The translations under genes and the position numbers were made by a program. The notes beneath the pieces are model-generated. The model saw only the letters and a list, made by a program, of their open reading frames with translations. It made no database searches and was not told where the DNA came from. From Streptomyces hygroscopicus (GTDB lineage Bacteria > Actinomycetota > Actinomycetes > Streptomycetales > Streptomycetaceae): a stretch of DNA of 64,000 nucleotides. Shown one piece after another: positions 1-64,000 of this stretch. Every line of letters begins with the position of its first letter. Within the stretch, counting starts at the first letter, position 1. Location: assembly GCA_002021875.1 (NCBI GenBank), contig CP018627.1:4650001-4714000 (forward strand), given 5' to 3'.

Positions 1-726
1 GCGGTGCTGTGCGAGAAGCCGTTCACGCTCAATGTCCGGCAGGCCGAGGAGCTGGTGGGCCTCGCCCGGGCCCGGGGCCGCTTCCTGATGGAGGCGATGT
101 GGACGTACTGCGATCCGGTCGTCCGCCGGATGACCGAGCTGGTCCACGACGGCGCGATCGGCGAGGTCCGGGCGGTCCACGCGGACTTCGGGCTGCCCGG
201 CCCGATCGACCCGGACCACCGGCTGCGCGATCCGGCGCTGGGCGGCGGCGCCCTGCTGGACCTCGGCGTCTATCCGGTGTCCTTCGCGCAGTTGCTGCTC
301 GGCGAGCCGGACGAGGTACGGGCGGTGGGACAGCTCTCCCCCGAGGGCGTGGATGTGAACACGGGCCTGGCGCTGGGCTGGGACAGCGGGGCGGTGGCGC
401 TGCTCTCCTGCTCGATCACCGCGGATACGCCGATGACGGCGGCGGTGACGGGCACGGCGGGGCGGATCGAGTTCCCGCGCGGCTTCTTCCACCCCGAGCG
501 CTTCGTGCTGCACCGGCCCGGCCGGGATCCGGAGGAGATCACCGCCGTGGACGGGCTGCGCTCCTACCAGCGGGAGGCTGCGGAGGTGATGCGCTGCCTG
601 CGCGCGGGCGAGACCGAGTCTCCGCTGGTGCCGCTGGACGGCACCCTGGCGGTGATGCGCACCCTGGACGCGGCGCGGGAGCGGCTCGGGGTGCGGTATC
701 CCGGCGAGGACGAGCGCGTGGTGTGA
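1..726 (+). CDS. Gfo/Idh/MocA family oxidoreductase, 5' end missing
   Basis: Only the C-terminal 241 residues are in the window; the frame is open from base 1, so the Rossmann NAD(P)-binding part lies to the left. The visible part begins with the CEKPF motif, whose lysine lies near the nicotinamide in this family, and continues into the α/β substrate domain with GGGALLDLGVYP. That segment recalls the dimeric dihydrodiol dehydrogenase / sugar dehydrogenase branch. Family members are soluble NAD(P)-dependent dehydrogenases of sugars or diols. The substrate cannot be read from sequence. The gene converges on phoD, with a strong hairpin between them. Confidence 0.85.
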   Translation, partial: AVLCEKPFTLNVRQAEELVGLARARGRFLMEAMWTYCDPVVRRMTELVHDGAIGEVRAVHADFGLPGPIDPDHRLRDPALGGGALLDLGVYPVSFAQLLLGEPDEVRAVGQLSPEGVDVNTGLALGWDSGAVALLSCSITADTPMTAAVTGTAGRIEFPRGFFHPERFVLHRPGRDPEEITAVDGLRSYQREAAEVMRCLRAGETESPLVPLDGTLAVMRTLDAARERLGVRYPGEDERVV

Positions 727-776
727 CGAGGTATGTGGTGTGACGAGGTATGAGGACGAGGTACGAGGGGTGACCC

Positions 777-816
777 GGGCGGGCCCGGCGCCTGGGGTGC
801 GCGCCGGGCCCCGCCC
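777..816. terminator. Hairpin between convergent genes
   Basis: The arm GGGCGGGCCCGGCGC (777-791) pairs with GCGCCGGGCCCCGCCC (801-816) with one bulged C and a 9-nt loop. There is no T-tract, as is usual in Streptomyces. Its place between the oxidoreductase and phoD stop codons fits a bidirectional terminator. Just upstream, 720-770 holds short imperfect repeats of GTGTGACGAGGTATG. Confidence 0.7.
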
Positions 817-821
817 GTCCG

Positions 822-2444
822 TCAGACCTGCTTCAGCCCGGGGTTCCCGGCCTCGCTGACGAACGACGCCGCCGTGGTGAGCGGCGCGCCCGGGGTGGTG
901 ACCGCGGAGACGGTCTTGTAGTCGGCGCGTGCCCGCTCCTCGTCCAGCGAGACGGTCACATAGCCGCGCCGGCCGTTGTAGAACTTCATATGCGGGTTGG
1001 CGGCCAGGTAGGTGGCCCAGTTGTCGGGCTTGTCGGCGCCGTCCTTGCCGCTGGTGATGGAGGTGCCGACGAACTCCACGCCCAGGGTGCGGGAGTCCGG
1101 GTCGTCGAAGTCCTTCTTGATGTCGAAGGCGTAGTGCACATGCACATCGCCGGTGAGCACCACGAAGTTCTCCAGGCCCGCCTGCTCGACTCCGGCCAGG
1201 ATCCGCTCCCGGGAGGCGGGGTAGCCGTCCCAGGAGTCCATGGAGAGCTTGGAGCGGGCGGCCGTGGTGTTCTTCCGCTGGGAGAAGGTGACCTGCTGCG
1301 GCAGCACGTTCCAGGTGGCGGTGGAGCTCCGGAAGCCGCTGAGCAGCCAGCGCTCCTGGGTGGAGCCGGTGAGGGTGCGCGCGGGGTCCTCGGACTCCGG
1401 GCCGGGGTACTGCCAGCCGTCGCCGTACGCCTGGTTGGAGCGGTACTGCCGGGTGTCGAGGATGTCGAACTGGGCCAGCTTGCCGTAGTGGAAGCGGCGG
1501 TAGAGCCGCATGTCGGCGCCGTCCGGCTGCTGCGGCATCCGCAGCGGCATGTTCTCCCAGTACGCCCGGTAGGCGGCGGCCCGGCGGATCAGGAACTCGT
1601 CCGAGGGGCCGCCGTTCTCGTCGATGTCGTCCGCGTAGTTGTTCTCGGTCTCGTGGTCGTCCCACGTGACGAACCAGGGGAAGGCGGCGTGGGCGGCCTG
1701 AAGGTCCTCGTCGGACTTGTAGAGCGCGTAGCGCAGCCGGTAGTCCTCGAGGGTCATCGTCTCGGCGTTGAACACCGCGGGGAGGGTGCGGTCGGTGTAC
1801 TTCCGGGCGCCGCCCACGGCGTTGACCGCGTACTCGTACTGGTAGTCGCCCACGTGGAAGACGGCGTCCAGGTCCTCGTCCGCCAGGTGGCGGTAGGCGG
1901 TGAAGTAGCCGTCGTGGTACGCCTGGCAGGACACCAGGCCGAAGCGCACGTCCCGGACCTTGGCGCCCGGGGCGGGGGTGGTGCGGGTGCGGCCCACCGG
2001 GCTGGTCCAGTTCCCGGCCCGGAAGCGGTACCAGTAGACGCGGTCCGGCTCGAGCCCGCCCGCGTCCACGTGCACCGTGTAGTTGAACTCGGCGTGCGCG
2101 GAGGTGGTCCCCCGGCGGGCGACGCGCCGGAACTTCTCGTCGCGGGCGATCTCCCAGTCGACCTTGACGGTGCCCTCTTCGGGCAGCCCGCTGCCGGGCT
2201 CGTACGGACGGGGCGCCAGCCTGGTCCACAGCACGACCGCGCCGGGCAGCGGGTCGCCGGAGGCCACGCCGAGGGTGAAGGGGTTGTCGGCGAGCGCGCG
2301 CGGAGACACCTGCGCGGCGTGGGCGCTGGGCAGGTTGGTGGTGAACGCGAGCGCGGCGGCGGCCCCGGTGACTGTGAGGAAGCGGCGGCGCCCCAGACGT
2401 GCGGCAGCGTCCCGTATGGCCTGCTGGTGCGAGTCGTGTGCCAT
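822..2444 (-). CDS. phoD: PhoD-family alkaline phosphatase/phosphodiesterase, Tat-exported
   Basis: 540 residues. The start at 2444 is chosen because AGGGGAG lies just upstream; an open extension to 2513 lacks a site. The N-terminus carries a twin-arginine signal (RRRFLTVTG) followed by an Ala-rich hydrophobic stretch and an AHA cleavage site near residue 43. An N-terminal fibronectin-like PhoD_N region follows, then the metallophosphatase core with SCQAYHDGYFTAYRHL, HVGDYQYE, WDDHETENNY and LTGDVHVHYAF, typical Fe/Ca ligand segments of PhoD. Known members release phosphate from phosphodi- and monoesters, including teichoic acid, outside the cell. PhoP control is usual in Streptomyces, but I could not find a convincing PHO box. 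Confidence 0.93.
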   Translation of the reverse strand: MAHDSHQQAIRDAAARLGRRRFLTVTGAAAALAFTTNLPSAHAAQVSPRALADNPFTLGVASGDPLPGAVVLWTRLAPRPYEPGSGLPEEGTVKVDWEIARDEKFRRVARRGTTSAHAEFNYTVHVDAGGLEPDRVYWYRFRAGNWTSPVGRTRTTPAPGAKVRDVRFGLVSCQAYHDGYFTAYRHLADEDLDAVFHVGDYQYEYAVNAVGGARKYTDRTLPAVFNAETMTLEDYRLRYALYKSDEDLQAAHAAFPWFVTWDDHETENNYADDIDENGGPSDEFLIRRAAAYRAYWENMPLRMPQQPDGADMRLYRRFHYGKLAQFDILDTRQYRSNQAYGDGWQYPGPESEDPARTLTGSTQERWLLSGFRSSTATWNVLPQQVTFSQRKNTTAARSKLSMDSWDGYPASRERILAGVEQAGLENFVVLTGDVHVHYAFDIKKDFDDPDSRTLGVEFVGTSITSGKDGADKPDNWATYLAANPHMKFYNGRRGYVTVSLDEERARADYKTVSAVTTPGAPLTTAASFVSEAGNPGLKQV

Positions 2445-2617
2445 GTGCTCTCCCCTGGCTCGTGGCGTCAGAGGAATTGCAGTGTCGGGGGACGGCCGGC
2501 CGCTTGCGTGCACCCGACATCGATATGACCGCTGGGTGAGGTCCGTTGCCGGAAGGGACCATTGCGGCGAATCGACACCTCCACACGGCGAACTGACGTG
2601 GCGTACGCTGCGGCGCC

Positions 2618-3391
2618 ATGAGCGACGGTCGTGTGTCGGTGGTGTCGAGAGTGGCGGTGGTGACGGGCGCGGGCTCCGGGGTCGGCCGGGCGGTGGCGCT
2701 CGAACTCCTGGAGGCGGGCTGGTCGGTGGTGCTGGCGGGGCGCCGCGAGGAGGCCCTGGCCGAGACGGCGCGGCTGGCCGGTGGCGGTCCCCCGGCCCCC
2801 GTGGTGCCGACGGATGTGGCCAGGCCGGAGCGGGTGGAGGCGCTCTTCGAGGCGGTGCGGGAGCGGTTCGGACGGCTCGATCTGCTGTTCAACAACGCGG
2901 GGAGCTTCGGCCCGCGCGGCGTGGCCCTGGCGGACCTGGCCTACGAGGACTGGCGGTCGGTCGTGGACACCAACCTGACGGGCGCGTTCCTGTGCGCCCA
3001 GGCGGCGTTCCGGCTGATGCGGGATCAGGAGCCACAAGGCGGCCGGATCATCAACAACGGCTCCATCTCGGCGCACGCGCCCAGGCCGGACAGCGTGGCG
3101 TACACCGCCACCAAGCACGCCATCACGGGGCTCACCAAGTCGCTGTCGCTGGACGGGCGGCGGTACCGCATCGCCTGCGGGCAGATCGACATCGGCAACG
3201 CGGCGACCGAGATGACGGAGCGGATGTCCGCCGGTGTACCGCAGGCGAACGGGGAGGTGGCGGTCGAGCCCGTGATGGACGTCGCGGACGTGGCGCGCAC
3301 GGTCCGGCATATGGCGTCGCTGCCGCTGGAGGCCAACGTGCAGTTCGCGACGGTCATGGCGACGGCGATGCCGTACATCGGCCGCGGCTGA
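2618..3391 (+). CDS. SDR-family oxidoreductase
   Basis: 257 residues of the classical short-chain dehydrogenase fold. The cofactor motif TGAGSGVG is near residues 16-23, NNAG follows, and the catalytic set is a Ser in NNGSIS plus YTATK. Product class: NAD(P)-dependent alcohol/ketone oxidoreductase; substrate unknown. The ATG at 2618 has no strong ribosome site, and an in-frame GTG at 2630 or 2639 would also keep the whole Rossmann motif. It is divergent from phoD across about 170 bp. Confidence 0.88.
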
Positions 3392-3424
3392 CGGATGAGG
3401 GTTCGTCACCCGTCCTAGATAACC

Positions 3425-3443
3425 CTCCAATTGTGGAGATAAT
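3425..3443 (+). promoter_or_regulatory. Possible promoter with dyad before the secreted-protein gene
   Basis: The hyphenated dyad CTCCA-attg-TGGAG (3425-3438) runs into GATAAT (3438-3443), a good -10 hexamer in an otherwise GC-rich stretch. No convincing -35 element was found. The 5' leader to the GTG at 3644 would be about 195 nt, so the assignment is tentative. Confidence 0.25.
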
Positions 3444-3643
3444 GTGAGGATGCGGGCAATTCACTCCATCGGCGCAGCGGCTCCGACGCCACGGCCGACG
3501 CGCCCGCTCGCCCATCCCCGGACCGGCGCCCTCTCCCGCCCCCGGACTGTTCGACGCCCGCTCCATATGGCAGGGTCGTTTCCCACCGCGCCACACCCTT
3601 CACCACCGCCCCACGACCGCCTTCCGAACGAAGCGAGACCGCC

Positions 3644-4258
3644 GTGCGTTCTCTGCCGCTCACCCTGGTCGCCCGTCTGCTGCCCGTCGCCGTCCTCGCC
3701 GCCGCGGGGGTGGCCATGACGACGTCGGACGACTCGGACGCGGGCGCCACCCCGGCGGGCCCCTCCCCGCAGACCTCGGCCCCGGCCACCGGCGCCGCCG
3801 CGCCGCGCTACGCCAAGCCGCCCGCGGAGGCGTGCACCACCCTCCCCGAGTCGATGATCAAGGACCTGGTGCCGGGCGCCAAAGCGGCCGGGAACGAGCT
3901 GAAGTCCAGCGACCTGGGCCGCCGCACGGGCTGTTCCTGGCACGCCCTGGACGACTTCGAATACCGCTGGCTGGACATCGCCTACGACGTCAAGAGCACC
4001 GCGGGGAAGAAGAGCGGGAGCGAGGGCGGCAGCGCGGTGCCCGGCCTCGGCGACGACGCGTCGGTGACCGAGAAGACCACCGAGGACGACGACCAGGGCA
4101 TCCGCGAGGCGGTGGTGACGGTCCACCAGGACAACGCCACGGTCACCGTGACCTACAACGGCGGCGACTTCGAGAGCCACAAGGCCGCCGACGGCGATGC
4201 GATCCGTAAGGGCGCCATCAGCGCGGCAAAGAAGGCCCTCTCCGCCCTCGACGGCTGA
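3644..4258 (+). CDS. Secreted hypothetical protein, DUF3558-like
   Basis: 204 residues. An N-terminal hydrophobic segment (LPLTLVARLLPVAVLAAAGVA) is followed by an Asp/Thr/Ala/Pro-rich linker, suggesting export; there is no lipobox cysteine. The mature part holds a pair of cysteines in ACTTLPES and RTGCSW, a spacing that resembles DUF3558-type actinobacterial cell-surface proteins. The GTG start at 3644 has only a weak GAAGCGAG upstream. No enzymatic motif is visible. It stands alone between an SDR and a glycosyltransferase. Confidence 0.7.
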   Translation: MRSLPLTLVARLLPVAVLAAAGVAMTTSDDSDAGATPAGPSPQTSAPATGAAAPRYAKPPAEACTTLPESMIKDLVPGAKAAGNELKSSDLGRRTGCSWHALDDFEYRWLDIAYDVKSTAGKKSGSEGGSAVPGLGDDASVTEKTTEDDDQGIREAVVTVHQDNATVTVTYNGGDFESHKAADGDAIRKGAISAAKKALSALDG

Positions 4259-4434
4259 TCGTTCCGCCCAGCCTTCCCGCTCTGCTCGGTCGTTTCGTTC
4301 TGCTCGGTTGTTTTGTGCCGCTCGCCCTTTGAGGTCGGCCGCTCAGTCCTTGATGAACATCAGCCGTACGGAAGTGTCCTTCCGGGTGAACGGATACGAT
4401 CGCGGGCATCGCACCCGAGCTCTGGAGTCCCACC

Positions 4435-5319
4435 GTGTCCGCCGCCTCCGAACCACGCCTGGGTATCGCCGTCCTGACCATGGGCAACCGGCCCAGAGAG
4501 GTGGCCGCCCTGCTGGAGTCGGTCGCGAAGCAGGACGTGCCCCCGGCCCGCATCGTGGTCGTCGGCAACGGCTCCCCGCTCCCGGAGTTCCCCGCCGAGG
4601 TGACCGCGGTCGAGCTGGCGGAGAACCTCGGCGTCTCGGGGGGCCGTAATGTCGCCTGGCGGCGGTTGCGCGACTTCGGCGACGTGGACGTCGTCATCGA
4701 CCTCGACGACGACGGGCTGCTGGTGGACGCCGACGTCTTCCGCAGGGTGCGCGATCTGTACGCCGAGGACCCGCGCCTGGGCATCGTGAGCTTCCGCATC
4801 GCGGATGAGACGGGTGAGACCCAGCGCCGCCACGTACCCCGGCTGCGTGCTTCCGATCCGATGCGCGGCGGCGAGGTGACCACCTTCCTCGGCGGCGGCC
4901 ACGCCCTGTCGGTGGCGATGCTGGAGCAGATCGGCGGCTGGCCGGACGCGTTCTTCTTCACTCATGAGGAGACCGACCTCGCCTGGCGGGCGCTCGACGC
5001 GCGCTGGAAGGTCCTCTACGCCCCCGAGCTGCTGCTCCAGCACCCCAAGACATCCCCTGCCCGGCACGCCGTCTACCACCGGATGACCGCCCGCAACCGG
5101 GTCTGGCTGGCCCGCCGCCATCTGCCGCTGCCGCTGGTCCCGCTCTATCTCGGCACCTGGACGCTGCTCACGCTCGCCCGCACCCGCTCCCTGACGGGGC
5201 TGCGGGCCTGGGCGGGCGGCTTTCTGGAGGGGCTGCGCACTTCCTGCGGTAAGCGCCGCCCGATGCGCTGGCGCACGGTATGGCACATGACCAAACTCGG
5301 CCGCCCACCCGTGATCTGA
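4435..5319 (+). CDS. Glycosyltransferase family 2
   Basis: 294 residues. The GT-A fold begins at GIAVLTMGNRP, with the metal/nucleotide-sugar DxD-type motif in IDLDDDG near residue 88. An acceptor-side GGWPDAFFFTHEETDLAWR segment near residue 165 is typical of family 2 enzymes such as rhamnosyl/galactosyl transferases. A hydrophobic stretch around LPLVPLYLGTWTLLTL suggests membrane contact. The GTG start at 4435 is set by GGAG at 4424-4427. It probably transfers a sugar from a nucleotide donor to a cell-envelope glycan or lipid; the acceptor is unknown and no glycan genes lie beside it. Confidence 0.88.
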   Translation: MSAASEPRLGIAVLTMGNRPREVAALLESVAKQDVPPARIVVVGNGSPLPEFPAEVTAVELAENLGVSGGRNVAWRRLRDFGDVDVVIDLDDDGLLVDADVFRRVRDLYAEDPRLGIVSFRIADETGETQRRHVPRLRASDPMRGGEVTTFLGGGHALSVAMLEQIGGWPDAFFFTHEETDLAWRALDARWKVLYAPELLLQHPKTSPARHAVYHRMTARNRVWLARRHLPLPLVPLYLGTWTLLTLARTRSLTGLRAWAGGFLEGLRTSCGKRRPMRWRTVWHMTKLGRPPVI

Positions 5320-5370
5320 CGGACCGACGGACCGACGGGCCGACGGCGCCCGGTGGCGTGACCGGCGGCC

Positions 5371-5991
5371 CTACGGGGCCAGCCCGAGGGCGGGGAAGAC
5401 CGACGCCTCGAGGAAGCGCGTCAGGTAGTCGCGGTCGGCGAAGCGGCCCTCCAGCAGATGGCGGACCCGCATCGCGCCGATGAGCTGGGTGGGGACGAAC
5501 TCGACGGCGGGGTTGTCCGCGGCCACCTCGCCGCGCTCCACGCCCCGGCGGACCATCGCCTGGATCGTCTTCACCTCGTGCTCGATCAGCGCGGTGCGCA
5601 GCGCCTGGAGCAGATCGGGGTCCTGCAGCGCGGCGTGCCCAACGGCGTACACCAGCGCCGTGTCACCGCCGCACACCTCCCGCGCCTCCCCCACCGCCGC
5701 CGCGACGGCGCGCAGATCGCCCGCGAGGGAGCCGGTGTCGATGCCCTCCAGCGCGAAGGGGCGTTTGCACGAGCGCAGCGCGGCGACGACGAGCTGGGGC
5801 TTGCTGCACCACTGCCGGTAGAGGGTGGAGCGGCTGGCGCGGGTGCGGGCGGCGACCGCCTCGATGGTGAGGGCCTCGTAGCCGCCCTCCTGGAGCAGAT
5901 CGAGGACTGCCTGGTAGAACTCCTGCTCCCGCTCGGGGCTGATCTTGGAACGGCGCTGCGGCGCGGCCGTCCCCGGGCCTTGCGTCGCCAT
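5371..5991 (-). CDS. TetR-family transcriptional repressor
   Basis: 206 residues. The N-terminal helix-turn-helix includes LTIEAVAARTRASRSTLYRQW (about residues 40-60) and the C-terminal half is a TetR_C-type ligand domain. GGAGGAG sits just before the ATG at 5991. It is divergent from a DMT-family exporter, the usual layout for a local repressor of an efflux gene. The shared control region contains six evenly spaced GTACCGATAC-like elements (6038-6127), the obvious candidate binding sites, so autoregulation and repression of the exporter are likely. The inducer is unknown. Confidence 0.92.
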   Translation of the reverse strand: MATQGPGTAAPQRRSKISPEREQEFYQAVLDLLQEGGYEALTIEAVAARTRASRSTLYRQWCSKPQLVVAALRSCKRPFALEGIDTGSLAGDLRAVAAAVGEAREVCGGDTALVYAVGHAALQDPDLLQALRTALIEHEVKTIQAMVRRGVERGEVAADNPAVEFVPTQLIGAMRVRHLLEGRFADRDYLTRFLEASVFPALGLAP

Positions 5992-6037
5992 GGCTCTCCT
6001 CCTCGGTCACCGGACTCCGGCCCCCTGACCACGCAGT

Positions 6038-6127
6038 GTACCGACACATCGGCGTACCGATACACCCATGTACCGATACAGCTCAGAACCGGTACACTCT
6101 CGTATCGATACGTTTGTGTGCCGATGG
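6038..6127. promoter_or_regulatory. Array of six decameric operators with 16-bp period
   Basis: Decamers start at 6038, 6054, 6070, 6086, 6102 and 6118, exactly 16 bp apart: GTACCGACAC, GTACCGATAC, GTACCGATAC, GAACCGGTAC, GTATCGATAC and GTGCCGATGG. The ideal form GTAYCGRTAC is palindromic, and the fifth copy is perfect (CGTATCGATACG, 6101-6112). The 6-bp spacers are unrelated. The array fills the gap between the divergent TetR and transporter genes. Binding by that TetR is inferred. Confidence 0.8.
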
Positions 6128-6164
6128 CGCCAGGCAGAGAGGCGCCCAGAGGAAGGCACGGTGG

Positions 6165-7220
6165 ATGAACCCGACCGTCATAGCCGTCGCGCTCGCGCTC
6201 GCCTCGGCCGTCGCCTACGCGACCGCCGCGGTGGCCCAGGAGCGGCTGGCCGCCGGCGGGCGGCCGGGCCGTATGCCGGGACTGCTGCTGCGCGGCGCCT
6301 GGTGGGGTGCGGTCGGCCTCAACTCCACCGGTGCCCTGCTGCATGTGGCCGCGCTGCGGTACGGACCGCTCACCCTGGTCCAGCCGCTCGGCGCGCTGAC
6401 CCTGGTCGCGGCCGTCCCGCTGGGCGCGCGGCTCGCGGGGCGGCGGGTGGCCCGGAACGAGTGGCGGGGCGTGGCCCTCGCTCTGCTCGGCCTCGGCGCC
6501 CTGCTGCCGGTCACCGCCGGGGAGACCCCGCGCGACACGCTCAGCCTGCCGCAGGCGGTCGCGCTCGCGGGCGTCGTCCTGGCGTTCATCGGGCTGTGCG
6601 TCCGGCCGGGGCGCGGGGGGCGCGGGACGTCGGGCCGGGGTCTGCGGTACGCCACCGCGTCCGGGGTCGCCTCGGGCGTCGCCTCGGCGCTCACCCAGAC
6701 CCTCACCGTCGCGCTCGCCGGCTCCCACGCGCCCGGGGCGGCCCTGGTGTCCTGGCGGACGGTGATCGTGGCCGTCCTGGTCGCGGTCTTCGCGGTGAGC
6801 GGTCTGCTGCTGGCCCAGAGCGCCTACGGCAGCGGCCTCGGCGCACCCCTCGCCACCCTGACCCTCGCCAACCCGGTGGCGGCGGCCGCCATCGGGATCG
6901 TCCTGCTGGACGAGCGCTTCCGGGGCGGCCCGGCGGGCTGGGCCCTGGCCGCCGCCGGCGCGGCGGCGGCGGCCCGTGGCGTGGTCCTGCTCTCCCGGGC
7001 GCCCCAGGCGGGCGCGGACGTGCGCGGGGACGCCGTGGCCGTACGGGAGGCCGCCGCGACCGTACGGCGGGCCACCGCACGCGAGGCGGCCGTACCGGCG
7101 AGCCGCGCACCCGATGAGACCCTGCGCGAGCCCGCCGCCGTCCCCCGGGAACCCGTGCGGGAACCGGTTCGGGAACCCGTGCGCGAGTCGGCGCGGGAGC
7201 CGGTGCCCACGTCCCCGTGA
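6165..7220 (+). CDS. DMT (EamA/NIPA-like) membrane transporter
   Basis: 351 residues. The first roughly 285 form alternating hydrophobic helices, about nine or ten membrane segments, starting at VIAVALALASAVAYATAAVA and including LTLVQPLGALTLVAAVPLG and LATLTLANPVAAAAIGIVLL, as in drug/metabolite transporters. The ATG at 6165 follows GGAAGG. The last 60 residues are hydrophilic and built of REPV-type repeats, a cytosolic tail unusual for the family. Divergence from a TetR gene and the operator array suggest inducible efflux, perhaps of an antibiotic or metabolite. Confidence 0.85.
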   Translation: MNPTVIAVALALASAVAYATAAVAQERLAAGGRPGRMPGLLLRGAWWGAVGLNSTGALLHVAALRYGPLTLVQPLGALTLVAAVPLGARLAGRRVARNEWRGVALALLGLGALLPVTAGETPRDTLSLPQAVALAGVVLAFIGLCVRPGRGGRGTSGRGLRYATASGVASGVASALTQTLTVALAGSHAPGAALVSWRTVIVAVLVAVFAVSGLLLAQSAYGSGLGAPLATLTLANPVAAAAIGIVLLDERFRGGPAGWALAAAGAAAAARGVVLLSRAPQAGADVRGDAVAVREAAATVRRATAREAAVPASRAPDETLREPAAVPREPVREPVREPVRESAREPVPTSP

Positions 7221-7262
7221 TCGTCCGGGCGCCGGGCGGCCCGCCGCCGTAAGGTGGACCGC

Positions 7263-8465
7263 ATGGTGGACGCGAGCGTGTCGACCTCGGCCGAGACCGC
7301 TGAGCAGTCGCTGGACGAGCTGCTCCGGGCGTCCCACGAGGCTTCACCCGCGGAGCTCCCGGGAGCCCTGGACCGCTACACCGCGGCCATGCACATGGGC
7401 CATGCGGTCGTCTACCTGATCGACCTCCAGCAGCGGCTGCTGATACCGCTCGACGAGGACGTATCGCGCCTGGACCTCGACGACTCCCTGGCCGGACTCG
7501 CCTACCGGACCAGCACCGTGCGGGTCAAGGAGGACAACGAGGGCGGGCTGGACGTCTGGCTGCCGCTGATGAACGGCGCGGAGCGGCTGGGGGTGCTGAA
7601 GCTGCGGATGGACTCCCTGGACGGGTTCACGCTCTGGCGCTGCCGGACGCTGGCCTCCCTCCTCTCCCTGGTCATCACGTCCAAGCGCACCTCCATCGAC
7701 ACCTTCGCGCGGCGCACCCGGACCCGGTCCATGGAGCTGCCCACGGAGATGGTGCGGGCCTTCCTCCCGCCGCGTTCGATCGGCACCGGCCGGGTGATCT
7801 CGACGGCCGTTCTGGAGCCCGCGTACGAGCTGGGAGGCGATGCCTTCGACCATTCGTTCACCGAAGACGTCCTGCACGCCACGATCCTCGACGCCATGGG
7901 CCACGATCTGGCGTCCGGGCTGACCACCTCCGTGGCGATGGCGGGCAGCCGCAACGCCCGGCGCACCGGCGCCGACCTGGCGGAGCTGGTCACCACCGTG
8001 GACGAGGCCCTGGCCAAATGGCTTCCGGACCAGTTCTGCACGGGCGTCTTCCTCCGGCTGCACATGCCGAGCGGGGCGCTGCGCTGGTCCAACTGCGGCC
8101 ATCCCACCCCGCTGGTCATCCGCCGCCGGCGGCTGCTGGACAAGGAGCTGGAGCGGACCTCCGAACCGCCGCTGGGGCTGCCCACGCGGCTGTCGGAAAC
8201 CCCCCGCCGGATCCATGAGACGGCCCTGGAGCCCGGCGACCGGATCCTGCTGTACACCGACGGGGTCGTGGAGTCGCGCGACGAGGGAGGCGAGCAGTTC
8301 GGCCTGGAGCGCTTCGCCGACCACATCATCCGCTCGACGGCCGCCGGGGAGAACGCCCCCGAGGTGCTCCGGCTGCTCATCCACGCCATCCTCGACCACG
8401 GGCACAGCCAACTCAGCGACGACGCCACGATTTTGATGATCGAGTGGCGGCCGCCGGATCCCTGA
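7263..8465 (+). CDS. SpoIIE/PP2C-type serine phosphatase with GAF-like sensor
   Basis: 400 residues. The N-terminal 190 look like a GAF-type sensor (AVVYLIDLQQRLLIPL through LWLPLMNGAERLGVL-type strands). From about residue 190 comes a PP2C-SIG phosphatase with GGDAFDHSF, LDAMGHDLASG and LYTDGVVESRDEGGEQFG; the aspartates bind Mn. Such enzymes dephosphorylate anti-sigma-factor antagonists. The ATG at 7263 is preferred over the GTG at 7254 because AAGGTGG (7251-7257) is correctly spaced from it. It lies 19 bp before a second SpoIIE-type gene and is probably co-transcribed. Confidence 0.88.
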   Translation: MVDASVSTSAETAEQSLDELLRASHEASPAELPGALDRYTAAMHMGHAVVYLIDLQQRLLIPLDEDVSRLDLDDSLAGLAYRTSTVRVKEDNEGGLDVWLPLMNGAERLGVLKLRMDSLDGFTLWRCRTLASLLSLVITSKRTSIDTFARRTRTRSMELPTEMVRAFLPPRSIGTGRVISTAVLEPAYELGGDAFDHSFTEDVLHATILDAMGHDLASGLTTSVAMAGSRNARRTGADLAELVTTVDEALAKWLPDQFCTGVFLRLHMPSGALRWSNCGHPTPLVIRRRRLLDKELERTSEPPLGLPTRLSETPRRIHETALEPGDRILLYTDGVVESRDEGGEQFGLERFADHIIRSTAAGENAPEVLRLLIHAILDHGHSQLSDDATILMIEWRPPDP

Positions 8466-8484
8466 GCCGTCGAGGCGATATCCG

Positions 8485-10938
8485 ATGACGACGCCCCCCG
8501 ACCCCGCCACCCGCCCCGTCCGGCCGAACCCCCCGCCCGGCGCCCCCGACCTGGCCACGGCCACGGTCGACGAGCACGGCGTGGTGACCGGGTGGAGCGA
8601 GGGCGCCTGGCGGCTGCTGGGCTATCGCGCCGAGGACGTCGTAGGGCGGTCGGCGGGCGAGCTGTGCGCGGAGAAGACCCTCGGGGACGCCGCGGGCGGC
8701 GCCGGGCCGTGCCTGGCGGACGAGCCCCGGTGGAGCGGACGGGTCGCGCTGTGCCACCGGGACGGCCATCGGGTGGAGGTCGAGCTGCTGGCCCAGCGCG
8801 GCCCGGTGGGCGATGGATCCGCGGGCTGGCTGCTGGTCTCGGCCGCGCCCCGGGAGCCGCTCCCCGGGGAGTCGCTCTCCCAGCCGCTCTCCCAGGAGCC
8901 TGGCGCACCGGTGGACCGCGCGTTCGCCCAGTGCCCGTGCGTCCTGGCGCTCTTCGACACCGAGCTGCGGCTGTCGCGGGCCAACGCCGATATGCAGGCC
9001 GCCACCGCCCGCGGCGAGGATCAGATGCGCGGGCTGCGGCTGACGGAGCTGGTGGGCCGCGGGGAGAGCGAGCGGGTCGAGCGGGCCATGCGGGAGGTGC
9101 TGGAGAGCGGCGAACGGCTCGAACTGGAGACGCATCTGCGGGGGCCGGGCGAGAGCCATGAACACGCCTGGTCGGTCTCCCTGGCCCCGCTGACGGACCG
9201 GTCCGGCGGGCTGTGCGGCGTGTGCTTCGCGGCCCGCGACACCACCGCCGAACAGGAGGCCCGGCAGCGGCTGCTGCTGCTCAGCGAGGCGGGGGCGCGG
9301 CTGGACAGCACCCTGGACCTGGACCGGATCGCCCGGGAGCTGGCCGAGGTGGCGGTCCCCCGGCTCGCCGACTTCGCCAGCGTCGATCTGCTCACCTTCC
9401 TCCACCAGGGCGACGAGCCCCCGGCGGGGCCGCTGCGCGAGCCCATCACCCTGCGGCGCGCGGCCCACCGGTCCGTCCTGAGGGGCGCCCCGGAGGCGCT
9501 GGTCGACATCGGGGACCTGGCCACGCATCCCGAGCACTCCCCCACGGCGGCGTGCCTGATCGAGGGCCGGGCCGCACGGCACCAGGTGACGGAGTCCCTG
9601 CTGGCGGGCTGGGAGGCCAAGGACCCCGGCCGGGCCGCCCGAATCCGCGAGCACGGAGCGCATTCGGTGATCGTGGCGCCGATGCGCGCCCGCGGGGTCA
9701 CCCTCGGTACGGCGCTCTTCGCCCGCCACCGCACACCGGCGCCCTTCACCGAGGACGACACGATGCTGGCCGAGGAGCTCACCGCACGGGCGGCCGTCTG
9801 TGTCGACAACGCCCGCCGCTATCTGCGGGAACGCATGACGGCCGAGACCCTGCAGCGCAGCCTGCTGCCGCAGGGGTTGCCCGACCTGACGGCGCTGGAG
9901 ATCGCCTCGCGCTATCTGCCCTCGGGCGCCTGGGCCGGGGTGGGCGGCGACTGGTTCGACGCGATGCCGCTGTCCGGCGCCCGCGCCGCCGTGGTGGTCG
10001 GCGATGTCGTGGGCCGTGGCGTCGAGGCCGCCGCCACCATGGGGCGGCTGCGCTCCGCCGTGCGCATCCTGGCCGATATCGATCTGCCGCCCGGTGAGCT
10101 GCTGACCCATCTCGACGACCTGGTCACCCGGCTGTCCGCGGACCAGAAGCCCGAGAGCTTCGGGCCGCTCGGCGCCACCTGTGTGTACGCGGTCTACGAT
10201 CCGGTCTCCCGCCACTGCGCCATCGCCGCGGCGGGCCATCCCGCACCGCTGGTGGTCGGCCCGGAGGGCACCGCCGATCCGCTCGATCTGCCCATCGGTC
10301 CGCCGCTGGGGCTGGGCGGGCTGCCCTTCGAGGTCATGGAGACGGAGCTGCCCGAGGGCAGTCTGCTCGCCCTGTACACCAACGGTCTGGTCGACGGCCG
10401 CGACCGCGAGATCGGCGAGGGGCTGGAGACGCTGCGTGAGGTCCTGAGCCGGCCCGCCCCGTCCCTGGACGCGCTCTGCGACAACGTCCTGCGGGCCCTG
10501 CTGCCGGTCCGTCCCGACGACGACATCGCCCTGCTCCTCGCCCGCGCCCGGCCGCTCCCCGCCGACCGGGTCACCACCTGGGACATCCCCGCGGACGCGG
10601 CCGCCGTCGCCGAGGCCCGCCGGAACACCACCGGGCAACTGCTCGCCTGGGGTCTTGAGGAGACGCTCTTCACCACCGAGCTGATCGTCAGCGAACTGGT
10701 CACCAACGCGATCCGCTACGGCCGCCCGCCCATCCGGCTGCGGCTGATCCGCGACCGCGGCCTCATCTGCGAGGTCTCCGATGCCAGCAGCACGGCGCCC
10801 CATCTGCGGCGGGCCCGGGTCTTCGACGAGGGCGGCCGCGGTCTGATGCTGGTCGCCCAGATGGCGACGCGCTGGGGCACCCGGCAGGGCGCGGACGGCA
10901 AGACGATCTGGGTCGAGCAGGACCTCTCCCCGGACTGA
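8485..10938 (+). CDS. PAS-PAS-GAF-SpoIIE phosphatase with HATPase (anti-sigma kinase) domain
   Basis: 817 residues. Domain order: a PAS domain (about 20-110, VVTGWSEGAWRLLGY), a second PAS (about 145-255), a GAF domain (about 265-440), a SpoIIE/PP2C phosphatase (about 460-690, with GGDWFDAMP, VGDVVGRGVEAA and LYTNGLVDGRDREIGEG) and a C-terminal HATPase_c (about 700-815, SELVTNAIRYG and DEGGRGLMLV). Having phosphatase and RsbW-like kinase in one chain is a recurrent Streptomyces design that sets the phosphorylation of anti-anti-sigma factors. No sigma factor gene lies beside it, so the partners are elsewhere. Confidence 0.92.
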   Translation: MTTPPDPATRPVRPNPPPGAPDLATATVDEHGVVTGWSEGAWRLLGYRAEDVVGRSAGELCAEKTLGDAAGGAGPCLADEPRWSGRVALCHRDGHRVEVELLAQRGPVGDGSAGWLLVSAAPREPLPGESLSQPLSQEPGAPVDRAFAQCPCVLALFDTELRLSRANADMQAATARGEDQMRGLRLTELVGRGESERVERAMREVLESGERLELETHLRGPGESHEHAWSVSLAPLTDRSGGLCGVCFAARDTTAEQEARQRLLLLSEAGARLDSTLDLDRIARELAEVAVPRLADFASVDLLTFLHQGDEPPAGPLREPITLRRAAHRSVLRGAPEALVDIGDLATHPEHSPTAACLIEGRAARHQVTESLLAGWEAKDPGRAARIREHGAHSVIVAPMRARGVTLGTALFARHRTPAPFTEDDTMLAEELTARAAVCVDNARRYLRERMTAETLQRSLLPQGLPDLTALEIASRYLPSGAWAGVGGDWFDAMPLSGARAAVVVGDVVGRGVEAAATMGRLRSAVRILADIDLPPGELLTHLDDLVTRLSADQKPESFGPLGATCVYAVYDPVSRHCAIAAAGHPAPLVVGPEGTADPLDLPIGPPLGLGGLPFEVMETELPEGSLLALYTNGLVDGRDREIGEGLETLREVLSRPAPSLDALCDNVLRALLPVRPDDDIALLLARARPLPADRVTTWDIPADAAAVAEARRNTTGQLLAWGLEETLFTTELIVSELVTNAIRYGRPPIRLRLIRDRGLICEVSDASSTAPHLRRARVFDEGGRGLMLVAQMATRWGTRQGADGKTIWVEQDLSPD

Positions 10939-11112
10939 CCACGGATGCCCTGTCCCGTGGGTGCATTCGGGACGCCGATATTCGACCTCCGGGCACTGGA
11001 CCGACAGCGGTCTGATTTGTCACCATTTGCCTAGAGGGCCCGCTAACCGATCCCGCTCCCGCGGCCGACCGGGCGCTGACTGCAGCCCGTGGCCGCCTCG
11101 GAAGGAGTTGCC

Positions 11113-13041
11113 ATGGCCAAGGCAGTCGGAATCGACCTGGGTACCACCAACTCGGTGATCGCCGTGTGGGAAGGCGGTGAGTCCTCGGTTGTTCCGAATT
11201 CCGAGGGAAACCGCACCACGCCGTCGGTGGTGGCTTTCACCGATACCGGTGAGCGGCTGGTGGGGCAGCTCGCCAGGCGCCAGGCGATTCTCAACCCCAA
11301 GGGCACCATCTATTCGGCCAAGCGGTTCATCGGCCGGCACTACGACGAGGTGTCCGCCGAGGCCAGGGCGGTGGCCTACGACGTCGTCGCGGATGAGCAG
11401 GGCCTGGCGCGCTTCAAGGTGCGTGAGAAGCTGTACTCGCCGGAGGAGATCAGTGCCCAGGTGCTGCGCAAGCTGGCCGACGATGCCGGGAAGCAGCTGG
11501 GCGAGCGGGTGACCGAGGCGGTCATCACGGTGCCGGCGTATTTCAACGACGCCCAGCGCAGCGCTACCAAGGACGCCGGTGAGATCGCCGGGCTGACCGT
11601 GTTGCGGATCATCAACGAGCCGACGGCGGCCGCTCTCGCCTATGGCCTGGACAAGAAGGGTCATGAGACGGTCCTGGTCTTCGACCTCGGTGGCGGCACT
11701 TTCGACGTGTCGATTCTCGATGTCGGGGACGGGGTGGTGGAGGTCCGCTCGACCGCGGGCGACAGCCATCTGGGCGGCGACGACTTCGACCGTCGGCTGG
11801 TCGACCACCTCGCGGACAAGTTCCAGCAGGAGAACGGTATTGACCTGCGCCGGGATCCGCAGGCGCTGCAGCGGCTTTTCGAGGCTGCGGAGAAGGCCAA
11901 GACCGAGTTGAGTTCGGTGACCCAGACCCAGGTCAGTCTGCCGTTCATCACGGCGGATGCCGCCGGTCCCAAGCATTTGACCGAGACTGTGATGCGGTCC
12001 ACCTTCGAGCAGATCACGGGCGATCTGGTGGAGCGCTGTCTGGGCCCGGTGCAGCAGGCCATGGCCGATGCCAAGGCGGGGGAGAGTGATATCGATGAGG
12101 TGATCCTGGTCGGGGGCTCGACCCGGATCCCGGCCGTGCAGGGGCTGGTCCGCCGGCTGACCGGCGGCAAGGAGCCCAATATGAGTGTCAACCCGGACGA
12201 GGTCGTGGCGCTGGGTGCCGCGATCCAGGCCGGGGTGCTCAAGGGCGAGGTCAAGGACGTTCTGCTGCTCGATGTCACCCCGCTGTCGCTGGGTGTCGAG
12301 ACCCGTGGCGGGGTCATGACGAAGATCATCGATCGGAACACCACGATCCCGGTGCGCCGGACCGAGACGTTCTCCACGGCCGAGGACAATCAGCAGGCCG
12401 TGGACATCGTGATCCTTCAGGGTGAGCGGGAGCGGGCGGCCGACAACCGGGTGCTGGGGCGCTTCCAGCTGACCGGTATCCGTCCGGCGCCGCGCGGTGA
12501 GCCGCAGGTGGAGGTGACCTTCGATATCGACGCCAACGGGATCCTGAATGTCACGGCGCGGGATCAGGACACCGGCAAGGAGCAGTCCGTCCAGATCAGC
12601 GAGACCGGCAACCTGGATCGCGGGGAGGTGGACCGGATGGTTCAGGAGGCCGAGCGCAACCGTGGCGAGGACCAGGCGCTGCGCGAGGCCGTGGACGCGC
12701 GCAATGAACTGGACGCTGTCGCCTACCAGGTTGAAAAGCGCCTTTCCGAGCTGGGTGACGCGGTGCCCTCTCATGAGCGGTCGCGCGCCGAGATGCTGGT
12801 CAACGATGCCCGTGAGGCGGTCAGGAACGAGGCCGGTGTGGACCGGACCAGGCCGCTGGTCTCCGAGCTCCAGCAGGTCTACGCGGGCCTGGCTTCCCAT
12901 GAGACGGCCGGCGCCGGTCCGGACGCGGGCGCGGCGGGCGGCGCGGCCGGTGGGCCCGGGGCGGGCGGCGCCCAGGACACCGGGGCCGGAGGTGGCGGAG
13001 GCGATGAGGACGTCATCGATGCCGAGTTCGACAAGGGCTGA
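11113..13041 (+). CDS. dnaK: Chaperone DnaK (HSP70)
   Basis: 642 residues, full length. GIDLGTTNS opens the ATPase domain, with [15 protein letters not shown] and [12 protein letters not shown] as further nucleotide motifs; [17 protein letters not shown] starts the peptide-binding domain. The C-terminal lid ends in a Gly/Ala-rich tail and a DVIDAEF-type terminus. The ATG at 11113 follows GAAGGAG. It heads a stress operon with grpE, dnaJ, a CbpM-like gene and clpB. I looked for HAIR (CTTGAGT-N7-ACTCAAG) and CIRCE elements in 10,939-11,112 and saw neither, so control may differ from the classical HspR-regulated dnaK operon. Probably a second dnaK copy. Confidence 0.97.
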
Positions 13042-13109
13042 CCGACCGGCCCCGTACGACTGACCGGCCGATACGGCGAAGGCAGCGGAAGGCTGACGGA
13101 GAGGCCGCC

Positions 13110-13709
13110 ATGTCCACTCAACCGCAGCAGCCCGAACCGGTGCCGGAGGGCGCCGTGACGGAGCAGGAGCGGGAGCGGGACCTGCCCGCCCCGGGCACCG
13201 CGGAGGCGCGCGGCGCGGGCGGGGAGGGCCCTGGTCCGGACGCGGGCGGCGGCCCCGCCGACGCCGAATCCGGCGAGCAGGCGGCCGCGCTGGCGGAGCT
13301 GGAGGACCGCTGGCGCCGGGCTCTGGCCGATCTGGAGAATCTGCGCAAGCGCCACTCCAGGGAGCTGGAGCGGGAGCGGGCCGCCGAGCGGGCCCGTACG
13401 GCGGCGGCCCTGCTGCCCGTCATCGACAACCTCGAACTCGCCCTGTCCCACGCCGAGGCCGACCCCGGCTCGATCGTGGAGGGCGTCAAGGCCATCCGCG
13501 ACCAGGCCGTGAACACCCTGGCCCAGCTCGGCTACGAGCGGCGGGGCGAGACGGGCGTGCCGTTCGACCCGGCCCGGCACGAAGTGCTCGGTGTGATCGA
13601 GGACCCCGAGGCCGAACCGGGCACCGTGGTCCAGGTCCTGCGCCCCGGCTACGGGGATCCCGGCAACCAACTCAGGCCGGTGGCCGTGGCCGTGGCGAAG
13701 CGGGAGTGA
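13110..13709 (+). CDS. grpE: Nucleotide exchange factor GrpE
   Basis: 199 residues. A variable acidic Pro/Gly-rich N-terminus of about 60 residues is followed by the GrpE coiled coil (LADLENLRKRHSRELERERA) and β-domain (VPFDPARHEVLGVIED ending in LRPVAVAVAK). It releases ADP from DnaK. GGAGAGG precedes the ATG. It sits 68 bp after dnaK and 7 bp before dnaJ, clearly one operon. Confidence 0.95.
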   Translation: MSTQPQQPEPVPEGAVTEQERERDLPAPGTAEARGAGGEGPGPDAGGGPADAESGEQAAALAELEDRWRRALADLENLRKRHSRELERERAAERARTAAALLPVIDNLELALSHAEADPGSIVEGVKAIRDQAVNTLAQLGYERRGETGVPFDPARHEVLGVIEDPEAEPGTVVQVLRPGYGDPGNQLRPVAVAVAKRE

Positions 13710-13716
13710 GACGGCC

Positions 13717-14682
13717 ATGGCACGGGACTACTACGACGTACTCGGTGTCTCACGGGGTGCGAGCCAGGACGAGATCCAGCAGGCATTCCGCACCCAGGCC
13801 CGCCGCCATCACCCCGATGTGAACAAGGACCCGAACGCGGAGGAGCGCTTCAAGGAGCTCAACGACGCCTACAGCGTGCTCTCCGACCCCGGCACCCGGG
13901 CCCGCTACGACCGGTTCGGCGAGGACTACCGCAAGATCCCCGAGGACTGGGAGGAGCGCGTCGGCGCCGGTGCCCCGGGCGGTGGTTTCCACGGCTGGAC
14001 GACCGCCGGCGACGGCGGCCGGGTGCGGTTCACCCGTGGCTTCGGCGAGGACGCCGGGGGCGAGGGCGTGGACTTCGAGGACCTGTTCGGCGCGTTCTTC
14101 GGTGGCGGCACGGGGGGCCGGGGCGGAGGCCGCGTGGACATCCCCGGAGCCGACCAGGAGGCGGAACTGCCGCTCACCGTCGAGGACGCGTACCGCGGCG
14201 GCCGCCGCACCGCCACCCTGGCAGGGGCCTCGGGGCAGCAGCGCACCTTCGAGGTGAACGTCCCGCCGGGCGTCGTGGATGGGCAGCGCATCCGGCTGGC
14301 CGGGCAGGGTGGCCGGGGCACTGGTGAGGCCCCGGCCGGGGATCTGTATCTGCGGGTGCGGATCCTGCCGCATCCGCGGTTCCGGCTGGACGGCCGGAAC
14401 GTCCACGTCCACCTTCCGGTGGCTCCCTGGGAGGCCGCGCTCGGCGCGACCGTCCCGGTGCCTACGCCCGGCGGCACCGCCAAGGTGTCGGTCCCGCCCG
14501 GGTCCTCCAGCGGGCGTCGGCTGCGGCTGCGCGGTGAGGGCATGCCCAACCCCCGCGGTCCGAACGGCGACTTCTACGCCGAGATCCGCGTCATGGTGCC
14601 GCCCGAACTCACCGACCGGGAGCGGGAGCTGTTCGAGGAGCTGGGCCGCACCTCCTCCTTCGACCCCAGGAGGGAGCGATGA
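13717..14682 (+). CDS. dnaJ: Class II J-domain co-chaperone (DnaJ/CbpA type)
   Basis: 321 residues. The J-domain occupies residues 1-70 with the HPD triad in RRHHPDVNKDP. A Gly/Phe-rich linker follows (about 85-150) and then the two β-barrel substrate domains (VPPGVVDGQRIRLAGQGG; VPPGSSSGRRLRLRGEGMP). The four CxxCxGxG zinc-finger repeats of class I DnaJ are absent, so it belongs to the CbpA-like class II group. This agrees with the CbpM-like gene overlapping its stop codon. It delivers substrates to DnaK and stimulates its ATPase. Confidence 0.94.
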   Translation: MARDYYDVLGVSRGASQDEIQQAFRTQARRHHPDVNKDPNAEERFKELNDAYSVLSDPGTRARYDRFGEDYRKIPEDWEERVGAGAPGGGFHGWTTAGDGGRVRFTRGFGEDAGGEGVDFEDLFGAFFGGGTGGRGGGRVDIPGADQEAELPLTVEDAYRGGRRTATLAGASGQQRTFEVNVPPGVVDGQRIRLAGQGGRGTGEAPAGDLYLRVRILPHPRFRLDGRNVHVHLPVAPWEAALGATVPVPTPGGTAKVSVPPGSSSGRRLRLRGEGMPNPRGPNGDFYAEIRVMVPPELTDRERELFEELGRTSSFDPRRER

Positions 14683-15037
14683 GCAGCCACGCGCGAGGGA
14701 GCGTCACGGTCACCCGGTACGCGCCCGTCCCGTCCGTCCACTACGAGCTGGTGCCCGCCCGCAGGCTGACCCTGGAGACCGTGGCCCGTCGCACCGGGCT
14801 CCATCCCGACCTGGTGGCGAGGTTCGTCGCCCTCGGCCTGGTCGACGCCGAGCGTGACGCCGCGGGGCGGCTGGTGTTCGCCCCCGACGCCCCGGCGGTG
14901 CTGGGCCGAGTGGAGCGGCTGCACGCCGGAATGTGCCTGAACTACGCCTCCATCGGTCTGGTGCTCGATCTGCTCGACCGCATTGACCGGCTCGAAGCCG
15001 CACTGCGCCGCGGTGGCGCGAGGAGTGAAGAACCGCC

Positions 15038-15047
<10 letters not shown>
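14679..15047 (+). CDS. CbpM-like chaperone modulator (MerR-type fold)
   Basis: 122 residues. The core resembles a winged-helix MerR/CbpM domain ([20 protein letters not shown] then LGLVDAE) followed by a helix ending in [16 protein letters not shown]. CbpM binds the J-domain of CbpA-type co-chaperones and blocks it. In the classical actinobacterial operon this position is held by the repressor HspR, which has a similar fold, so a DNA-binding role is not excluded. The ATGA overlap with dnaJ and AGGGAG site indicate translational coupling. Confidence 0.8.
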
Positions 15048-17680
<2,633 letters not shown>

Positions 17681-17730
17681 GAACGATGCCGAGCCGGACC
17701 GTGCCGCGACCGCCAGAAAGGATGAACGCC

Positions 17731-17994
17731 ATGGCCATCGAGCCCGATCCGCATCTGTCGATGGTGCGCCCGGTCTCCCCGCGCACCCCCGAGGGGTGCG
17801 AGGAGTGCCTGCGCCTGGGGTCCCCCTGGGTCCATCTGCGGCTCTGCCTGACCTGCGGACACGTCGGGTGCTGCGACTCCTCACCGCTCAAGCACGCCCG
17901 TTCGCACGCGTACACCGAACAACACCCGATCGTCGAGCCCCTGGAAGCGGGCGAGACATGGCGGTGGTGCTACGCCCACGAGGCCATGGCCTGA
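17731..17994 (+). CDS. UBP-type zinc finger protein
   Basis: 87 residues. Cysteines and histidines in CEECLRLG, LCLTCGHVGCCDSS, HARSHAYTEQHP and WCYAHE match the UBP/ZnF zinc-binding fold. In bacteria this small domain commonly occurs beside CNBD-flavoreductase genes, as here. The ATG at 17731 has AGAAAGGA about 9 nt upstream; a GTG at 17677 overlapping the clpB stop is possible but unsupported by a ribosome site. It probably acts in the same stress operon; its binding partner is unknown. Confidence 0.88.
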   Translation: MAIEPDPHLSMVRPVSPRTPEGCEECLRLGSPWVHLRLCLTCGHVGCCDSSPLKHARSHAYTEQHPIVEPLEAGETWRWCYAHEAMA

Positions 17995-17998
17995 TGTG

Positions 17999-19894
17999 AT
18001 GACGGACGAGGACCGGTCCCGGGCCGCCGCACCGGAGGAAGCCGTACCGGACGACGTACGGGAAGAAGCCGTACCGGGCACCGCACCGGAAGAAGCCGTA
18101 CCGGACGAGACCCCGGATATTTCCGGCGCTTATCCGCGGCTGACGGACGAGCAGATCGCCTACCTCTCCGGGCACGGCACCCGCCGGTCCGTGGTGCCCG
18201 GTCAGGTGCTGATCCGCGACGGCGGCCCGCCCGCGGACTTCTTCGTCGTCCTCAGCGGCTCGGTCGCGATCACCGCACACCGCGGCACCCCGGACGAGCG
18301 GCTCCTGAGGGTGCACGGCCCGGGGCGCTTCCTCGGCGAACTGAGCCTGCTCCAGGGGCAGGTGGCCTTCTACACCGCCCACGCCCAGGAGGCCGGGGAG
18401 GTGCTGGCCCTCCCGATGGACCGGCTGCGGGCGTTGCTGGCCCGTGACCCCTGCCTCGGCAACCTCGTCCTCCGCGCCTATCTGGGCCGCCGCGCCCAGT
18501 TGGTCGGGGGCGGCGTCGGCTTCCGCATCCTCGGCTCGCGCTACTCGCCCGACACCCGGCGGCTGCGCGAGTTCGCGGCCCGCAACCGGCTGCCGCACCG
18601 CTGGATCGACCTGGAGGCGGACCAGGAGGCCGAGGCGCTGCTGCGCCGCGTCTCGGTCAGCCCGGAGGACACCCCGATCATCATCTGGCGCGAGCACCAG
18701 GTGCTGCGCAACCCCGGCAACGCCGAACTGGCCCAGCTCATCGGTCTCTCCCCACCGATGACCCCCCACAGCCACTGCGATCTGCTGGTCGTCGGCTCCG
18801 GCCCGGCCGGGATCGCGGCCGCCGTCTACGGCTCCTCCGACGGGCTGACCACCACGGTCGTGGACACGGTGGCCCCCGGCGGCCAGGCGGGCACCACGTC
18901 CCTGATCGAGAACTACTTCGGCTTCCCGGCCGGGATCCCCGGCTCGGAACTCGCCGAGCGGGGCATGCTCCAGGCGCGCAAGTTCGGGACGCAGGTGCGG
19001 ATCCCGGCGGAGGCGACCTCCCTCGAACCGGCCCACGGCCACTACCGCGTCACCTTCGCCGACGGCAGCGAAACGCTGTGCCGTACCGTCGTCCTGGCCA
19101 CCGGCGCCCATTACCGCCGGCTGGACGTCCCCGGGATGGAGCGGCTGGAGCGGACGAGCGTCTACTACGCGGCCACCGTCTACGAGGCGCGGCAGTGCGG
19201 CGCGGCCCCCGTCGCCGTGGTCGGCGGCGGCAACTCCGCGGGCCAGGCGTCGCTCTTCCTCGCCGAATGGGTGCCCCGGGTGCACCTGCTGATCAGGGGC
19301 TCGTATCTGGGCGCCCGGATGTCCCGCTATCTGGTCGACCAGATCGAGCGCCATCCGCGGGTGAACGTGATGCTGGACAGCGAGCTCCGCGAGGTGCGCG
19401 GCGAGGACGCGCTGCGGACGATCGTGGTGGGGCACCGCCGCACCGGGGAGCGCCGCACCCTGGACGCCTGCGCCCTGTTCGTCTTCATCGGGGCCAAGCC
19501 GTGCACCGACTGGCTCACCGGCGTCCTGGCCCTGGACGACCGGGGTTTCGTGCTCACCGGCGACGAGGCCGAGGCCCGGGCTGCCCACGGCGTCCGGGCG
19601 GGCCCCGGCCGCGGCTGTCTGAGCCTGGAGACCACGCTGCCGGGGGTCTTCGCCGCCGGTGATGTGCGCAGCGGCTCGGTCAAGCGGGTGGCGTCGGCGG
19701 CCGGCGAGGGGGCGATGGCCATCCACCACGTTCATGACCGCCTCGCCCGCACCGCCGCCGGGCCTACCCACCCGAGCGGCGCCGCTCCAGCTCCGTCCGG
19801 CCGGTCCGCCGCGCCGGGCGGTGATCCGCACGTATCGCCGCACGTATCCGCTTCCCCTGCGCAACCGCATCACCCGCGCAGCCGCTCCACCTGA
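17999..19894 (+). CDS. Cyclic nucleotide-binding domain fused to thioredoxin-reductase-like flavoprotein
   Basis: 631 residues. After an N-terminal stretch with repeated EEAVP units comes a CNBD (about 45-160: VLIRDGGPPADFFVVLSGSV; LGELSLLQGQVAF). Next is a thioredoxin-like segment (about 180-250), then an FAD/NAD(P) reductase (VVGSGPAGIAAAVYGSS, VAPGGQAG, VVGGGNSAGQASL, VFAAGDVRSGSVKRVASAAGEG). The CxxC that thioredoxin reductases carry before the NAD motif is replaced by YYAATVYEA, so electrons must leave by another route. The last 50 residues are low-complexity. The start may be GTG 17996 or ATG 17999. It lies 4 bp after the UBP gene. Confidence 0.88.
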   Translation: MTDEDRSRAAAPEEAVPDDVREEAVPGTAPEEAVPDETPDISGAYPRLTDEQIAYLSGHGTRRSVVPGQVLIRDGGPPADFFVVLSGSVAITAHRGTPDERLLRVHGPGRFLGELSLLQGQVAFYTAHAQEAGEVLALPMDRLRALLARDPCLGNLVLRAYLGRRAQLVGGGVGFRILGSRYSPDTRRLREFAARNRLPHRWIDLEADQEAEALLRRVSVSPEDTPIIIWREHQVLRNPGNAELAQLIGLSPPMTPHSHCDLLVVGSGPAGIAAAVYGSSDGLTTTVVDTVAPGGQAGTTSLIENYFGFPAGIPGSELAERGMLQARKFGTQVRIPAEATSLEPAHGHYRVTFADGSETLCRTVVLATGAHYRRLDVPGMERLERTSVYYAATVYEARQCGAAPVAVVGGGNSAGQASLFLAEWVPRVHLLIRGSYLGARMSRYLVDQIERHPRVNVMLDSELREVRGEDALRTIVVGHRRTGERRTLDACALFVFIGAKPCTDWLTGVLALDDRGFVLTGDEAEARAAHGVRAGPGRGCLSLETTLPGVFAAGDVRSGSVKRVASAAGEGAMAIHHVHDRLARTAAGPTHPSGAAPAPSGRSAAPGGDPHVSPHVSASPAQPHHPRSRST

Positions 19895-19924
19895 CCCCTG
19901 ACCCCTGACCGGAGGACGAACACC

Positions 19925-20356
19925 ATGGTTGCCACAGGCTTTGCCTCCTTCGACACGACGGTCGACAAGACCAACCGGCTCCTCAAGGAGATCGAGGACG
20001 CGTACGGCTGGCCCAAGGAGCGCCGCAAACAGTCCTACGCCGCCCTGCGCGCGGTCCTGCACCAGTTGCGGGACCGGCTGACGGTGGACGAGGCCGTCCA
20101 GTTCGGCGCGCAGCTCCCGATGCTGGTGCGCGGCATCTACTACGAGGGGTGGAGACCGGCGGAGACGCCGGTGAAGATGCACAACGAGGAGTTCTACCGG
20201 CGGATCCGGCACGACTTCCCGTACTCGATCCACGGCGATATCGAACAGCTCGTGCACACCGTCCTGGAGACCCTGCAGCGCCATATCAGCGAGGGCGAGT
20301 GGGACGATCTGCGGGCCCGGATGCCCGCAGATCTGAGCACCGTCATCCCGACCTAG
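19925..20356 (+). CDS. DUF2267 domain protein
   Basis: 143 residues. The all-helical DUF2267 pattern is clear: an N-terminal helix pair with GWPKERRKQSYAALRAVLHQLRDRL, LPMLVRGIYYEGWRP in the middle, and HGDIEQLVHTVLETLQRHI near the end. The family has no established biochemical role but recurs in stress and general-protection operons. CGGAGGAC precedes the ATG. As last gene of the dnaK-clpB-flavoreductase cluster it probably belongs to the same stress response. Confidence 0.85.
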   Translation: MVATGFASFDTTVDKTNRLLKEIEDAYGWPKERRKQSYAALRAVLHQLRDRLTVDEAVQFGAQLPMLVRGIYYEGWRPAETPVKMHNEEFYRRIRHDFPYSIHGDIEQLVHTVLETLQRHISEGEWDDLRARMPADLSTVIPT

Positions 20357-20359
20357 CGT

Positions 20360-20377
20360 GAACCACCTGGTGGTACT
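20360..20377. promoter_or_regulatory. IclR-type operator, copy 1
   Basis: GAACCAC-ctg-GTGGTACT lies 49 bp before the IclR-family gene. The same 18-bp pattern with a different 3-bp centre occurs at 23484-23501 before the transporter gene. The possible -10 hexamer TTAGAT at 20387-20392 would put the operator over the -35 region, consistent with autorepression. Confidence 0.7.
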
Positions 20378-20426
20378 GTCGCACCGTTAGATGGTTTTAC
20401 GCGTGGTGCGGCGAGGAGGACGGGCG

Positions 20427-21197
20427 ATGGGGACGGCAGCCGGAGAGGGCGGCGAGGGAGTACGGAGTGTACTGCGCGCACTGGATCTGCTCGCCCTGTT
20501 CGACGAGTCCCACCGTTCCCGCAGCGTACGGGAGTTGACCGACGCCACCGGACTGGCCAAGTCCACCGTGGTTCGTCTGGTGGCCACGCTGGAACAGCGC
20601 GGGCTGCTGTGGAGCCGGGGGGACGGCCGGCTCACCCCCGGTGCGGGCCTGCTGCGCTGGGCGGCGCTCGCACAGGACGCCTGGCGGCTGCCCCCGGAGG
20701 CGGTGGAGTGCCTGCGCGTCCTCTCGGTACGGTCCGGCGGCGAGTCCTCGCGGATCTACATCCGCCAGGGGGCCTCCCGGGTGTGCGTGGCCCAGCACGA
20801 GGGCACCCAGCAACTGCGCCATGTGGTGCGCATCGGCGAGGAGATGCCCCTGTGGGCCGGTGCCTCCGGGCATGTCCTGCTCATCGGCGGCTCGCCCCGG
20901 ACCCTGGGCCGGGTGGCCTCGGCGGCCGGGCGCGACGCCGACTTCACCTCCGCCCTGGCCGAACGGGCCCGCCTCGCCGCGCGGCGGGGCTGGGCGGTCA
21001 GCCACGGTGAGCGCGAGGACGGGGTGTCCGCCGTGGCCGCCCCCGTCACCGACGCGGCCGGGCAGGTCGTCGCCGCGGTGGGCCTTGGCGGCCCCACCAG
21101 CCGCTTCACCGAGGAGCGCGTCGAGTCGTTCCGCCCGGCGCTGACCGAGGCCGCGAGGCGGCTGTCGGAGCTGCGGTTCCTCGGCGAGAGCGGCTGA
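20427..21197 (+). CDS. IclR-family transcriptional regulator
   Basis: 256 residues. The N-terminal winged helix holds RSVRELTDATGLAKSTVVRLVATLE (about 30-55). The C-terminal IclR effector domain follows, with a GASGHVLLI-like segment and AVSHGEREDGVSAVAAPV. The ATG at 20427 follows GAGGAGG; an upstream ATG at 20391 lacks a site. It converges on the lyase gene with 3 bp between stop codons. IclR proteins usually sense a carboxylic-acid intermediate of the pathway beside them, which here means CoA activation and C-C cleavage of an organic acid. Confidence 0.92.
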   Translation: MGTAAGEGGEGVRSVLRALDLLALFDESHRSRSVRELTDATGLAKSTVVRLVATLEQRGLLWSRGDGRLTPGAGLLRWAALAQDAWRLPPEAVECLRVLSVRSGGESSRIYIRQGASRVCVAQHEGTQQLRHVVRIGEEMPLWAGASGHVLLIGGSPRTLGRVASAAGRDADFTSALAERARLAARRGWAVSHGEREDGVSAVAAPVTDAAGQVVAAVGLGGPTSRFTEERVESFRPALTEAARRLSELRFLGESG

Positions 21198-21200
21198 CGT

Positions 21201-22172
21201 TCACACGCTCTCCGCGCGCCCTGCGCCTTCCTCGTTCTCCCCGCTCTCCTCCCTCTCCGGCCGAATGAGGTCCCGGGGGGCCGGACCCTCGTACGAAGGC
21301 AGCAGCCGCCGGGGAATAGGACCCTTGATCCTGGCCCCACCGGACTTCTCCTCCCAGGCGTGGGAGAGGATGCCCACGCTGCGGGAGAGCACGAACAGCC
21401 CGCGTCCGAGCTCGGGCGGAAAGCCGAGTTCGCTGTAGACGATGGCGGTGGCGCCGTCGATGTTCATCGGCACGGGACGGCTGCGGCCCTCCGCCAGCGC
21501 CCGCTCCAGGGCCGTCCCGGCGCGCAGCGCCCAGCCCGGCGCCTCGCCGTCCGCCACCGCCGCGTCCACCAGGTCGAGCAGAGGGGTGCGGCGCGGGTCG
21601 TACGGGTGGAACCGGTGGCCGAATCCGGGGACATGGGAGCCCGTGGCACGGTACTCCGCCACCAGGTCCTTCGCGGCGCCATCGACGTCCGCCCCCTCGG
21701 CCACGGCCCGCTCCAGCTCGGCCAGCACCCGCATGCACTGCTGACCGGCCCCGCCGTGGACATCCCCCAGGAGGTTCACCCCGGTGGCCACCGCGTTGTT
21801 CAAGCCCACGCCGCAGGTGGCCGCCATCCGGGCGGCGGCGATCGACGGGGCCTGGGGTCCGTGGTCGACGGCGGCGACGAGCGCGGCCTCCAGCAACCGG
21901 CCCTGGGTCCGGGTGGGCAGCTCGCCGCGCAGCATCAGCCAGATGGTCTCGGCGAAGGACACCTGGCCGATCAACTGCTCGACCGGGTAGCCGCGCAGCA
22001 GGATCTCGCCCGGCCGGATGCGGCTGACGGCGGTGGACCACCAGTCGGTGACCTCCCGCGGATCCACGACGTCCTGGGGAGCCGTGACGTCCTGGGGAGC
22101 CGTGACGTCCTGCGTCGGCATGACGCCCTGCGGAGCCATCGCGGCCTCCTGGTCTGCGGACCGGCGGGTCAT
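21201..22172 (-). CDS. Citrate-synthase-fold lyase (citryl-CoA lyase-like)
   Basis: 323 residues, shorter than a standard citrate synthase (about 370-430). Catalytic-type segments are present: GDVHGGAGQ, VPGFGHRFHPYDPR and MNIDGATAIVYSELGF, in positions of the two His and the Asp of citrate synthase. The N-terminus carries a 6-residue repeat (TAPQDV) encoded by an 18-bp tandem repeat at 22068-22111. The ATG at 22172 overlaps the upstream gene by ATGA; ATG 22139, with GGAGG right before it, is an alternative that removes 11 residues. Paired with a CoA transferase it more likely cleaves or forms a 3-hydroxyacyl-CoA carbon bond than runs the TCA cycle. Confidence 0.85.
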   Translation of the reverse strand: MTRRSADQEAAMAPQGVMPTQDVTAPQDVTAPQDVVDPREVTDWWSTAVSRIRPGEILLRGYPVEQLIGQVSFAETIWLMLRGELPTRTQGRLLEAALVAAVDHGPQAPSIAAARMAATCGVGLNNAVATGVNLLGDVHGGAGQQCMRVLAELERAVAEGADVDGAAKDLVAEYRATGSHVPGFGHRFHPYDPRRTPLLDLVDAAVADGEAPGWALRAGTALERALAEGRSRPVPMNIDGATAIVYSELGFPPELGRGLFVLSRSVGILSHAWEEKSGGARIKGPIPRRLLPSYEGPAPRDLIRPEREESGENEEGAGRAESV

Positions 22173-23395
22173 ATCGCACCACGCTCCTTCATCGCGTCGA
22201 TCTCCTGCGGGCCGTAGCCGAGTTCGGCCAGAACCTGCTCGGTGTGCTGGCCCAGCAGCGGTGGCGGGGCGGTGGCCGCCGCCGGTTCGCCGTCGACCCG
22301 GAACGGGCTGCCGAGGACGCGCAGCTCGCGCCCGCGCCCGTCCGGGAAGGGCAGCGTGCGGACGAAGTCCCGCTCCGCGAGCTGCTCCAGGCCCAGCGCG
22401 TCGGGCACGGACAGCACCCGCGCGGCCGGCACCCCGGCGTCGGCGAGGATCTCCTCCCACTCCCCGGCGGCCCGCTCGGCCAGCCCCTTCTCGATCTCGG
22501 CGCGCAGCTCGTCGCGGTGGGCCTTGCGGTCCGCGGGATGCGCGAAGCGCTCGTCCGCCAGCAGTTCCGCACGGCCGATGAGCCGGCACAGGGTGGCGAA
22601 CTGCTGCTGGCGGTTGGCCGCGATGTTGAGGTATCCGTCCGCGGTGCGGAACGTCCCCGACGGCGCGGCCGTGAAGTTCTCGTTGCCCATGGGCCGCGGC
22701 GGGCGGCCGGTGATCAGATAGTTGGAGGTCACCCAGCCCATCGCGGTGAGCGCGGCCTCCAGCATGGAGACGTCCAGATACGCGCCGCTCCCGGTGCGCT
22801 CCCGGCGCACCAGAGCCGCCGCCACGGCGAAGGCGGCGGCCATGCCGCCCAGGGTGTCGGCGACCGGGAACCCGGCCCGCAGCGGGCTGACCTCGGGGGT
22901 GCCGGTCACGCTCATCATGCCGGAGAGGCCCTGCACGATCTGGTCGTACGCGGGCCGGGCGCGCAGCGGTCCGGTCTGGCCGAAGCCGGAGACGGCGCAG
23001 TAGACCAGCCGCGGGTTCTCCCGCATGAGGACCTCCCGGCCGACGCCCAGGCGGTCCATCACCCCCGGGCGGAAGTTCTCGAGGAGGACGTCGGACTCCC
23101 GCACCGCGCGCAGCAGAGCCTCGCGCCCCTTCTCCTCCTTGAGGTTCAGGGTCAGCGAACGCTTACCGGCGTTCTGGGCGAGGAACGACGCGCCCAGCAG
23201 ATCCTCGCTCAGCTCCCGGTCGGCGCCCAGTTGGCGCGCCAGGTCCCCGGCCCCCGGCATCTCGACCTTGAGGACGTCGGCGCCGTGCAGGGCGAGCTGA
23301 TATCCGGCGAAGGGCCCGGCGAGGACGTTGGTCAGATCCAGGACCCGGATGCCGTCGAGCAGGGGTGGTGGGGCGGCGGGGGCGGGCGTGCTCAA
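22169..23395 (-). CDS. Family III CoA transferase (CaiB/BaiF)
   Basis: 408 residues. Family III hallmarks are present: GIRVLDLTNVLAGPFAGYQLA at the N-terminus, LTLNLKEEKGREALLR, the downstream DVLLENFRPG segment, and VYCAVSGFGQTGP. The start is a TTG at 23395, seven bases after GGAGG; no ATG or GTG gives a family-like N-terminus. It transfers CoA to an organic acid, probably the substrate of the lyase encoded by the overlapping next gene. The transporter gene is divergent across a 133-bp control region holding the second IclR-type operator. Confidence 0.92.
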   Translation of the reverse strand: MSTPAPAAPPPLLDGIRVLDLTNVLAGPFAGYQLALHGADVLKVEMPGAGDLARQLGADRELSEDLLGASFLAQNAGKRSLTLNLKEEKGREALLRAVRESDVLLENFRPGVMDRLGVGREVLMRENPRLVYCAVSGFGQTGPLRARPAYDQIVQGLSGMMSVTGTPEVSPLRAGFPVADTLGGMAAAFAVAAALVRRERTGSGAYLDVSMLEAALTAMGWVTSNYLITGRPPRPMGNENFTAAPSGTFRTADGYLNIAANRQQQFATLCRLIGRAELLADERFAHPADRKAHRDELRAEIEKGLAERAAGEWEEILADAGVPAARVLSVPDALGLEQLAERDFVRTLPFPDGRGRELRVLGSPFRVDGEPAAATAPPPLLGQHTEQVLAELGYGPQEIDAMKERGAI

Positions 23396-23483
23396 GGGCT
23401 GACCTCCAGCGCGAATAGGGCGTGACCCCTTGCCATGGGGTGTGTGCCTCCATAACATCACCGAACCACCAAGCGGCACAAGC

Positions 23484-23501
23484 GAACCACACAGTGGTAC
23501 T
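23484..23501. promoter_or_regulatory. IclR-type operator, copy 2
   Basis: GAACCAC-aca-GTGGTACT matches the copy at 20360-20377 at 15 of 18 positions, all differences falling in the 3-bp centre. A further half site, GAACCACC, starts at 23463, 21 bp upstream on the same face of the helix. It sits between the divergent CoA transferase and symporter genes and could control both. Confidence 0.7.
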
Positions 23502-23528
23502 CGATTCACGGTGACAAGGGAGTCCCCC

Positions 23529-24911
23529 ATGACGCAAACCGGCAGTTCCGCCACCAGAAGGCCGGTCTTCCAGCCCAAGGTCGCCCTCGCCGCCGTCTTC
23601 GGCACCACGGTGGAGTGGTACGACTTCGCCCTCTACGGAACCGCGGCCGCCCTGGTCTTCAACAAGGTCTACTTCCCGGACAGCGATCCGCTGGTCGGCA
23701 CGGTCCTCGCCTACGGCACCTTCGCCATCGGCTTCCTCGCCCGGCCCCTGGGCGGCGCCTACTTCGGCGAGCGGGGCGACACCCAGGGCCGTAAGGGCGT
23801 ACTGGTGGCCACCCTGCTGATGATGGGGCTCGCCACCACGGCCATCGGACTGCTGCCGACCCATGCGCAGATCGGCGTCGCCGCGCCGGTGCTGCTGACC
23901 CTGCTCCGCTTCGTCCAGGGCTTCGCCGCGGGCGGCGAGAAGACCGGCGCGCTGATCATCCTGTTCGAGAACGCACCGCCCAAGTGGCGCGGTCTGCTCA
24001 CCTCACTGCCCGCGATCGGCACCGGCACCGGCACCCTCCTGTCCACCGGCGCCTTCGCACTCACCACCGGGCTGCTGTCCGAGGACGCCTTCCTCGACTG
24101 GGGCTGGCGGATTCCCTTCCTGCTCAGCGCGGGGCTGACCTTCTTCGGCCTCTGGGTGCGCCGCTCACTGCCGGAGACCGCCGAATTCCAGCAGGTCCAG
24201 CAGGCGGGCCCCGCCGCCGCGACGGCGCCGCGCCCGCTGCGGCAGCGGATCGCCGAGAGCCGCTGCGTCGCCGCTTGGCGCCGCTACCCCAAGGAGATGC
24301 TCATCGTGATCGGCGCGGGCGCCGCCGAGAACGCGGGCTACTACGTCTTCGGCACCTTCTCGGTCACCTACGCCGAGGACCGCGGGCTGTCGACCAGCGC
24401 ACTCCTCAGCGGCATCTCGCTGGTCGCGGCCGTGAAGCTGGTGACGGTGCCGGCCTTCGGCGCGCTCTCCGACCGCATCGGCCGGCGCCCGGTCTCGATC
24501 GGCGGAGCCCTGGTGCTGCTGGCCGCCTCCTGGCCGTTCTTCGCGGTGATCGACGGCGGCCACACCTGGGGCATCTGGCTCGCGCTCTTCATCACCCTGG
24601 GCATCGGTCAGTCCGCCGTCCTCGGCTCCCAGCCCGCCTTCTTCGCCGAACTCTTCGACACCACGGTCCGGTTCAGCGCGGTCGGCATCGCCAACAACAT
24701 CGGCACCGTCCTCACCGGCGGCCTCGCCCCGATGCTCGCGTCCGCCCTGCTGCTCTGGTTCGACCACAGCGTCACGGGCGTGGTCGTCTTCATCGCCCTG
24801 ATGAGCGCGCTCACCGTGGTCACGGTGGCACTGGCGCGGGAGACGCGCGGGGCCGCCGAACCGGCCGAGGAGACGGGCACGCGGAAGCAGAACGTCCAGA
24901 CGGCACCGTGA
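23529..24911 (+). CDS. MFS transporter, metabolite:H+ symporter family
   Basis: 460 residues with about twelve membrane helices. The MHS signature is clear: TTVEWYDFALYGTAAAL in helix 1, then FGERGDTQGRKGVL in the loop between helices 2 and 3, and GFAAGGEKTGALIILFE. Relatives (KgtP, CitH, ShiA, ProP) import di/tricarboxylates, aromatic acids or osmolytes with protons. Together with the CoA transferase and lyase it most likely brings in the organic acid substrate. AAGGGAG precedes the ATG at 23529. Confidence 0.92.
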   Translation: MTQTGSSATRRPVFQPKVALAAVFGTTVEWYDFALYGTAAALVFNKVYFPDSDPLVGTVLAYGTFAIGFLARPLGGAYFGERGDTQGRKGVLVATLLMMGLATTAIGLLPTHAQIGVAAPVLLTLLRFVQGFAAGGEKTGALIILFENAPPKWRGLLTSLPAIGTGTGTLLSTGAFALTTGLLSEDAFLDWGWRIPFLLSAGLTFFGLWVRRSLPETAEFQQVQQAGPAAATAPRPLRQRIAESRCVAAWRRYPKEMLIVIGAGAAENAGYYVFGTFSVTYAEDRGLSTSALLSGISLVAAVKLVTVPAFGALSDRIGRRPVSIGGALVLLAASWPFFAVIDGGHTWGIWLALFITLGIGQSAVLGSQPAFFAELFDTTVRFSAVGIANNIGTVLTGGLAPMLASALLLWFDHSVTGVVVFIALMSALTVVTVALARETRGAAEPAEETGTRKQNVQTAP

Positions 24912-24914
24912 CAC

Positions 24915-24931
24915 CCCGGCGCGCCGCCGGG
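24915..24931. terminator. Short hairpin between convergent genes
   Basis: CCCGGCG (24915-24921) pairs with CGCCGGG (24925-24931) around a 3-nt loop, four bases after the symporter stop. A repeated GCCGGGTCAGGCGC pattern follows to 24960. A plausible factor-independent stop for one or both convergent transcripts. Confidence 0.5.
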
Positions 24932-24964
24932 TCAGGCGCCGCCGCCGGGTCAGGCGCTGTGAAG

Positions 24965-25867
24965 TCAGGCGCTGCCGCAGTCCCCGAGGAACGTCCGCAG
25001 CTGGCGCAGCGTCTCGTCCGGCGCCTCCTCGGGAAGGTAGTGGTCGCACGGCAGGGCCTGCCCGCGCACATCGTCCGCGTAGCCGCGCCAGACCTCCGGT
25101 ACGTCGTAGTGGCGGCCGACGAAACCGTGCGCGCCCCACAGGGCCAGCAGCGGTGCGGTGACCCGGCGGCCCGCGGCGGCGTCCGCGTCGTCGTGGACCA
25201 GGTCGATGGAGGCGGCGGCACGGTAGTCCTCGCAGCTTGCGTGGATGGCCGCGGGGTCCGAGAAGCAGCGGATGTACTCGGCCTGGGCCGCCTCGTCGAA
25301 CGGGGTTCCGCCACCGTGGCGGGCCCCCATCCGGGTACGGATCCAGAACGCGGGGTCCTGACCGATGAGGTGCTCCGGGATGCCGTTCTCCGCCGCCAGG
25401 AAGAACCAGTGGTAGTAACCCAGCCCGAAGTCCTTGTCGGCGTGCTGGAAGACGTACCGCGTGGGCACGATGTCGAGCACCGCGAGCGCGGAGACCGCCC
25501 CCGGATGATCGAGGGCCAGCCGGTGGCCGACCCGGCCGCCCCGGTCATGGCCGACGACGGCGAAGCGGTCGAAGCCCAGCTCCCGCATCACCAACACCTG
25601 GTCGCGCGCCATGGCCCGCTTGGAATACGTGGTGTGCTCGGCGTCGGACCCGGGCTTGTGGCTGTCGCCGTAGCCGCGCAGATCGGTGAGGACCACGCGG
25701 TGGGTGGCCGCGAGCGCCGGGGCGATGTGGTGCCAGATCATATGGGTCTGCGGATAGCCGTGCAGGAGCAGGACGGGCGGCCCGTCCCCGGCGGTGCGCA
25801 CGTTGATTCCCACACCCTCGACGTCAAGGGTGCGGCGGTCGAAGTCGCCCAGTAGCTGATCGCTCAT
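24965..25867 (-). CDS. α/β-hydrolase, haloacetate dehalogenase / epoxide hydrolase type
   Basis: 300 residues. The fold shows LLLHGYPQTHMIWHHIAP, RGYGDS and the nucleophile elbow GHDRGGRVGHRLALDHP, with Asp as nucleophile rather than Ser, and a late DHYLPEEAP histidine. YYHWFFLA contains the His-Trp pair that, with a Tyr (CEDYRAAAS), forms the halide pocket of fluoroacetate dehalogenases, so hydrolytic dehalogenation of a 2-haloacid is plausible; epoxide hydrolysis is the alternative. The start at 25867 has only a weak GGGATCGG site. A LysR-type operator lies 53 bp upstream, in the same orientation as the one before the dehydrogenase at 27050. Confidence 0.85.
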   Translation of the reverse strand: MSDQLLGDFDRRTLDVEGVGINVRTAGDGPPVLLLHGYPQTHMIWHHIAPALAATHRVVLTDLRGYGDSHKPGSDAEHTTYSKRAMARDQVLVMRELGFDRFAVVGHDRGGRVGHRLALDHPGAVSALAVLDIVPTRYVFQHADKDFGLGYYHWFFLAAENGIPEHLIGQDPAFWIRTRMGARHGGGTPFDEAAQAEYIRCFSDPAAIHASCEDYRAAASIDLVHDDADAAAGRRVTAPLLALWGAHGFVGRHYDVPEVWRGYADDVRGQALPCDHYLPEEAPDETLRQLRTFLGDCGSA

Positions 25868-25920
25868 GATCCGATCCCAGCAGCCGCCGCGGTGCGCGTC
25901 CAAGACCCGTTGGCGACAAT

Positions 25921-25941
25921 CCTTATAGGCGCCACCTATGG
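25921..25941 (-). promoter_or_regulatory. LysR-type operator before the hydrolase
   Basis: Read on the minus strand: CCATAGG-N5-CCTATAAGG. Its core ATAGG-N5-CCTAT is a T-N11-A LysR box. It repeats, apart from the five central bases, at 26974-26994 before the dehydrogenase and points the same way relative to its gene. A half site CCTATAAG also occurs at 25982, close to the lysR start. Confidence 0.75.
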
Positions 25942-26015
25942 ACGTGTGCGGGTGGCGAGCCTGTGCGGATGGTGAGCGGCCCTATAAGTGCGGCGAGGCG
26001 CGGGGAGGCGGCGCG

Positions 26016-26894
26016 GTGGATGTGCGGCAGCTGGAGTACTTCCTGGCCGTGGTGGACCACGGCGGATTCAACCGGGCGGCCTCCGCGCTGTATCTGTCCC
26101 AGCCCTCCCTCTCCCAGGCCATCCGCGCCCTGGAGCGCGACCTGGGCAGCGACCTCTTCCACCGCATCGGCCGCCGGGCGGTCCTCACCGACGCGGGCAC
26201 GGCGCTGATCGCACCGGCGCGGGAAGCGGTGCGCAGCCTGCAGCTCGCGCGGGCCAGTGTGGAGTCGGTGCACGGGCTGCGCGGCGGCCGGGTGGACATC
26301 GCGGCCCCGCCCTCACAGGCCGTCGAGCCGCTGACGGGGCTGATCGACCGCTTCACCCGGATCCATCCCGCGGTGTCCGTGCGGGTGCAGGCCGCGTTCA
26401 CCCCCCGCGATGTGACGGAGATGGTGCGCACCGGCGTATGCGAGCTGGGGCTGCTGGCCTCCCCCGACGCCACGCCCCAGGGCGATGTGCGCATCTACCC
26501 GCTGCTCGAACAGCGCTTCGTGCTGCTGGCACCCCCGGACGGGCCGTTCCGCCCCGGTGTGCCGGTGCGCCACGAGCAGTTGGCCGGACATCGGCTGATC
26601 GTGGGCCAGAAGGGCACCGGGATGCGCCGTTTCGTCGACGACCTCCGGGCCGAGGGCGTCGCGCTGACCGTCGTGGTCGAGACCGAGCACCGGGTGGCGA
26701 TCCTGCCGCTGGTCCTGCGGGGCGTCGGTCTGGCTGTGGTCGCCGACGCCTGGCGCGGCCTCGCCGAGCGGGCGGGGGCGCTGGTCCTGGACCTCGAACC
26801 GAGCACCAGCCTGCATATCGCCCTGGTCAGCCGACGGGCCCCGCTGACACCGGCGGCGGAGGCGTTCGTAAGAACAGCCACGGCAGTCCCCTAA
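26016..26894 (+). CDS. LysR-family transcriptional regulator
   Basis: 292 residues. The N-terminal HTH is typical (RQLEYFLAVVDHGGFNRAAS and LSQPSLSQAIRALERDLGSDLF). The periplasmic-binding-like effector domain spans about 90-290. The GTG at 26016 is preceded by GGGGAGG. The gene is divergent from the hydrolase and followed by a dehydrogenase; both have the same operator, so this protein is the likely activator of both, with a small organic acid as inducer. Its stop codon lies inside the first unit of a 17-bp tandem repeat. Confidence 0.93.
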   Translation: MDVRQLEYFLAVVDHGGFNRAASALYLSQPSLSQAIRALERDLGSDLFHRIGRRAVLTDAGTALIAPAREAVRSLQLARASVESVHGLRGGRVDIAAPPSQAVEPLTGLIDRFTRIHPAVSVRVQAAFTPRDVTEMVRTGVCELGLLASPDATPQGDVRIYPLLEQRFVLLAPPDGPFRPGVPVRHEQLAGHRLIVGQKGTGMRRFVDDLRAEGVALTVVVETEHRVAILPLVLRGVGLAVVADAWRGLAERAGALVLDLEPSTSLHIALVSRRAPLTPAAEAFVRTATAVP

Positions 26895-26974
26895 ATCGAG
26901 CAGTCCCCGAAGCCGAGCAGCCCCATAAGCCGAGCAGCCCCATAAGTCGAGCAGCCCCATAAGTCGAGCAGTCC
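26890..26974. repeat. Five tandem 17-bp repeats
   Basis: Units begin at 26890, 26907, 26924, 26941 and 26958 and fit CATAAGTCGAGCAGCCC with few changes; the third and fourth units differ at one base. The array starts over the lysR stop codon and ends exactly where the LysR operator begins (26974). The CCCATAAG part of each unit resembles the CCTATAAG half site, so it may have grown from operator DNA. Confidence 0.85.
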
Positions 26975-26994
26975 CATAGGGCAGACCTATAAGG
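26974..26994 (+). promoter_or_regulatory. LysR-type operator before the dehydrogenase
   Basis: CCATAGG-N5-CCTATAAGG, 55 bp before the ATG at 27050. The outer 16 bases are identical to the operator 53 bp before the hydrolase. The matching distance and orientation suggest activation at both promoters. Confidence 0.75.
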
Positions 26995-27049
26995 CACATG
27001 GAATCTGCGTCTTGGACGCGGTGGACGCACCCCTGCTGCAATCCCCTCC

Positions 27050-28120
27050 ATGACGAACCGCCGCACGACCACTCACCGCATCGCCCTGATCCCCGGCGAC
27101 GGCATCGGCAACGAGGTCATCCCGGCCGCCCGCCGCGTCCTGGACGCCGTGGCCGCCCGGCACGGCCTCGGCTTCAGCTACGAGACGTTCGACTGGTCCT
27201 GCGAACGCTATGTCAACCAGGGCGCGATGATGCCCGACGACGGGCTGGAGCGACTGCGCGGCCATGACGCGATCCTGCTCGGCGCGGTCGGCTACCCCGG
27301 CGTCCCCGACCATGTCTCGCTGTGGGGTCTGCTGATCCCCATCCGCCGGGGCTTCCAGCAGTACGTCAATCTGCGCCCCATCCGCGTCTTCGAGGGCGTG
27401 CCCAGCCCGCTGCGCGAGGCGGGGCCAGGCGATGTGGACCTCGTCGTCGTCCGGGAGAACGTCGAGGGCGAGTACGGCGAGATCGGCGGCCGCCTCGGAC
27501 GGGGACTTCCGGAGGAAATGGCCGTCCAGGAGGCGGTGTTCACCCGTAAGGGCGTCACCCGCGTCCTGGACTACGCCTTCTCGCTCGCCGAGCGGCGCGG
27601 CGGACACCTCACCTCGGCCACCAAGTCCAACGGCATCATCCACACCATGCCGTTCTGGGACGAGCTCGTGGCCGAACGCGCCGCCGTGTACCCGGAGGTG
27701 GCCTGGGGCCAGGAGCACATCGACGCCCTCGCCGCCAAGTTCGTCCTCGACCCGCGGCGCTTCGACGTCGTCGTGGCCTCCAACCTCTTCGGCGACATCC
27801 TCAGCGACCTCGCCGCCGCGGTCGCCGGCAGCATCGGCATCGCCCCCGCGGCCAACCTCAACCCCGAACGCGACTTCCCGTCCATGTTCGAACCCGTCCA
27901 CGGCTCCGCCCCCGACATCGCCGGACGCGGTATCGCCAACCCGCTCGGCGCGATCTGGTCCGCCGCCATGATGCTCGACCACCTCGGCCACCCCGAGGCG
28001 GCCACCCGCATCACCGACGCCATCGCGACCGTCCTGGCGAAGACCCCCGTCCGCACCCCGGACCTGGGCGGCACGGCCACCACGGAGGAATTCACCGACG
28101 CCCTGCTCGAACTGGTCTGA
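27050..28120 (+). CDS. Tartrate / D-malate-type decarboxylating dehydrogenase
   Basis: 356 residues of the isocitrate/isopropylmalate dehydrogenase family. LIPGDGIGNEVIPAA opens the fold. Substrate and metal segments include NLRPIRVFEG, VVRENVEGEYGEIGG, TSATKSNGI (catalytic Lys), ASNLFGDILSDLAAA (metal Asp residues) and the cofactor region MFEPVHGSAPDIAGRGIANP. The Glu-x-Glu/Tyr-Gly pattern and the LWGLLIPIRRGFQQYVNLRP loop match tartrate dehydrogenase/D-malate dehydrogenase rather than LeuB. It oxidises and decarboxylates a 2-hydroxyacid using NAD. The ribosome site is poor (CCCCTCC), so translation may be regulated or start differently. Confidence 0.9.
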   Translation: MTNRRTTTHRIALIPGDGIGNEVIPAARRVLDAVAARHGLGFSYETFDWSCERYVNQGAMMPDDGLERLRGHDAILLGAVGYPGVPDHVSLWGLLIPIRRGFQQYVNLRPIRVFEGVPSPLREAGPGDVDLVVVRENVEGEYGEIGGRLGRGLPEEMAVQEAVFTRKGVTRVLDYAFSLAERRGGHLTSATKSNGIIHTMPFWDELVAERAAVYPEVAWGQEHIDALAAKFVLDPRRFDVVVASNLFGDILSDLAAAVAGSIGIAPAANLNPERDFPSMFEPVHGSAPDIAGRGIANPLGAIWSAAMMLDHLGHPEAATRITDAIATVLAKTPVRTPDLGGTATTEEFTDALLELV

Positions 28121-28237
28121 CGCGCCCGGGGTGGGGCTGTCCCCAGGGCGGTCCGGGTGGCCGGCCGGATCATTCCCGGGCCCGGCGGCCTCTAGCGTGG
28201 CCATTCGGCCGCGTGGGGGCTCGGAGGGGGACGTCGG

Positions 28238-29476
28238 ATGAACGTGATCAAGCGCAGGCGGGTGCGGGGTGGATTGCTCACGCTGGCGGTGGCGATGGGT
28301 GTCGCGGCGGTGACACCGGCCGATACGCCGTGGCGGAACACGGCTGTCACGGCCACCACGGCCGAATCCACCGCGGCCACATCCACCACTGCCACGTCCA
28401 CCACTGCCACGTCCACCAACGCCGCCGACCACACCCGGCTGCGCGCACTCCTACGGCGGCTGACCACGGTCGACGGCGCGCCCGGAGCGCTCGTGGAGGT
28501 GCGGAACCGCCACGGCGGCAGCTCCATGCTCACCAGCGGCGTCGCGGACGTGAAGAGCCATGCGCCGATACACCGCGACAGCAGATTCCGGATCGGCAGC
28601 ATGACCAAGTCGTTTGTCGCGACGGTCGTGCTCCAACTGGTGGGCGAGCATCGCGTCGCCCTCGACGCGCCCGTGGAGCGCTATCTGCCCGGTGTCGTCC
28701 GCGGACACGGGAACGACGGGCGGCGGATCACCGTCCGCCAGTTGCTCCAGCACACCAGCGGCGTACCCGACATCCTCGACTACCTCACCCCGCGGGAGAT
28801 CCTCGAGGACCCGCTCGCCCACCACGACACCCGCGACCTCGTGAACATCGCGCTCGCCCACCCCCCGACCTTCAAACCCGGCACCGGCTGGCGTTACTCC
28901 AACACCGGCTATCTGCTCGCCGGAATGCTCATCGAGAAGGTGACCGGCCACACGTACGGCGAGGAGATCCGCCGGCGCGTCATCGCGCCGCTCGGCCTGC
29001 GCGAGACGTACGTACCGGGCGACGCCCCGTCGATCCCCGGACCGCACCCGCGCGGGTATGTGCGGCCGGGCGAGGACGCCCCGCTCATGGACATCACCGA
29101 GATCAACCCTTCGGTCGCGGGCCCGAGCGGCAGCATGATCTCCAGCGGCACCGACCTCAACCGGTTCCTGGACGCCCTCGTCCGCGGCAGGCTGCTGCGC
29201 CCGGCCCAGCTGCGGCAGATGATGAACACCCGCCCGACCGGCAACCCGGACGGCCGGGCGTACGGCCTCGGCCTGGAGAGCGGGCCCCTGCCCTGCGTCG
29301 GCCTCTCCTGGGGGCACACCGGCGACGTACTCGGGTACGAGACGATCGGCGGCGCCACGGTCGAGGGCAGGCAGGCGACGGTCATGGTGAACGTCGACCC
29401 GGGCGGCTCGGACGCACAGGACGACGACATGCGGGCCGCCGTCCAGACGGCACTCCGCGGGAGCCGCCACCCCTGA
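28238..29476 (+). CDS. Secreted serine hydrolase, class C β-lactamase / DD-peptidase family
   Basis: 412 residues. A signal peptide (basic RRRVRGG then LLTLAVAMGVAAVTPA) is followed by a Thr/Ala linker encoded in part by an 18-bp repeat (ATSTTAT). The catalytic motifs are SMTK (Ser121, Lys124), YSN near residue 228 and HTG near residue 363 (WGHTGDVLGYE). Relatives include the D-Ala-D-Ala carboxypeptidase of Streptomyces R61 and esterases. It is predicted to be extracytoplasmic, acting on peptidoglycan peptides or β-lactams. The ATG at 28238 lies downstream of a GGAGGGGG-type site. Confidence 0.88.
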   Translation: MNVIKRRRVRGGLLTLAVAMGVAAVTPADTPWRNTAVTATTAESTAATSTTATSTTATSTNAADHTRLRALLRRLTTVDGAPGALVEVRNRHGGSSMLTSGVADVKSHAPIHRDSRFRIGSMTKSFVATVVLQLVGEHRVALDAPVERYLPGVVRGHGNDGRRITVRQLLQHTSGVPDILDYLTPREILEDPLAHHDTRDLVNIALAHPPTFKPGTGWRYSNTGYLLAGMLIEKVTGHTYGEEIRRRVIAPLGLRETYVPGDAPSIPGPHPRGYVRPGEDAPLMDITEINPSVAGPSGSMISSGTDLNRFLDALVRGRLLRPAQLRQMMNTRPTGNPDGRAYGLGLESGPLPCVGLSWGHTGDVLGYETIGGATVEGRQATVMVNVDPGGSDAQDDDMRAAVQTALRGSRHP

Positions 29477-29513
29477 CGGAATAGCCGCGGTGCATGACAC
29501 CTTGCCTCTGAGC

Positions 29514-29915
29514 ATGCGCATCTTCCGCACCTACGCGCGCGTCTACGCCACCGACCTGGACGCGGCGCTGGCACCGCTCACCGCCCTCACCGGTGAACCG
29601 ATCACCACCCGCTTCACCATGCCCAACGGCCTGGAGCTGGCCACCGTCGGCCGGGTTCTGGTGGTGGCGGGAGACGAGCGGACACTGGAGCCGTACAAGG
29701 CGACGTCGGCCACGCTGATCGTGGATGACCTGGACGAGTGCCAGGTACGTCTCACCCGGACCGGAGCAGAGATCGTACGCGACCCGCAGGCGGTCCCCAC
29801 CGGCAGAAACCTGACCGCCAAGCTGCCCGGTGGCGCCCAGATCGAATATGTCGAGTGGGACGAGGCCCAGTGGGAGCGTGCCGGAGGCCGCCCGGACAGC
29901 TCGACCCCCTCATAG
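29514..29915 (+). CDS. VOC-superfamily (glyoxalase-like) protein
   Basis: 133 residues from ATG 29514. The βαβββ pattern of the vicinal-oxygen-chelate fold is visible: an N-terminal YARVYATDLDAALAPLTAL unit and a second unit from SATLIVDDLDECQVRL to KLPGGAQIEYVEWDE. Metal-ligand residues are not clearly conserved, so it may bind a ligand rather than act as an enzyme. A GTG at 29490 would add eight residues and has GGAA upstream; the family N-terminus favours 29514. It follows the serine hydrolase by about 40 bp. Confidence 0.75.
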   Translation: MRIFRTYARVYATDLDAALAPLTALTGEPITTRFTMPNGLELATVGRVLVVAGDERTLEPYKATSATLIVDDLDECQVRLTRTGAEIVRDPQAVPTGRNLTAKLPGGAQIEYVEWDEAQWERAGGRPDSSTPS

Positions 29916-29922
29916 AGCGACT

Positions 29923-29977
29923 GACGGGGCTCCCCGTGCCCGGGCGCGGTGGCGCCACGTGCTCGGGAAGCCCCGTC
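29923..29977. terminator. Long hairpin between convergent genes
   Basis: GACGGGGCT (29923-29931) pairs with AGCCCCGTC (29969-29977), and the interior adds further GC pairing. It sits between the VOC gene and the bL37 gene and probably ends both transcripts. Confidence 0.65.
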
Positions 29978-30003
29978 GGTGTCACTCGGCAGAGCGCCTC
30001 AGA

Positions 30004-30081
30004 TCAGGACTGGGGACGGCTGCCGTGGTTGGCTCCGTTCTTACGACGGGCCTTCTTCTTGCGACGTCGCTTCGACGACAT
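30004..30081 (-). CDS. Mini ribosomal protein bL37 (25 residues)
   Basis: The frame encodes 25 residues, beginning MSSKRRRKKKARRKN and ending ANHGSRPQS: Arg/Lys-rich with the NHG-x-RP tail typical of the actinobacterial bL37 protein seen in mycobacterial 50S subunits. GGAGAGGAGG sits 5 bases before the ATG at 30081, one of the strongest ribosome sites in the window. A terminator lies downstream and a promoter-like region with a dyad upstream. Genes this small are easily missed. Identity is from remembered family features. Confidence 0.8.
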   Translation of the reverse strand: MSSKRRRKKKARRKNGANHGSRPQS

Positions 30082-30111
30082 GTCGCCTCCTCTCCAACGA
30101 TGCTTTCGCCC

Positions 30112-30140
30112 TATATGTACCGACCAGATCGGTATCTCAA
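30112..30140 (-). promoter_or_regulatory. Promoter with embedded dyad, for the bL37 gene
   Basis: On the minus strand TTGAGA (30140-30135) stands about 17 bp from an AT-rich -10 region, TACATATAG (30120-30112). The perfect hyphenated dyad TACCGA-N5-TCGGTA (30118-30134) fills the spacer, an ideal place for a repressor. Confidence 0.5.
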
Positions 30141-30275
30141 GCGGTGATCACGCGGGCGCGTACCCAGCCCCGCCCCTCGCTACGTCACCCGCTTCCGTGA
30201 AGCACCTCACGTCACAGGCTCGCCTTGCCACCCTGAGGCGGGCGGGGCCGTGAGAGGAGGACAAGGCAGGACCCC

Positions 30276-30565
30276 ATGGACAGACCGGACGCACACGGCC
30301 GACCGGCCCCGACACGATCGGCGACCCTCTCGACACGTCAGCCGCCATCGCCCTCACGGACCCCGGCGGCAGCGTGACGGCGTGGAGCACGGAAGCTCGA
30401 CGGCTGTCGGGGTACGCCCCCGCGGCGGAGATCATCGGCAGTCCCGCGGCCGATCGGTTCGCCCCCGCCACGGGCTTCCCGGCGGGGAAGCGGGAGGAGC
30501 AGGCGAAGCAAGGAGAGCAGGGGGAACAGGGAACGCACACCGCCGTCGTCCGCCACCGAGCAGCG
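30276..30565 (+). pseudogene. Frameshifted, truncated PAS-domain gene remnant
   Basis: From ATG 30276 the frame reads MDRPDAHGRPAP. The continuing PAS-like sequence (DTIGDPLDTSAAIALTDPGG, then SVTAWSTEARRLSGYAPAAEIIG) is in another frame, joined at the C-run 30307-30310; one missing base would restore it. The PAS part resembles the first PAS domain of the SpoIIE protein at 8485. Coding quality fades into low-complexity EEQAKQGEQGEQG and the CRISPR array begins directly after. GGAGG lies upstream, so it was once a real gene. Confidence 0.6.
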
Positions 30566-30569
30566 GCGG

Positions 30570-30781
30570 AGCCTATCCCCCGCGGATGCGGGGAGCACAT
30601 CGCGCCACGCTGCATGACGTCCTGCTCGTAGGGACCATCCCCGCGGCCGCGGGGAGCAGCCAATGCGAAGGATCAACCCGGACGAGTGGACGGGACCATC
30701 CCCGCGGGCGCGGGGAGCAGTCTTCGTGTTCTCCTTGATCTTGTCCCAGGCCGGGACCATCCCCGCGGGTGCGGGGAGCAG
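30570..30781 (-). CRISPR. Type I-E CRISPR array, 4 repeats and 3 spacers
   Basis: Repeats of 29 bp at 30570-30598 (degenerate), 30631-30659, 30692-30720 and 30753-30781; three spacers of exactly 32 bp. The plus-strand repeat starts GGGACCATCCCCGCGG and ends GCGGGGAGCAG, with a CCCCGCGG-nn-GCGGGG stem, matching the actinobacterial/E. coli I-E repeat type. Repeats differ only in the two central bases, except the first, which has an extra C and other changes. By comparison with I-E repeats the crRNA is read from the minus strand, placing the leader at the right and the decayed repeat at the trailer end. No cas gene is in the window. Confidence 0.93.
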
Positions 30782-30840
30782 ACTCTGCGACCTGCATGTT
30801 TATCTCAGAGTAGGTGGTTCGCAAAGCACTTTCCCCGAGT
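30782..30840 (-). promoter_or_regulatory. Probable CRISPR leader
   Basis: The DNA right of the last intact repeat is AT-richer than its surroundings. Read on the minus strand it ends GATAAACATGCAGGTCGCAG just before the repeat, similar to I-E leader ends (AAAC..GCAGGTC). There is no repeat one period further right, so the array ends here. Confidence 0.5.
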
Positions 30841-31100
30841 CCGGCATCCAGGACATACGGCCCACCACTTCCGCGAGCCGCATCGTGGGGGCTTCGACGC
30901 CAGCCGAATCGTCCCGCAGAAGCGGGAGAGCCGTCAGCGCCCCGGTGTGCGTCGCTTGCCTGCCATGGAGGGCTACGTAAGCGAAGCAGCTTCGCCCCCG
31001 GAACCTTGAAGACCCGGGAGGGCCTTGGAGAGGAGCAGGGGCGGGCCGCCGTACAGTCGGCGCGCCCGGCCGGGGCGTATACCCAGGTCAGAGAGGTGGT

Positions 31101-31512
31101 GGCGGACGAGTCGGCCTGTACGCCGGGTTCTGTCTCCCGTGGGCCTTGCGGCCCATGGGGAGGCGGCCATCCATCTAGGACCGGCGTTGCCGCCGGTCTC
31201 GTGCGGTCTACCCGCGGACTCGGGCGGGCAGCCCTCGATCGTCCGCGCAGAGCCGCCGTGAGGCGGCTCCTCTTGACCTTGCTCCAGGTGGGGTTTACCG
31301 AGCCATCCGAGTCACCTCGGACGCTGGTGGTCTCTTACACCACCGTTTCACCCTTACCGGGGACCGAAGCCCCCGGCGGTCTGTTTTCTGTGGCACTGTC
31401 CCGCGGGTCACCCCGGGTGGGCGTTACCCACCACCTTGCCGTGTGGAGCCCGGACGTTCCTCGGCGGGATCCGAAGGACCCCGACGCGACCGCCCGGCCG
31501 ACTCGTCCGCCG
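31101..31512 (-). ncRNA. rnpB: RNase P RNA (M1 RNA), bacterial class A
   Basis: About 412 nt read right to left. Hallmarks on the minus strand: GAGGAACGTCCGGGCTCCAC (P4 and flanks), GGTGGTGGGTAACGCCCACC, ACAGTGCCACAGAAAACAG, GGTAAACCCCACC, and the 3' strand GCGTACAGGCCGACTCGTCC, whose ACTCGTCCGCC pairs with GGCGGACGAGT at the 5' end (P1). It is the catalytic RNA that matures tRNA 5' ends. The -10-like TATCAT (31526-31521) sits about 8 bases before the 5' end. The ends are placed by pairing and are good to a few bases. Confidence 0.96.
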
Positions 31513-31520
31513 TGATGACC

Positions 31521-31526
31521 ATGATA
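31521..31526 (-). promoter_or_regulatory. -10 element of rnpB
   Basis: TATCAT on the minus strand, 8-9 bases upstream of the predicted RNase P RNA 5' end. A -35 hexamer could not be recognised. Confidence 0.5.
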
Positions 31527-31549
31527 CCTGGAGGGGCAGCCCGGACGGC

Positions 31550-32134
31550 TCAGACGAAGTCATTCGTCTCCAGCCCGAAGGAGAACGGCTCGGGCAGGTC
31601 GATCCGCTTACCGAAGGGGACCGTGACGTGCTGCCGGTAGTCGGCGCGCTCCGGGTCGCTGAAGAGCGTCACATCGCTCTTCTCCCGGTCGACGAGCAGA
31701 TAGAGGGGGATCCCCCCGCGTGCGTGACAATGACGCTTCGCCGTACGGTCCCGGTCCGGCTTGGTCGACGTGACCTCGGCGACCACGGCGAGGCCCTCGC
31801 ACGGCGTCCAGGACTCGGCACTGCGGAGAAGCTGCAGCTCGGTGGGGGCGAAGGTTGCGTCCGGGATCACATGGTTCCGCACGCACAGTCCGCCGCGCGG
31901 AACGGTGAGGCCCCTGTTGCCGGAGAAGTCCATGTCCGTTGCGGACATCCTGATCACCTGCTTCACGACCACATTGATGTGATTCTCGTGGTAGCCGTCC
32001 GGCGGCGGTGTCACGACGATTTCCCCCTCGATCAACTCGGCCCGGAAGCCTTCCGGCGTCTCCAGGGCCAAGAAACCCTCCAGCAGGACGTGGTCGAGAT
32101 CCTGCGTGAGTGGTTCGTGTGCCATGGCGCTCAT
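31550..32134 (-). CDS. Uma2-family (DUF820) putative endonuclease
   Basis: 194 residues. The Uma2/DUF820 pattern is clear: ETPEGFRAELIEGEIVVTPP near the start, HENHINVVVKQV, VIPDATFAPTE, and AVVAEVTSTKPDRDRTAKR with the E-x-T-S-xx-K core of the PD-(D/E)xK-like fold. The many actinobacterial paralogues have no proven role; some are linked to mobile DNA. The ATG at 32134 follows GGGGAGAGGG; ATG 32125 is a later option. It lies directly upstream of rnpB on the same strand. Confidence 0.87.
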   Translation of the reverse strand: MSAMAHEPLTQDLDHVLLEGFLALETPEGFRAELIEGEIVVTPPPDGYHENHINVVVKQVIRMSATDMDFSGNRGLTVPRGGLCVRNHVIPDATFAPTELQLLRSAESWTPCEGLAVVAEVTSTKPDRDRTAKRHCHARGGIPLYLLVDREKSDVTLFSDPERADYRQHVTVPFGKRIDLPEPFSFGLETNDFV

Positions 32135-32258
32135 GCCACCCTCTCCCCTGTCTCGCCGCCAGCGTAGGTACCCAGGGGGGTCTGGCACCTCGCCAAGAGG
32201 CTCTTCCTCACTCGATCGTGGCACAGAAGACCACGGGCCGGGGCGGACACGTCGTTAG

Positions 32259-32640
32259 CTTTGTGCACTGCCGGACGCGGCCCGGCGCGCGGGGGCCTCG
32301 GAGGCGGCCGCGAAGGCGCTGCGGCTGCGCCGTTCGCTGGGCGGCGACGAGGGCGTGGCGTGGGTCGGCTCGGTGGAGGAGCTGAGCGCGGGGGTGCCGC
32401 ACTTCCGGCGTTCCACCGGCTGGCACGGCCTGGACAGGCTCTCAGCGGGCCCGGCGCCGCTGCCGGAGGGCCTGGAGGTGGCGCCGGCCAGCGGTCCGGT
32501 CGACGGGGACCGGGCGCTCGCGCATACGACGGTCTGGCTGCGTTGGCGGGAGGTCGTAGGCTCGGGCGGGGCGGGCGTGGTTCTCCGGGTCCGTCCCGCG
32601 CCCTGCCGTCCAACGACCCGTTGCCCTGCCGCTAACGACC
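32259..32640 (+). pseudogene. Unidentified coding remnant lacking a start
   Basis: The frame from 32259 keeps strong third-position G/C bias through GGDEGVAWVGSVEELSAG and ALAHTTVWLRWREVV. It has no start codon with a ribosome site, begins right after a stop at 32256, and runs on into the yaaA leader without a natural end. I do not recognise the family. It reads like the interior or C-terminal half of a decayed gene; a short expressed protein is less likely. Confidence 0.4.
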
Positions 32641-32658
32641 CGTTCGAGGAGATCCGCC

Positions 32659-33462
32659 GTGCTCGTCCTGTTGCCGCCGTCCGAGGGAAAGGCCACGGGA
32701 GGCTCCCGCTCCCCGCTGGACCTGGGAGCGCTGTCGCTGCCCGAACTGGGCGAGGCGCGGGCGGAGGTCCTGGACGAGCTGGTGTCGCTGTGCTCGGGCG
32801 ACGAGACGAAGGCCGCCGAGGTGCTGGGGCTGAGTGAGGGGCTGCGCGGCGAGGTCGCGAAGAACGCGGCGCTGCGGGAGGCCGGGACCCGGCCCGCCGG
32901 GGAGATCTACACCGGTGTGCTGTACGACGCGCTCGGCCTGGCCACCCTCCCCACCGCCGCCCGGCGCCGGGCGGGCCGGTCGCTGCTGGTGTTCTCCGGA
33001 CTGTGGGGCGCGGTACGGATCGGCGACCGCATCCCCTCCTACCGCTGCTCGATGGGGGTGAAGCTGCCGGGCCTCGGCGCGCTGGGCACGTACTGGCGGA
33101 ACCGGACCGCGATGGCCGAGGTGATTCCGCAGGCCGCCGGGCGCGGGCTGGTGCTGGACCTCAGGTCGGCGGCGTACGCGGCGGCCTGGAAGCCCAAGGG
33201 GGCGCTCGCCGAGCGTACGGCGACGGTGCGGGTGCTCCAGTCGAAGATCGTGAACGGGGTCGAGAAGCGGTCCGTCGTCAGCCACTTCAACAAGGCGACG
33301 AAGGGCCGGATGGTACGGGACCTGCTGACCGCCGGGGTCACGCCGAGCGGACCGGGCGAGCTGGTGGAGGCGCTGCGAGGGCTCGGGTACGTGGTGGAGG
33401 CCGCGGCGCCGGAGCGGGCGGGGCAGGCGTGGGGGCTGGACGTGGTGGTGACCGAGCTGTAG
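32659..33462 (+). CDS. yaaA: Peroxide stress protein YaaA (DUF328)
   Basis: 267 residues. LVLLPPSEGKATGG is the YaaA N-terminal signature. YTGVLYDALGL, LLVFSGLWGAVRIGDRIPSYRCSMG, LGTYWRN and VVSHFNKATKGRMVRDLL follow in family order. In E. coli YaaA lowers free iron and limits oxidative DNA damage under peroxide; it can bind DNA. Cytoplasmic. The GTG at 32659 is set by GAGGAGA. A 37-bp tandem repeat array follows directly after the stop. Confidence 0.93.
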   Translation: MLVLLPPSEGKATGGSRSPLDLGALSLPELGEARAEVLDELVSLCSGDETKAAEVLGLSEGLRGEVAKNAALREAGTRPAGEIYTGVLYDALGLATLPTAARRRAGRSLLVFSGLWGAVRIGDRIPSYRCSMGVKLPGLGALGTYWRNRTAMAEVIPQAAGRGLVLDLRSAAYAAAWKPKGALAERTATVRVLQSKIVNGVEKRSVVSHFNKATKGRMVRDLLTAGVTPSGPGELVEALRGLGYVVEAAAPERAGQAWGLDVVVTEL

Positions 33463-33467
33463 GGCCT

Positions 33468-33679
33468 GGGAGCCGCCCCGGTGACGTTGCGAGCCGTAGT
33501 GCCCGGGAGCCACCCCGGTGACGTTCCGAGCCGTAGTGCCCGGGAGCCACCCCGGCGGCGTTCCGAGCCGTAGTGCCCGGGAGCCACCCCGGCGGCGTTC
33601 CGAGCCGTAGTGCCCGGGACGCCGCCCCGGTGACGTTGCGAGCCGTAGTGCCCGGGAGCCGCCTCGGGTGTCGTTGCGG
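33468..33679. repeat. 37-bp tandem repeats, five full and one partial
   Basis: Units begin at 33468, 33505, 33542, 33579, 33616 (38 bp, one insertion) and 33654 (partial). Each reads GGGAGCC-xCCCCGG-xx-CGTT, then CGAGCCGTAGTGCCC. Variation is limited to a few positions, such as GTGACGTT versus GCGGCGTT. It fills the gap between yaaA and the aldolase gene. Confidence 0.92.
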
Positions 33680-33730
33680 CATGTGCAACCGCCATTGCGC
33701 GGTGCGCCGCGCCTGGGCAGGATGGGCGCC

Positions 33731-34381
33731 GTGACTAGCACCGCGCCCTCCCCCGGTTCCCCGGATTCCTCGCTGCTCGACCTCGCCCCCGTCATCCCCG
33801 TGGTCATCGTCCAGGACGCGGCCCAAGCGGTCCCGCTGGCCCGTGCGCTGGTGGCGGGCGGGCTGCCCGCGATCGAGGTGACCTTCCGGACGCCCGCCGC
33901 CGCGGACGCGATCCGGGCGATCGCCGATGAGGTCCCGGACGCGATCGTCGGCGCCGGGACCGTCCTGAGCCCGGAGCAGGTGGAGACGGCCGTCGCCGCC
34001 GGGTCGCGGTTCCTGGTCACGCCCGGCTGGACGGACCGGCTGCTGGGCGCGCTGGACGCGTCCGGTCTGCCGTATCTGCCGGGGGTCTCGACCACTTCGG
34101 AGGTCGTGGCGCTGCTGGAGCGCGGGGTCGAGGAGATGAAGTTCTTCCCGGCGCAGGCGGCCGGGGGCACGCCGTATCTGAAGGCGCTCGCCTCGCCGCT
34201 CCCCCAGGCCCGCTTCTGCCCGACCGGTGGTGTCAACGCCTCGAACGCCCCCGAGTACCTGGCCCTCCCCAACGTCGGCTGCGTGGGCGGCACTTGGATG
34301 CTGCCCTCGGACGCGCTGGCGGCGGGCGACTGGGGGCGCGTCGAGTCCCTGGCCCGGGAAGCCGCGGCACTGCGAGGGTGA
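33731..34381 (+). CDS. eda: 2-dehydro-3-deoxyphosphogluconate (KDPG/KHG) aldolase
   Basis: 216 residues of the class I TIM-barrel aldolase family. AIEVTFRTP carries the catalytic Glu, VGAGTVLSPEQ and FLVTPGW follow, and the Schiff-base Lys is in EEMKFFPAQAAGG; the phosphate site is PTGGVNASN and VGGTWM. It cleaves KDPG to pyruvate and glyceraldehyde 3-phosphate, or a related keto-acid in sugar-acid breakdown. The GTG at 33731 has AGGATGGG upstream; ATG 33722 is an alternative. No Entner-Doudoroff dehydratase lies nearby. Confidence 0.9.
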   Translation: MTSTAPSPGSPDSSLLDLAPVIPVVIVQDAAQAVPLARALVAGGLPAIEVTFRTPAAADAIRAIADEVPDAIVGAGTVLSPEQVETAVAAGSRFLVTPGWTDRLLGALDASGLPYLPGVSTTSEVVALLERGVEEMKFFPAQAAGGTPYLKALASPLPQARFCPTGGVNASNAPEYLALPNVGCVGGTWMLPSDALAAGDWGRVESLAREAAALRG

Positions 34382-34427
34382 CAGCCGCTGCCGCGGTCGG
34401 CGCCCCTGGCGCGGCTTCCCCGCGCCC

Positions 34428-35630
34428 CTACCGCAGATGCGCCGTCTCGTTCAGCAGCCTCAACGACGCGTTCCCGTCCGCGTAGTACGCCACCGCCGAC
34501 AGCGACGCCGCCGAGAGCTCCATGCGGAACAGGGTCTCCGGCGGGGCGCCCAGGGCAAGTCGGACCAGGGTTTTGATCGGTGTGACATGGGTGACCAGCA
34601 GCACCGTACGGCCCGTGTAACGGGCGATCAGCTTGTCGCGGGAGGCCGCGACCCTGCGCGTGACCGTCGCGAAGCTCTCGCCGCCGCCGGTGGGGGCCAC
34701 CTTGGTGGAGGCCAGCCATGCCTCCAGGTCCTCCGGGTGGCGCTCCTTGACCTCCGCGAAGGTCAGGCCCTCCCATGCGCCGAAGTCCGTCTCCCGCAGC
34801 CCCTCCTCGACGCGAACGTCCAGGCCCAGGCGCCGGGCCACCGCGTCGGCGGTCTCCCGGCAGCGCCGCAGCGGTGAGGTGACGATGGCCTGGATGGTGC
34901 CGCGTGCGGCGAGCGCCGCGGCCACCCGCTCGGCCTGGTGGCGGCCCACGTCGGAGAGCCCGGGGTCGGTGCCGCCGCTGCCGGAGAAGCGCTTCTCGGG
35001 GGTGAGCGGGGTCTCCCCGTGCCGGAGCAGGACGAACGTGGCGGGGGTGCCCAGGTCCGCCGAGCCCCAGCCCACCGCCGGGGCGCCGGTGGCGGCGGGC
35101 TCGGCGAGGGCGTCGTCGGCCGGAGCGGCGGGGGCCGCGGCCTCCGGCGCGCCCGCCGCCCGTGTGCCGCCCGCCGCCCGTGTGCCGCCGGGCGGCTCCT
35201 TCGGCTGCCACTGCTCGCCCCGCTTGCCCGCGTCCATCGCCTCGTTGGCGAGCCGGTCCGCGTGCTTGTTCTTCTCGCGCGGGATCCACTCGTACGTCAA
35301 CTGGCCGGGCGGCATGATCGCCTTGGCCTCGGCGGCGAGCGGCCGCATATCGGGGTGCTTGATCTTCCAGCGGCCCGACATCTGCTCGATGACCAGCTTG
35401 GAGTCCATCCGCACCCGGACCTCGGCCTCCGGGTCCAGGGCTTTCGCCGCCCGCAACCCGGCGATCAGGCCCTTGTACTCGGCGACGTTGTTGGTCGCCG
35501 TGCCGATGTACTCGGCCACCTCGGCGAGCGGCTCACCGGTCTCCACGTCGAGCACGACCGCGCCGTAGCCGGCCGGCCCCGGGTTGCCCCGGGACCCGCC
35601 GTCCGCCTCGACGACGAAGCGCCGCGCCAT
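34428..35630 (-). CDS. Bifunctional RNase H I / histidine phosphatase
   Basis: 400 residues. Residues 1-135 are RNase HI with catalytic acids in EADGGSRGNPGPAGYG, NNVAEYKGL, RMDSKLVIEQM and NKHADRLANEAM. A repetitive Ala/Pro-rich linker follows (GGTRAAGGTRAAG). Residues 195-400 are a phosphoglycerate-mutase-like phosphatase with LLRHGETPLT, TSPLRRCRETA, ETDFGAWEG and VTHVTPIK. The same fusion is known in S. coelicolor and M. tuberculosis (Rv2228c), where both activities, and in the latter α-ribazole phosphatase, were reported. It starts 4 bp after the zinc-ribbon gene. Confidence 0.95.
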   Translation of the reverse strand: MARRFVVEADGGSRGNPGPAGYGAVVLDVETGEPLAEVAEYIGTATNNVAEYKGLIAGLRAAKALDPEAEVRVRMDSKLVIEQMSGRWKIKHPDMRPLAAEAKAIMPPGQLTYEWIPREKNKHADRLANEAMDAGKRGEQWQPKEPPGGTRAAGGTRAAGAPEAAAPAAPADDALAEPAATGAPAVGWGSADLGTPATFVLLRHGETPLTPEKRFSGSGGTDPGLSDVGRHQAERVAAALAARGTIQAIVTSPLRRCRETADAVARRLGLDVRVEEGLRETDFGAWEGLTFAEVKERHPEDLEAWLASTKVAPTGGGESFATVTRRVAASRDKLIARYTGRTVLLVTHVTPIKTLVRLALGAPPETLFRMELSAASLSAVAYYADGNASLRLLNETAHLR

Positions 35631-35634
35631 CGCC

Positions 35635-36378
35635 CTACAGCCCCGACTCGGGCGTACGGATCAGGATCCGGCGGCAGTTCTCGCACCGCAGCACCGTGTC
35701 GGGGGCCGCCGAGCGCACCTCGTTGAGCTCGGTGATGGCGAGCTCCTGGCGGCAGCCGTCGCAGCTGCGCTGGTAGAGCCGGGCCGCGCCGACACCGCCC
35801 TGCTGCTCGCGCAGCTTGCCGTAGAGCTTCAGCAGATCGGCGGGGATGGTCCCGGCGATCACCTCGCGCTCCTTGGTGGCGGTCGCGATCTCGGCGTCGA
35901 TCCCCTCGGCCGCCGCGTCCCGGCGCGACTGGGCGTCGCCGATCTTGGACTGGAGGGACTCCACCCGCTCGGTCAGCTCGGCGATCCGCTCCTGGGCGGA
36001 CTCCCGGCGCTCCATGACCTCCAGGACGACGTCCTCCAGGTTGCCCTGGCGCTTGGCGAGGGAGGCGATCTCGTGCTGGAGGTTCTCCAGGTCCTTCGGC
36101 GAGGTGACGGCACCGGAGTCCAGGCGCTTCTGGTCGCGGGCGGCGCGCTGGCGCACCTGGTCCACGTCCTGCTCCGCCTTGGTCTGCTCGCGGGCGGTGT
36201 CGCTCTCCTCGGTCTGCGCGGCGATGAGCAGGTCGCGGAGCTGGGTGTGATCGGCGTTCAGCGTCTCGATCTCGGCGTGCTCGGGCAGCGTCCTGCGCTT
36301 GTGCGCGAGTTGCGACAGCCGGACGTCGAGCGCCTGGACGTCGAGGAGGCGGATCTGATCGGCGGGCGCGGCATTCAG
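35635..36378 (-). CDS. Coiled-coil protein with C4 zinc ribbon
   Basis: 247 residues if translation begins at CTG 36378. GGAG lies seven bases before that codon, the N-terminal LNAAPADQIRLLDVQALD matches the usual actinobacterial start of this family, and no ATG, GTG or TTG fits until a GTG at 36165 that would delete the first 71 residues. Residues 30-180 form a long coiled coil; the end has SCDGCRQEL and RCENCRRIL, a four-Cys zinc ribbon. The family always sits between nif3 and the RNase H fusion; it is thought to act in nucleic-acid or protein handling, function unproven. Confidence 0.88.
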   Translation of the reverse strand: MNAAPADQIRLLDVQALDVRLSQLAHKRRTLPEHAEIETLNADHTQLRDLLIAAQTEESDTAREQTKAEQDVDQVRQRAARDQKRLDSGAVTSPKDLENLQHEIASLAKRQGNLEDVVLEVMERRESAQERIAELTERVESLQSKIGDAQSRRDAAAEGIDAEIATATKEREVIAGTIPADLLKLYGKLREQQGGVGAARLYQRSCDGCRQELAITELNEVRSAAPDTVLRCENCRRILIRTPESGL

Positions 36379-36461
36379 CGTGGGGCTCCAGGGGAGTCGG
36401 GTGGAACGGAAAACGAGGTCAGGGAAGTCACGGGGTCAGGGGCGGAAACTGCGAGCGGGCG

Positions 36462-36520
36462 TTCAAGCGGAGCAGGTCGAGCGGTGCAGGGTCGAGCGGA
36501 GCAGGGTCAAGCGGAGAAGG
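36462..36520. repeat. Four 14-15-bp imperfect tandem repeats
   Basis: Units fit TCAAGCGGAGCAGG / TCGAGCGGTGCAGGG and overlap the 3' end of the nif3 gene, continuing into the 128-bp gap before the zinc-ribbon gene. They are probably slippage products. Confidence 0.6.
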
Positions 36521-37367
36521 ACGGAGCGGCCGCGCGGACGGCGGGGGCCGTGGCGTGGGCCGTCCAGGGATCGGTGACGATACGGGAGACATGCGTACGC
36601 AGGCCCCAGCCGTGCCGGTCGGAGATCTCGTCCAACTGGGCCGCGGCCTGTTCCGTCCAGGGCCATTCGGTGGCCCAGTGCGCGGCGTCCACCAGGGCGA
36701 GATCGCTGTGCTCCCGTGCCTCCGAGGACGGGTGGTGGCGCAGATCGGCGGTGAGGAACGCGTCGACCCCGACCGCGCGCACCGCGTCGAAGAGGCTGTC
36801 GCCGGAGCCGCCGCTGACGGCGACCCGGCGGATCGTACGGTCCGGGTCGCCCGCGGCGCGGATGCCCTGCGCGGTGGCGGGCAGCCGGGCGGCGGCGCGC
36901 TCGGTGAACTCCCGCAGCGTCTCGGGGTGGTCGAGCTCGCAGACCCGGCCCAGACCGCGGCGGCCCTCGGGGTCGGTGGCGTCGGGCACCAGCGGGCCGA
37001 CGATCCGCAGGTCGAGCGCGCCGGCGAGGGCGTCGGAGACGCCGGGGTCGGCGGTGTCGGCGTTGGTGTGCGCGACGTGCAGGGCGATGTCGTTCTTGAT
37101 CAGCGTGTGCACCACCCGGCCCTTGAAGCTGGAGGCGGCGACCGTGGTCGTCCCCCGCAGATAGAGCGGATGGTGGGTGATCAGCAGATCGGCGCCGAGG
37201 TCCACCGCCTCGTCGGCCACTTCCTGGACCGGGTCGACGGCGAACAGCACGCGGGTGACCTCGGCCTCGGGGTCACCGCACACCGTGCCGACGGCGTCCC
37301 ACTGTTCCGCCCGCTCGGGCGGCCAGAGGGCGTCGAGTGCGGCGATGACGTCGTTGAGTGCGGGCAC
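36507..37367 (-). CDS. Nif3-like dinuclear metal centre protein (GTP cyclohydrolase I type 2 / DUF34)
   Basis: 286 residues. LWPPERAEQWDAVG opens the fold, ITHHPLYLRG supplies metal-binding histidines, LHVAHTNADTADPGVSDALA and the late LVDAAHWATEWPW complete the two-metal site. It forms a hexameric ring; its true substrate is unsettled in bacteria. First gene of the operon with the zinc-ribbon and RNase H fusion proteins, an arrangement kept across actinobacteria. The GTG at 37367 has GGAGG upstream at longer than usual distance. Confidence 0.92.
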   Translation of the reverse strand: MPALNDVIAALDALWPPERAEQWDAVGTVCGDPEAEVTRVLFAVDPVQEVADEAVDLGADLLITHHPLYLRGTTTVAASSFKGRVVHTLIKNDIALHVAHTNADTADPGVSDALAGALDLRIVGPLVPDATDPEGRRGLGRVCELDHPETLREFTERAAARLPATAQGIRAAGDPDRTIRRVAVSGGSGDSLFDAVRAVGVDAFLTADLRHHPSSEAREHSDLALVDAAHWATEWPWTEQAAAQLDEISDRHGWGLRTHVSRIVTDPWTAHATAPAVRAAAPSFSA

Positions 37368-37446
37368 GGGGCAAGGCTACCTCCCGGATCACGGCTGAGC
37401 CCTGCCCCGGCCTTCACTCAGCGCGACGACGGTCGCCACGCGGGCT

Positions 37447-37477
37447 CCGCCCGGGAGCGGGGCTCGCTCCCGGGCGG
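37447..37477. terminator. Perfect 12-bp hairpin
   Basis: CCGCCCGGGAGC (37447-37458) pairs with GCTCCCGGGCGG (37466-37477) around a 7-nt loop. It lies 27 bp beyond the stop of the siderophore-binding protein gene on the minus strand. Confidence 0.8.
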
Positions 37478-37503
37478 CACCGCGAGTTCCCGAGCGGAAA
37501 CGC

Positions 37504-38538
37504 TCATCCCTGGACGAGGTAGCCGCGGAGGTCGTCGAGGACCCGGTCGGCGGCGGTGACGCCGAGGCCCAGGTACCAGGTCTCCTCGTCGACGTTCTTG
37601 GCCTGGCCCGCCTTGACCGCCTTCAGCTTCTTCCACAGCGGGTTGGACTGGGCCTGGTCGCGCTTGGTGGCCTTGGGGTCGCCGTAGACACCGGTGAAGA
37701 TCCAGTCGGCGTCGGCGTCGTCGATCCGCTCCGGGCCGATCTCGGCGGCGAGGTCGTTGATCTGCTGGTTCTTCGGGCGCGGCAGGCCGACGTCCTGGAG
37801 GATGGTGCCGATGAAGGACGCCTTGGCGTAGAGCCGGGTGGCCTGCGGCATGAAGCGGAGCATGGTGATGGTCGGCTTGTCGGGGCCGATGTCCTCGCCG
37901 AGCTTCTTCGCCTTCTGCTCGTACGCGCCGAGTGCGCGCTCGGCGTCGGCGGTCCGGTCCAGCGCCGCGGCGTTGAGGAGGTAGTTCTCCTTCCAGGTGA
38001 AGCCGGGGCGGATGGCGAAGACGGTCGGGGCGATCTGCTTCAGCTCGTCGTAGAGCGGCTCGGCGCGCAGCTTGCTGCCGAGGATCAGATCGGGGTGGAG
38101 GGCGTTGATGGCCTCGAGGTTGAGGTTGTTGATGGTGCCGACGTTCTTCGGGTTCCCGGCGGCCTTCTTGAGGTAGTCGGGTATGGCCTGGTCGCCCTCG
38201 GAGGGTGCGTAGCCCACCGGCTTCAGCCCCAGCGAGACGACGTTGTCCAGTTCGCCGACGTCGAGCACCACGACCCGCTTCGGCTTGCTCTTGAGCTCGG
38301 TCTTGCCCATCGCGTGGGTGATGGTGCGGGGGAACGCGCCGGGCTTGGCGTCCGTGCCCATCTTCGCGGTCTGCTCGGCCGCCGAGCCGAAGTCCTTGCC
38401 GCCCTGGGCGACGGACTTGCCGCCCCCGCCGTTGCGCTTGGCGCCGTCCCCGTCGTCCGACGATCCGCAGGCGGCGAGGGACAGCGCCCCGGCCAGGGCG
38501 AGGGCGAGGGCGGCACTGCCGCGGACGCGCAGGGACAT
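37504..38538 (-). CDS. Iron-siderophore ABC transporter substrate-binding lipoprotein
   Basis: 344 residues. The signal peptide ends in the lipobox LSLAAC, so the protein is anchored outside the membrane. The FecB/FepB-like fold follows: ITHAMGKTELKSKPKRVVVLDVGELDNVVSLGLKPVGY, then NLEAINALHPDLILGS and the C-terminal lobe with WIFTGVYG. It delivers ferric siderophore to a permease. AGGAG precedes the ATG at 38538. An iron box covers the promoter, so DmdR/IdeR repression by iron is expected. No permease or ATPase gene is adjacent. Confidence 0.93.
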   Translation of the reverse strand: MSLRVRGSAALALALAGALSLAACGSSDDGDGAKRNGGGGKSVAQGGKDFGSAAEQTAKMGTDAKPGAFPRTITHAMGKTELKSKPKRVVVLDVGELDNVVSLGLKPVGYAPSEGDQAIPDYLKKAAGNPKNVGTINNLNLEAINALHPDLILGSKLRAEPLYDELKQIAPTVFAIRPGFTWKENYLLNAAALDRTADAERALGAYEQKAKKLGEDIGPDKPTITMLRFMPQATRLYAKASFIGTILQDVGLPRPKNQQINDLAAEIGPERIDDADADWIFTGVYGDPKATKRDQAQSNPLWKKLKAVKAGQAKNVDEETWYLGLGVTAADRVLDDLRGYLVQG

Positions 38539-38594
38539 GACGGAGCTCCTGGGATAGCAGGGGCGCGCCATTCTCACGAGCGCGCCAATCGCAC

Positions 38595-38613
38595 TTAGGT
38601 GTGCCTTACTTTA
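38595..38613 (-). promoter_or_regulatory. Iron box (DmdR/IdeR operator) over the promoter
   Basis: The 19-bp segment TTAGGTGTGCCTTACTTTA (plus strand) matches the iron-box consensus TTAGGTTAGGCTCACCTAA at 13 positions. On the minus strand TTGTGA and TAAGTG, 17 bp apart, form a plausible -35/-10 pair that the box overlaps. Confidence 0.7.
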
Positions 38614-38765
38614 ATCACAAACCATCCTCCCGTCGCTTACAGCACATTCACCCCCGACCTCTCAGGCGAATCGGGCAAGAGCCACACTTACGGGTGGAGC
38701 GCACCCATTACGGCCTTCGGCAGGGAGTGCGAAAACTACGTTCAGTGGCCGGAGGTGACTGACCG

Positions 38766-40961
38766 ATGACTGCCTGTGCCTTCGACACCGCCCTCACCGG
38801 GGGCGTCGGCGACCGGCCACGAGGGGGTTTCACCATCGCCTCGGACCGCTCGTACGGCGCGCGGCTCGCGCTCAGCGAGGAGGCGTGCTGCTGGTACCCC
38901 GAGCGCTGGACGCTGGACGGCCCGGAGCCCTACGCCGTGCCGCTGCCCGCCGCCCAGCCCGAGGAGCCGGACTGCGAACTGCTGCCCCTGGCCGACGGGC
39001 AGGTGCTCATCCACCGCCGGGTGGCCGGACACCACGCCTTCTCGCTGCTCTACCCGGCCGGTCCCGGCACCGGCGAGCGCTCGCTCGGCGGCATCGACCG
39101 CGCCGAGGTCTCACTGCTGCCGCCCGCGCCCGGCGGCCTGTGCGCGTTCGCGCTGGGGCGCGGGCCGCGGTCCACCTCCGTCTGGCTGGTGGCCGGGGGC
39201 GGCATCCTCTTCCCCCAGCATCTGGCCGAGGTGCCCGGCCGCTGTACGGGCGGCAGTTGGCTGGACCGTACGGGCCGGCTGCTGGCGCTCGACCGCGAAC
39301 TCGACGGCCGGACGAAGACCGTGGTGGTCGATCTGCGGCGCGGCGGTGAGACCAGCCCGCTGCTGCAGATCACCGAGCGCAGCGACGACCGGCTGCTGCT
39401 CGCCGACCCCGACAGCGGTCTGCTGCTCGTACGGTCCGACGCACCCGGGGAGGAGCGGCTGGGGTGGGGGGTGCTGGGCAGCACCCGGCCGGTGCGGTTC
39501 CCGGACTGTCTGCGGCCCGCGGGATGGTCGGAGGCCACGCCGTTCGCGGTGCAGCCGGGGCAGGTGCTGACGCCGGAGGCGTGCGCGGTGGCCTTCCGCG
39601 TCGACGGACGGGGCGGGGCCGGACGGCCGTGGGTGGGCGTATGGCGCCCGGCCGAGCGGCGGCTACGCGAGTTCCCCGCACCGGAGGGCTGGCTTCCGGG
39701 CGCGGGCCTGTGGACCCGGGACGGCGAGCTGCGGCTGCCGTACGCGACCCCGCAGGTGTCCTGCGGGCTGGCCCGGGTGCGGCCGTCGGGGGTGCCGGGG
39801 GCGGCGGCGCCGAGGCTGTCGGGGGGTTCTTGGGTACCGGCGGCGGCGACGGGTGGGGCGGGAGCGGCGCGGGTGGCGGACGTGCCGGAGGGGGCGGGCG
39901 GCCCGAGTGGTGCCTCGGGTGGCACTTCGAGCGGCGCCTCGGGTGGGGCGGGTGCCGCGGGCGTCGCGGGCGGTACCTCGGGCGGTGCCTTGACCACCCC
40001 GCGCGCGGCGGAACCGTCCGGGGCGCCGGAGACGCCGTGGCGATCGGACGACGCGACGGGGTCGTGGCGACGGGACGAGGCGGCGGGAGCGCGGCGACCG
40101 GAAGAGGCGGCGGGAGCGCGGCGACCGGACGACGCGACCGGGTCGTGGCGACCGGACGACGCGACGGGAGCATGGCCTCGGGACGAGGCGACGGGGTCGT
40201 GGCGACCAAACAGCGCGACGGGAGCTTGGCCACCGCACGACGCGACGGGATCGTGGCGGCCGGATGAGGCGACGGGAGCGCGGCGGATCGCGCGGGTGAC
40301 ACGGGTGTTGTCCAAGCCCTCCGGCCGAGTGGCCGAGGAGCCCCCGGGTCCGGGTCCGGCACCGGCCGCGGCGCGGGACGTGCAGACACCCCGGACGACG
40401 TCCCCCGCGGCCGAGATCGCGACCCGGATCACACCGTGGGCCCGGGTCGGCGGCCCCGGCGGCTCGGATCCCGCGCGAACGCCTGGGCTGACGCCGCTGC
40501 GGCCACCTGGACCGGCACCGGAGCTGAGACCGTCGAGAACGGCCGGCCTGACGCCTGAGCTGAGACCCTCGCGAACGGCCGGACCGACGCCTGAGCTGAG
40601 ACCCTCGCGAACGGCCGGACCGACGCCTGAGCTGAGACCCTCGCGAACGGCCGGACTGGCACCGTCGCGGACACCCTCGCCCGAGCCGGTGCCGGTGCGG
40701 GAGCGGTCGCCGATGCCGGTGCGGGAATCGATGCCGGTGCCGGTGCGGATGCCGGAGCCCGAGGGCGGATCGGGTGTCGAGCCGTGGGGCGGGACCGGTT
40801 CATGGGCCGGGGTCGAGCAGGAGATGGGGCCCGAGCCGGACCCCGATCCCGGCTCCGGTACGAACCCCGCCCTGCGGCCCGTACCGCTGCAGCAGGCCCC
40901 GCTCGCCCGGCCCCCGCAGCCCCGGCCACCCCGCTGGGTCCGGGATCACCGCCGTGGTTAG
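38766..40961 (+). CDS. Large protein of unknown function with repeat-rich C-terminus
   Basis: 731 residues; family not recognised. Residues 1-330 look globular and rich in short β-strands (SVWLVAGGGILFP, RLLALDRELDGRTKTVVVDL, LLLADPDSGLLLVRS), suggesting a β-propeller-like domain. The rest is Gly/Ser/Ala-rich and then repetitive: nine 9-residue units of the DDATGSWRP type and four 12-residue units of ELRPSRTAGPTP. No signal peptide or membrane segment is seen. GGAGGTGA precedes the ATG at 38766 by 9 bases. Monocistronic by position. Confidence 0.8.
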   Translation: MTACAFDTALTGGVGDRPRGGFTIASDRSYGARLALSEEACCWYPERWTLDGPEPYAVPLPAAQPEEPDCELLPLADGQVLIHRRVAGHHAFSLLYPAGPGTGERSLGGIDRAEVSLLPPAPGGLCAFALGRGPRSTSVWLVAGGGILFPQHLAEVPGRCTGGSWLDRTGRLLALDRELDGRTKTVVVDLRRGGETSPLLQITERSDDRLLLADPDSGLLLVRSDAPGEERLGWGVLGSTRPVRFPDCLRPAGWSEATPFAVQPGQVLTPEACAVAFRVDGRGGAGRPWVGVWRPAERRLREFPAPEGWLPGAGLWTRDGELRLPYATPQVSCGLARVRPSGVPGAAAPRLSGGSWVPAAATGGAGAARVADVPEGAGGPSGASGGTSSGASGGAGAAGVAGGTSGGALTTPRAAEPSGAPETPWRSDDATGSWRRDEAAGARRPEEAAGARRPDDATGSWRPDDATGAWPRDEATGSWRPNSATGAWPPHDATGSWRPDEATGARRIARVTRVLSKPSGRVAEEPPGPGPAPAAARDVQTPRTTSPAAEIATRITPWARVGGPGGSDPARTPGLTPLRPPGPAPELRPSRTAGLTPELRPSRTAGPTPELRPSRTAGPTPELRPSRTAGLAPSRTPSPEPVPVRERSPMPVRESMPVPVRMPEPEGGSGVEPWGGTGSWAGVEQEMGPEPDPDPGSGTNPALRPVPLQQAPLARPPQPRPPRWVRDHRRG
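40047..40289 (+). repeat. Nine coding 27-bp repeats (9 residues each)
   Basis: Consecutive units follow D-[DE]-A-[TA]-G-[SA]-[WR]-R-P, with Trp at the seventh place in six of nine. DNA identity between units is high, so they arose by recent duplication. Confidence 0.85.
40521..40664 (+). repeat. Four coding 36-bp repeats (12 residues each)
   Basis: Units starting at 40521, 40557, 40593 and 40629 encode ELRPSRTAG followed by LTP, PTP, PTP and LAP. The second and third differ at almost no bases. Confidence 0.9.
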
Positions 40962-41098
40962 ACTCGGGCGGGGGCTGCGCGCCCCGGCGTACCGTCACGC
41001 GCGGGGCGCCCCGGGCGATGCGCATGGAAGTGCGTGCGACATCGTGGTCAGCCCCCTTCGCACAGTACAAAGCGATCTGACGGGGTGACGTACCCACC

Positions 41099-41257
41099 AT
41101 GTCCGAAACCCACATCGACACGACCCAGGCGCGCCCGCGGAACGCCGCCGCCCAGGCCGATGGCTCTCAGGGCAAGCACCGGGGGCAGGCCGCGTCCGAG
41201 GAGTCCCAGGCACCGGCCAACGGCCGCCACCGACGCCCGAATGAGAACGCCGCCTGA
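41099..41257 (+). CDS. Small hydrophilic protein, 52 residues
   Basis: From ATG 41099 the frame gives MSETHIDTTQARPRNAAAQA, then basic and Gln-rich sequence ending RHRRPNENAA. Third positions are G/C biased and GGGGTG lies about 11 bases upstream. It has no membrane segment or known motif and looks intrinsically disordered. Its stop codon sits inside the palindrome CCTGAGATTCTCAGG (41253-41267). I believe similar short proteins exist in other Streptomyces, but cannot confirm it here. Confidence 0.5.
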   Translation: MSETHIDTTQARPRNAAAQADGSQGKHRGQAASEESQAPANGRHRRPNENAA

Positions 41258-41366
41258 GATTCTCAGGATCTGAGATTCCCAGGATCGTCGTGAGAACCTC
41301 AGGCTCGTCCTGACACACCTCAGGCTCGTCCCGCACAGGGCGGCTGGCCCTCCGGGGCGCGTTTCC

Positions 41367-41417
41367 GATCGCGGGACGGGCTGGATTTCCCGCGGAAGTC
41401 CAGCCCGTCCGGCGATC
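41367..41417. terminator. Long hairpin between convergent genes
   Basis: GGACGGGCTGGA (41374-41385) pairs with TCCAGCCCGTCC (41399-41410); outer bases GATCGC/GCGATC extend the stem. It lies between the small ORF and the SDR stop codon. Confidence 0.75.
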
Positions 41418-41503
41418 GTGGGACGCCCCCGGCCTGGGCCCCCAGGCCCCCGGCCCAGGCCCCCGGCCTGCCCCCGCGGGCCCCCACCCCGGGCCCCCTC
41501 CCG

Positions 41504-42502
41504 TCACCCCCGCTTGAGGCCCAGCACCTCCACCGCCGCGAAGCTCTCCCCGCCCCGCTCCGCGAAGTACGGCGTCAGCACCGCGTCCAGCTCCTCGAAG
41601 CCGAAGGCGTCCTCCTTGGCGTCCAGCTTCGCCGCCACCTTCGGCCGCTCCAGGATCGCCAGCATGCCGCCGTGCACCACGAACACCTGGCCGTTCACCT
41701 TCGCCGCGCCCGGTGAGGCGAGATAGCCGACCAGCGGGGCCGCGTGTTCGGGGGCGAGTGCGTCGAGCCGGCCGTCCTCCGGAACCTCGAAGTCCGCGAA
41801 GACGTCCTCGGTCATCCGGGTGCGGGCGCGCGGGCAGATGACGTTGGCCGTCACCCCGTACTTGGCGAGCGCCACCGCCGTGGAGGTGGTCAGCCCGACG
41901 ATGCCGCCCTTCGCCGCCGCGTAGTTCGGCTGGCCCGGCGAACCGGCGAGGAACGCCTCCGAGGAGGTGTTGATGATCCGGCCGTGGACCGGGCCGCCCT
42001 CCGCCGCCTTGGACCGCTCGCGCCAGTGCGCGGCGGCGAAGCGGATGGTGTTGAAATGGCCCTTGAGATGGACCCGGATCACCGAGTCCCACTCGTTCTC
42101 ACTCATCGAGAAGACCATCCGGTCGCGCAGGATGCCCGCGTTGTTGACCAGGATGTCCAGCGCGCCGTAGGTGTCGATCGCGAGCTGGACCAGCTCGCCC
42201 GCCTGCGCGAAGTCGGCCACATCGCCCGCATGGGCCGTGGCCCGGCCGCCGGCCGCGCGGATCTCCTCGGCGACCTGCTCGGCGGGGCCGGCCGATGCCT
42301 CGCCCGAGCCGTCACGTCCGCCCTGTCCGTAGTCGTTGACGACGACATTCGCGCCCAGCCGGGCCAGTTCCAGGGCCTCGGCGCGGCCGAGGCCGCGTCC
42401 GGCGCCGGTGACGATCGCGGTCTTCCCTGCCAGCGGGCTCCCGGCCAGCGGGCTCCCGGCCAGTGGACTCCCCTCCGGGGGACCCGTCAGATCTCGATGC
42501 AT
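41504..42502 (-). CDS. SDR-family hydroxyacyl-CoA dehydrogenase-like enzyme
   Basis: 332 residues, longer than a simple SDR. It starts with a repeated SPLAG stretch encoded by a 15-bp repeat, then AIVTGAGRGLGRAEALELARLGANVVVNDYG, ILVNNAGILRD and the catalytic Ser/Tyr/Lys in NTSSEAFLAGSPGQPNYAAAKG. The NDYG segment and C-terminal extension recall the dehydrogenase part of 17β-HSD type 4 (steroid/fatty β-oxidation). The ATG at 42502 overlaps the ADH gene by 16 bp with GGGGAGG upstream. Third gene of the MaoC-ADH-SDR operon, which has a KstR-type box in front. Confidence 0.9.
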   Translation of the reverse strand: MHRDLTGPPEGSPLAGSPLAGSPLAGKTAIVTGAGRGLGRAEALELARLGANVVVNDYGQGGRDGSGEASAGPAEQVAEEIRAAGGRATAHAGDVADFAQAGELVQLAIDTYGALDILVNNAGILRDRMVFSMSENEWDSVIRVHLKGHFNTIRFAAAHWRERSKAAEGGPVHGRIINTSSEAFLAGSPGQPNYAAAKGGIVGLTTSTAVALAKYGVTANVICPRARTRMTEDVFADFEVPEDGRLDALAPEHAAPLVGYLASPGAAKVNGQVFVVHGGMLAILERPKVAAKLDAKEDAFGFEELDAVLTPYFAERGGESFAAVEVLGLKRG

Positions 42503-43572
42503 GTGCGCAGCGCCTCCCCGGTCCGCATCTGGCCGATCGCGTCGTTGATCTCGCCGAGCCGCACCCGGTGGGTGATCAGCCCTTCGAGGTCGATCCGGCC
42601 CGCCCGCCACAGGTCGATGGTGCGCCGGTAGGAGCGGAGCACATCGCCGCCGCCGTAGAGCGAGGGCAGGATGCGCTTCTCGTCGAAGAACAGCTCGAAC
42701 ATGTTGAACTGCAGGAAGTCGTCCAGCGCCCCGGCCCCGACCACGCACAGCGTGCCGCCGCGCCGGGTGATCTCGTAGGCCCGGCGGGCGGTGGCGGAGC
42801 GGCCCACGACCTCGAAGACGTAGTCGAAGCCCTCGCCCGCCGTGACGGTGTTCTTGGCGGTGTCCAGACCGTCCGGCGCCACCGCCTCCGTGGCCCCGAA
42901 GCGCAGCGCGGCCTCGCGCCGCGACTCCACCGGGTCGACGGCGACGATCTGCGCGGCGCCCGACGCCCTGGCCCCCTGGATGGCGCTGATGCCCACCCCG
43001 CCGCAGCCGATGACCGCGACCGACGAACCGGCCTCCACCCGTGCGGTGTTGAAGACGGCCCCGAGCCCGGTGGTCACCCCGCAGCCGATGAGGGCCGCGA
43101 TGTCGTACGGGACGTCGTCGGGGATCGGCACGGCACAGGCGGCGGGGAGGACGATCTCCTCGGCGAAGGTGCCCGTCCCGGACATGCCGAAGAGCTCCTG
43201 CGGACTGCCGCCGGAGCGCCGGAAGTTGGGGGTTCCGGCATTCATGAACCCGGCCAGGCACAGCTCGGTCTGACCGCGCTGACAGGCCGGACAGTCGCCG
43301 CAGGCGGGCAGCCAGCACACCAGCACCCGGTCCCCGGCGCTCAGCCCGGTCACCCCGTCGCCCACGTCGAGGACCTCGCCCGCGCCCTCGTGACCGGGGA
43401 TGAACGGCGCGGGCTGCGGCAGCACCCCGGCCATCGCGGAGAGGTCGGAGTGGCACAGCCCGGTGGCCCTCAGCCGCAGCCGGACCTTCCCGGGGCCGAA
43501 GCCCACCGCCTCGATGTCGTCGAGGACTTCGAGCTTGTCCTGTCCCGTCTCATGCAGTACGGCCGCGCGCAC
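42487..43572 (-). CDS. Zinc-dependent alcohol dehydrogenase (MDR superfamily)
   Basis: 361 residues. Catalytic zinc ligands: GLCHSDLSAM and GHEGAGEVLD; structural zinc: CGDCPACQRGQTELC. The NAD-binding motif is VIGCGGVGISAIQGARASG. The length and GCGVTTGLGAV segment match class III / long-chain alcohol dehydrogenases of actinomycetes. The GTG at 43572 follows AAGGAGG. Middle gene of the operon; probably oxidises an alcohol intermediate of lipid or steroid side-chain breakdown. Confidence 0.92.
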   Translation of the reverse strand: MRAAVLHETGQDKLEVLDDIEAVGFGPGKVRLRLRATGLCHSDLSAMAGVLPQPAPFIPGHEGAGEVLDVGDGVTGLSAGDRVLVCWLPACGDCPACQRGQTELCLAGFMNAGTPNFRRSGGSPQELFGMSGTGTFAEEIVLPAACAVPIPDDVPYDIAALIGCGVTTGLGAVFNTARVEAGSSVAVIGCGGVGISAIQGARASGAAQIVAVDPVESRREAALRFGATEAVAPDGLDTAKNTVTAGEGFDYVFEVVGRSATARRAYEITRRGGTLCVVGAGALDDFLQFNMFELFFDEKRILPSLYGGGDVLRSYRRTIDLWRAGRIDLEGLITHRVRLGEINDAIGQMRTGEALRTCIEI

Positions 43573-43696
43573 GACGCCTCCTTGGGGATCACACTGGGAT
43601 CACGCTGGCTCTAGCCGGATCGAGCCGGTTCACGCCGGAACGAGCCTGTCCACGCCGGAACACTGCTCAAGCCGGATCGAGCCCGCTCGAACCGGA

Positions 43697-44551
43697 TCAA
43701 ACGTGGTCGACGACGGTGTCGGTGAGGACCGGCGCGTCGTCCCGCTCGACGGCCGTCGCCGTCACCTGGACGCGCCCCTCGTCCCGCCACATCCGCACGC
43801 GCAGGGTCTCGCCCGGGTACACCACCCCGGCGAAGCGGGTGGTGTACGAGCGCACCCGGGCGACGTCCCCGTCCAGCGCCGTGTCCACGACCGCCTTGAG
43901 CACCATCCCGTACGAACACAGCCCGTGCAGGATGGGCCTCTCGAACCCCGCGACCTCGGCGAACGCGGGATCGGCGTGGAGCGGGTTCCAGTCGCCGGAG
44001 AGCCGGTAGAGCAGCGCCTGGTCCTCGCGGATGGCCCGCTCCACGGTGTGGTCCGGCTCCCGGGCGGGCGGCTCCACGCGGTCGGAGGGGCCGCGCTCGC
44101 CGCCGAAGCCGCCCTCGCCCCGGGCGAAGATCTGGGTGTCGCAGGTCCACAGCGGGCCGTCCGCGTCGGCGACGTCGGAGCGCAGCACGATGACCGCCGC
44201 CTTGCCCTTGTCGTACACCGCGGCGACCTTCGAGGTCTGGGTGGCGTCCCCGCTGACCGGGATCGGCCGGTGGAGTTCGACGGTCTGGCCGCCGTGCAGC
44301 ACGGCGGCGAGGTCGACGTCGATCCCGGGGGCGCTCATGCCCCCGGCGACCGCCATACCGCCGCCCGCGACGGTCGCGAAGCTGGGGAGCACATGGAGCC
44401 TGCTCTCCAGGGTGTAGCGGAGCTCTCCGGGGTCGGTGGCGGGGATACCTGCGCCGATGCCCAGGTGGTAGAGCTGGATGTCCTTGTGCCCCCAGGTGAG
44501 AGCGGTGCTGCGGGGTTCGGCCGAGATGGCCTTGGCGGCATCGATGGGCAT
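43697..44551 (-). CDS. MaoC-family 2-enoyl-CoA hydratase
   Basis: 284 residues with a double hot-dog fold. The C-terminal half holds the hydratase-2 motif LSGDWNPLHADPAFAEVAGFERPILHGL with its Asp/His pair; the N-terminal half is a decayed hot-dog (LHVLPSFATVAGG). This matches the hydratase part of 17β-HSD type 4 and steroid-cluster MaoC proteins. It hydrates trans-2-enoyl-CoA to 3R-hydroxyacyl-CoA, the substrate expected for the SDR two genes downstream. AAGGAG precedes the ATG at 44551. A perfect KstR-type palindrome lies 127 bp upstream. Confidence 0.92.
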   Translation of the reverse strand: MPIDAAKAISAEPRSTALTWGHKDIQLYHLGIGAGIPATDPGELRYTLESRLHVLPSFATVAGGGMAVAGGMSAPGIDVDLAAVLHGGQTVELHRPIPVSGDATQTSKVAAVYDKGKAAVIVLRSDVADADGPLWTCDTQIFARGEGGFGGERGPSDRVEPPAREPDHTVERAIREDQALLYRLSGDWNPLHADPAFAEVAGFERPILHGLCSYGMVLKAVVDTALDGDVARVRSYTTRFAGVVYPGETLRVRMWRDEGRVQVTATAVERDDAPVLTDTVVDHV

Positions 44552-44677
44552 AGGGCGACAGCACTCCTTGGTCCGCTCGCTCGGCCACGGTCCGAAGACC
44601 CCGGCCCGCCCGTCCGCACCGTCGGCCGTGCCGGGGTCGTCGCTGGTCGGCCGGGTCGCGTCGCTCGCATGGATATG

Positions 44678-44691
44678 TAGAACGCGTTCTA
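44678..44691. promoter_or_regulatory. KstR-type box A (perfect palindrome)
   Basis: TAGAACGCGTTCTA fits TnnAACnnGTTnnA fully. It lies in the 339-bp gap between MaoC (minus) and the histidine kinase (plus). On the minus strand TACATA follows it directly, a plausible -10 for the MaoC operon, so binding would block that promoter. The rest of the gap shows no gene. Confidence 0.8.
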
Positions 44692-44890
44692 GCCGATGGC
44701 ACCCTGTATAGCCCAATCGCTCCGAAGGGGGAAGAGTGCTGACGGTCCATCAGACAGACATTCGGACCGCCGTCGGATGACCTTCGGACAACCGCTGTCC
44801 GGGGTGACGAAGGGCCCGGGACAAATGTCACGGCCATCCCCCGACATCCGCATCTGCCCAGCTCATACGGGCTTCCGTAAGGTCGGACGC

Positions 44891-46095
44891 ATGTATGCCA
44901 CCGCCGCGCATATCGAGCGCCTCAAGCCGCCGGGCCGCCGCGCCTTCCTGCCGTGGCTCTTCATGCTCTCGGGGGATGTGCAAGCGCTCTTCAAGGGGAA
45001 GACCCCCCTGCCCTGGCTCGGCGGCGCGGGGGCGGCGGCCTTCGTCGCGCTCTACGTGACCGCCATCTACACCAGCCTGGACGAGCGCCGCCGCCACACC
45101 CGGGCCCCGTTGCTGGCGCTCGCCGGGCTGGCGGTGGTCACCTACGCGCTGGGCGTCGGCTACGCCGGGAACTGGCTGCTGTGCTTCCCGCTGCTGTCAC
45201 TGGCCTCCGGCATCGTGCTGCGCGGGGGAAGGCGGACGCTGGGACCGGTCATCATCGTCCTGTCGTGCTCCGCCGGAGTCATCTCGGGGCTCCGCGGCGG
45301 CGCCTCGGACTCGCTCACGGTCTCGTACGGGACCATGCTGTCCGGCCTGGTGACGGCGGCCATCCTGTCGCTCTTCGAGACCGTCGCCCAGCTCCGCGCC
45401 ACCCGCCAGGAGCTGGCCCGTACGGCGGTGGAGAAGGAGCGGCTGCGGTTCTCCCGCGATCTGCACGATCTGCTGGGCCACACCATGTCGGTCGTCGTGG
45501 TCAAGGCGGAGGCGGTGCGCCGGCTCGCCCCGAAGAACCTGGAGGCCGCGCTGGGGCAGGCCGCGGACATCGAGGCGGTCGGTCGGCAGGCGCTCACCGA
45601 GATCCGCGAGGCCGTCACCGGCTATCGCGAGGGCAGCCTGGCCACCGAGCTGGACCGGGCCCGCTCGGCGCTGGACGCCGCCGGTATCGAGGCCGCCGTC
45701 CGCCGCTCCGGACCGCCGCTGGCCCCGCAGACCGAGGCGCTGCTGGGGTGGGTGGTCCGCGAGGGCGTCACCAATGTGGTGCGGCACAGCGGGGCGGCCC
45801 GGTGCGAGATCGAGGTCCGCGGCGGCATGGACCGGATACGGCTGGAGATCACGGACGACGGCGGCGGCGTAGGCTCCCCGAGCACGGCAACGGCAGGCCC
45901 TGGGGGCGCGGGCGGCGGCGCGGCAGAGGGCGCGATCGGCGGTACGGGCCTCAATGGCCTGGCCGAACGGCTGTCCGCGGCGGGCGGCTCGCTGGAGTCC
46001 GGCCCCGGCGGGCGCCGCGGCTTCCGGCTCGTCGCCGAACTGCCGGTGGACATGGAGGATCCGATGGAGCCCGAGGTCAAGGAGGCCCGGACGGC

Positions 46096-46099
<4 letters not shown>
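44891..46099 (+). CDS. Two-component sensor histidine kinase, NarL/DesK type
   Basis: 402 residues. About four or five membrane helices occupy residues 35-165 (AAAFVALYVTAIY, LLALAGLAVVTYALGV, LLCFPLLSLASGIV, PVIIVLSCSAGVISG). HisKA_3 has its phospho-His near residue 193 in FSRDLHDLLGHTMSVVVVKAEAVRR. The HATPase has VREGVTNVVRHSGA, ITDDGGG and GTGLNGLAERL. No extracellular sensor loop of size is present, so it may sense the membrane state. AAGG precedes the ATG at 44891. Its GTGA overlap with the response regulator shows they work together. Confidence 0.92.
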
Positions 46100-47530
<1,431 letters not shown>

Positions 47531-47944
47531 GCCCTCGCTCACGGCCCGCCCGCCTGTCGTCCGTCCCGGTCCGAGCACGCGGCAGGGCACCCGGCGGGCC
47601 CGCCCCCGGCGACCGGCCCGCCTTGCCGAGCCGCGTCCCCGGCCCCCGCCGCCCACCTCGCGCGCGTCCCGGGCGCGGCTCGCCCCGCCGACGACCGCCC
47701 CGGCGGCGGACGGCGGACGGTGCCTCCTCGCCGCCGCGCAGAAGGCCCTCCGGTTGCCGCGCGGCAGGGCTTCCCTGCCGTACGACCGACGAAGGCGCCG
47801 GGTGGTCGGCCTCGGCCGGAAGCAGCCCGGCGGCCGCCGGGCCGTCCGGTGACACCGTGCGGCACCGGCCTCGGCCGCGCCGGCGGGGGGCCGCGGCCGT
47901 CCCGGCGGCCTTGTCGCATCGGTCGGGCCGCTACCATCGCCCGC
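47531..47944. other. 414-bp intergenic stretch
   Basis: Very GC-rich; no frame shows convincing codon bias or a recognisable protein, and no hairpin stands out. At its right end TTGTCG (47911-47916) and TACCAT (47932-47937) could form a promoter for the amidase gene, with the transcript starting at or next to its GTG. Confidence 0.5.
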
Positions 47945-48877
47945 GTGTCCAACGGCAGCTTTCCTCCTGAGCCCGGTCGCCGCGGCGGCACCCTCGCCAT
48001 CGTTCTGGCGGCGCTGATTCCCGCCTGCTTCGCGGGCTGGCTGCTGTGGAGTTCGCTGGGCGGTTCGAAGGACGACGGCGCGGACGGGGCGGGCGCGCCC
48101 ACGACCTCCTCGACGTCCTCCCCGTCGCCCCCGTCGTCCGGCGCGCCCGCCGCGCACTCGCCGCCGACCCCATCCGGAAACGCGTCCGGAAAGCAGTCCG
48201 GAAAGCCCCTCGAGGGCAAGGTCGTGGTCATCGACCCCGGCCACAATCCGAACAACCGCGACCACTCCTCGCGGATAGCCCGGCTCGTGGACATCGGCAC
48301 CGACGAGAAGGAGTGCGACACCACCGGCACGGCCACCAACTCCGGCTACGCCGAGGCGTCCTTCACCCTCGATGTGGCGCGCCGCGCCCGCACCCTGCTC
48401 GAAGCGCGCGGCGCCACGGTGCGGTTCACCCAGGACGGCGACCGGCCGTACGGGCCGTGCGTGGACGAGCGTGCGGAGATCGGCAACAAGGCCCACGCCG
48501 ACGCCGTGGTCTCCGTGCACGCGGACGGCGCTGCCGCCGGGGAGCGCGGCTTCCATGTGATCCTGCCCAAGTCCGTACGCGGCGGCGGCGCGGACACCTC
48601 CGCCATCACCGCCCCCTCCCGCCGGCTCGGCGAGCGGCTGCGCAGCCGGTTCGCCAAGGCCACCGGCAGCGAGCCCGCGCAGTACATCGGCGACGGCAGC
48701 GGGCTGGATGTCCGGGGCGATCTGGGTGGGCTCAACCTCTCCACCGTCCCCAAGGTGTTCATCGAGTGCGGCAATATGCGCGACTCCCAGGACGCCGCCG
48801 AACTGACCGACTCGGCCTGGCGCGAGCGTGCGGCGGACGGTGTCGCACAGGGCATTACGGACTTCTTGAACGAGTAG
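47945..48877 (+). CDS. N-acetylmuramoyl-L-alanine amidase (Amidase_3)
   Basis: 310 residues. A membrane segment near residues 15-35 (TLAIVLAALIPACFAGWLLW) is followed by a Ser/Pro linker, so the enzyme faces outside. The Amidase_3 zinc sites are VVVIDPGHNPNN, the Glu in NSGYAEASFTLDVA, and VVSVHADGAA; the catalytic Glu is in VFIECGNMRDSQDA. It cuts the MurNAc-L-Ala bond in peptidoglycan. There is no ribosome site before GTG 47945; a TACCAT hexamer 7 bases upstream suggests a leaderless message. Confidence 0.92.
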   Translation: MSNGSFPPEPGRRGGTLAIVLAALIPACFAGWLLWSSLGGSKDDGADGAGAPTTSSTSSPSPPSSGAPAAHSPPTPSGNASGKQSGKPLEGKVVVIDPGHNPNNRDHSSRIARLVDIGTDEKECDTTGTATNSGYAEASFTLDVARRARTLLEARGATVRFTQDGDRPYGPCVDERAEIGNKAHADAVVSVHADGAAAGERGFHVILPKSVRGGGADTSAITAPSRRLGERLRSRFAKATGSEPAQYIGDGSGLDVRGDLGGLNLSTVPKVFIECGNMRDSQDAAELTDSAWRERAADGVAQGITDFLNE

Positions 48878-49039
48878 CGCTCCCACAACCGAACGGGAGG
48901 TCACGAGCGGGATACCGATGGGACACCCCCGGTCTCCGCAGGGCGATTCACCCGTACGATGGGGCCCACCCCCGACGCCTTCGCGCCACGCGCCTGGCGG
49001 CAGCGCTACGTTAAGACGAAACCGACAAAGGACCTCACG

Positions 49040-49876
49040 TTGAACATCCGCTCGCTCACTCGAGGCGACGGCGTGGTGATCGGAGCAGCGGTGCTGCTGT
49101 TCATCGCCTCCTTCCTCGACTTCTACACCAACGACTGCGGCGGCAGCAGCTTCTGCCAGGACGCCGGTGTGAACGGATGGAAGTCCGACTTCTTCCCCGT
49201 ACTGCCGTCGATCTTCCTTGCCGGGGTGATCGCCGCGGTGCTCATCGTCTCCGCTCGTTTCCAGCCCGCGCCCCGCAACCTCTTCGGGCTCTCGCTCGAC
49301 CAGTGGGGCACGGCGCTCGCGGTCTTCGCGGCCTGGAGCTCGCTGTGGACGATCATCGGTGGCCCGGAGGGGGTCGACAAGGGCGTCGGACAGATCCTCG
49401 GCCTGATCGGCACGCTGGCGATGGCGGCGGTCGCGCTGCTCACCCAGCGCATCCCGGCCCTGAAGGCCCCGCTGATGAACGCCTCCGGCCCGGCCCCGGC
49501 CCCGTACGGTGCCCAGGGCCCGCAGCCGGGGTACGGCTACCCGGGTGCTGCCCAGCCCGGCGCCCCCGCGCCGTACGGCGCCCAGCCCGGTCAGCCGCAG
49601 CCGGGGCAGCCGCAGCCCGGCCAGCCCTTCGGCGGCCAGCCGGCCCCGGCCCCGGCTCCGGCGCCCTCGGGCGGCGGGGACTTCGCCCCGTTCTGGTTCG
49701 CGGTGCCGGTGGCCCGTCCGCTGTACGCCGAGGACGGTTCGTCGAGCACCATCGCCGAACTGGCCCCCGGCACCTGGTACCTCGCGGTGGAGCAGCGCGG
49801 TCAGGCGCTGGTCGCCCAGACGCAGGACGGCCGTCGCGGCGTGCTGCAGGACACCACGGGGATCCAGCGCGGCTGA
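49040..49876 (+). CDS. Membrane protein with Pro/Gln-rich linker and C-terminal SH3-like part
   Basis: 278 residues. The start is TTG 49040, with AAAGGA upstream and the N-terminus LNIRSLTRGDGVVIGAAVLL; an ATG 81 bp upstream has no site. Four hydrophobic segments span about 12-140 (VVIGAAVLLFIASFLDFY, IFLAGVIAAVLIVSA, ALAVFAAWSSLWTI, LIGTLAMAAVALL). A GQPQPGQP-type linker follows, then about 65 residues (FWFAVPVARPLYAEDGS ... GTWYLAVEQRG). The topology recalls DUF5336-like actinobacterial membrane proteins. Function unknown. Confidence 0.8.
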   Translation: MNIRSLTRGDGVVIGAAVLLFIASFLDFYTNDCGGSSFCQDAGVNGWKSDFFPVLPSIFLAGVIAAVLIVSARFQPAPRNLFGLSLDQWGTALAVFAAWSSLWTIIGGPEGVDKGVGQILGLIGTLAMAAVALLTQRIPALKAPLMNASGPAPAPYGAQGPQPGYGYPGAAQPGAPAPYGAQPGQPQPGQPQPGQPFGGQPAPAPAPAPSGGGDFAPFWFAVPVARPLYAEDGSSSTIAELAPGTWYLAVEQRGQALVAQTQDGRRGVLQDTTGIQRG

Positions 49877-49929
49877 CACCCGCCGCACGCGTTCCGTAGA
49901 CGCGCCCGCGCGCGTCGCCTACGCGGCCC

Positions 49930-49966
49930 ACGGCCCCTCGCCCGTAACGCTCGGGCGAGGGGCCGT
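49930..49966 (+). terminator. Perfect 15-bp hairpin
   Basis: ACGGCCCCTCGCCCG (49930-49944) pairs exactly with CGGGCGAGGGGCCGT (49952-49966) around a 7-nt loop, 53 bp after the membrane-protein stop. The strongest terminator in the window. Confidence 0.88.
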
Positions 49967-50061
49967 TGCCATGTGCGCCCCCGGCCCGTACAGTCCGGCC
50001 GGTGCGGCTGACCTGCCGTCAGTCGCCTCTCCACCCTGTCCGGCGGAACGAGGGGGCTTCC

Positions 50062-51072
50062 ATGCGGCTCGGTCTGGCGCTCGGCTACTGGGGCCGCGGC
50101 CCCGACCCCCGCCATCTGGAACTCGCCCAGGAGGCGGAGCGGCTGGGCTACCACTCGGTGTGGACCGCCGAGTCCTGGGGCTCGGACGCCTTCACCCCGC
50201 TCACCTGGCTCGCCGCGCACACCACCCGGATCGCACTCGGCACGGCGGTCGCGCAGATGGCCGCCCGCACCCCCACCGCCACCGCGATGCAGGCGCTCAC
50301 CCTGGACCATCTCTCCGGCGGCCGGATGATGCTGGGGCTGGGGCTGTCCGGACCGCAGGTTGTCGAGGGCTGGTACGGACGCCCGTTCCCCAAGAGCCCG
50401 CTGACGGCGACCCGTGAGTATGTCGAGGTCATCCGGCAGGTGCTGGGCCGTGCGGCGCCGGTGCGGCTCGACGGGCGCTACCACCCGCATCCGTACGCCG
50501 GTCCGGACGCCACCGGTCTCGGCAAACCGCTGAAGCCCATCGTCCATCCGCTCCGTGCCGATCTGCCGGTGCTGCTCGGGGCGGAGGGGCCGAAGAACAT
50601 CGCGCAGACGGTGCGCATCGCGGACGGCTGGCTGCCGCTGTACTGGTCGCCGTCGCGGACGGAGCTCTATCAGGAGACGCTGGCCGAGGCCCGGGACGGC
50701 TTCATGGTGGCGCCGATGACACAGGTACGGGTGTGCACCGATGTGGCGGAGGGGCTGAAGCCGGTGAAGGCGATGCTCGGCTTCTACATCGGCGGTATGG
50801 GCCACGCGGCGCGAAATTTCCACGCCGATCTGATGGCCCGCTTCGGCTACGAGGCCGAGGCGCACCGGGTGCGGGAGCTGTTCCTGGCGGGCCGGCGCGC
50901 GGAGGCGATCGACGCGGTACCGGACGCGTTCGCCGATGAGATCTCGCTGGTCGGGCCGCGTGAGCGGATCGCGGAGCGGCTGGAGTTGTGGCGCAAGGGC
51001 CCGATCACGGATCTGCTGGCGCTGGCGCCGGATCCGCGGACGCTGCGGGTGCTGGCGGAGCTGGTGGGCTGA
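50062..51072 (+). CDS. LLM-class F420-dependent oxidoreductase
   Basis: 336 residues. The luciferase-like TIM barrel starts MRLGLALGYWGRGPDP; AQEAERLGYHSVWTAESWGSDAFTPLTWLAAHT, ALTLDHLSGGRMMLGLGLSGPQVVEGWYGRPF and LLGAEGPKNIAQTVRIADGW are typical of the F420 branch. It moves hydride from F420H2 or to F420 on an unknown substrate. GAGGGGG precedes the ATG at 50062. Flanked by a terminator upstream, it is probably transcribed alone or with the next small gene. Confidence 0.9.
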   Translation: MRLGLALGYWGRGPDPRHLELAQEAERLGYHSVWTAESWGSDAFTPLTWLAAHTTRIALGTAVAQMAARTPTATAMQALTLDHLSGGRMMLGLGLSGPQVVEGWYGRPFPKSPLTATREYVEVIRQVLGRAAPVRLDGRYHPHPYAGPDATGLGKPLKPIVHPLRADLPVLLGAEGPKNIAQTVRIADGWLPLYWSPSRTELYQETLAEARDGFMVAPMTQVRVCTDVAEGLKPVKAMLGFYIGGMGHAARNFHADLMARFGYEAEAHRVRELFLAGRRAEAIDAVPDAFADEISLVGPRERIAERLELWRKGPITDLLALAPDPRTLRVLAELVG

Positions 51073-51137
51073 GCGCGTCGTACGGGTGTGCGGCCACGCC
51101 GTAGTTTGGCTCCGCGGAGGCGGGCAACACGTGAGGC

Positions 51138-51431
51138 ATGTCACGAAGTTATCGCCACGGAAGCAACCAGGCGGCGACCGTCGTGGCGGTCGTCGCGGAC
51201 GTCATGGCCGTCATCCTCGGCCTCTGGATTCTGTTCGCCCTTCTCGACGCCAACCGCGCCAACGACCTCGTCACGGTGGTCCATGACGCGGCGAGCTGGC
51301 TCGCGAGCTGGTCCCATGACCTGTTCACCATGGACACGGACTGGCTCCGGACCGTCCTCAACTACGGCCTGCCGGCCGTGGTGTACCTGTTCATCGGCCA
51401 CGCCATCGCCGGACGGCTCCGGCGGGGCTAG
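51138..51431 (+). CDS. Small membrane protein, 97 residues
   Basis: Two hydrophobic helices (VVAVVADVMAVILGLWILFALL and YGLPAVVYLFIGHAIAG) flank a loop with DLVTVVHDAASWLASWSHDLF, and the C-terminus is basic (RLRRG). The ATG at 51138 follows GTGAGGC. No family name can be given; similar short membrane proteins are common in Streptomyces. Confidence 0.7.
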   Translation: MSRSYRHGSNQAATVVAVVADVMAVILGLWILFALLDANRANDLVTVVHDAASWLASWSHDLFTMDTDWLRTVLNYGLPAVVYLFIGHAIAGRLRRG

Positions 51432-51852
51432 GGGTTCCGCCCGGACCCTGACGCCTGCGGCGGGCCGCTCCCCCTCCCCGCCCCTTCCCGTTACCAGGGG
51501 CTTCGCCCTGGACCCCAGGGTCTGGGGCGGAGCCCCACCACGCGGCGGAGCCGCATATCGATGCCGCGGGAAGGGGCGGGGCGGGGAAAGACTCTCCGGA
51601 CACCCGTCAGCCCTCCGCTGGAAGTGCCCTGAACTGCCGTCGATCGGCCGCGGCGCCGTCGTGGCCGGTCGCGCCCCTGCGGCGGAGCCGCACATCGACA
51701 CAGCCCCGCGCCCCTTCGGGCCCGGCCAAACCGCGGCCGACTTCCGCCGATCTGCTCAGCCCGGCAACGGATTGCGGCGGAGCCGCATATCGATGGTGCG
51801 GGAAGGGGCGGGGAGCAGCCCGCCGCAGGCGTCAAGAGCCGCCGGACACCCC
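51432..51852. repeat. Intergenic REP-like region with three palindromic units
   Basis: No gene is supported. GCGGCGGAGCCGCATATCGA or its CACATCGA variant occurs at about 51542, 51680 and 51774; GCGGC-gga-GCCGC forms a small hairpin. Two copies are followed by GCGGGAAGGGGCGGGG, and related C-rich and CTTCGCCCTGGACCC elements occur between them. This resembles dispersed Streptomyces extragenic palindromes. It may also end the two convergent transcription units. Confidence 0.75.
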
Positions 51853-52953
51853 CTAGCCGCAGCAGTCCGAGTCCAGCCCGCGCGGCAGGCCCTCGCCGCC
51901 GAAGACGGCCGTGGTCGCCTCGTCGCCGCCCAGCGCCGCCACGGCGAGCAGCAGCGACCCGGCCGTCCAGGTGGTGCGCTCCTCCGGCCAGACCGCGTCG
52001 TCCTCGAAGACGTAGCCCGTCCAGTACAGCCCGTCCTCGGCCCGCAGCGGCGACTGGATCCAGCGCAGGATGTCCACCGCGTGGTCGGACTCCCCCATCG
52101 CCCAGAGCGCGAGCGCCAGTTCACAGCTCTCGCCGCCGGTGACCCAGGGGTTGGGCGAGACGCAGCGCACCCCGAGCCCCGGGACCACGAAGCGGTCCCA
52201 GCCCTCCTCGATGCGCTCCTTGGCGGCGGCGCCGGTCAGCGCGCCGCCGAGGACCGGGTAGTACCAGTCCATCGAGTAGCGGCGCTTGTCGAGGAACCGC
52301 TCGGGGTGGTGGCGGATGGCGTGGCCGAGCAGCCCCGCCGACAGCTCCCAGTCGGGCTGGGGCTCCTCGCGGTGCTCGGCGATGGCCAGGGCGCAGCGCA
52401 GCGCCTGGTAGACGGAGGAGGAGCCGGTCAGCAGGGCGTCGGGGTCGATGGTGCCGTCGGCGGCGCGCCGCCAGCCGATCTGGCCGCCGCTCTGCTGCAT
52501 CCCGAGGACGAACTCGATGGCGGCGAAGACGGTGGGCCAGATCCCGTCGAGGAAGGCGTCGTCGCCGGTGGAGAGGTAGTGGTGCCAGGCGCCGACGGCG
52601 ATGTAGGCGCAGAAGTTGGACTCCCGGGCGCGGTCGGTGGGGTCGGCGGCGGCCACGCCGTCCGGGGTGTCGGGGTAGGCCGCGTACCAGGAGCCGTCGG
52701 GGTTCTGGTGCCTGATCAGCCAGCGGTAGGCGGCCGTGGCGTGCTCGTGCTCGCCCGCCGCGTCCAGCGCCATCGCGGCCTCGATGTGGTCCCAGGGGTC
52801 GAGGTGGTGGCCGCGGAACCACGGTATGGCGCCGTCCGCGTGCTGGACGGCGGCGATGCCCTCGACCGTACGCAGCACCTGTTCGGGGCTGAGCACGCCG
52901 GGCAGCGCGAGCCGTTCGGTCCGGGGGCCGGGGCGCGGTCCGAGCGCCGTCAC
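51853..52953 (-). CDS. α/α-toroid enzyme (prenyltransferase / squalene-cyclase-like repeats)
   Basis: 366 residues. QHADGAIPWF, RHQNPDGSWYAAY, DGIWPTVFAAIEFVL and SCELALALWAMGE are repeated toroid helices with the G-[AS]-[IW] turns of prenyltransferase/squalene-cyclase and glucoamylase folds. The cyclase DxDD acid motif is not evident, so cyclisation is unproven. The C-terminus ends in DSDCCG. The GTG at 52953 overlaps the methyltransferase stop (GTGA). Last gene of a three-gene operon with a KstR-type box upstream. Confidence 0.75.
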   Translation of the reverse strand: MTALGPRPGPRTERLALPGVLSPEQVLRTVEGIAAVQHADGAIPWFRGHHLDPWDHIEAAMALDAAGEHEHATAAYRWLIRHQNPDGSWYAAYPDTPDGVAAADPTDRARESNFCAYIAVGAWHHYLSTGDDAFLDGIWPTVFAAIEFVLGMQQSGGQIGWRRAADGTIDPDALLTGSSSVYQALRCALAIAEHREEPQPDWELSAGLLGHAIRHHPERFLDKRRYSMDWYYPVLGGALTGAAAKERIEEGWDRFVVPGLGVRCVSPNPWVTGGESCELALALWAMGESDHAVDILRWIQSPLRAEDGLYWTGYVFEDDAVWPEERTTWTAGSLLLAVAALGGDEATTAVFGGEGLPRGLDSDCCG

Positions 52954-53684
52954 GCCTGGTCCTCACGCGGGGTGTGGGGCTTGGTCGCGTAGGCCACGAA
53001 GCTCTTGCCGACGATCGGGTTCAGCGCGCGCTCGGCGACCCGGGTGGCCAGCGGCTTCTTCATGATGTCCCACACCAGCAGCTTGTGGTAAGCGCGCACC
53101 GGCAGCGCCTTGTCGTTGTCGACCCCGAACGCGCACTTGAGCCACCAGTACGGGCTGTGCAGCGCGTGTGCGTGATGGGTGCCGTACGGCCGCAGCCCGG
53201 CCTCGCGCATCTTCTCCAGCAGCTCATCGGCGCGGTAGATGCGGATATGGCCGCCCTCGACCTCGTGGTAGGCGTCCGACAGCGCCCAGCAGACCTTCTC
53301 GGGGCCGTAGCGCGGCACGGTGACGGCGATCCGGCCGCCGGGCCGCAGCACCCGCACCATCTCGGCGAGCACGCCCTTGTCGTCGGGTATGTGCTCCATC
53401 ACCTCGGAGATGATGACCACGTCGAAGCTGTCGTCGGGGAAGGGCAGCGCGAGGGCGTCACCCTCCATGGCGGTGGCCGTGGCGCCCGCCGGGGCCTCAC
53501 CGGCCTCCTTCATGGCGGCGAACCACTTGGCGACCTCGCGTATCTCCTCGCCGTTCTGGTCGAGCGCGACGACCTGGGCGCCGCGCCGGTAGCACTCGAA
53601 GGCGTGCCGGCCGGCGCCACAGCCGAGGTCGAGGACGCGATCGCCGGCGGCGAGGGGGAAGCGGGAGAAATCGACGGTCAGCAC
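52950..53684 (-). CDS. Class I SAM-dependent methyltransferase
   Basis: 244 residues. VLDLGCGAGRHAFECYRRGA is SAM motif I, VVALDQNGEEIREV the acidic loop, FDVVIISEVMEHIPDDKGVLAEMVRVLRPGG motifs II and III of Methyltransf_11. The C-terminal third differs from ubiquinone-type enzymes and has WWLKCAFG. Starts at GTG 53684, 56 bp after the glycosyltransferase gene; overlaps the next gene by 4 bp. Probably modifies the same glycosylated product. Confidence 0.9.
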   Translation of the reverse strand: MLTVDFSRFPLAAGDRVLDLGCGAGRHAFECYRRGAQVVALDQNGEEIREVAKWFAAMKEAGEAPAGATATAMEGDALALPFPDDSFDVVIISEVMEHIPDDKGVLAEMVRVLRPGGRIAVTVPRYGPEKVCWALSDAYHEVEGGHIRIYRADELLEKMREAGLRPYGTHHAHALHSPYWWLKCAFGVDNDKALPVRAYHKLLVWDIMKKPLATRVAERALNPIVGKSFVAYATKPHTPREDQA

Positions 53685-53740
53685 GGGGGTCTGCTTTCGT
53701 CCGGCGGGTTCGTGGGGCGGGAGGGGGCAGGGGGCGGGGC

Positions 53741-55078
53741 TCAGCGGCGGGCGGCCGGCGCGGATACGCCGATGGCCCGGCGGTACTGCTCGACGGTGCC
53801 GCGCGCGGCCTGTTCCCAGGTGAAGCGGCGCAGCACCCGTTCACGGCCCGCGACGCCCAGCCGTCGTCTGAGGTCGGCGTCGCCCAGCAGCCGGATCAGG
53901 GCCGCGGCGAGCGCGCCGGCGTCGCCGGGCGGTACGGCCAGGCAGGTCTCGCCGTCGGGTCCGGCGACCTCGGGGATCGCACCGCCGGTGGTGGCGACCA
54001 GCGGGGTGCCGGTGGCCATGGCCTCGGCGGCGGGCAGCGAGAACCCCTCGTACAGCGAGGGCACACAGGCGATCTGGGCGCTACGCACCAGGTCCACCAG
54101 TTCGGCGTCGCTGATGCCCTTGACGAACTCGACGGCGTCCTCGAGTCCGTGGCGCGCCATGGTGGTGGCCACCGGTCCCTCCTGCGGCCGCTTGCCGACG
54201 ACGACCAGATGGGCCTCGGGGTTCTCGGCGCGGACCTTGGCGAGCGCCTCGATCAGATACACCAGGCCCTTGAGCGGCACATCCGCGCTCGATGTGGTGA
54301 CGATGCGCCCGGGGGTCACGGGGACGGCGGGGTCGGGCGAGAACAGCCCGGTGTCCGCGCCGATGTGCACCACGTGGATCCGGTCCGGCCGCACTCCGAG
54401 GTCCTCGACGATCTCCCGGCGGGAGGAGCCGGAGACGGTGAGCACCGAGGGCAGCCGCCGGGCCACCCGCTTCTGCATCCGGGTGAAGCCGTACCAACGG
54501 CGCACGGAGAACCGGCGCTTCCAGCCGTCGGCGGCGTCCAGCTCGAGCTGCCGGTCGACGGTGATGGGGTGGTGGATGGTGGTCACCAGCGGGAAGCCGA
54601 GCCGCTCCAGGCCCAGCAGCCCGTATCCCAGGGTCTGGTTGTCGTGGACGACGTCGAACTGGCCGGGGCGCGCGGCGAGATGGCGGCGGGCGCGCAGGCT
54701 GAAGGTGAGCGGCTCGGGGAAGCCGCCGGTCCACATGGTGGAGACCTCCAGGGCGTCGACCCAGTCCCGGTACTCCTCGCGCCGGGGCGTGCGGAACGGG
54801 TCGGGCTGGCGGTAGAGGTCGAGGCTGGGCAGCTCGGTGAGGGTGACGCCCTCCCCGGCGTCCAGCACCGGATACGGCTGGGCGCCGATGACCTCGACGG
54901 TGTGGCCGAGCCGGGCGAGCTCCCGGGAGAGATGGCGCACATAGACGCCCTGGCCCCCGCAGAATGGATTCCCCTTGTAGCTGAGCAGGGCGATGCGCAG
55001 CGGCCGTTCGCCGGTGGCGGTGGGGGGTGCTGCTCGAAGCGGGTCGGCCCCGGTCTCCTGCGCGGCCTCTGCGGTCAC
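53741..55078 (-). CDS. Glycosyltransferase family 4
   Basis: 445 residues of the GT-B fold. LRIALLSYKGNPFCGGQGVYVRHLSRELARLGHTVEVIG is the N-terminal acceptor domain; the C-terminal donor domain has HIGADTGLFSP, VVGKRPQEGP and the EGFSLPAAEAMATGTPLVATTGGAIPEV signature with its E-x7-E. GGAGGGGG stands before GTG 55078. First gene of the operon with a methyltransferase and toroid enzyme; a KstR-type box lies 54 bp upstream. The donor sugar and acceptor, probably a lipid or isoprenoid, are unknown. Confidence 0.92.
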   Translation of the reverse strand: MTAEAAQETGADPLRAAPPTATGERPLRIALLSYKGNPFCGGQGVYVRHLSRELARLGHTVEVIGAQPYPVLDAGEGVTLTELPSLDLYRQPDPFRTPRREEYRDWVDALEVSTMWTGGFPEPLTFSLRARRHLAARPGQFDVVHDNQTLGYGLLGLERLGFPLVTTIHHPITVDRQLELDAADGWKRRFSVRRWYGFTRMQKRVARRLPSVLTVSGSSRREIVEDLGVRPDRIHVVHIGADTGLFSPDPAVPVTPGRIVTTSSADVPLKGLVYLIEALAKVRAENPEAHLVVVGKRPQEGPVATTMARHGLEDAVEFVKGISDAELVDLVRSAQIACVPSLYEGFSLPAAEAMATGTPLVATTGGAIPEVAGPDGETCLAVPPGDAGALAAALIRLLGDADLRRRLGVAGRERVLRRFTWEQAARGTVEQYRRAIGVSAPAARR

Positions 55079-55131
55079 TCGCGCCCCCTCCTTGGTGCAG
55101 TTCAGCGGGAGCGTATCCGCTTCCGTTTATC

Positions 55132-55145
55132 TAGAACAAGTTCCA
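55132..55145. promoter_or_regulatory. KstR-type box B
   Basis: TAGAACAAGTTCCA fits TnnAACnnGTTnnA; the flanks extend it to CTAGAAC...CACTAG. It lies 54 bp before the glycosyltransferase start. The 418-bp gap 55,079-55,496 holds this box, box C and no gene. Confidence 0.75.
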
Positions 55146-55393
55146 CTAGCGCATCCCCTGAGGAGTCACGAAGATACCTGCCCCGCATGGCCGCTCCAGG
55201 GCCGGGGCGGGTGATCCCTACCACTCGGTAGCCAAGACGCCGGGGAGAAGTTGGCAATGGGCGTGTGCACCGGGCGGGCCACCGGCCGACCCGCCCGCGA
55301 GCGCCGCGCGGCGACAACCCGCCCCAACTGCCGCGACAGCAACCTGCCTCAACTGCGCGGACACGGGTGCTTCGGGGAGGACCCGCGCTAGCC

Positions 55394-55407
55394 TAGAACG
55401 AGTTCCA
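55394..55407. promoter_or_regulatory. KstR-type box C (autoregulation)
   Basis: TAGAACGAGTTCCA, differing from box B only in the central dinucleotide, 90 bp before the kstR-like start. Confidence 0.78.
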
Positions 55408-55496
55408 GTGACTCGCAGGCCCGGGCCGGTCCTGCGATCATGCACGGTGTCCGCTTGCCCCCGACCCGCACACGCAACACATTCGAAGTGGGACAA

Positions 55497-56111
55497 ATGA
55501 CCGCAGAAGTCAAGCCAGCCGCCCTACAGCTGACCGAGCGACAGGAAGCGCGCCGCCGGCGCATCCTGCACGCCAGCGCCCGGTTGGCCAGCCGAGGCGG
55601 CTTCGACGCGGTCCAGATGCGCGAGGTCGCGGAGAACTCCGGGGTGGCGCTCGGCACCCTCTACCGCTACTTCCCCTCCAAGGTCCATCTGCTGGTCGCG
55701 ACGATGCAGGACCAGCTGCAGCATATGCATGAGACGCTGCGCAAGCGCCCGCCGACCGAGGAGGAGCCGGCCGCCCGGGTCGCCCAGACCCTGATGCGCG
55801 CCTTCCGCGCCCTGCAGCGCGAACCCCATCTGGCCGACGCGATGGTGCGCGCCCTCACCTTCGCCGACCGGTCGGTCAGCCCGGAGGTGGACACGGTCTC
55901 CCGGCTCACCACCGCGATCATCCTGGACGCCATGGGCCTGGACGACTCCCCGACGCCCGAGCAGCTCTCCGCGGTCCGCGTCATCGAGCACACCTGGCAT
56001 TCGGCGCTGATCACCTGGCTGTCGGGGCGCGCCTCGATCGCCCAGGTCAAGATCGACATCGAGACCGTCTGCCGTCTGATCGACCTCACGGCGCCCGCCC
56101 CGGCCGGGTAG
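55497..56111 (+). CDS. kstR: KstR-like TetR-family repressor
   Basis: 204 residues. The HTH region, RRRRILHASARLASRGGFDA then VQMREVAENSGVALGTLYRYFPSKVHLLVATM, follows mycobacterial KstR nearly position by position (GGFxAVQMRxVAE, GTLYRYFPSKVHLLV). KstR represses cholesterol/steroid catabolism and is released by a 3-oxo-steroid-CoA. The ATG at 55497 has AAGTGGGA upstream. Box C lies before it, and further boxes occur before MaoC and the divergent glycosyltransferase. Whether the ligand is a steroid or another acyl-CoA here is open. Confidence 0.88.
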   Translation: MTAEVKPAALQLTERQEARRRRILHASARLASRGGFDAVQMREVAENSGVALGTLYRYFPSKVHLLVATMQDQLQHMHETLRKRPPTEEEPAARVAQTLMRAFRALQREPHLADAMVRALTFADRSVSPEVDTVSRLTTAIILDAMGLDDSPTPEQLSAVRVIEHTWHSALITWLSGRASIAQVKIDIETVCRLIDLTAPAPAG

Positions 56112-56348
56112 CCGGGGGCGTTCCGGGCCGAGGCGTCCGATAGCCGGGCGGCGTACCGCACAACAGGGGCGCATGGGCCAAATCTTGCGCCCCTTCGAGC
56201 CTCCGGACGTGGTTTGTGCGCCCTCGCGCCCCCTCTTGGCTCAAATTCCGCGTTCACGCTCTGCCCAATCCCGGTATTCATGAACGGCGCGCGACAGAGC
56301 GACAACGGCGCGCGACGAGAGAACGCATCGTGGGGGGTGGAGAAGTTC

Positions 56349-56969
56349 GTGATCAGGTTACTTCTGGTACACGAGTCAGGGCTGCTGAGATCAGCCCTGG
56401 CCTCGGTGATAGGGGCCGAACCAGACATCGAGGCAGCCGCGTGTGCCTGGCGTGACGCGCGTAGCCAGGCCCGTTCCTTGGTGCCGCAGGTGTGCGTGGT
56501 GGACACGGACTGCCCGGCGGCCGACAAGGCGGCACGCAAGGGCGAGTGGGGGAAGTTCGTCGCCTCCGCCTCTGGGGAGGGCGGGGACTGCGGACTGCTG
56601 GTGCTGGTCAACTCGGAGCGGCCGGGCCCACTGCGCCGCGCCCATGAGGCCCGGGCGCTGGGATACGTCGACAAGGACGCCCCACCGCAGCGGCTGATCG
56701 AGGCCATCCGGCGGGTGGCACGGAAGGAGCGCTATGTCGACGACGCGCTGGGCTACGGCTTCCTCCAGGCGGCCAAGATCCCACTGACCGAGCGTGAGCT
56801 GGGCGTGCTGTCGCTGGCCGCCGATGGCGCCTCCATCCCGGAGATCGCCCGTACGCTCCACCTGTCCACCGGGACCATCCGCAACTACCTGGCCGCGATC
56901 ACCCGGAAGACCGGGGCGCGCAACCGCGTGGACGCCATACGGATATCCCAGTGCGAGGGCTGGGTCTGA
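56349..56969 (+). CDS. LuxR-family (NarL-type) response regulator, atypical receiver
   Basis: 206 residues from GTG 56349, which has GGTGGAG upstream; GTG 56337 is an alternative. The N-terminal half resembles a receiver (IRLLLVHESGLLRSAL; VCVVDTDCP; LVLVNSE; LGYVDKDAPPQRLIEAI), but the first acidic pair is replaced by HES, so phosphorylation is doubtful. The C-terminal HTH is LTERELGVLSLAADGASIPE then LHLSTGTIRNYLAAITRKTGA. No kinase is adjacent. It converges on the TnpB-like gene with a 6-bp gap. Confidence 0.85.
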   Translation: MIRLLLVHESGLLRSALASVIGAEPDIEAAACAWRDARSQARSLVPQVCVVDTDCPAADKAARKGEWGKFVASASGEGGDCGLLVLVNSERPGPLRRAHEARALGYVDKDAPPQRLIEAIRRVARKERYVDDALGYGFLQAAKIPLTERELGVLSLAADGASIPEIARTLHLSTGTIRNYLAAITRKTGARNRVDAIRISQCEGWV

Positions 56970-56975
56970 CCGTTC

Positions 56976-58604
56976 CTAATGACTGAGCGGGAGTGAGTCC
57001 TGGTGCCAGAGCCCATGCTCAGCCGTGTGCCCCGAACGGTGCTGGGCACACTGGTCCCCCGCTTTCGCTCTCGCGTCCGGCGACACGGATCCTGTCCGTG
57101 GTCCGGGAACGGAGGGGCGGGTTCCTTCACGCCCCGAGACGCCCGGTTCGGCCTGGACGGTCCGATGCCCCGCACGATCGCTCCGGTCGTGCGGGGGCGG
57201 TGCCGTCCGTCGCCGGATCGGGTGCCCCAGGGCGCGCCTTCCGATCGCCACGGCGGCTGCGTCGTGGCGGGTGGTGGTGCGGTTGGTGCTGGTGAGGGGT
57301 TTCTTCCAGTGCTGGGCGCCCCACTTGCTGGTGTAGGCCGGGTCGACGGCGATGACGGTGATGCCGAGTTCGGCGGCCATCGACACCAGCCGGGCCCGCA
57401 GCTTGGCCACGGGCATGCCGGAGATCAGGTTGCGGAACCGCTTTCGCCTGCCGTGTTTCTCGCGGGTCTTCTCCGTGGTGAAGTCGAGGTCTTCGATCGC
57501 GATGGCCAGGCCGTGGCGTTCGGCCCAGTGCAGCAGGCGGATCAGGGCGTGCCGGACCTGGGCGTCACGGTGTGGGGCGGGGCCGGACAGGTCGAAGCCG
57601 AACCGGAGCGGTTCTCCGACGGGGTTGCCGTGTGTGTCCAGGCGCCAGGCTGCGAGGTGGTCGGCGTTGGTATCGACGCCGACCAGGCCGTTGGTGCGGG
57701 CTGCGGCCAGGGGCACGGTCTTCACCGGGGGGATGGTCCACGATGCGGTGAGGTACCAGCGCCCGCATGATGTGTCTTCGTGGATGCGGTAGGCGATGGC
57801 GCGGTTGGCGGTGACCCTGTCGCGCCACTGCTCACCCCGGTGTGCGAACGCCACCCGCGCGGCGAGCACGTACCGGCCGTGCGGGGCGTTGGCCAGATGC
57901 GCCAGCGGGGCGGGGAGTTTGAGGGAGACCTCGCCGTCGGGGGTGACGCGGATGGTCTCGTTGCCGAACCGCTTGCCGGACTCGCCATCGGCTTGGAGGA
58001 ACCGGCGCACGGCCTGCCACCGCGTGCGCCACCCCTCCTCGGTGAACCCGGCGGCCTGCAGGTGGTGGCGGGTGTTCAGCAGCCCCTTCCCGCCCCGCAC
58101 CACACGGACGACTCCGGCCTCACGATCGGCCCGTGCCGCCCGAAGCCGGTCTTCGAGCACGTGCAGGCGGCGGGCCTTCGCATGCCACTCCTGCCTGCTG
58201 CGGTAGCCGCCCGGAGCGCGCTTGCCGCCCTTCTCCCCGATCGGCAGGGACAGCCGGTGCGCGATCGTGCGCACACCCGCTTCCAGACTCTGGATGTGCG
58301 CGAGCTGCCCGCGCCTGGCCAGCGCCCACTGATCATGGGTGGCCTTGGTGATCGACCCGGCCCATCGGGAGGAGGACTCCCGCGTCAGGGTCCTCTTGCG
58401 CTCGGCCCACTGGCCAGTGTCATGGTCCAGCCCGGCCGCACACCGCGCTTTCAAGTCCAGGGAGGCGAGCGTACCGAGCAGGTCACCGATCAGACGAAGA
58501 ACCTTCTCATCCTCAACACTCAGGTGCTTGAGCCGGTCGCGGACCGCGGCTCCGGACGGGCCAAGAGCGACGAACGGTGCCGCCACCTCCCGTAGCCCGC
58601 CCAT
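56976..58604 (-). CDS. Solitary TnpB-like RuvC-family protein
   Basis: 542 residues. RuvC-like acidic residues are in GVDTNADHLAAW (Asp near 311), IAIEDLDF (Glu near 371) and TTRHDAAAVAIGRRALG (Asp near 448), the order of IS605/IS607 TnpB and Cas12 nucleases. After DPAYTSKWGAQHW, where TnpB has a CxxC zinc ribbon, no cysteine pair follows. About 75 C-terminal residues are basic and disordered. There is no TnpA gene and no clear element ends. The ATG at 58604 has a GGGGTGAGGGG leader, but the true N-terminus is uncertain. It may be a domesticated or accessory form. Confidence 0.8.
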   Translation of the reverse strand: MGGLREVAAPFVALGPSGAAVRDRLKHLSVEDEKVLRLIGDLLGTLASLDLKARCAAGLDHDTGQWAERKRTLTRESSSRWAGSITKATHDQWALARRGQLAHIQSLEAGVRTIAHRLSLPIGEKGGKRAPGGYRSRQEWHAKARRLHVLEDRLRAARADREAGVVRVVRGGKGLLNTRHHLQAAGFTEEGWRTRWQAVRRFLQADGESGKRFGNETIRVTPDGEVSLKLPAPLAHLANAPHGRYVLAARVAFAHRGEQWRDRVTANRAIAYRIHEDTSCGRWYLTASWTIPPVKTVPLAAARTNGLVGVDTNADHLAAWRLDTHGNPVGEPLRFGFDLSGPAPHRDAQVRHALIRLLHWAERHGLAIAIEDLDFTTEKTREKHGRRKRFRNLISGMPVAKLRARLVSMAAELGITVIAVDPAYTSKWGAQHWKKPLTSTNRTTTRHDAAAVAIGRRALGHPIRRRTAPPPHDRSDRAGHRTVQAEPGVSGREGTRPSVPGPRTGSVSPDARAKAGDQCAQHRSGHTAEHGLWHQDSLPLSH

Positions 58605-58847
58605 CCCCTCACCCCCGCCCCCACGCTGCCGACAAACCCCTCACCACGCTCAACGACCACCACTGGCAAAGGTCACACATTCGACCAAGGAACCTTCGTT
58701 CCCACTCATGGGGTCGTACGTGCCGCAGCCCGAACACTCACTCATATACGCCAGAACACGCCTGCGCGCGGTCAGTCGCCAGCAGTTCACAACCCCTGCC
58801 GACGACGACGGCGGTCCGACCCCTGCCGACGGCGGCTGGGGGAGCCG

Positions 58848-59081
58848 CTACTCGTCAGGGGGAAAGACCTGTTCGCCGGTGTCCGCCAGGCGCAGGGCGA
58901 TCGCTTCGACCGGACAGCCCTCGGCCGCCGCGAGCACCGCCTCGGAAGCATCGGCCTCCGTCTCGACGGGATGCGACTGCCGCGCCCCGTCGAGCCGGAA
59001 GCCGCCCGGCGCGGTGCTCACGCACATCCCCGAGCCGATGCACACGCCCCGGTCCACCTCGATCCGCCAGCGGTCCCCCAT
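58848..59081 (-). CDS. Ferredoxin of the P450-partner type
   Basis: 77 residues. VDRGVCIGSGMCVSTAPGGF and AAEGCPVEAIAL give the C-x5-C ... CP pattern of small [3Fe-4S]/[4Fe-4S] ferredoxins that feed electrons to actinobacterial P450s. The ATG at 59081 overlaps the aldehyde dehydrogenase stop (ATGA). Its operon partner and the P450 at 61928 make an oxidation module likely: hydroxylation by P450, then oxidation to the acid. Confidence 0.92.
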   Translation of the reverse strand: MGDRWRIEVDRGVCIGSGMCVSTAPGGFRLDGARQSHPVETEADASEAVLAAAEGCPVEAIALRLADTGEQVFPPDE

Positions 59082-60547
59082 CAGTCCGTCTCCCCGTCCC
59101 AGCCCTGGGGCAGGTGGATCATCTTGTGCTCCAGATACGCGGCGAACCCCTCCGGGCCGAACTCCCGGCCCAGACCGGAGTTCTTGTAGCCGCCGAACGG
59201 CCCGAGCATGTCGAGGCTGAAGGTGTTGACCGAGTAGGTGCCGGTGCGGATGCGCCGCGCGAAGTCGATGCCGTGCCCGACGTCCGCCGTCCACACGGAG
59301 CCGGACAGCCCGTAGTCGGAGTCATTGGCGATCCGGGCCGCCTCCTCCTCGTCCCCGTACGGCAGCAGACAGATCACCGGGCCGAAGATCTCCTCACGGG
59401 CGATCCGCATGCCGTTGCCGACATCGCCGAAGAGCGTGGGCTCCACATACCAGCCGGTGTCCAGGGCCTCCGGACGGCCGCCGCCCGTCAGCACCTTGGC
59501 GCCCTCCCGCTGCCCCAGCGCGATGTAGTCCAGCGACCGCTTCTGCTGCCGCCGCGCCACCAGCGGCCCGACCTGGGTGGCCGGATCCAGCGGGTCGCCG
59601 ACGACCAGGGCGGAGGCGGCGGCGGCGAAGCGCTCGGCGATCTCGTCGTAGTGGCTGCGCGGGGCGAGGATCCGGGTCTGGGCCACACACGCCTGGCCGT
59701 TGTTCATCCAGGCGTTGGGCACGATCCCGGCGACGGCCGCGTCCAGATCCGCGTCCGGCAGGATCACCGCGGCCGACTTGCCGCCCAACTCCAGTGTGAC
59801 CCGGGTCAGATGGCGCGAGGCGACCTCCATCACCCGCTTGCCGGCCGCGACCGACCCGGTGAACGACACCTTGTCCACGCCCGGGTGGCCGACCAGATAC
59901 TCGCTGACCTCGCGGTCGGCCGGAAGGATCGACAGCACCCCCTCGGGCAGCCCCGCCTCGGCCGTGATCTCCGCCAGGATGTAGGAGTCCAGCGGCGTCT
60001 CGGGGGACGGTTTGAGGATCACCGAGCACCCGGCGAGCAGCGCGGGCGCCAGTTTCGCGGCGGCCACGAACTGCGGCACGTTCCACGGCACCACGGCCGC
60101 GACCACCCCGACCGGCTCCCGCCGCACCAGCAGCGGGCCGAGCACCCCGGCCCGCCGCTCCTCGTAGCCGAAGTCACGGGCCACGGTGATGGCCGCGTCC
60201 CACACCATCATCGCGCCGAGCGCCTGGGCGAGGACGCTCCAGGAGTACGGGGAGCCGTTCTGCGCGCTGATGACCCGGGCGATCTCCTCATGGCGTACGG
60301 CGATGGCGTCCTTGATCCGGGTGACCACCGCGATCCGCTCGGCCACGCTCATTCGGGGCCAGGGGCCCTCGTCGAACGCCGTCCGCGCCACCGCGACCGC
60401 CCGGTCCACATCGCCGCGCGCGGCGTGTGGCACCCGGCCGATGACCTCCTCGGTGTGGGGCGAGACGACCTCGATGGTGTCGTCGCCCGCCGGGTCGGTC
60501 AGCGTGCCGCCGATGAAGAGCTGCCCGTGCTCGATGAGATCGCCCAT
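59081..60547 (-). CDS. NAD-dependent aldehyde dehydrogenase
   Basis: 488 residues, full length. VVPWNVPQFVAAAKLAPALLAGCSVILKPSPETP, FTGSVAAGKRVM, LELGGKSAAVILPDAD (general-base Glu) and NNGQACVAQTRIL (catalytic Cys) are all present, with EEIFGPVICLLPY and GGYKNSGLGREFGPEGF at the end. GGAGGCGA precedes the ATG at 60547. It oxidises an aldehyde to the acid. It is translated with the ferredoxin. A 27-bp tandem repeat and a KstR-like site lie upstream. Confidence 0.95.
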   Translation of the reverse strand: MGDLIEHGQLFIGGTLTDPAGDDTIEVVSPHTEEVIGRVPHAARGDVDRAVAVARTAFDEGPWPRMSVAERIAVVTRIKDAIAVRHEEIARVISAQNGSPYSWSVLAQALGAMMVWDAAITVARDFGYEERRAGVLGPLLVRREPVGVVAAVVPWNVPQFVAAAKLAPALLAGCSVILKPSPETPLDSYILAEITAEAGLPEGVLSILPADREVSEYLVGHPGVDKVSFTGSVAAGKRVMEVASRHLTRVTLELGGKSAAVILPDADLDAAVAGIVPNAWMNNGQACVAQTRILAPRSHYDEIAERFAAAASALVVGDPLDPATQVGPLVARRQQKRSLDYIALGQREGAKVLTGGGRPEALDTGWYVEPTLFGDVGNGMRIAREEIFGPVICLLPYGDEEEAARIANDSDYGLSGSVWTADVGHGIDFARRIRTGTYSVNTFSLDMLGPFGGYKNSGLGREFGPEGFAAYLEHKMIHLPQGWDGETD

Positions 60548-60584
60548 CGTTCGCCTCCGGCCGATGACTGAGGGGTACGTCCGG

Positions 60585-60716
60585 CTGGCCCGCACCCGGG
60601 GCCGCCGACAGCCGGCCCGCACTCGGGGCCGCCAACAGCTCGCCCGGTCGCGGGACCGCCACTGGCTCGCCCGATCCGGGGCCGAACAGCTCGCCCGAAC
60701 CCGGGGCCGCCAATAT
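60585..60716. repeat. Five 24-27-bp tandem repeats
   Basis: Units start at 60585, 60612, 60639, 60666 (24 bp) and 60690 and follow CTCGCCCG-x-ACCCGGGGCCGCCAACAG. They lie in what should be the 5' leader of the aldehyde dehydrogenase message. Confidence 0.85.
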
Positions 60717-60730
60717 CTGACGCTGCATCA

Positions 60731-60756
60731 GAACTGATACCAGTTCCAGCTATAGT
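60731..60756. promoter_or_regulatory. KstR-like box D and -10 element
   Basis: TGATACCAGTTCCA (60735-60748) fits seven of the eight fixed positions of TnnAACnnGTTnnA. An overlapping dyad GAACT-N6-AGTTC spans 60731-60746. TATAGT (60751-60756) is a good -10 for the MBL gene starting at 60790. The site is between the divergent aldehyde dehydrogenase and MBL genes. Confidence 0.55.
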
Positions 60757-60789
60757 GGGCAATGCTTGTGTCGAGGAGAGGGGGAGCCG

Positions 60790-61842
60790 ATGGCGCAGGT
60801 GGCGCGGGTGACCGAGCACGGCGGCGGAGTGTGGAGCATCCCGGTCCCGATCCCCGACAATCCGCTCGGGCACACCCTGGTCCACCTTCTCGACACCGAC
60901 CGCGGCCCGGTCCTGATCGACACCGGCTGGGACGACCCCACGGCCTGGGACACCCTCACCGCCGGGCTCGCCGCATGCGGCACCTCCGTCTCCGATGTCC
61001 ACGGCGTCCTCGTCACCCATCACCACCCCGACCACCACGGGCTGTCCGGCCAGGTGCGGGAGGCGTCCGGGGCGTGGATCGCGATGCACGCCGCCGACGC
61101 CCAGGTCGTCCGGCGCACCCGCGAGGCCGAGCCCTCCCGCTGGCTCGTCTACCTGGAGGAGAAGCTCAGCGCGGCCGGGGCGCCCGAGGAGCATCTGGCC
61201 CCGCTGCGCGCCAGCCGCGAGTCCGGCCGCACGGGCCTCCCGGGGCAGCGGGCCGCCCTCCCCGACCGCGAGATCGTCCCCGGTGAACTCCTCGATCTGC
61301 CGGGCCGCCGGCTGCGCGCCGTCTGGACTCCCGGCCACACCCCCGGCCATGTCTGCCTCCACCTCGAAGAGGCCCACCCGGCGGCCGGCGAGGGCATGCC
61401 CGGCCATGGCCGCCTCTTCTCGGGTGACCATCTGCTGCCCGAGATCACCCCCCATATCGGGCTCTACGAGGACCCCGACGACACGACCGTCATCGACCCC
61501 CTCGGCGACTACCTCGACTCCCTCGAACGCGTCGCCGCCCTCGCCCCGGCCGAGGTGCTCCCCGCCCATCAGTACGCCTTCACCGACGCCCCGGCGCGGG
61601 TGCGCGCGCTGCTGAGCCACCACGAGGAGCGGCTGGCCGGGCTGCGGGCCCTGCTCACCACCCCGCTCACCCCGTGGCAGCTCGCCGAATCCATGGAGTG
61701 GAACCGCCCCTGGGAGCAGATCCCCTACGGCTCCCGCAACATCGCGGTCTCGGAGGCGGAGGCGCATCTGCGACGGCTGGTGAAGCTGGGCCGGGCGGAA
61801 GCGGTGCCGGGCAGCGATCCCGTTACCTACCATGCGATTTGA
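60790..61842 (+). CDS. MBL-fold metallo-hydrolase
   Basis: 350 residues. The metal motif is THHHPDHHG (HxHxDH), with GHTPGHVCLHL and LFSGDHLLPEITPHIGL as later ligands; VLIDTGWDD opens the first sheet. A helical C-terminal domain follows (about 265-350). Known relatives hydrolyse thioesters, lactones or phosphodiesters; a CoA-thioesterase role would suit the setting. GGGGGAG precedes the ATG at 60790. Divergent from aldehyde dehydrogenase-ferredoxin and followed by the P450. Confidence 0.9.
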   Translation: MAQVARVTEHGGGVWSIPVPIPDNPLGHTLVHLLDTDRGPVLIDTGWDDPTAWDTLTAGLAACGTSVSDVHGVLVTHHHPDHHGLSGQVREASGAWIAMHAADAQVVRRTREAEPSRWLVYLEEKLSAAGAPEEHLAPLRASRESGRTGLPGQRAALPDREIVPGELLDLPGRRLRAVWTPGHTPGHVCLHLEEAHPAAGEGMPGHGRLFSGDHLLPEITPHIGLYEDPDDTTVIDPLGDYLDSLERVAALAPAEVLPAHQYAFTDAPARVRALLSHHEERLAGLRALLTTPLTPWQLAESMEWNRPWEQIPYGSRNIAVSEAEAHLRRLVKLGRAEAVPGSDPVTYHAI

Positions 61843-61927
61843 TTGACCTACGGGGTGCCGGTCCTCCTGACGGGCAGTTAGCCTTACCCGCTTCGGCGCA
61901 CCCACCCCCGTATCAGCAGGAGCATGC

Positions 61928-63562
61928 GTGACGAGCCCCACCCGCGATTCCGCCCCCACCCCCGGCCCGGATTCCGGGCCGACGCCCGGCCCGGATTCCG
62001 GCGCGATACCGGGCCCGGATTCCGCCCCGGCCCCAGATCCGGACTCCACTCCGGCAGCCGGTCCGACACCGCCCCCGGGCTGCCCCGCGCACTCCGGTCG
62101 GGCCCCGGCCGGGGAACGGCTGGAGTCGCTGCACGGCCCCGAGTTCGCCGCCGACCCGGCCGCCACCTACGCGCGGCTGCGGGAACACGGGCACATCGCG
62201 CCCGTGGAGCTGTCGCCCGGCGTCCCCGTCTCGCTCGTCACCAGCTATCAGACCGCGCTGGACATCCTGCGCAGCCCCGAGACGTTCGCCAAGGACGCGC
62301 GCCACTGGCAGGCTCTCGCCGACGGCACCATCCCCCTGGACAACCCCGTCGTGCCGATGATGATGTACCGGCCGAACGCGCTGTGCAGCGACGGCGAGGC
62401 ACATCACCGGCTGCGCGCGGCGATCTCCGACACCCTCGACCGGCTGGACATCCACGCGCTGCGCCGCTACGTGGAGCGCAGCGCCGACTTCCTCATCGAC
62501 CTCTTCGGCCCCAAGGGCGAGGCCGATCTGCTCAAGGAGTACTCCGCCCGGCTCCCGCTGCTCGTCTTCAACCAGCTCTTCGGCTGCCCGCCCGAGCTGA
62601 GCGACAAGCTCGTCAGGGCGCTCTCGGCGCTCTTCGACATCACCGAGGACTCCGAGCAGGCCAACGTGCTCCTCGCGGAGACCCTCTTCGAGCTCATCGC
62701 CCTCAAGCGGGCCACTCCGGGGCCGGACATGACGTCCTGGCTGATCGCCCACCCCTCCGAGCTCACCGACGAAGAGCTGGTCCACCAGATCGTCGTCCTC
62801 GTCGGCGCGGGCACCCAGCCGCAGCAGAACCTGATCTGCAACGGGCTGTTGCTCCTGCTGTCCGACGAACGGTTCGCGGGCGCTCTCGCGGGCGGCACCA
62901 TGCTGATCGAGGACGCGCTCAACGAGGTGCTGTGGAAGGACCCGCCACTGGCCAACTTCTGCATCCACTACCCGCGCCATGAGGTGACGGTCGACGGACA
63001 CCGGCTGCCCAAGGGGGAGCCCGTCGTCATCAGCCTCGCCGCCGCCAACAACGACCCGTATCTGCTGTCGAACCGGCGCGGCAACCGGGCCCATCTGGCG
63101 TGGAGCGCGGGCCCGCACACCTGCCCCGCGAAGGACCCGGCCCAGGTCATCGCCGCCGTCGCCATCGAGAAGCTCCTCGACCGGCTCCCCGACCTCGAAC
63201 TGGCCGTGCCCGCTGAGCAGTTGGAGTGGCGGCCCGGACCCTTCCACCGGGCCCTGGCCGCGCTGCCGGTGCGCTTCCCGCGGACGGCCGCCAAGTCCGA
63301 TGAGGCGCTGGCCGAGATGGTCGCCGCGGCGACGGCGACCGGCGCGGGAGCGGTGGGCAGCACGCCGCCGGTCGCCGGGGAGAACACCGGGCGGGCCGGG
63401 GAGACCTCCCCGCACGACGGTCCCGCCGAGACCGCGCGGTCGGCGGACGACACGGATTCCAGCGCCACGGCGTCCACCGCCACGGCGCCGGAATCCGGCT
63501 CCGAGCACGAGGCCCGCCGCCGCTGGTGGAAGTCCCTGGCCCAGTGGTGGCGCCGCGGGTAG
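61928..63562 (+). CDS. Cytochrome P450 with altered signature motifs
   Basis: 544 residues, about 140 longer than a usual bacterial P450. The heme loop is WSAGPHTCPAKD (Cys399). The K-helix ExxR is replaced by EVLW (333-336), and the I-helix reads VGAGTQPQQ, lacking the acid-alcohol pair that handles oxygen protons. Similar loss of ExxR is known in the Streptomyces CYP157 family. The first 55 residues are PGPDS-type repeats; about 100 C-terminal residues form an Ala/Thr/Glu-rich tail ending in an Arg/Trp-rich helix (WWKSLAQWW). GTG 61928 follows AGGAG. Its redox partner is probably the nearby ferredoxin. Confidence 0.9.
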   Translation: MTSPTRDSAPTPGPDSGPTPGPDSGAIPGPDSAPAPDPDSTPAAGPTPPPGCPAHSGRAPAGERLESLHGPEFAADPAATYARLREHGHIAPVELSPGVPVSLVTSYQTALDILRSPETFAKDARHWQALADGTIPLDNPVVPMMMYRPNALCSDGEAHHRLRAAISDTLDRLDIHALRRYVERSADFLIDLFGPKGEADLLKEYSARLPLLVFNQLFGCPPELSDKLVRALSALFDITEDSEQANVLLAETLFELIALKRATPGPDMTSWLIAHPSELTDEELVHQIVVLVGAGTQPQQNLICNGLLLLLSDERFAGALAGGTMLIEDALNEVLWKDPPLANFCIHYPRHEVTVDGHRLPKGEPVVISLAAANNDPYLLSNRRGNRAHLAWSAGPHTCPAKDPAQVIAAVAIEKLLDRLPDLELAVPAEQLEWRPGPFHRALAALPVRFPRTAAKSDEALAEMVAAATATGAGAVGSTPPVAGENTGRAGETSPHDGPAETARSADDTDSSATASTATAPESGSEHEARRRWWKSLAQWWRRG

Positions 63563-63638
63563 CGGAGAGCGCGCCGTCCCCCGGCCCTCCGCGTTATCGG
63601 ATTGCCGGGTGGTGCCCGGCGGCGTAGCGTCGCGGCGC

Positions 63639-64000
63639 ATGACCGCGACGCTGCGCACCGCGCGCCTGCTGCTCGAGCCGTACCGGCCCGAGGACGAGGA
63701 CGCCTTCGTCGCGCTGTTCCAGGACCGGCGGGTGTCCCGCTGGATGGGGGACGGGAAGCCCACTCCGGAGGCCGAGGACCGGGCGCTGTTCGGGCGGATC
63801 TTCACCAAGGTCTATGCCCGGCGGCTGTTCGACGTCTGGGCCGTCCGCGAGGACGGCCGGTACGTCGGCCACGCCGAGATCAAGCCGACCGAGGTCGCCG
63901 GCGGCCACGAGATCGTCTACGCGCTGGCGCCGGAGGCGTGGGGACGCGGTCTGGGGACGGAGCTGGCCGAGGCGGTCGTCGGCCACGGATTCGGCGCGCT
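63639..64000 (+). CDS. GNAT-family N-acetyltransferase, 3' end missing
   Basis: The first 120 residues are in the window. LRTARLLLEPYRPEDEDAFVALFQD is the start of RimJ/RimL-like (Acetyltransf_3) proteins, VGHAEIKPTE a central strand, and EAWGRGLGTELAEAVV the acetyl-CoA pyrophosphate loop (R/Q-x-x-G-x-G/A). It acetylates an amine on an unknown target. The ATG at 63639 lacks a strong ribosome site. Confidence 0.88.
   Translation, partial: MTATLRTARLLLEPYRPEDEDAFVALFQDRRVSRWMGDGKPTPEAEDRALFGRIFTKVYARRLFDVWAVREDGRYVGHAEIKPTEVAGGHEIVYALAPEAWGRGLGTELAEAVVGHGFGA

Follow-up and report, generated by a model that had tools for sequence, protein, structure and literature searches.

The 173-bp gap from which a TetR-family regulator gene and a transporter gene diverge in Streptomyces hygroscopicus contains evenly spaced sites that are probably bound by the adjacent TetR repressor, and the 16-bp rhythm of these sites is kept across many species of the genus. 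We consider it likely that the sites form a multi-dimer TetR operator, on which dimers would occupy alternating faces of the DNA and silence both divergent promoters. By sequence comparison, we established the repeat unit, its pitch, its placement between the two genes, its conservation, and its link to one clade of TetR proteins.

The array and its flanking genes

The window, that is, the whole stretch of 64,000 nucleotides that was analysed, starts at G000:C1:4650001 of a 12.0-Mb genome. It contains the following features; the decamers, whose starts are 16 bp apart from 6038 to 6118, were scored against GTAYCGRTAC.

5371..5991, minus strand: TetR-family regulator gene (tetR), 206 aa, PF00440 and PF16859; presumed binder of the array
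6165..7220, plus strand: DMT-family transporter gene, 351 aa, NF038012; presumed target
6035..6040, minus strand: TACACT, -10-like box facing tetR; putative promoter
6093..6098, plus strand: TACACT, -10-like box facing the exporter gene; putative promoter
6038: decamer 1, GTACCGACAC, 9/10
6054 and 6070: decamers 2 and 3, both GTACCGATAC, 10/10 each
6086: decamer 4, GAACCGGTAC, 9/10
6102: decamer 5, GTATCGATAC, 10/10
6118: decamer 6, GTGCCGATGG, 7/10

The six decamers together matched GTAYCGRTAC at 55 of 60 positions, three of them perfectly, two with one mismatch, and the last at 7/10. This was the top six-site sum in the whole window, obtained at a step of 16, and sums at other steps from 10 to 30 did not exceed 41. 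When the 173-bp gap was resampled 5000 times with a first-order Markov model, the sum never reached 55 and was at most 36; resampling of the whole window (n = 30) gave a maximum of 34. The pattern TAYCGRTA-N8-TAYCGRTA matched 178 of 295 same-genus genomes and the reversed pattern none; a chance repeat was ruled out by the resampling and by this control. The initial annotation had described six such decamers at exact 16-bp steps, and this series is real and far above chance in position and step, but its sixth member looks like half a site. The spacers had been called unrelated in sequence, and all five in the window do differ from each other.

The TetR protein scored 38.9 bits with PF00440 (cut-off 24) and 70 bits with PF16859 (cut-off 32), and it carries the TetR_N domain of the family. 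Its AlphaFold model (pLDDT 85.7) is all-helical, with nine helices and an N-terminal helix-turn-helix, and matched TetR-family structures, among which the best-scoring solved DNA complex was Ms6564-DNA (ranks 2-4, TM-scores 0.63-0.74). The nearest named relatives, with 91-97% identity, were from Streptomyces species including S. violaceusniger and S. iranensis. The transporter scored 56.8 bits with NF038012, above the cut-off of 50; with PF05653, the NIPA magnesium transporter family, it scored 20.8 bits, below the cut-off of 26.2, and there was no other Pfam match. The protein is a presumed exporter. Its reading frame extends upstream without a stop codon across the array as far as a GTG at 6036 (394 aa), so that automatic annotation may place the transporter start inside the array. 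The two TACACT boxes of the window are 52 bp apart. Neither a -35 consensus nor a sigma-70-type promoter with a -35 element was found between 5980 and 6180, and a search for RNA elements gave no Rfam match at gathering scores between 5300 and 7300.

Conservation of the array and its target genes

The array was compared over 147 loci with distinct TetR genes. Pattern searches contributed 35 of them, a set biased toward arrays, and a search with the TetR protein contributed the remaining 112 (30 selected automatically, 73 remaining from 80 hand-picked loci after de-duplication, and 9 named relatives). An array was counted when at least two decamers scoring at least 9/10 lay within one 16-bp register, and all counts are of related sequences, not of independent events. 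Relatives that keep the gene pair without the array had been named in the initial annotation as evidence against its reading; they did not undermine it, an array being present in 96 of the 112 protein-fetched loci (131 arrays over all 147). Successive decamers in the protein-fetched loci were 16 bp apart in 280 of 282 steps, the other two being 32 bp, and over all loci in 384 of 388, the others being 32 bp (twice), 6 bp, and 10 bp (once each). The step is therefore conserved in related genomes, as had been anticipated, and the proposal that neighbours lie on alternating helix faces agrees with the arithmetic, 16 bp being about 1.5 turns; coated DNA or a steep response, which that annotation also suggested, would be possible consequences. 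The 131 arrays consisted of 3 (16 arrays), 4 (71), 5 (29), 6 (9), 7 (4), 8 (1), or 9 (1) units.

Of the 16 array-less loci among the 112, 12 belonged to a separate branch, and the other 4 (L133, L145, L155, and L156) had a two-unit form, half-full-half, in which two units lie 16 bp apart. In the protein tree (midpoint root), a branch with support 100/99 separated these 12 loci from the arrays and the two-unit clade. When the presence of the TetR clade, taken as an E exponent of -58 or lower, was compared with the exact pattern in 150 genomes, 86 had both, 10 the TetR only, 2 the pattern only, and 52 neither, which upholds the earlier claim that the operator-like array is linked to the adjacent TetR gene. 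Eight of the TetR-only genomes had arrays at a looser threshold (G013, G014, G022, G079, G087, G091, G109, and G128); G006 had the two-unit form, and the best match in G060 was a separate-branch paralogue. The pattern-only genome G103 corresponds to array locus L157, the TetR of which was just under the E cut. In a class-wide draw, the pattern was found in 19 of 40 same-genus genomes and in 4 of 354 others, against 1 of 354 for the reversed pattern. None of the matching loci outside the genus (L061-L064) showed a TetR match at 1e-20, and with these counts an array beyond the genus was rejected.

A TACACT box facing the target was present at a fixed register position in 113 of the 131 arrays, and one facing tetR in 108; both boxes were present in 104. 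The gaps between the boxes of these 104 arrays were 20 (64 arrays), 36 (21), 52 (16), 68 (2), and 37 (1) bp, and hence 20+16k bp in 103 of 104. Divergent from tetR beyond the array, a PAP2 gene and the transporter gene were both present in 114 of 131 loci within the fetched stretches, the transporter only in 13 (the window's clade of 11, L087, and L166), PAP2 only in 2, and neither in 2. The intervening gene encodes a PAP2_3 protein (cut-off 27; two were tested and scored 153 and 152 bits). In the window's clade there is no PAP2_3 gene between tetR and the transporter gene, so that the transporter would now be directly under the array; PAP2_3 genes are present elsewhere in the window's genome. 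Beyond the array of L139, neither PAP2 nor a transporter was seen, and an open frame there resembles a Rieske-type oxygenase by eye.

The operator unit

The sequences indicate that the unit is an 18-bp element, CGRTAC-N6-GTAYCG, which is centred on the supposed spacer and shares its CG with the neighbouring unit. The step of the decamer series was right, but the natural unit is offset from the decamer by half a repeat. There are five units in the window, as follows.

6042..6059: unit 1, CGACAC-ATCGGC-GTACCG
6058..6075: unit 2, CGATAC-ACCCAT-GTACCG; exact unit in the genome pattern search
6074..6091: unit 3, CGATAC-AGCTCA-GAACCG
6090..6107: unit 4, CGGTAC-ACTCTC-GTATCG; exact unit, containing the exporter-facing TACACT
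6106..6123: unit 5, CGATAC-GTTTGT-GTGCCG; the inner half of decamer 6 forms its right half, in keeping with the end rule given below
6038..6043: half-site GTACCG, which lacks a good partner; in most other clades, an additional unit on the TetR side has its right half at this position

The initial annotation took each GTAYCGRTAC decamer as one operator with its own dimer, six in the window. In the information profile, no palindrome is better conserved or easier to see than the decamer. However, at the next register position past the last good decamer, the inner half was better than the outer half in 91 of the 131 arrays on the TetR side (outer better in 7, 33 ties) and in 97 on the target side (outer better in 8, 26 ties). 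One step further out, the ratios of inner to outer were 57:40 on the TetR side and 44:47 on the target side. The 96 protein-fetched arrays gave 59:7 (30 ties) and 70:6 (20 ties), respectively, at the first position. Contrary to this end rule and in favour of the decamer, the first element of the window's clade, GTACCGACAC, is nearly complete as a decamer, and its outer half is kept better than its inner half. Coupling of A and G was stronger across spacers (odds ratio 70) than within decamers (2.1); among 388 half-site pairs across a spacer, 330 combined CGATAC with CGGTAC, 52 had two CGATAC, and 6 had two CGGTAC. When one unit was taken per distinct non-promoter spacer (mean spacer identity 0.36), 81 of 108 were mixed, with an odds ratio of 15. 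For T-to-A half-site changes, there was no pairing signal across spacers (odds ratio 0.90) or within decamers.

The array-less TetR relatives had CGNNAC-N6-GTNNCG in 13 of 16 loci (20 sites), the motif having been chosen after reading these sequences. They also had an N1 form, CGNNAC-N1-GTNNCG, in 10 of 16 loci (12 sites), and the remaining gap lengths between 0 and 20 yielded 3 sites in total; control stretches gave none. The N1 form, found upstream of the TetR relatives in L143, L146-L150, L152-L154, and L158, is five bases shorter than N6 and lies beside an N6 site in most of these loci; it is not accounted for by the N6-unit model and counts against it. Half-site centres are 12 bp apart in the N6 unit (about 41 A by arithmetic) and 5-7 bp apart within the decamer, which is too close for one dimer. 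For the recognition helices, distances of 37-38 A (QacR and CprB) and 31-32 A (TetR and SimR) are described (PMC4150764), and the 12-bp spacing would suit 37-38 A better than 5-7 bp would suit 31-32 A. The end rule, the coupling across spacers, and the N6 sites in array-less relatives thus contradict the decamer as the operator, and we regard that reading as improbable.

Residue 55 of the TetR protein, in the recognition helix, was Ser in most array proteins (127 of 131); the other four and all 16 array-less relatives had Ala there. The four Ala55 arrays share half-sites with their Ser55 sister arrays, so that recognition-helix covariation was weak, and it was set aside. An exact N6-unit search of the window's genome found only the array and one other place, G000:C1:4614982 (L168:2483), where CGATAC-N6-GTATCG lies at the start of an MFS gene next to another TetR_C_11 regulator. 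This place was rejected as a second target, as it more likely belongs to its own TetR_C_11 regulator; perhaps the same unit is used there once by another TetR. The three places matched by the exact unit, against two for the reversed pattern, were not significant, and since the reversed control also gave two matches, a lone unit means little.

Regulatory model and known TetR operators

In the multi-dimer model, which we consider likely, one TetR dimer would bind each 18-bp CGRTAC-N6-GTAYCG unit. Neighbouring units have a CG in common and are offset by 16 bp, or about 189 degrees, so that dimers would alternate between faces and could pack densely. The array spans both -10-like boxes, and bound protein would consequently silence the promoters of both tetR and the target, the latter being the DMT transporter gene here and the PAP2 gene plus the transporter gene in most relatives examined. 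We infer that TetR binds cooperatively, represses both promoters, and is released by a putative ligand. The missing -35 element, the lack of paired T-to-A changes across spacers, and the insignificance of a lone exact unit genome-wide count against the model.

It would also be conceivable, though we consider it very unlikely, that another regulator binds the array or that the array is mainly promoter DNA, tetR being a mere neighbour. This would suit the fixed register of the TACACT boxes within the array, and TetR binding is here a prediction from sequence. However, the array and the TetR clade co-occur in the 150 genomes, the array remains beside tetR where the first target gene differs, array-less paralogues share the N6 architecture with other half-site sequences, and up to nine units are not needed for two promoters.

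Conservation is seen in the spacers of the two promoter-like units (ACTGGC in 81 and GCCAGT in 72 of all 651 spacers); apart from these, adjacent spacers resembled each other no more than random pairs did (identity 0.37 vs 0.38). Exact 16-bp unit duplications were found in 2 of 389 adjacent pairs (L118 and L160). The earlier statement that spacing and not copying is what is kept thus holds for the spacers, which are mostly unrelated, but not for these duplications or for the conserved promoter-unit spacers. The exact tandem copies in L160 and L118 point to recent gain or loss of a unit. The array of L160 is one unit longer than that of L003, and the TetR proteins are identical over the compared part. 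The exact duplications suggest that arrays can grow by copying, after which the spacers would drift while the lattice stays. That the array is simply a tandem repeat enlarged through 16-bp duplications, with only one or two units relevant to regulation, would agree with these duplications and with the variable unit number but is hardly credible, since spacers near random in identity beside constant half-sites and pitch point to selection on the units.

The multi-dimer reading agrees in several respects with known systems. QacR, CgmR, CprB, and Ms6564 are described as binding with two TetR dimers on opposite DNA sides of operators of 22-32 bp, with about 180 degrees between the dimers of Ms6564 (PMC4150764). 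As in QacR, CprB, and Ms6564, there is room here for at least two dimers on opposite sides, as judged by sequence only; a two-unit stretch is 34 bp long, compared with 22-32 bp in those four systems, and whereas these have two dimers, the arrays here have 3-9 predicted units on a single lattice. EthR of Mycobacterium tuberculosis is reported to form a cooperative octamer on a 55-bp operator (PMC9210681) with direct and inverted repeats, in contrast to the regular 16-bp lattice here, on which cooperativity would be expected. EthR is a different TetR protein from that of the array and was not among the PDB sequence matches of the latter under its name. DarR is described as a dimer-of-dimers on overlapping palindromes in a 20-bp operator, with the dimers in direct contact (PMC10636190); the units read from the array overlap likewise, and their neighbouring dimers may or may not touch. 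The divergent TetR SCO7222 has three repeats of TGGAACGNCGTTCCA and forms three shifted complexes (PMC3511530), and the sites of this and other Streptomyces multi-operator TetRs are described as separate 15-bp palindromes, at most three, of different sequence. The 173-bp gap fits the 200-bp rule given in the same source for the intergenic DNA of TetR targets. BldC of Streptomyces forms cooperative multimers on repeats (PMC5859096), as is proposed here, but is a MerR-like protein on direct repeats and not a TetR. No description of such an array was found among the full-text literature matches listed, which covered few subscription journals.

The array is genuine and represents an unusually long form of a known switch type, that of the multi-dimer TetR operators of QacR, Ms6564, and EthR. 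The TetR operators compared here, as described, take one or two dimers, or the EthR octamer, whereas this array has 3-9 units on a rigid lattice. A more tentative reading, possible but in our view somewhat doubtful, is that 3-9 dimers form a continuous two-row TetR sheath, that species tune steepness or leak by whole 16-bp units, and that the mostly asymmetric units tend to point away from each other, toward the promoters; if true, nature would have provided a length series of one operator. Provided that the units are occupied jointly, comparing species that differ in unit number would test how operator number and helical phase determine how sharply a repressor switch responds and how much it leaks. 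The palindrome that stands out most in a promoter may be not the operator but two abutting half-sites of neighbouring dimers.
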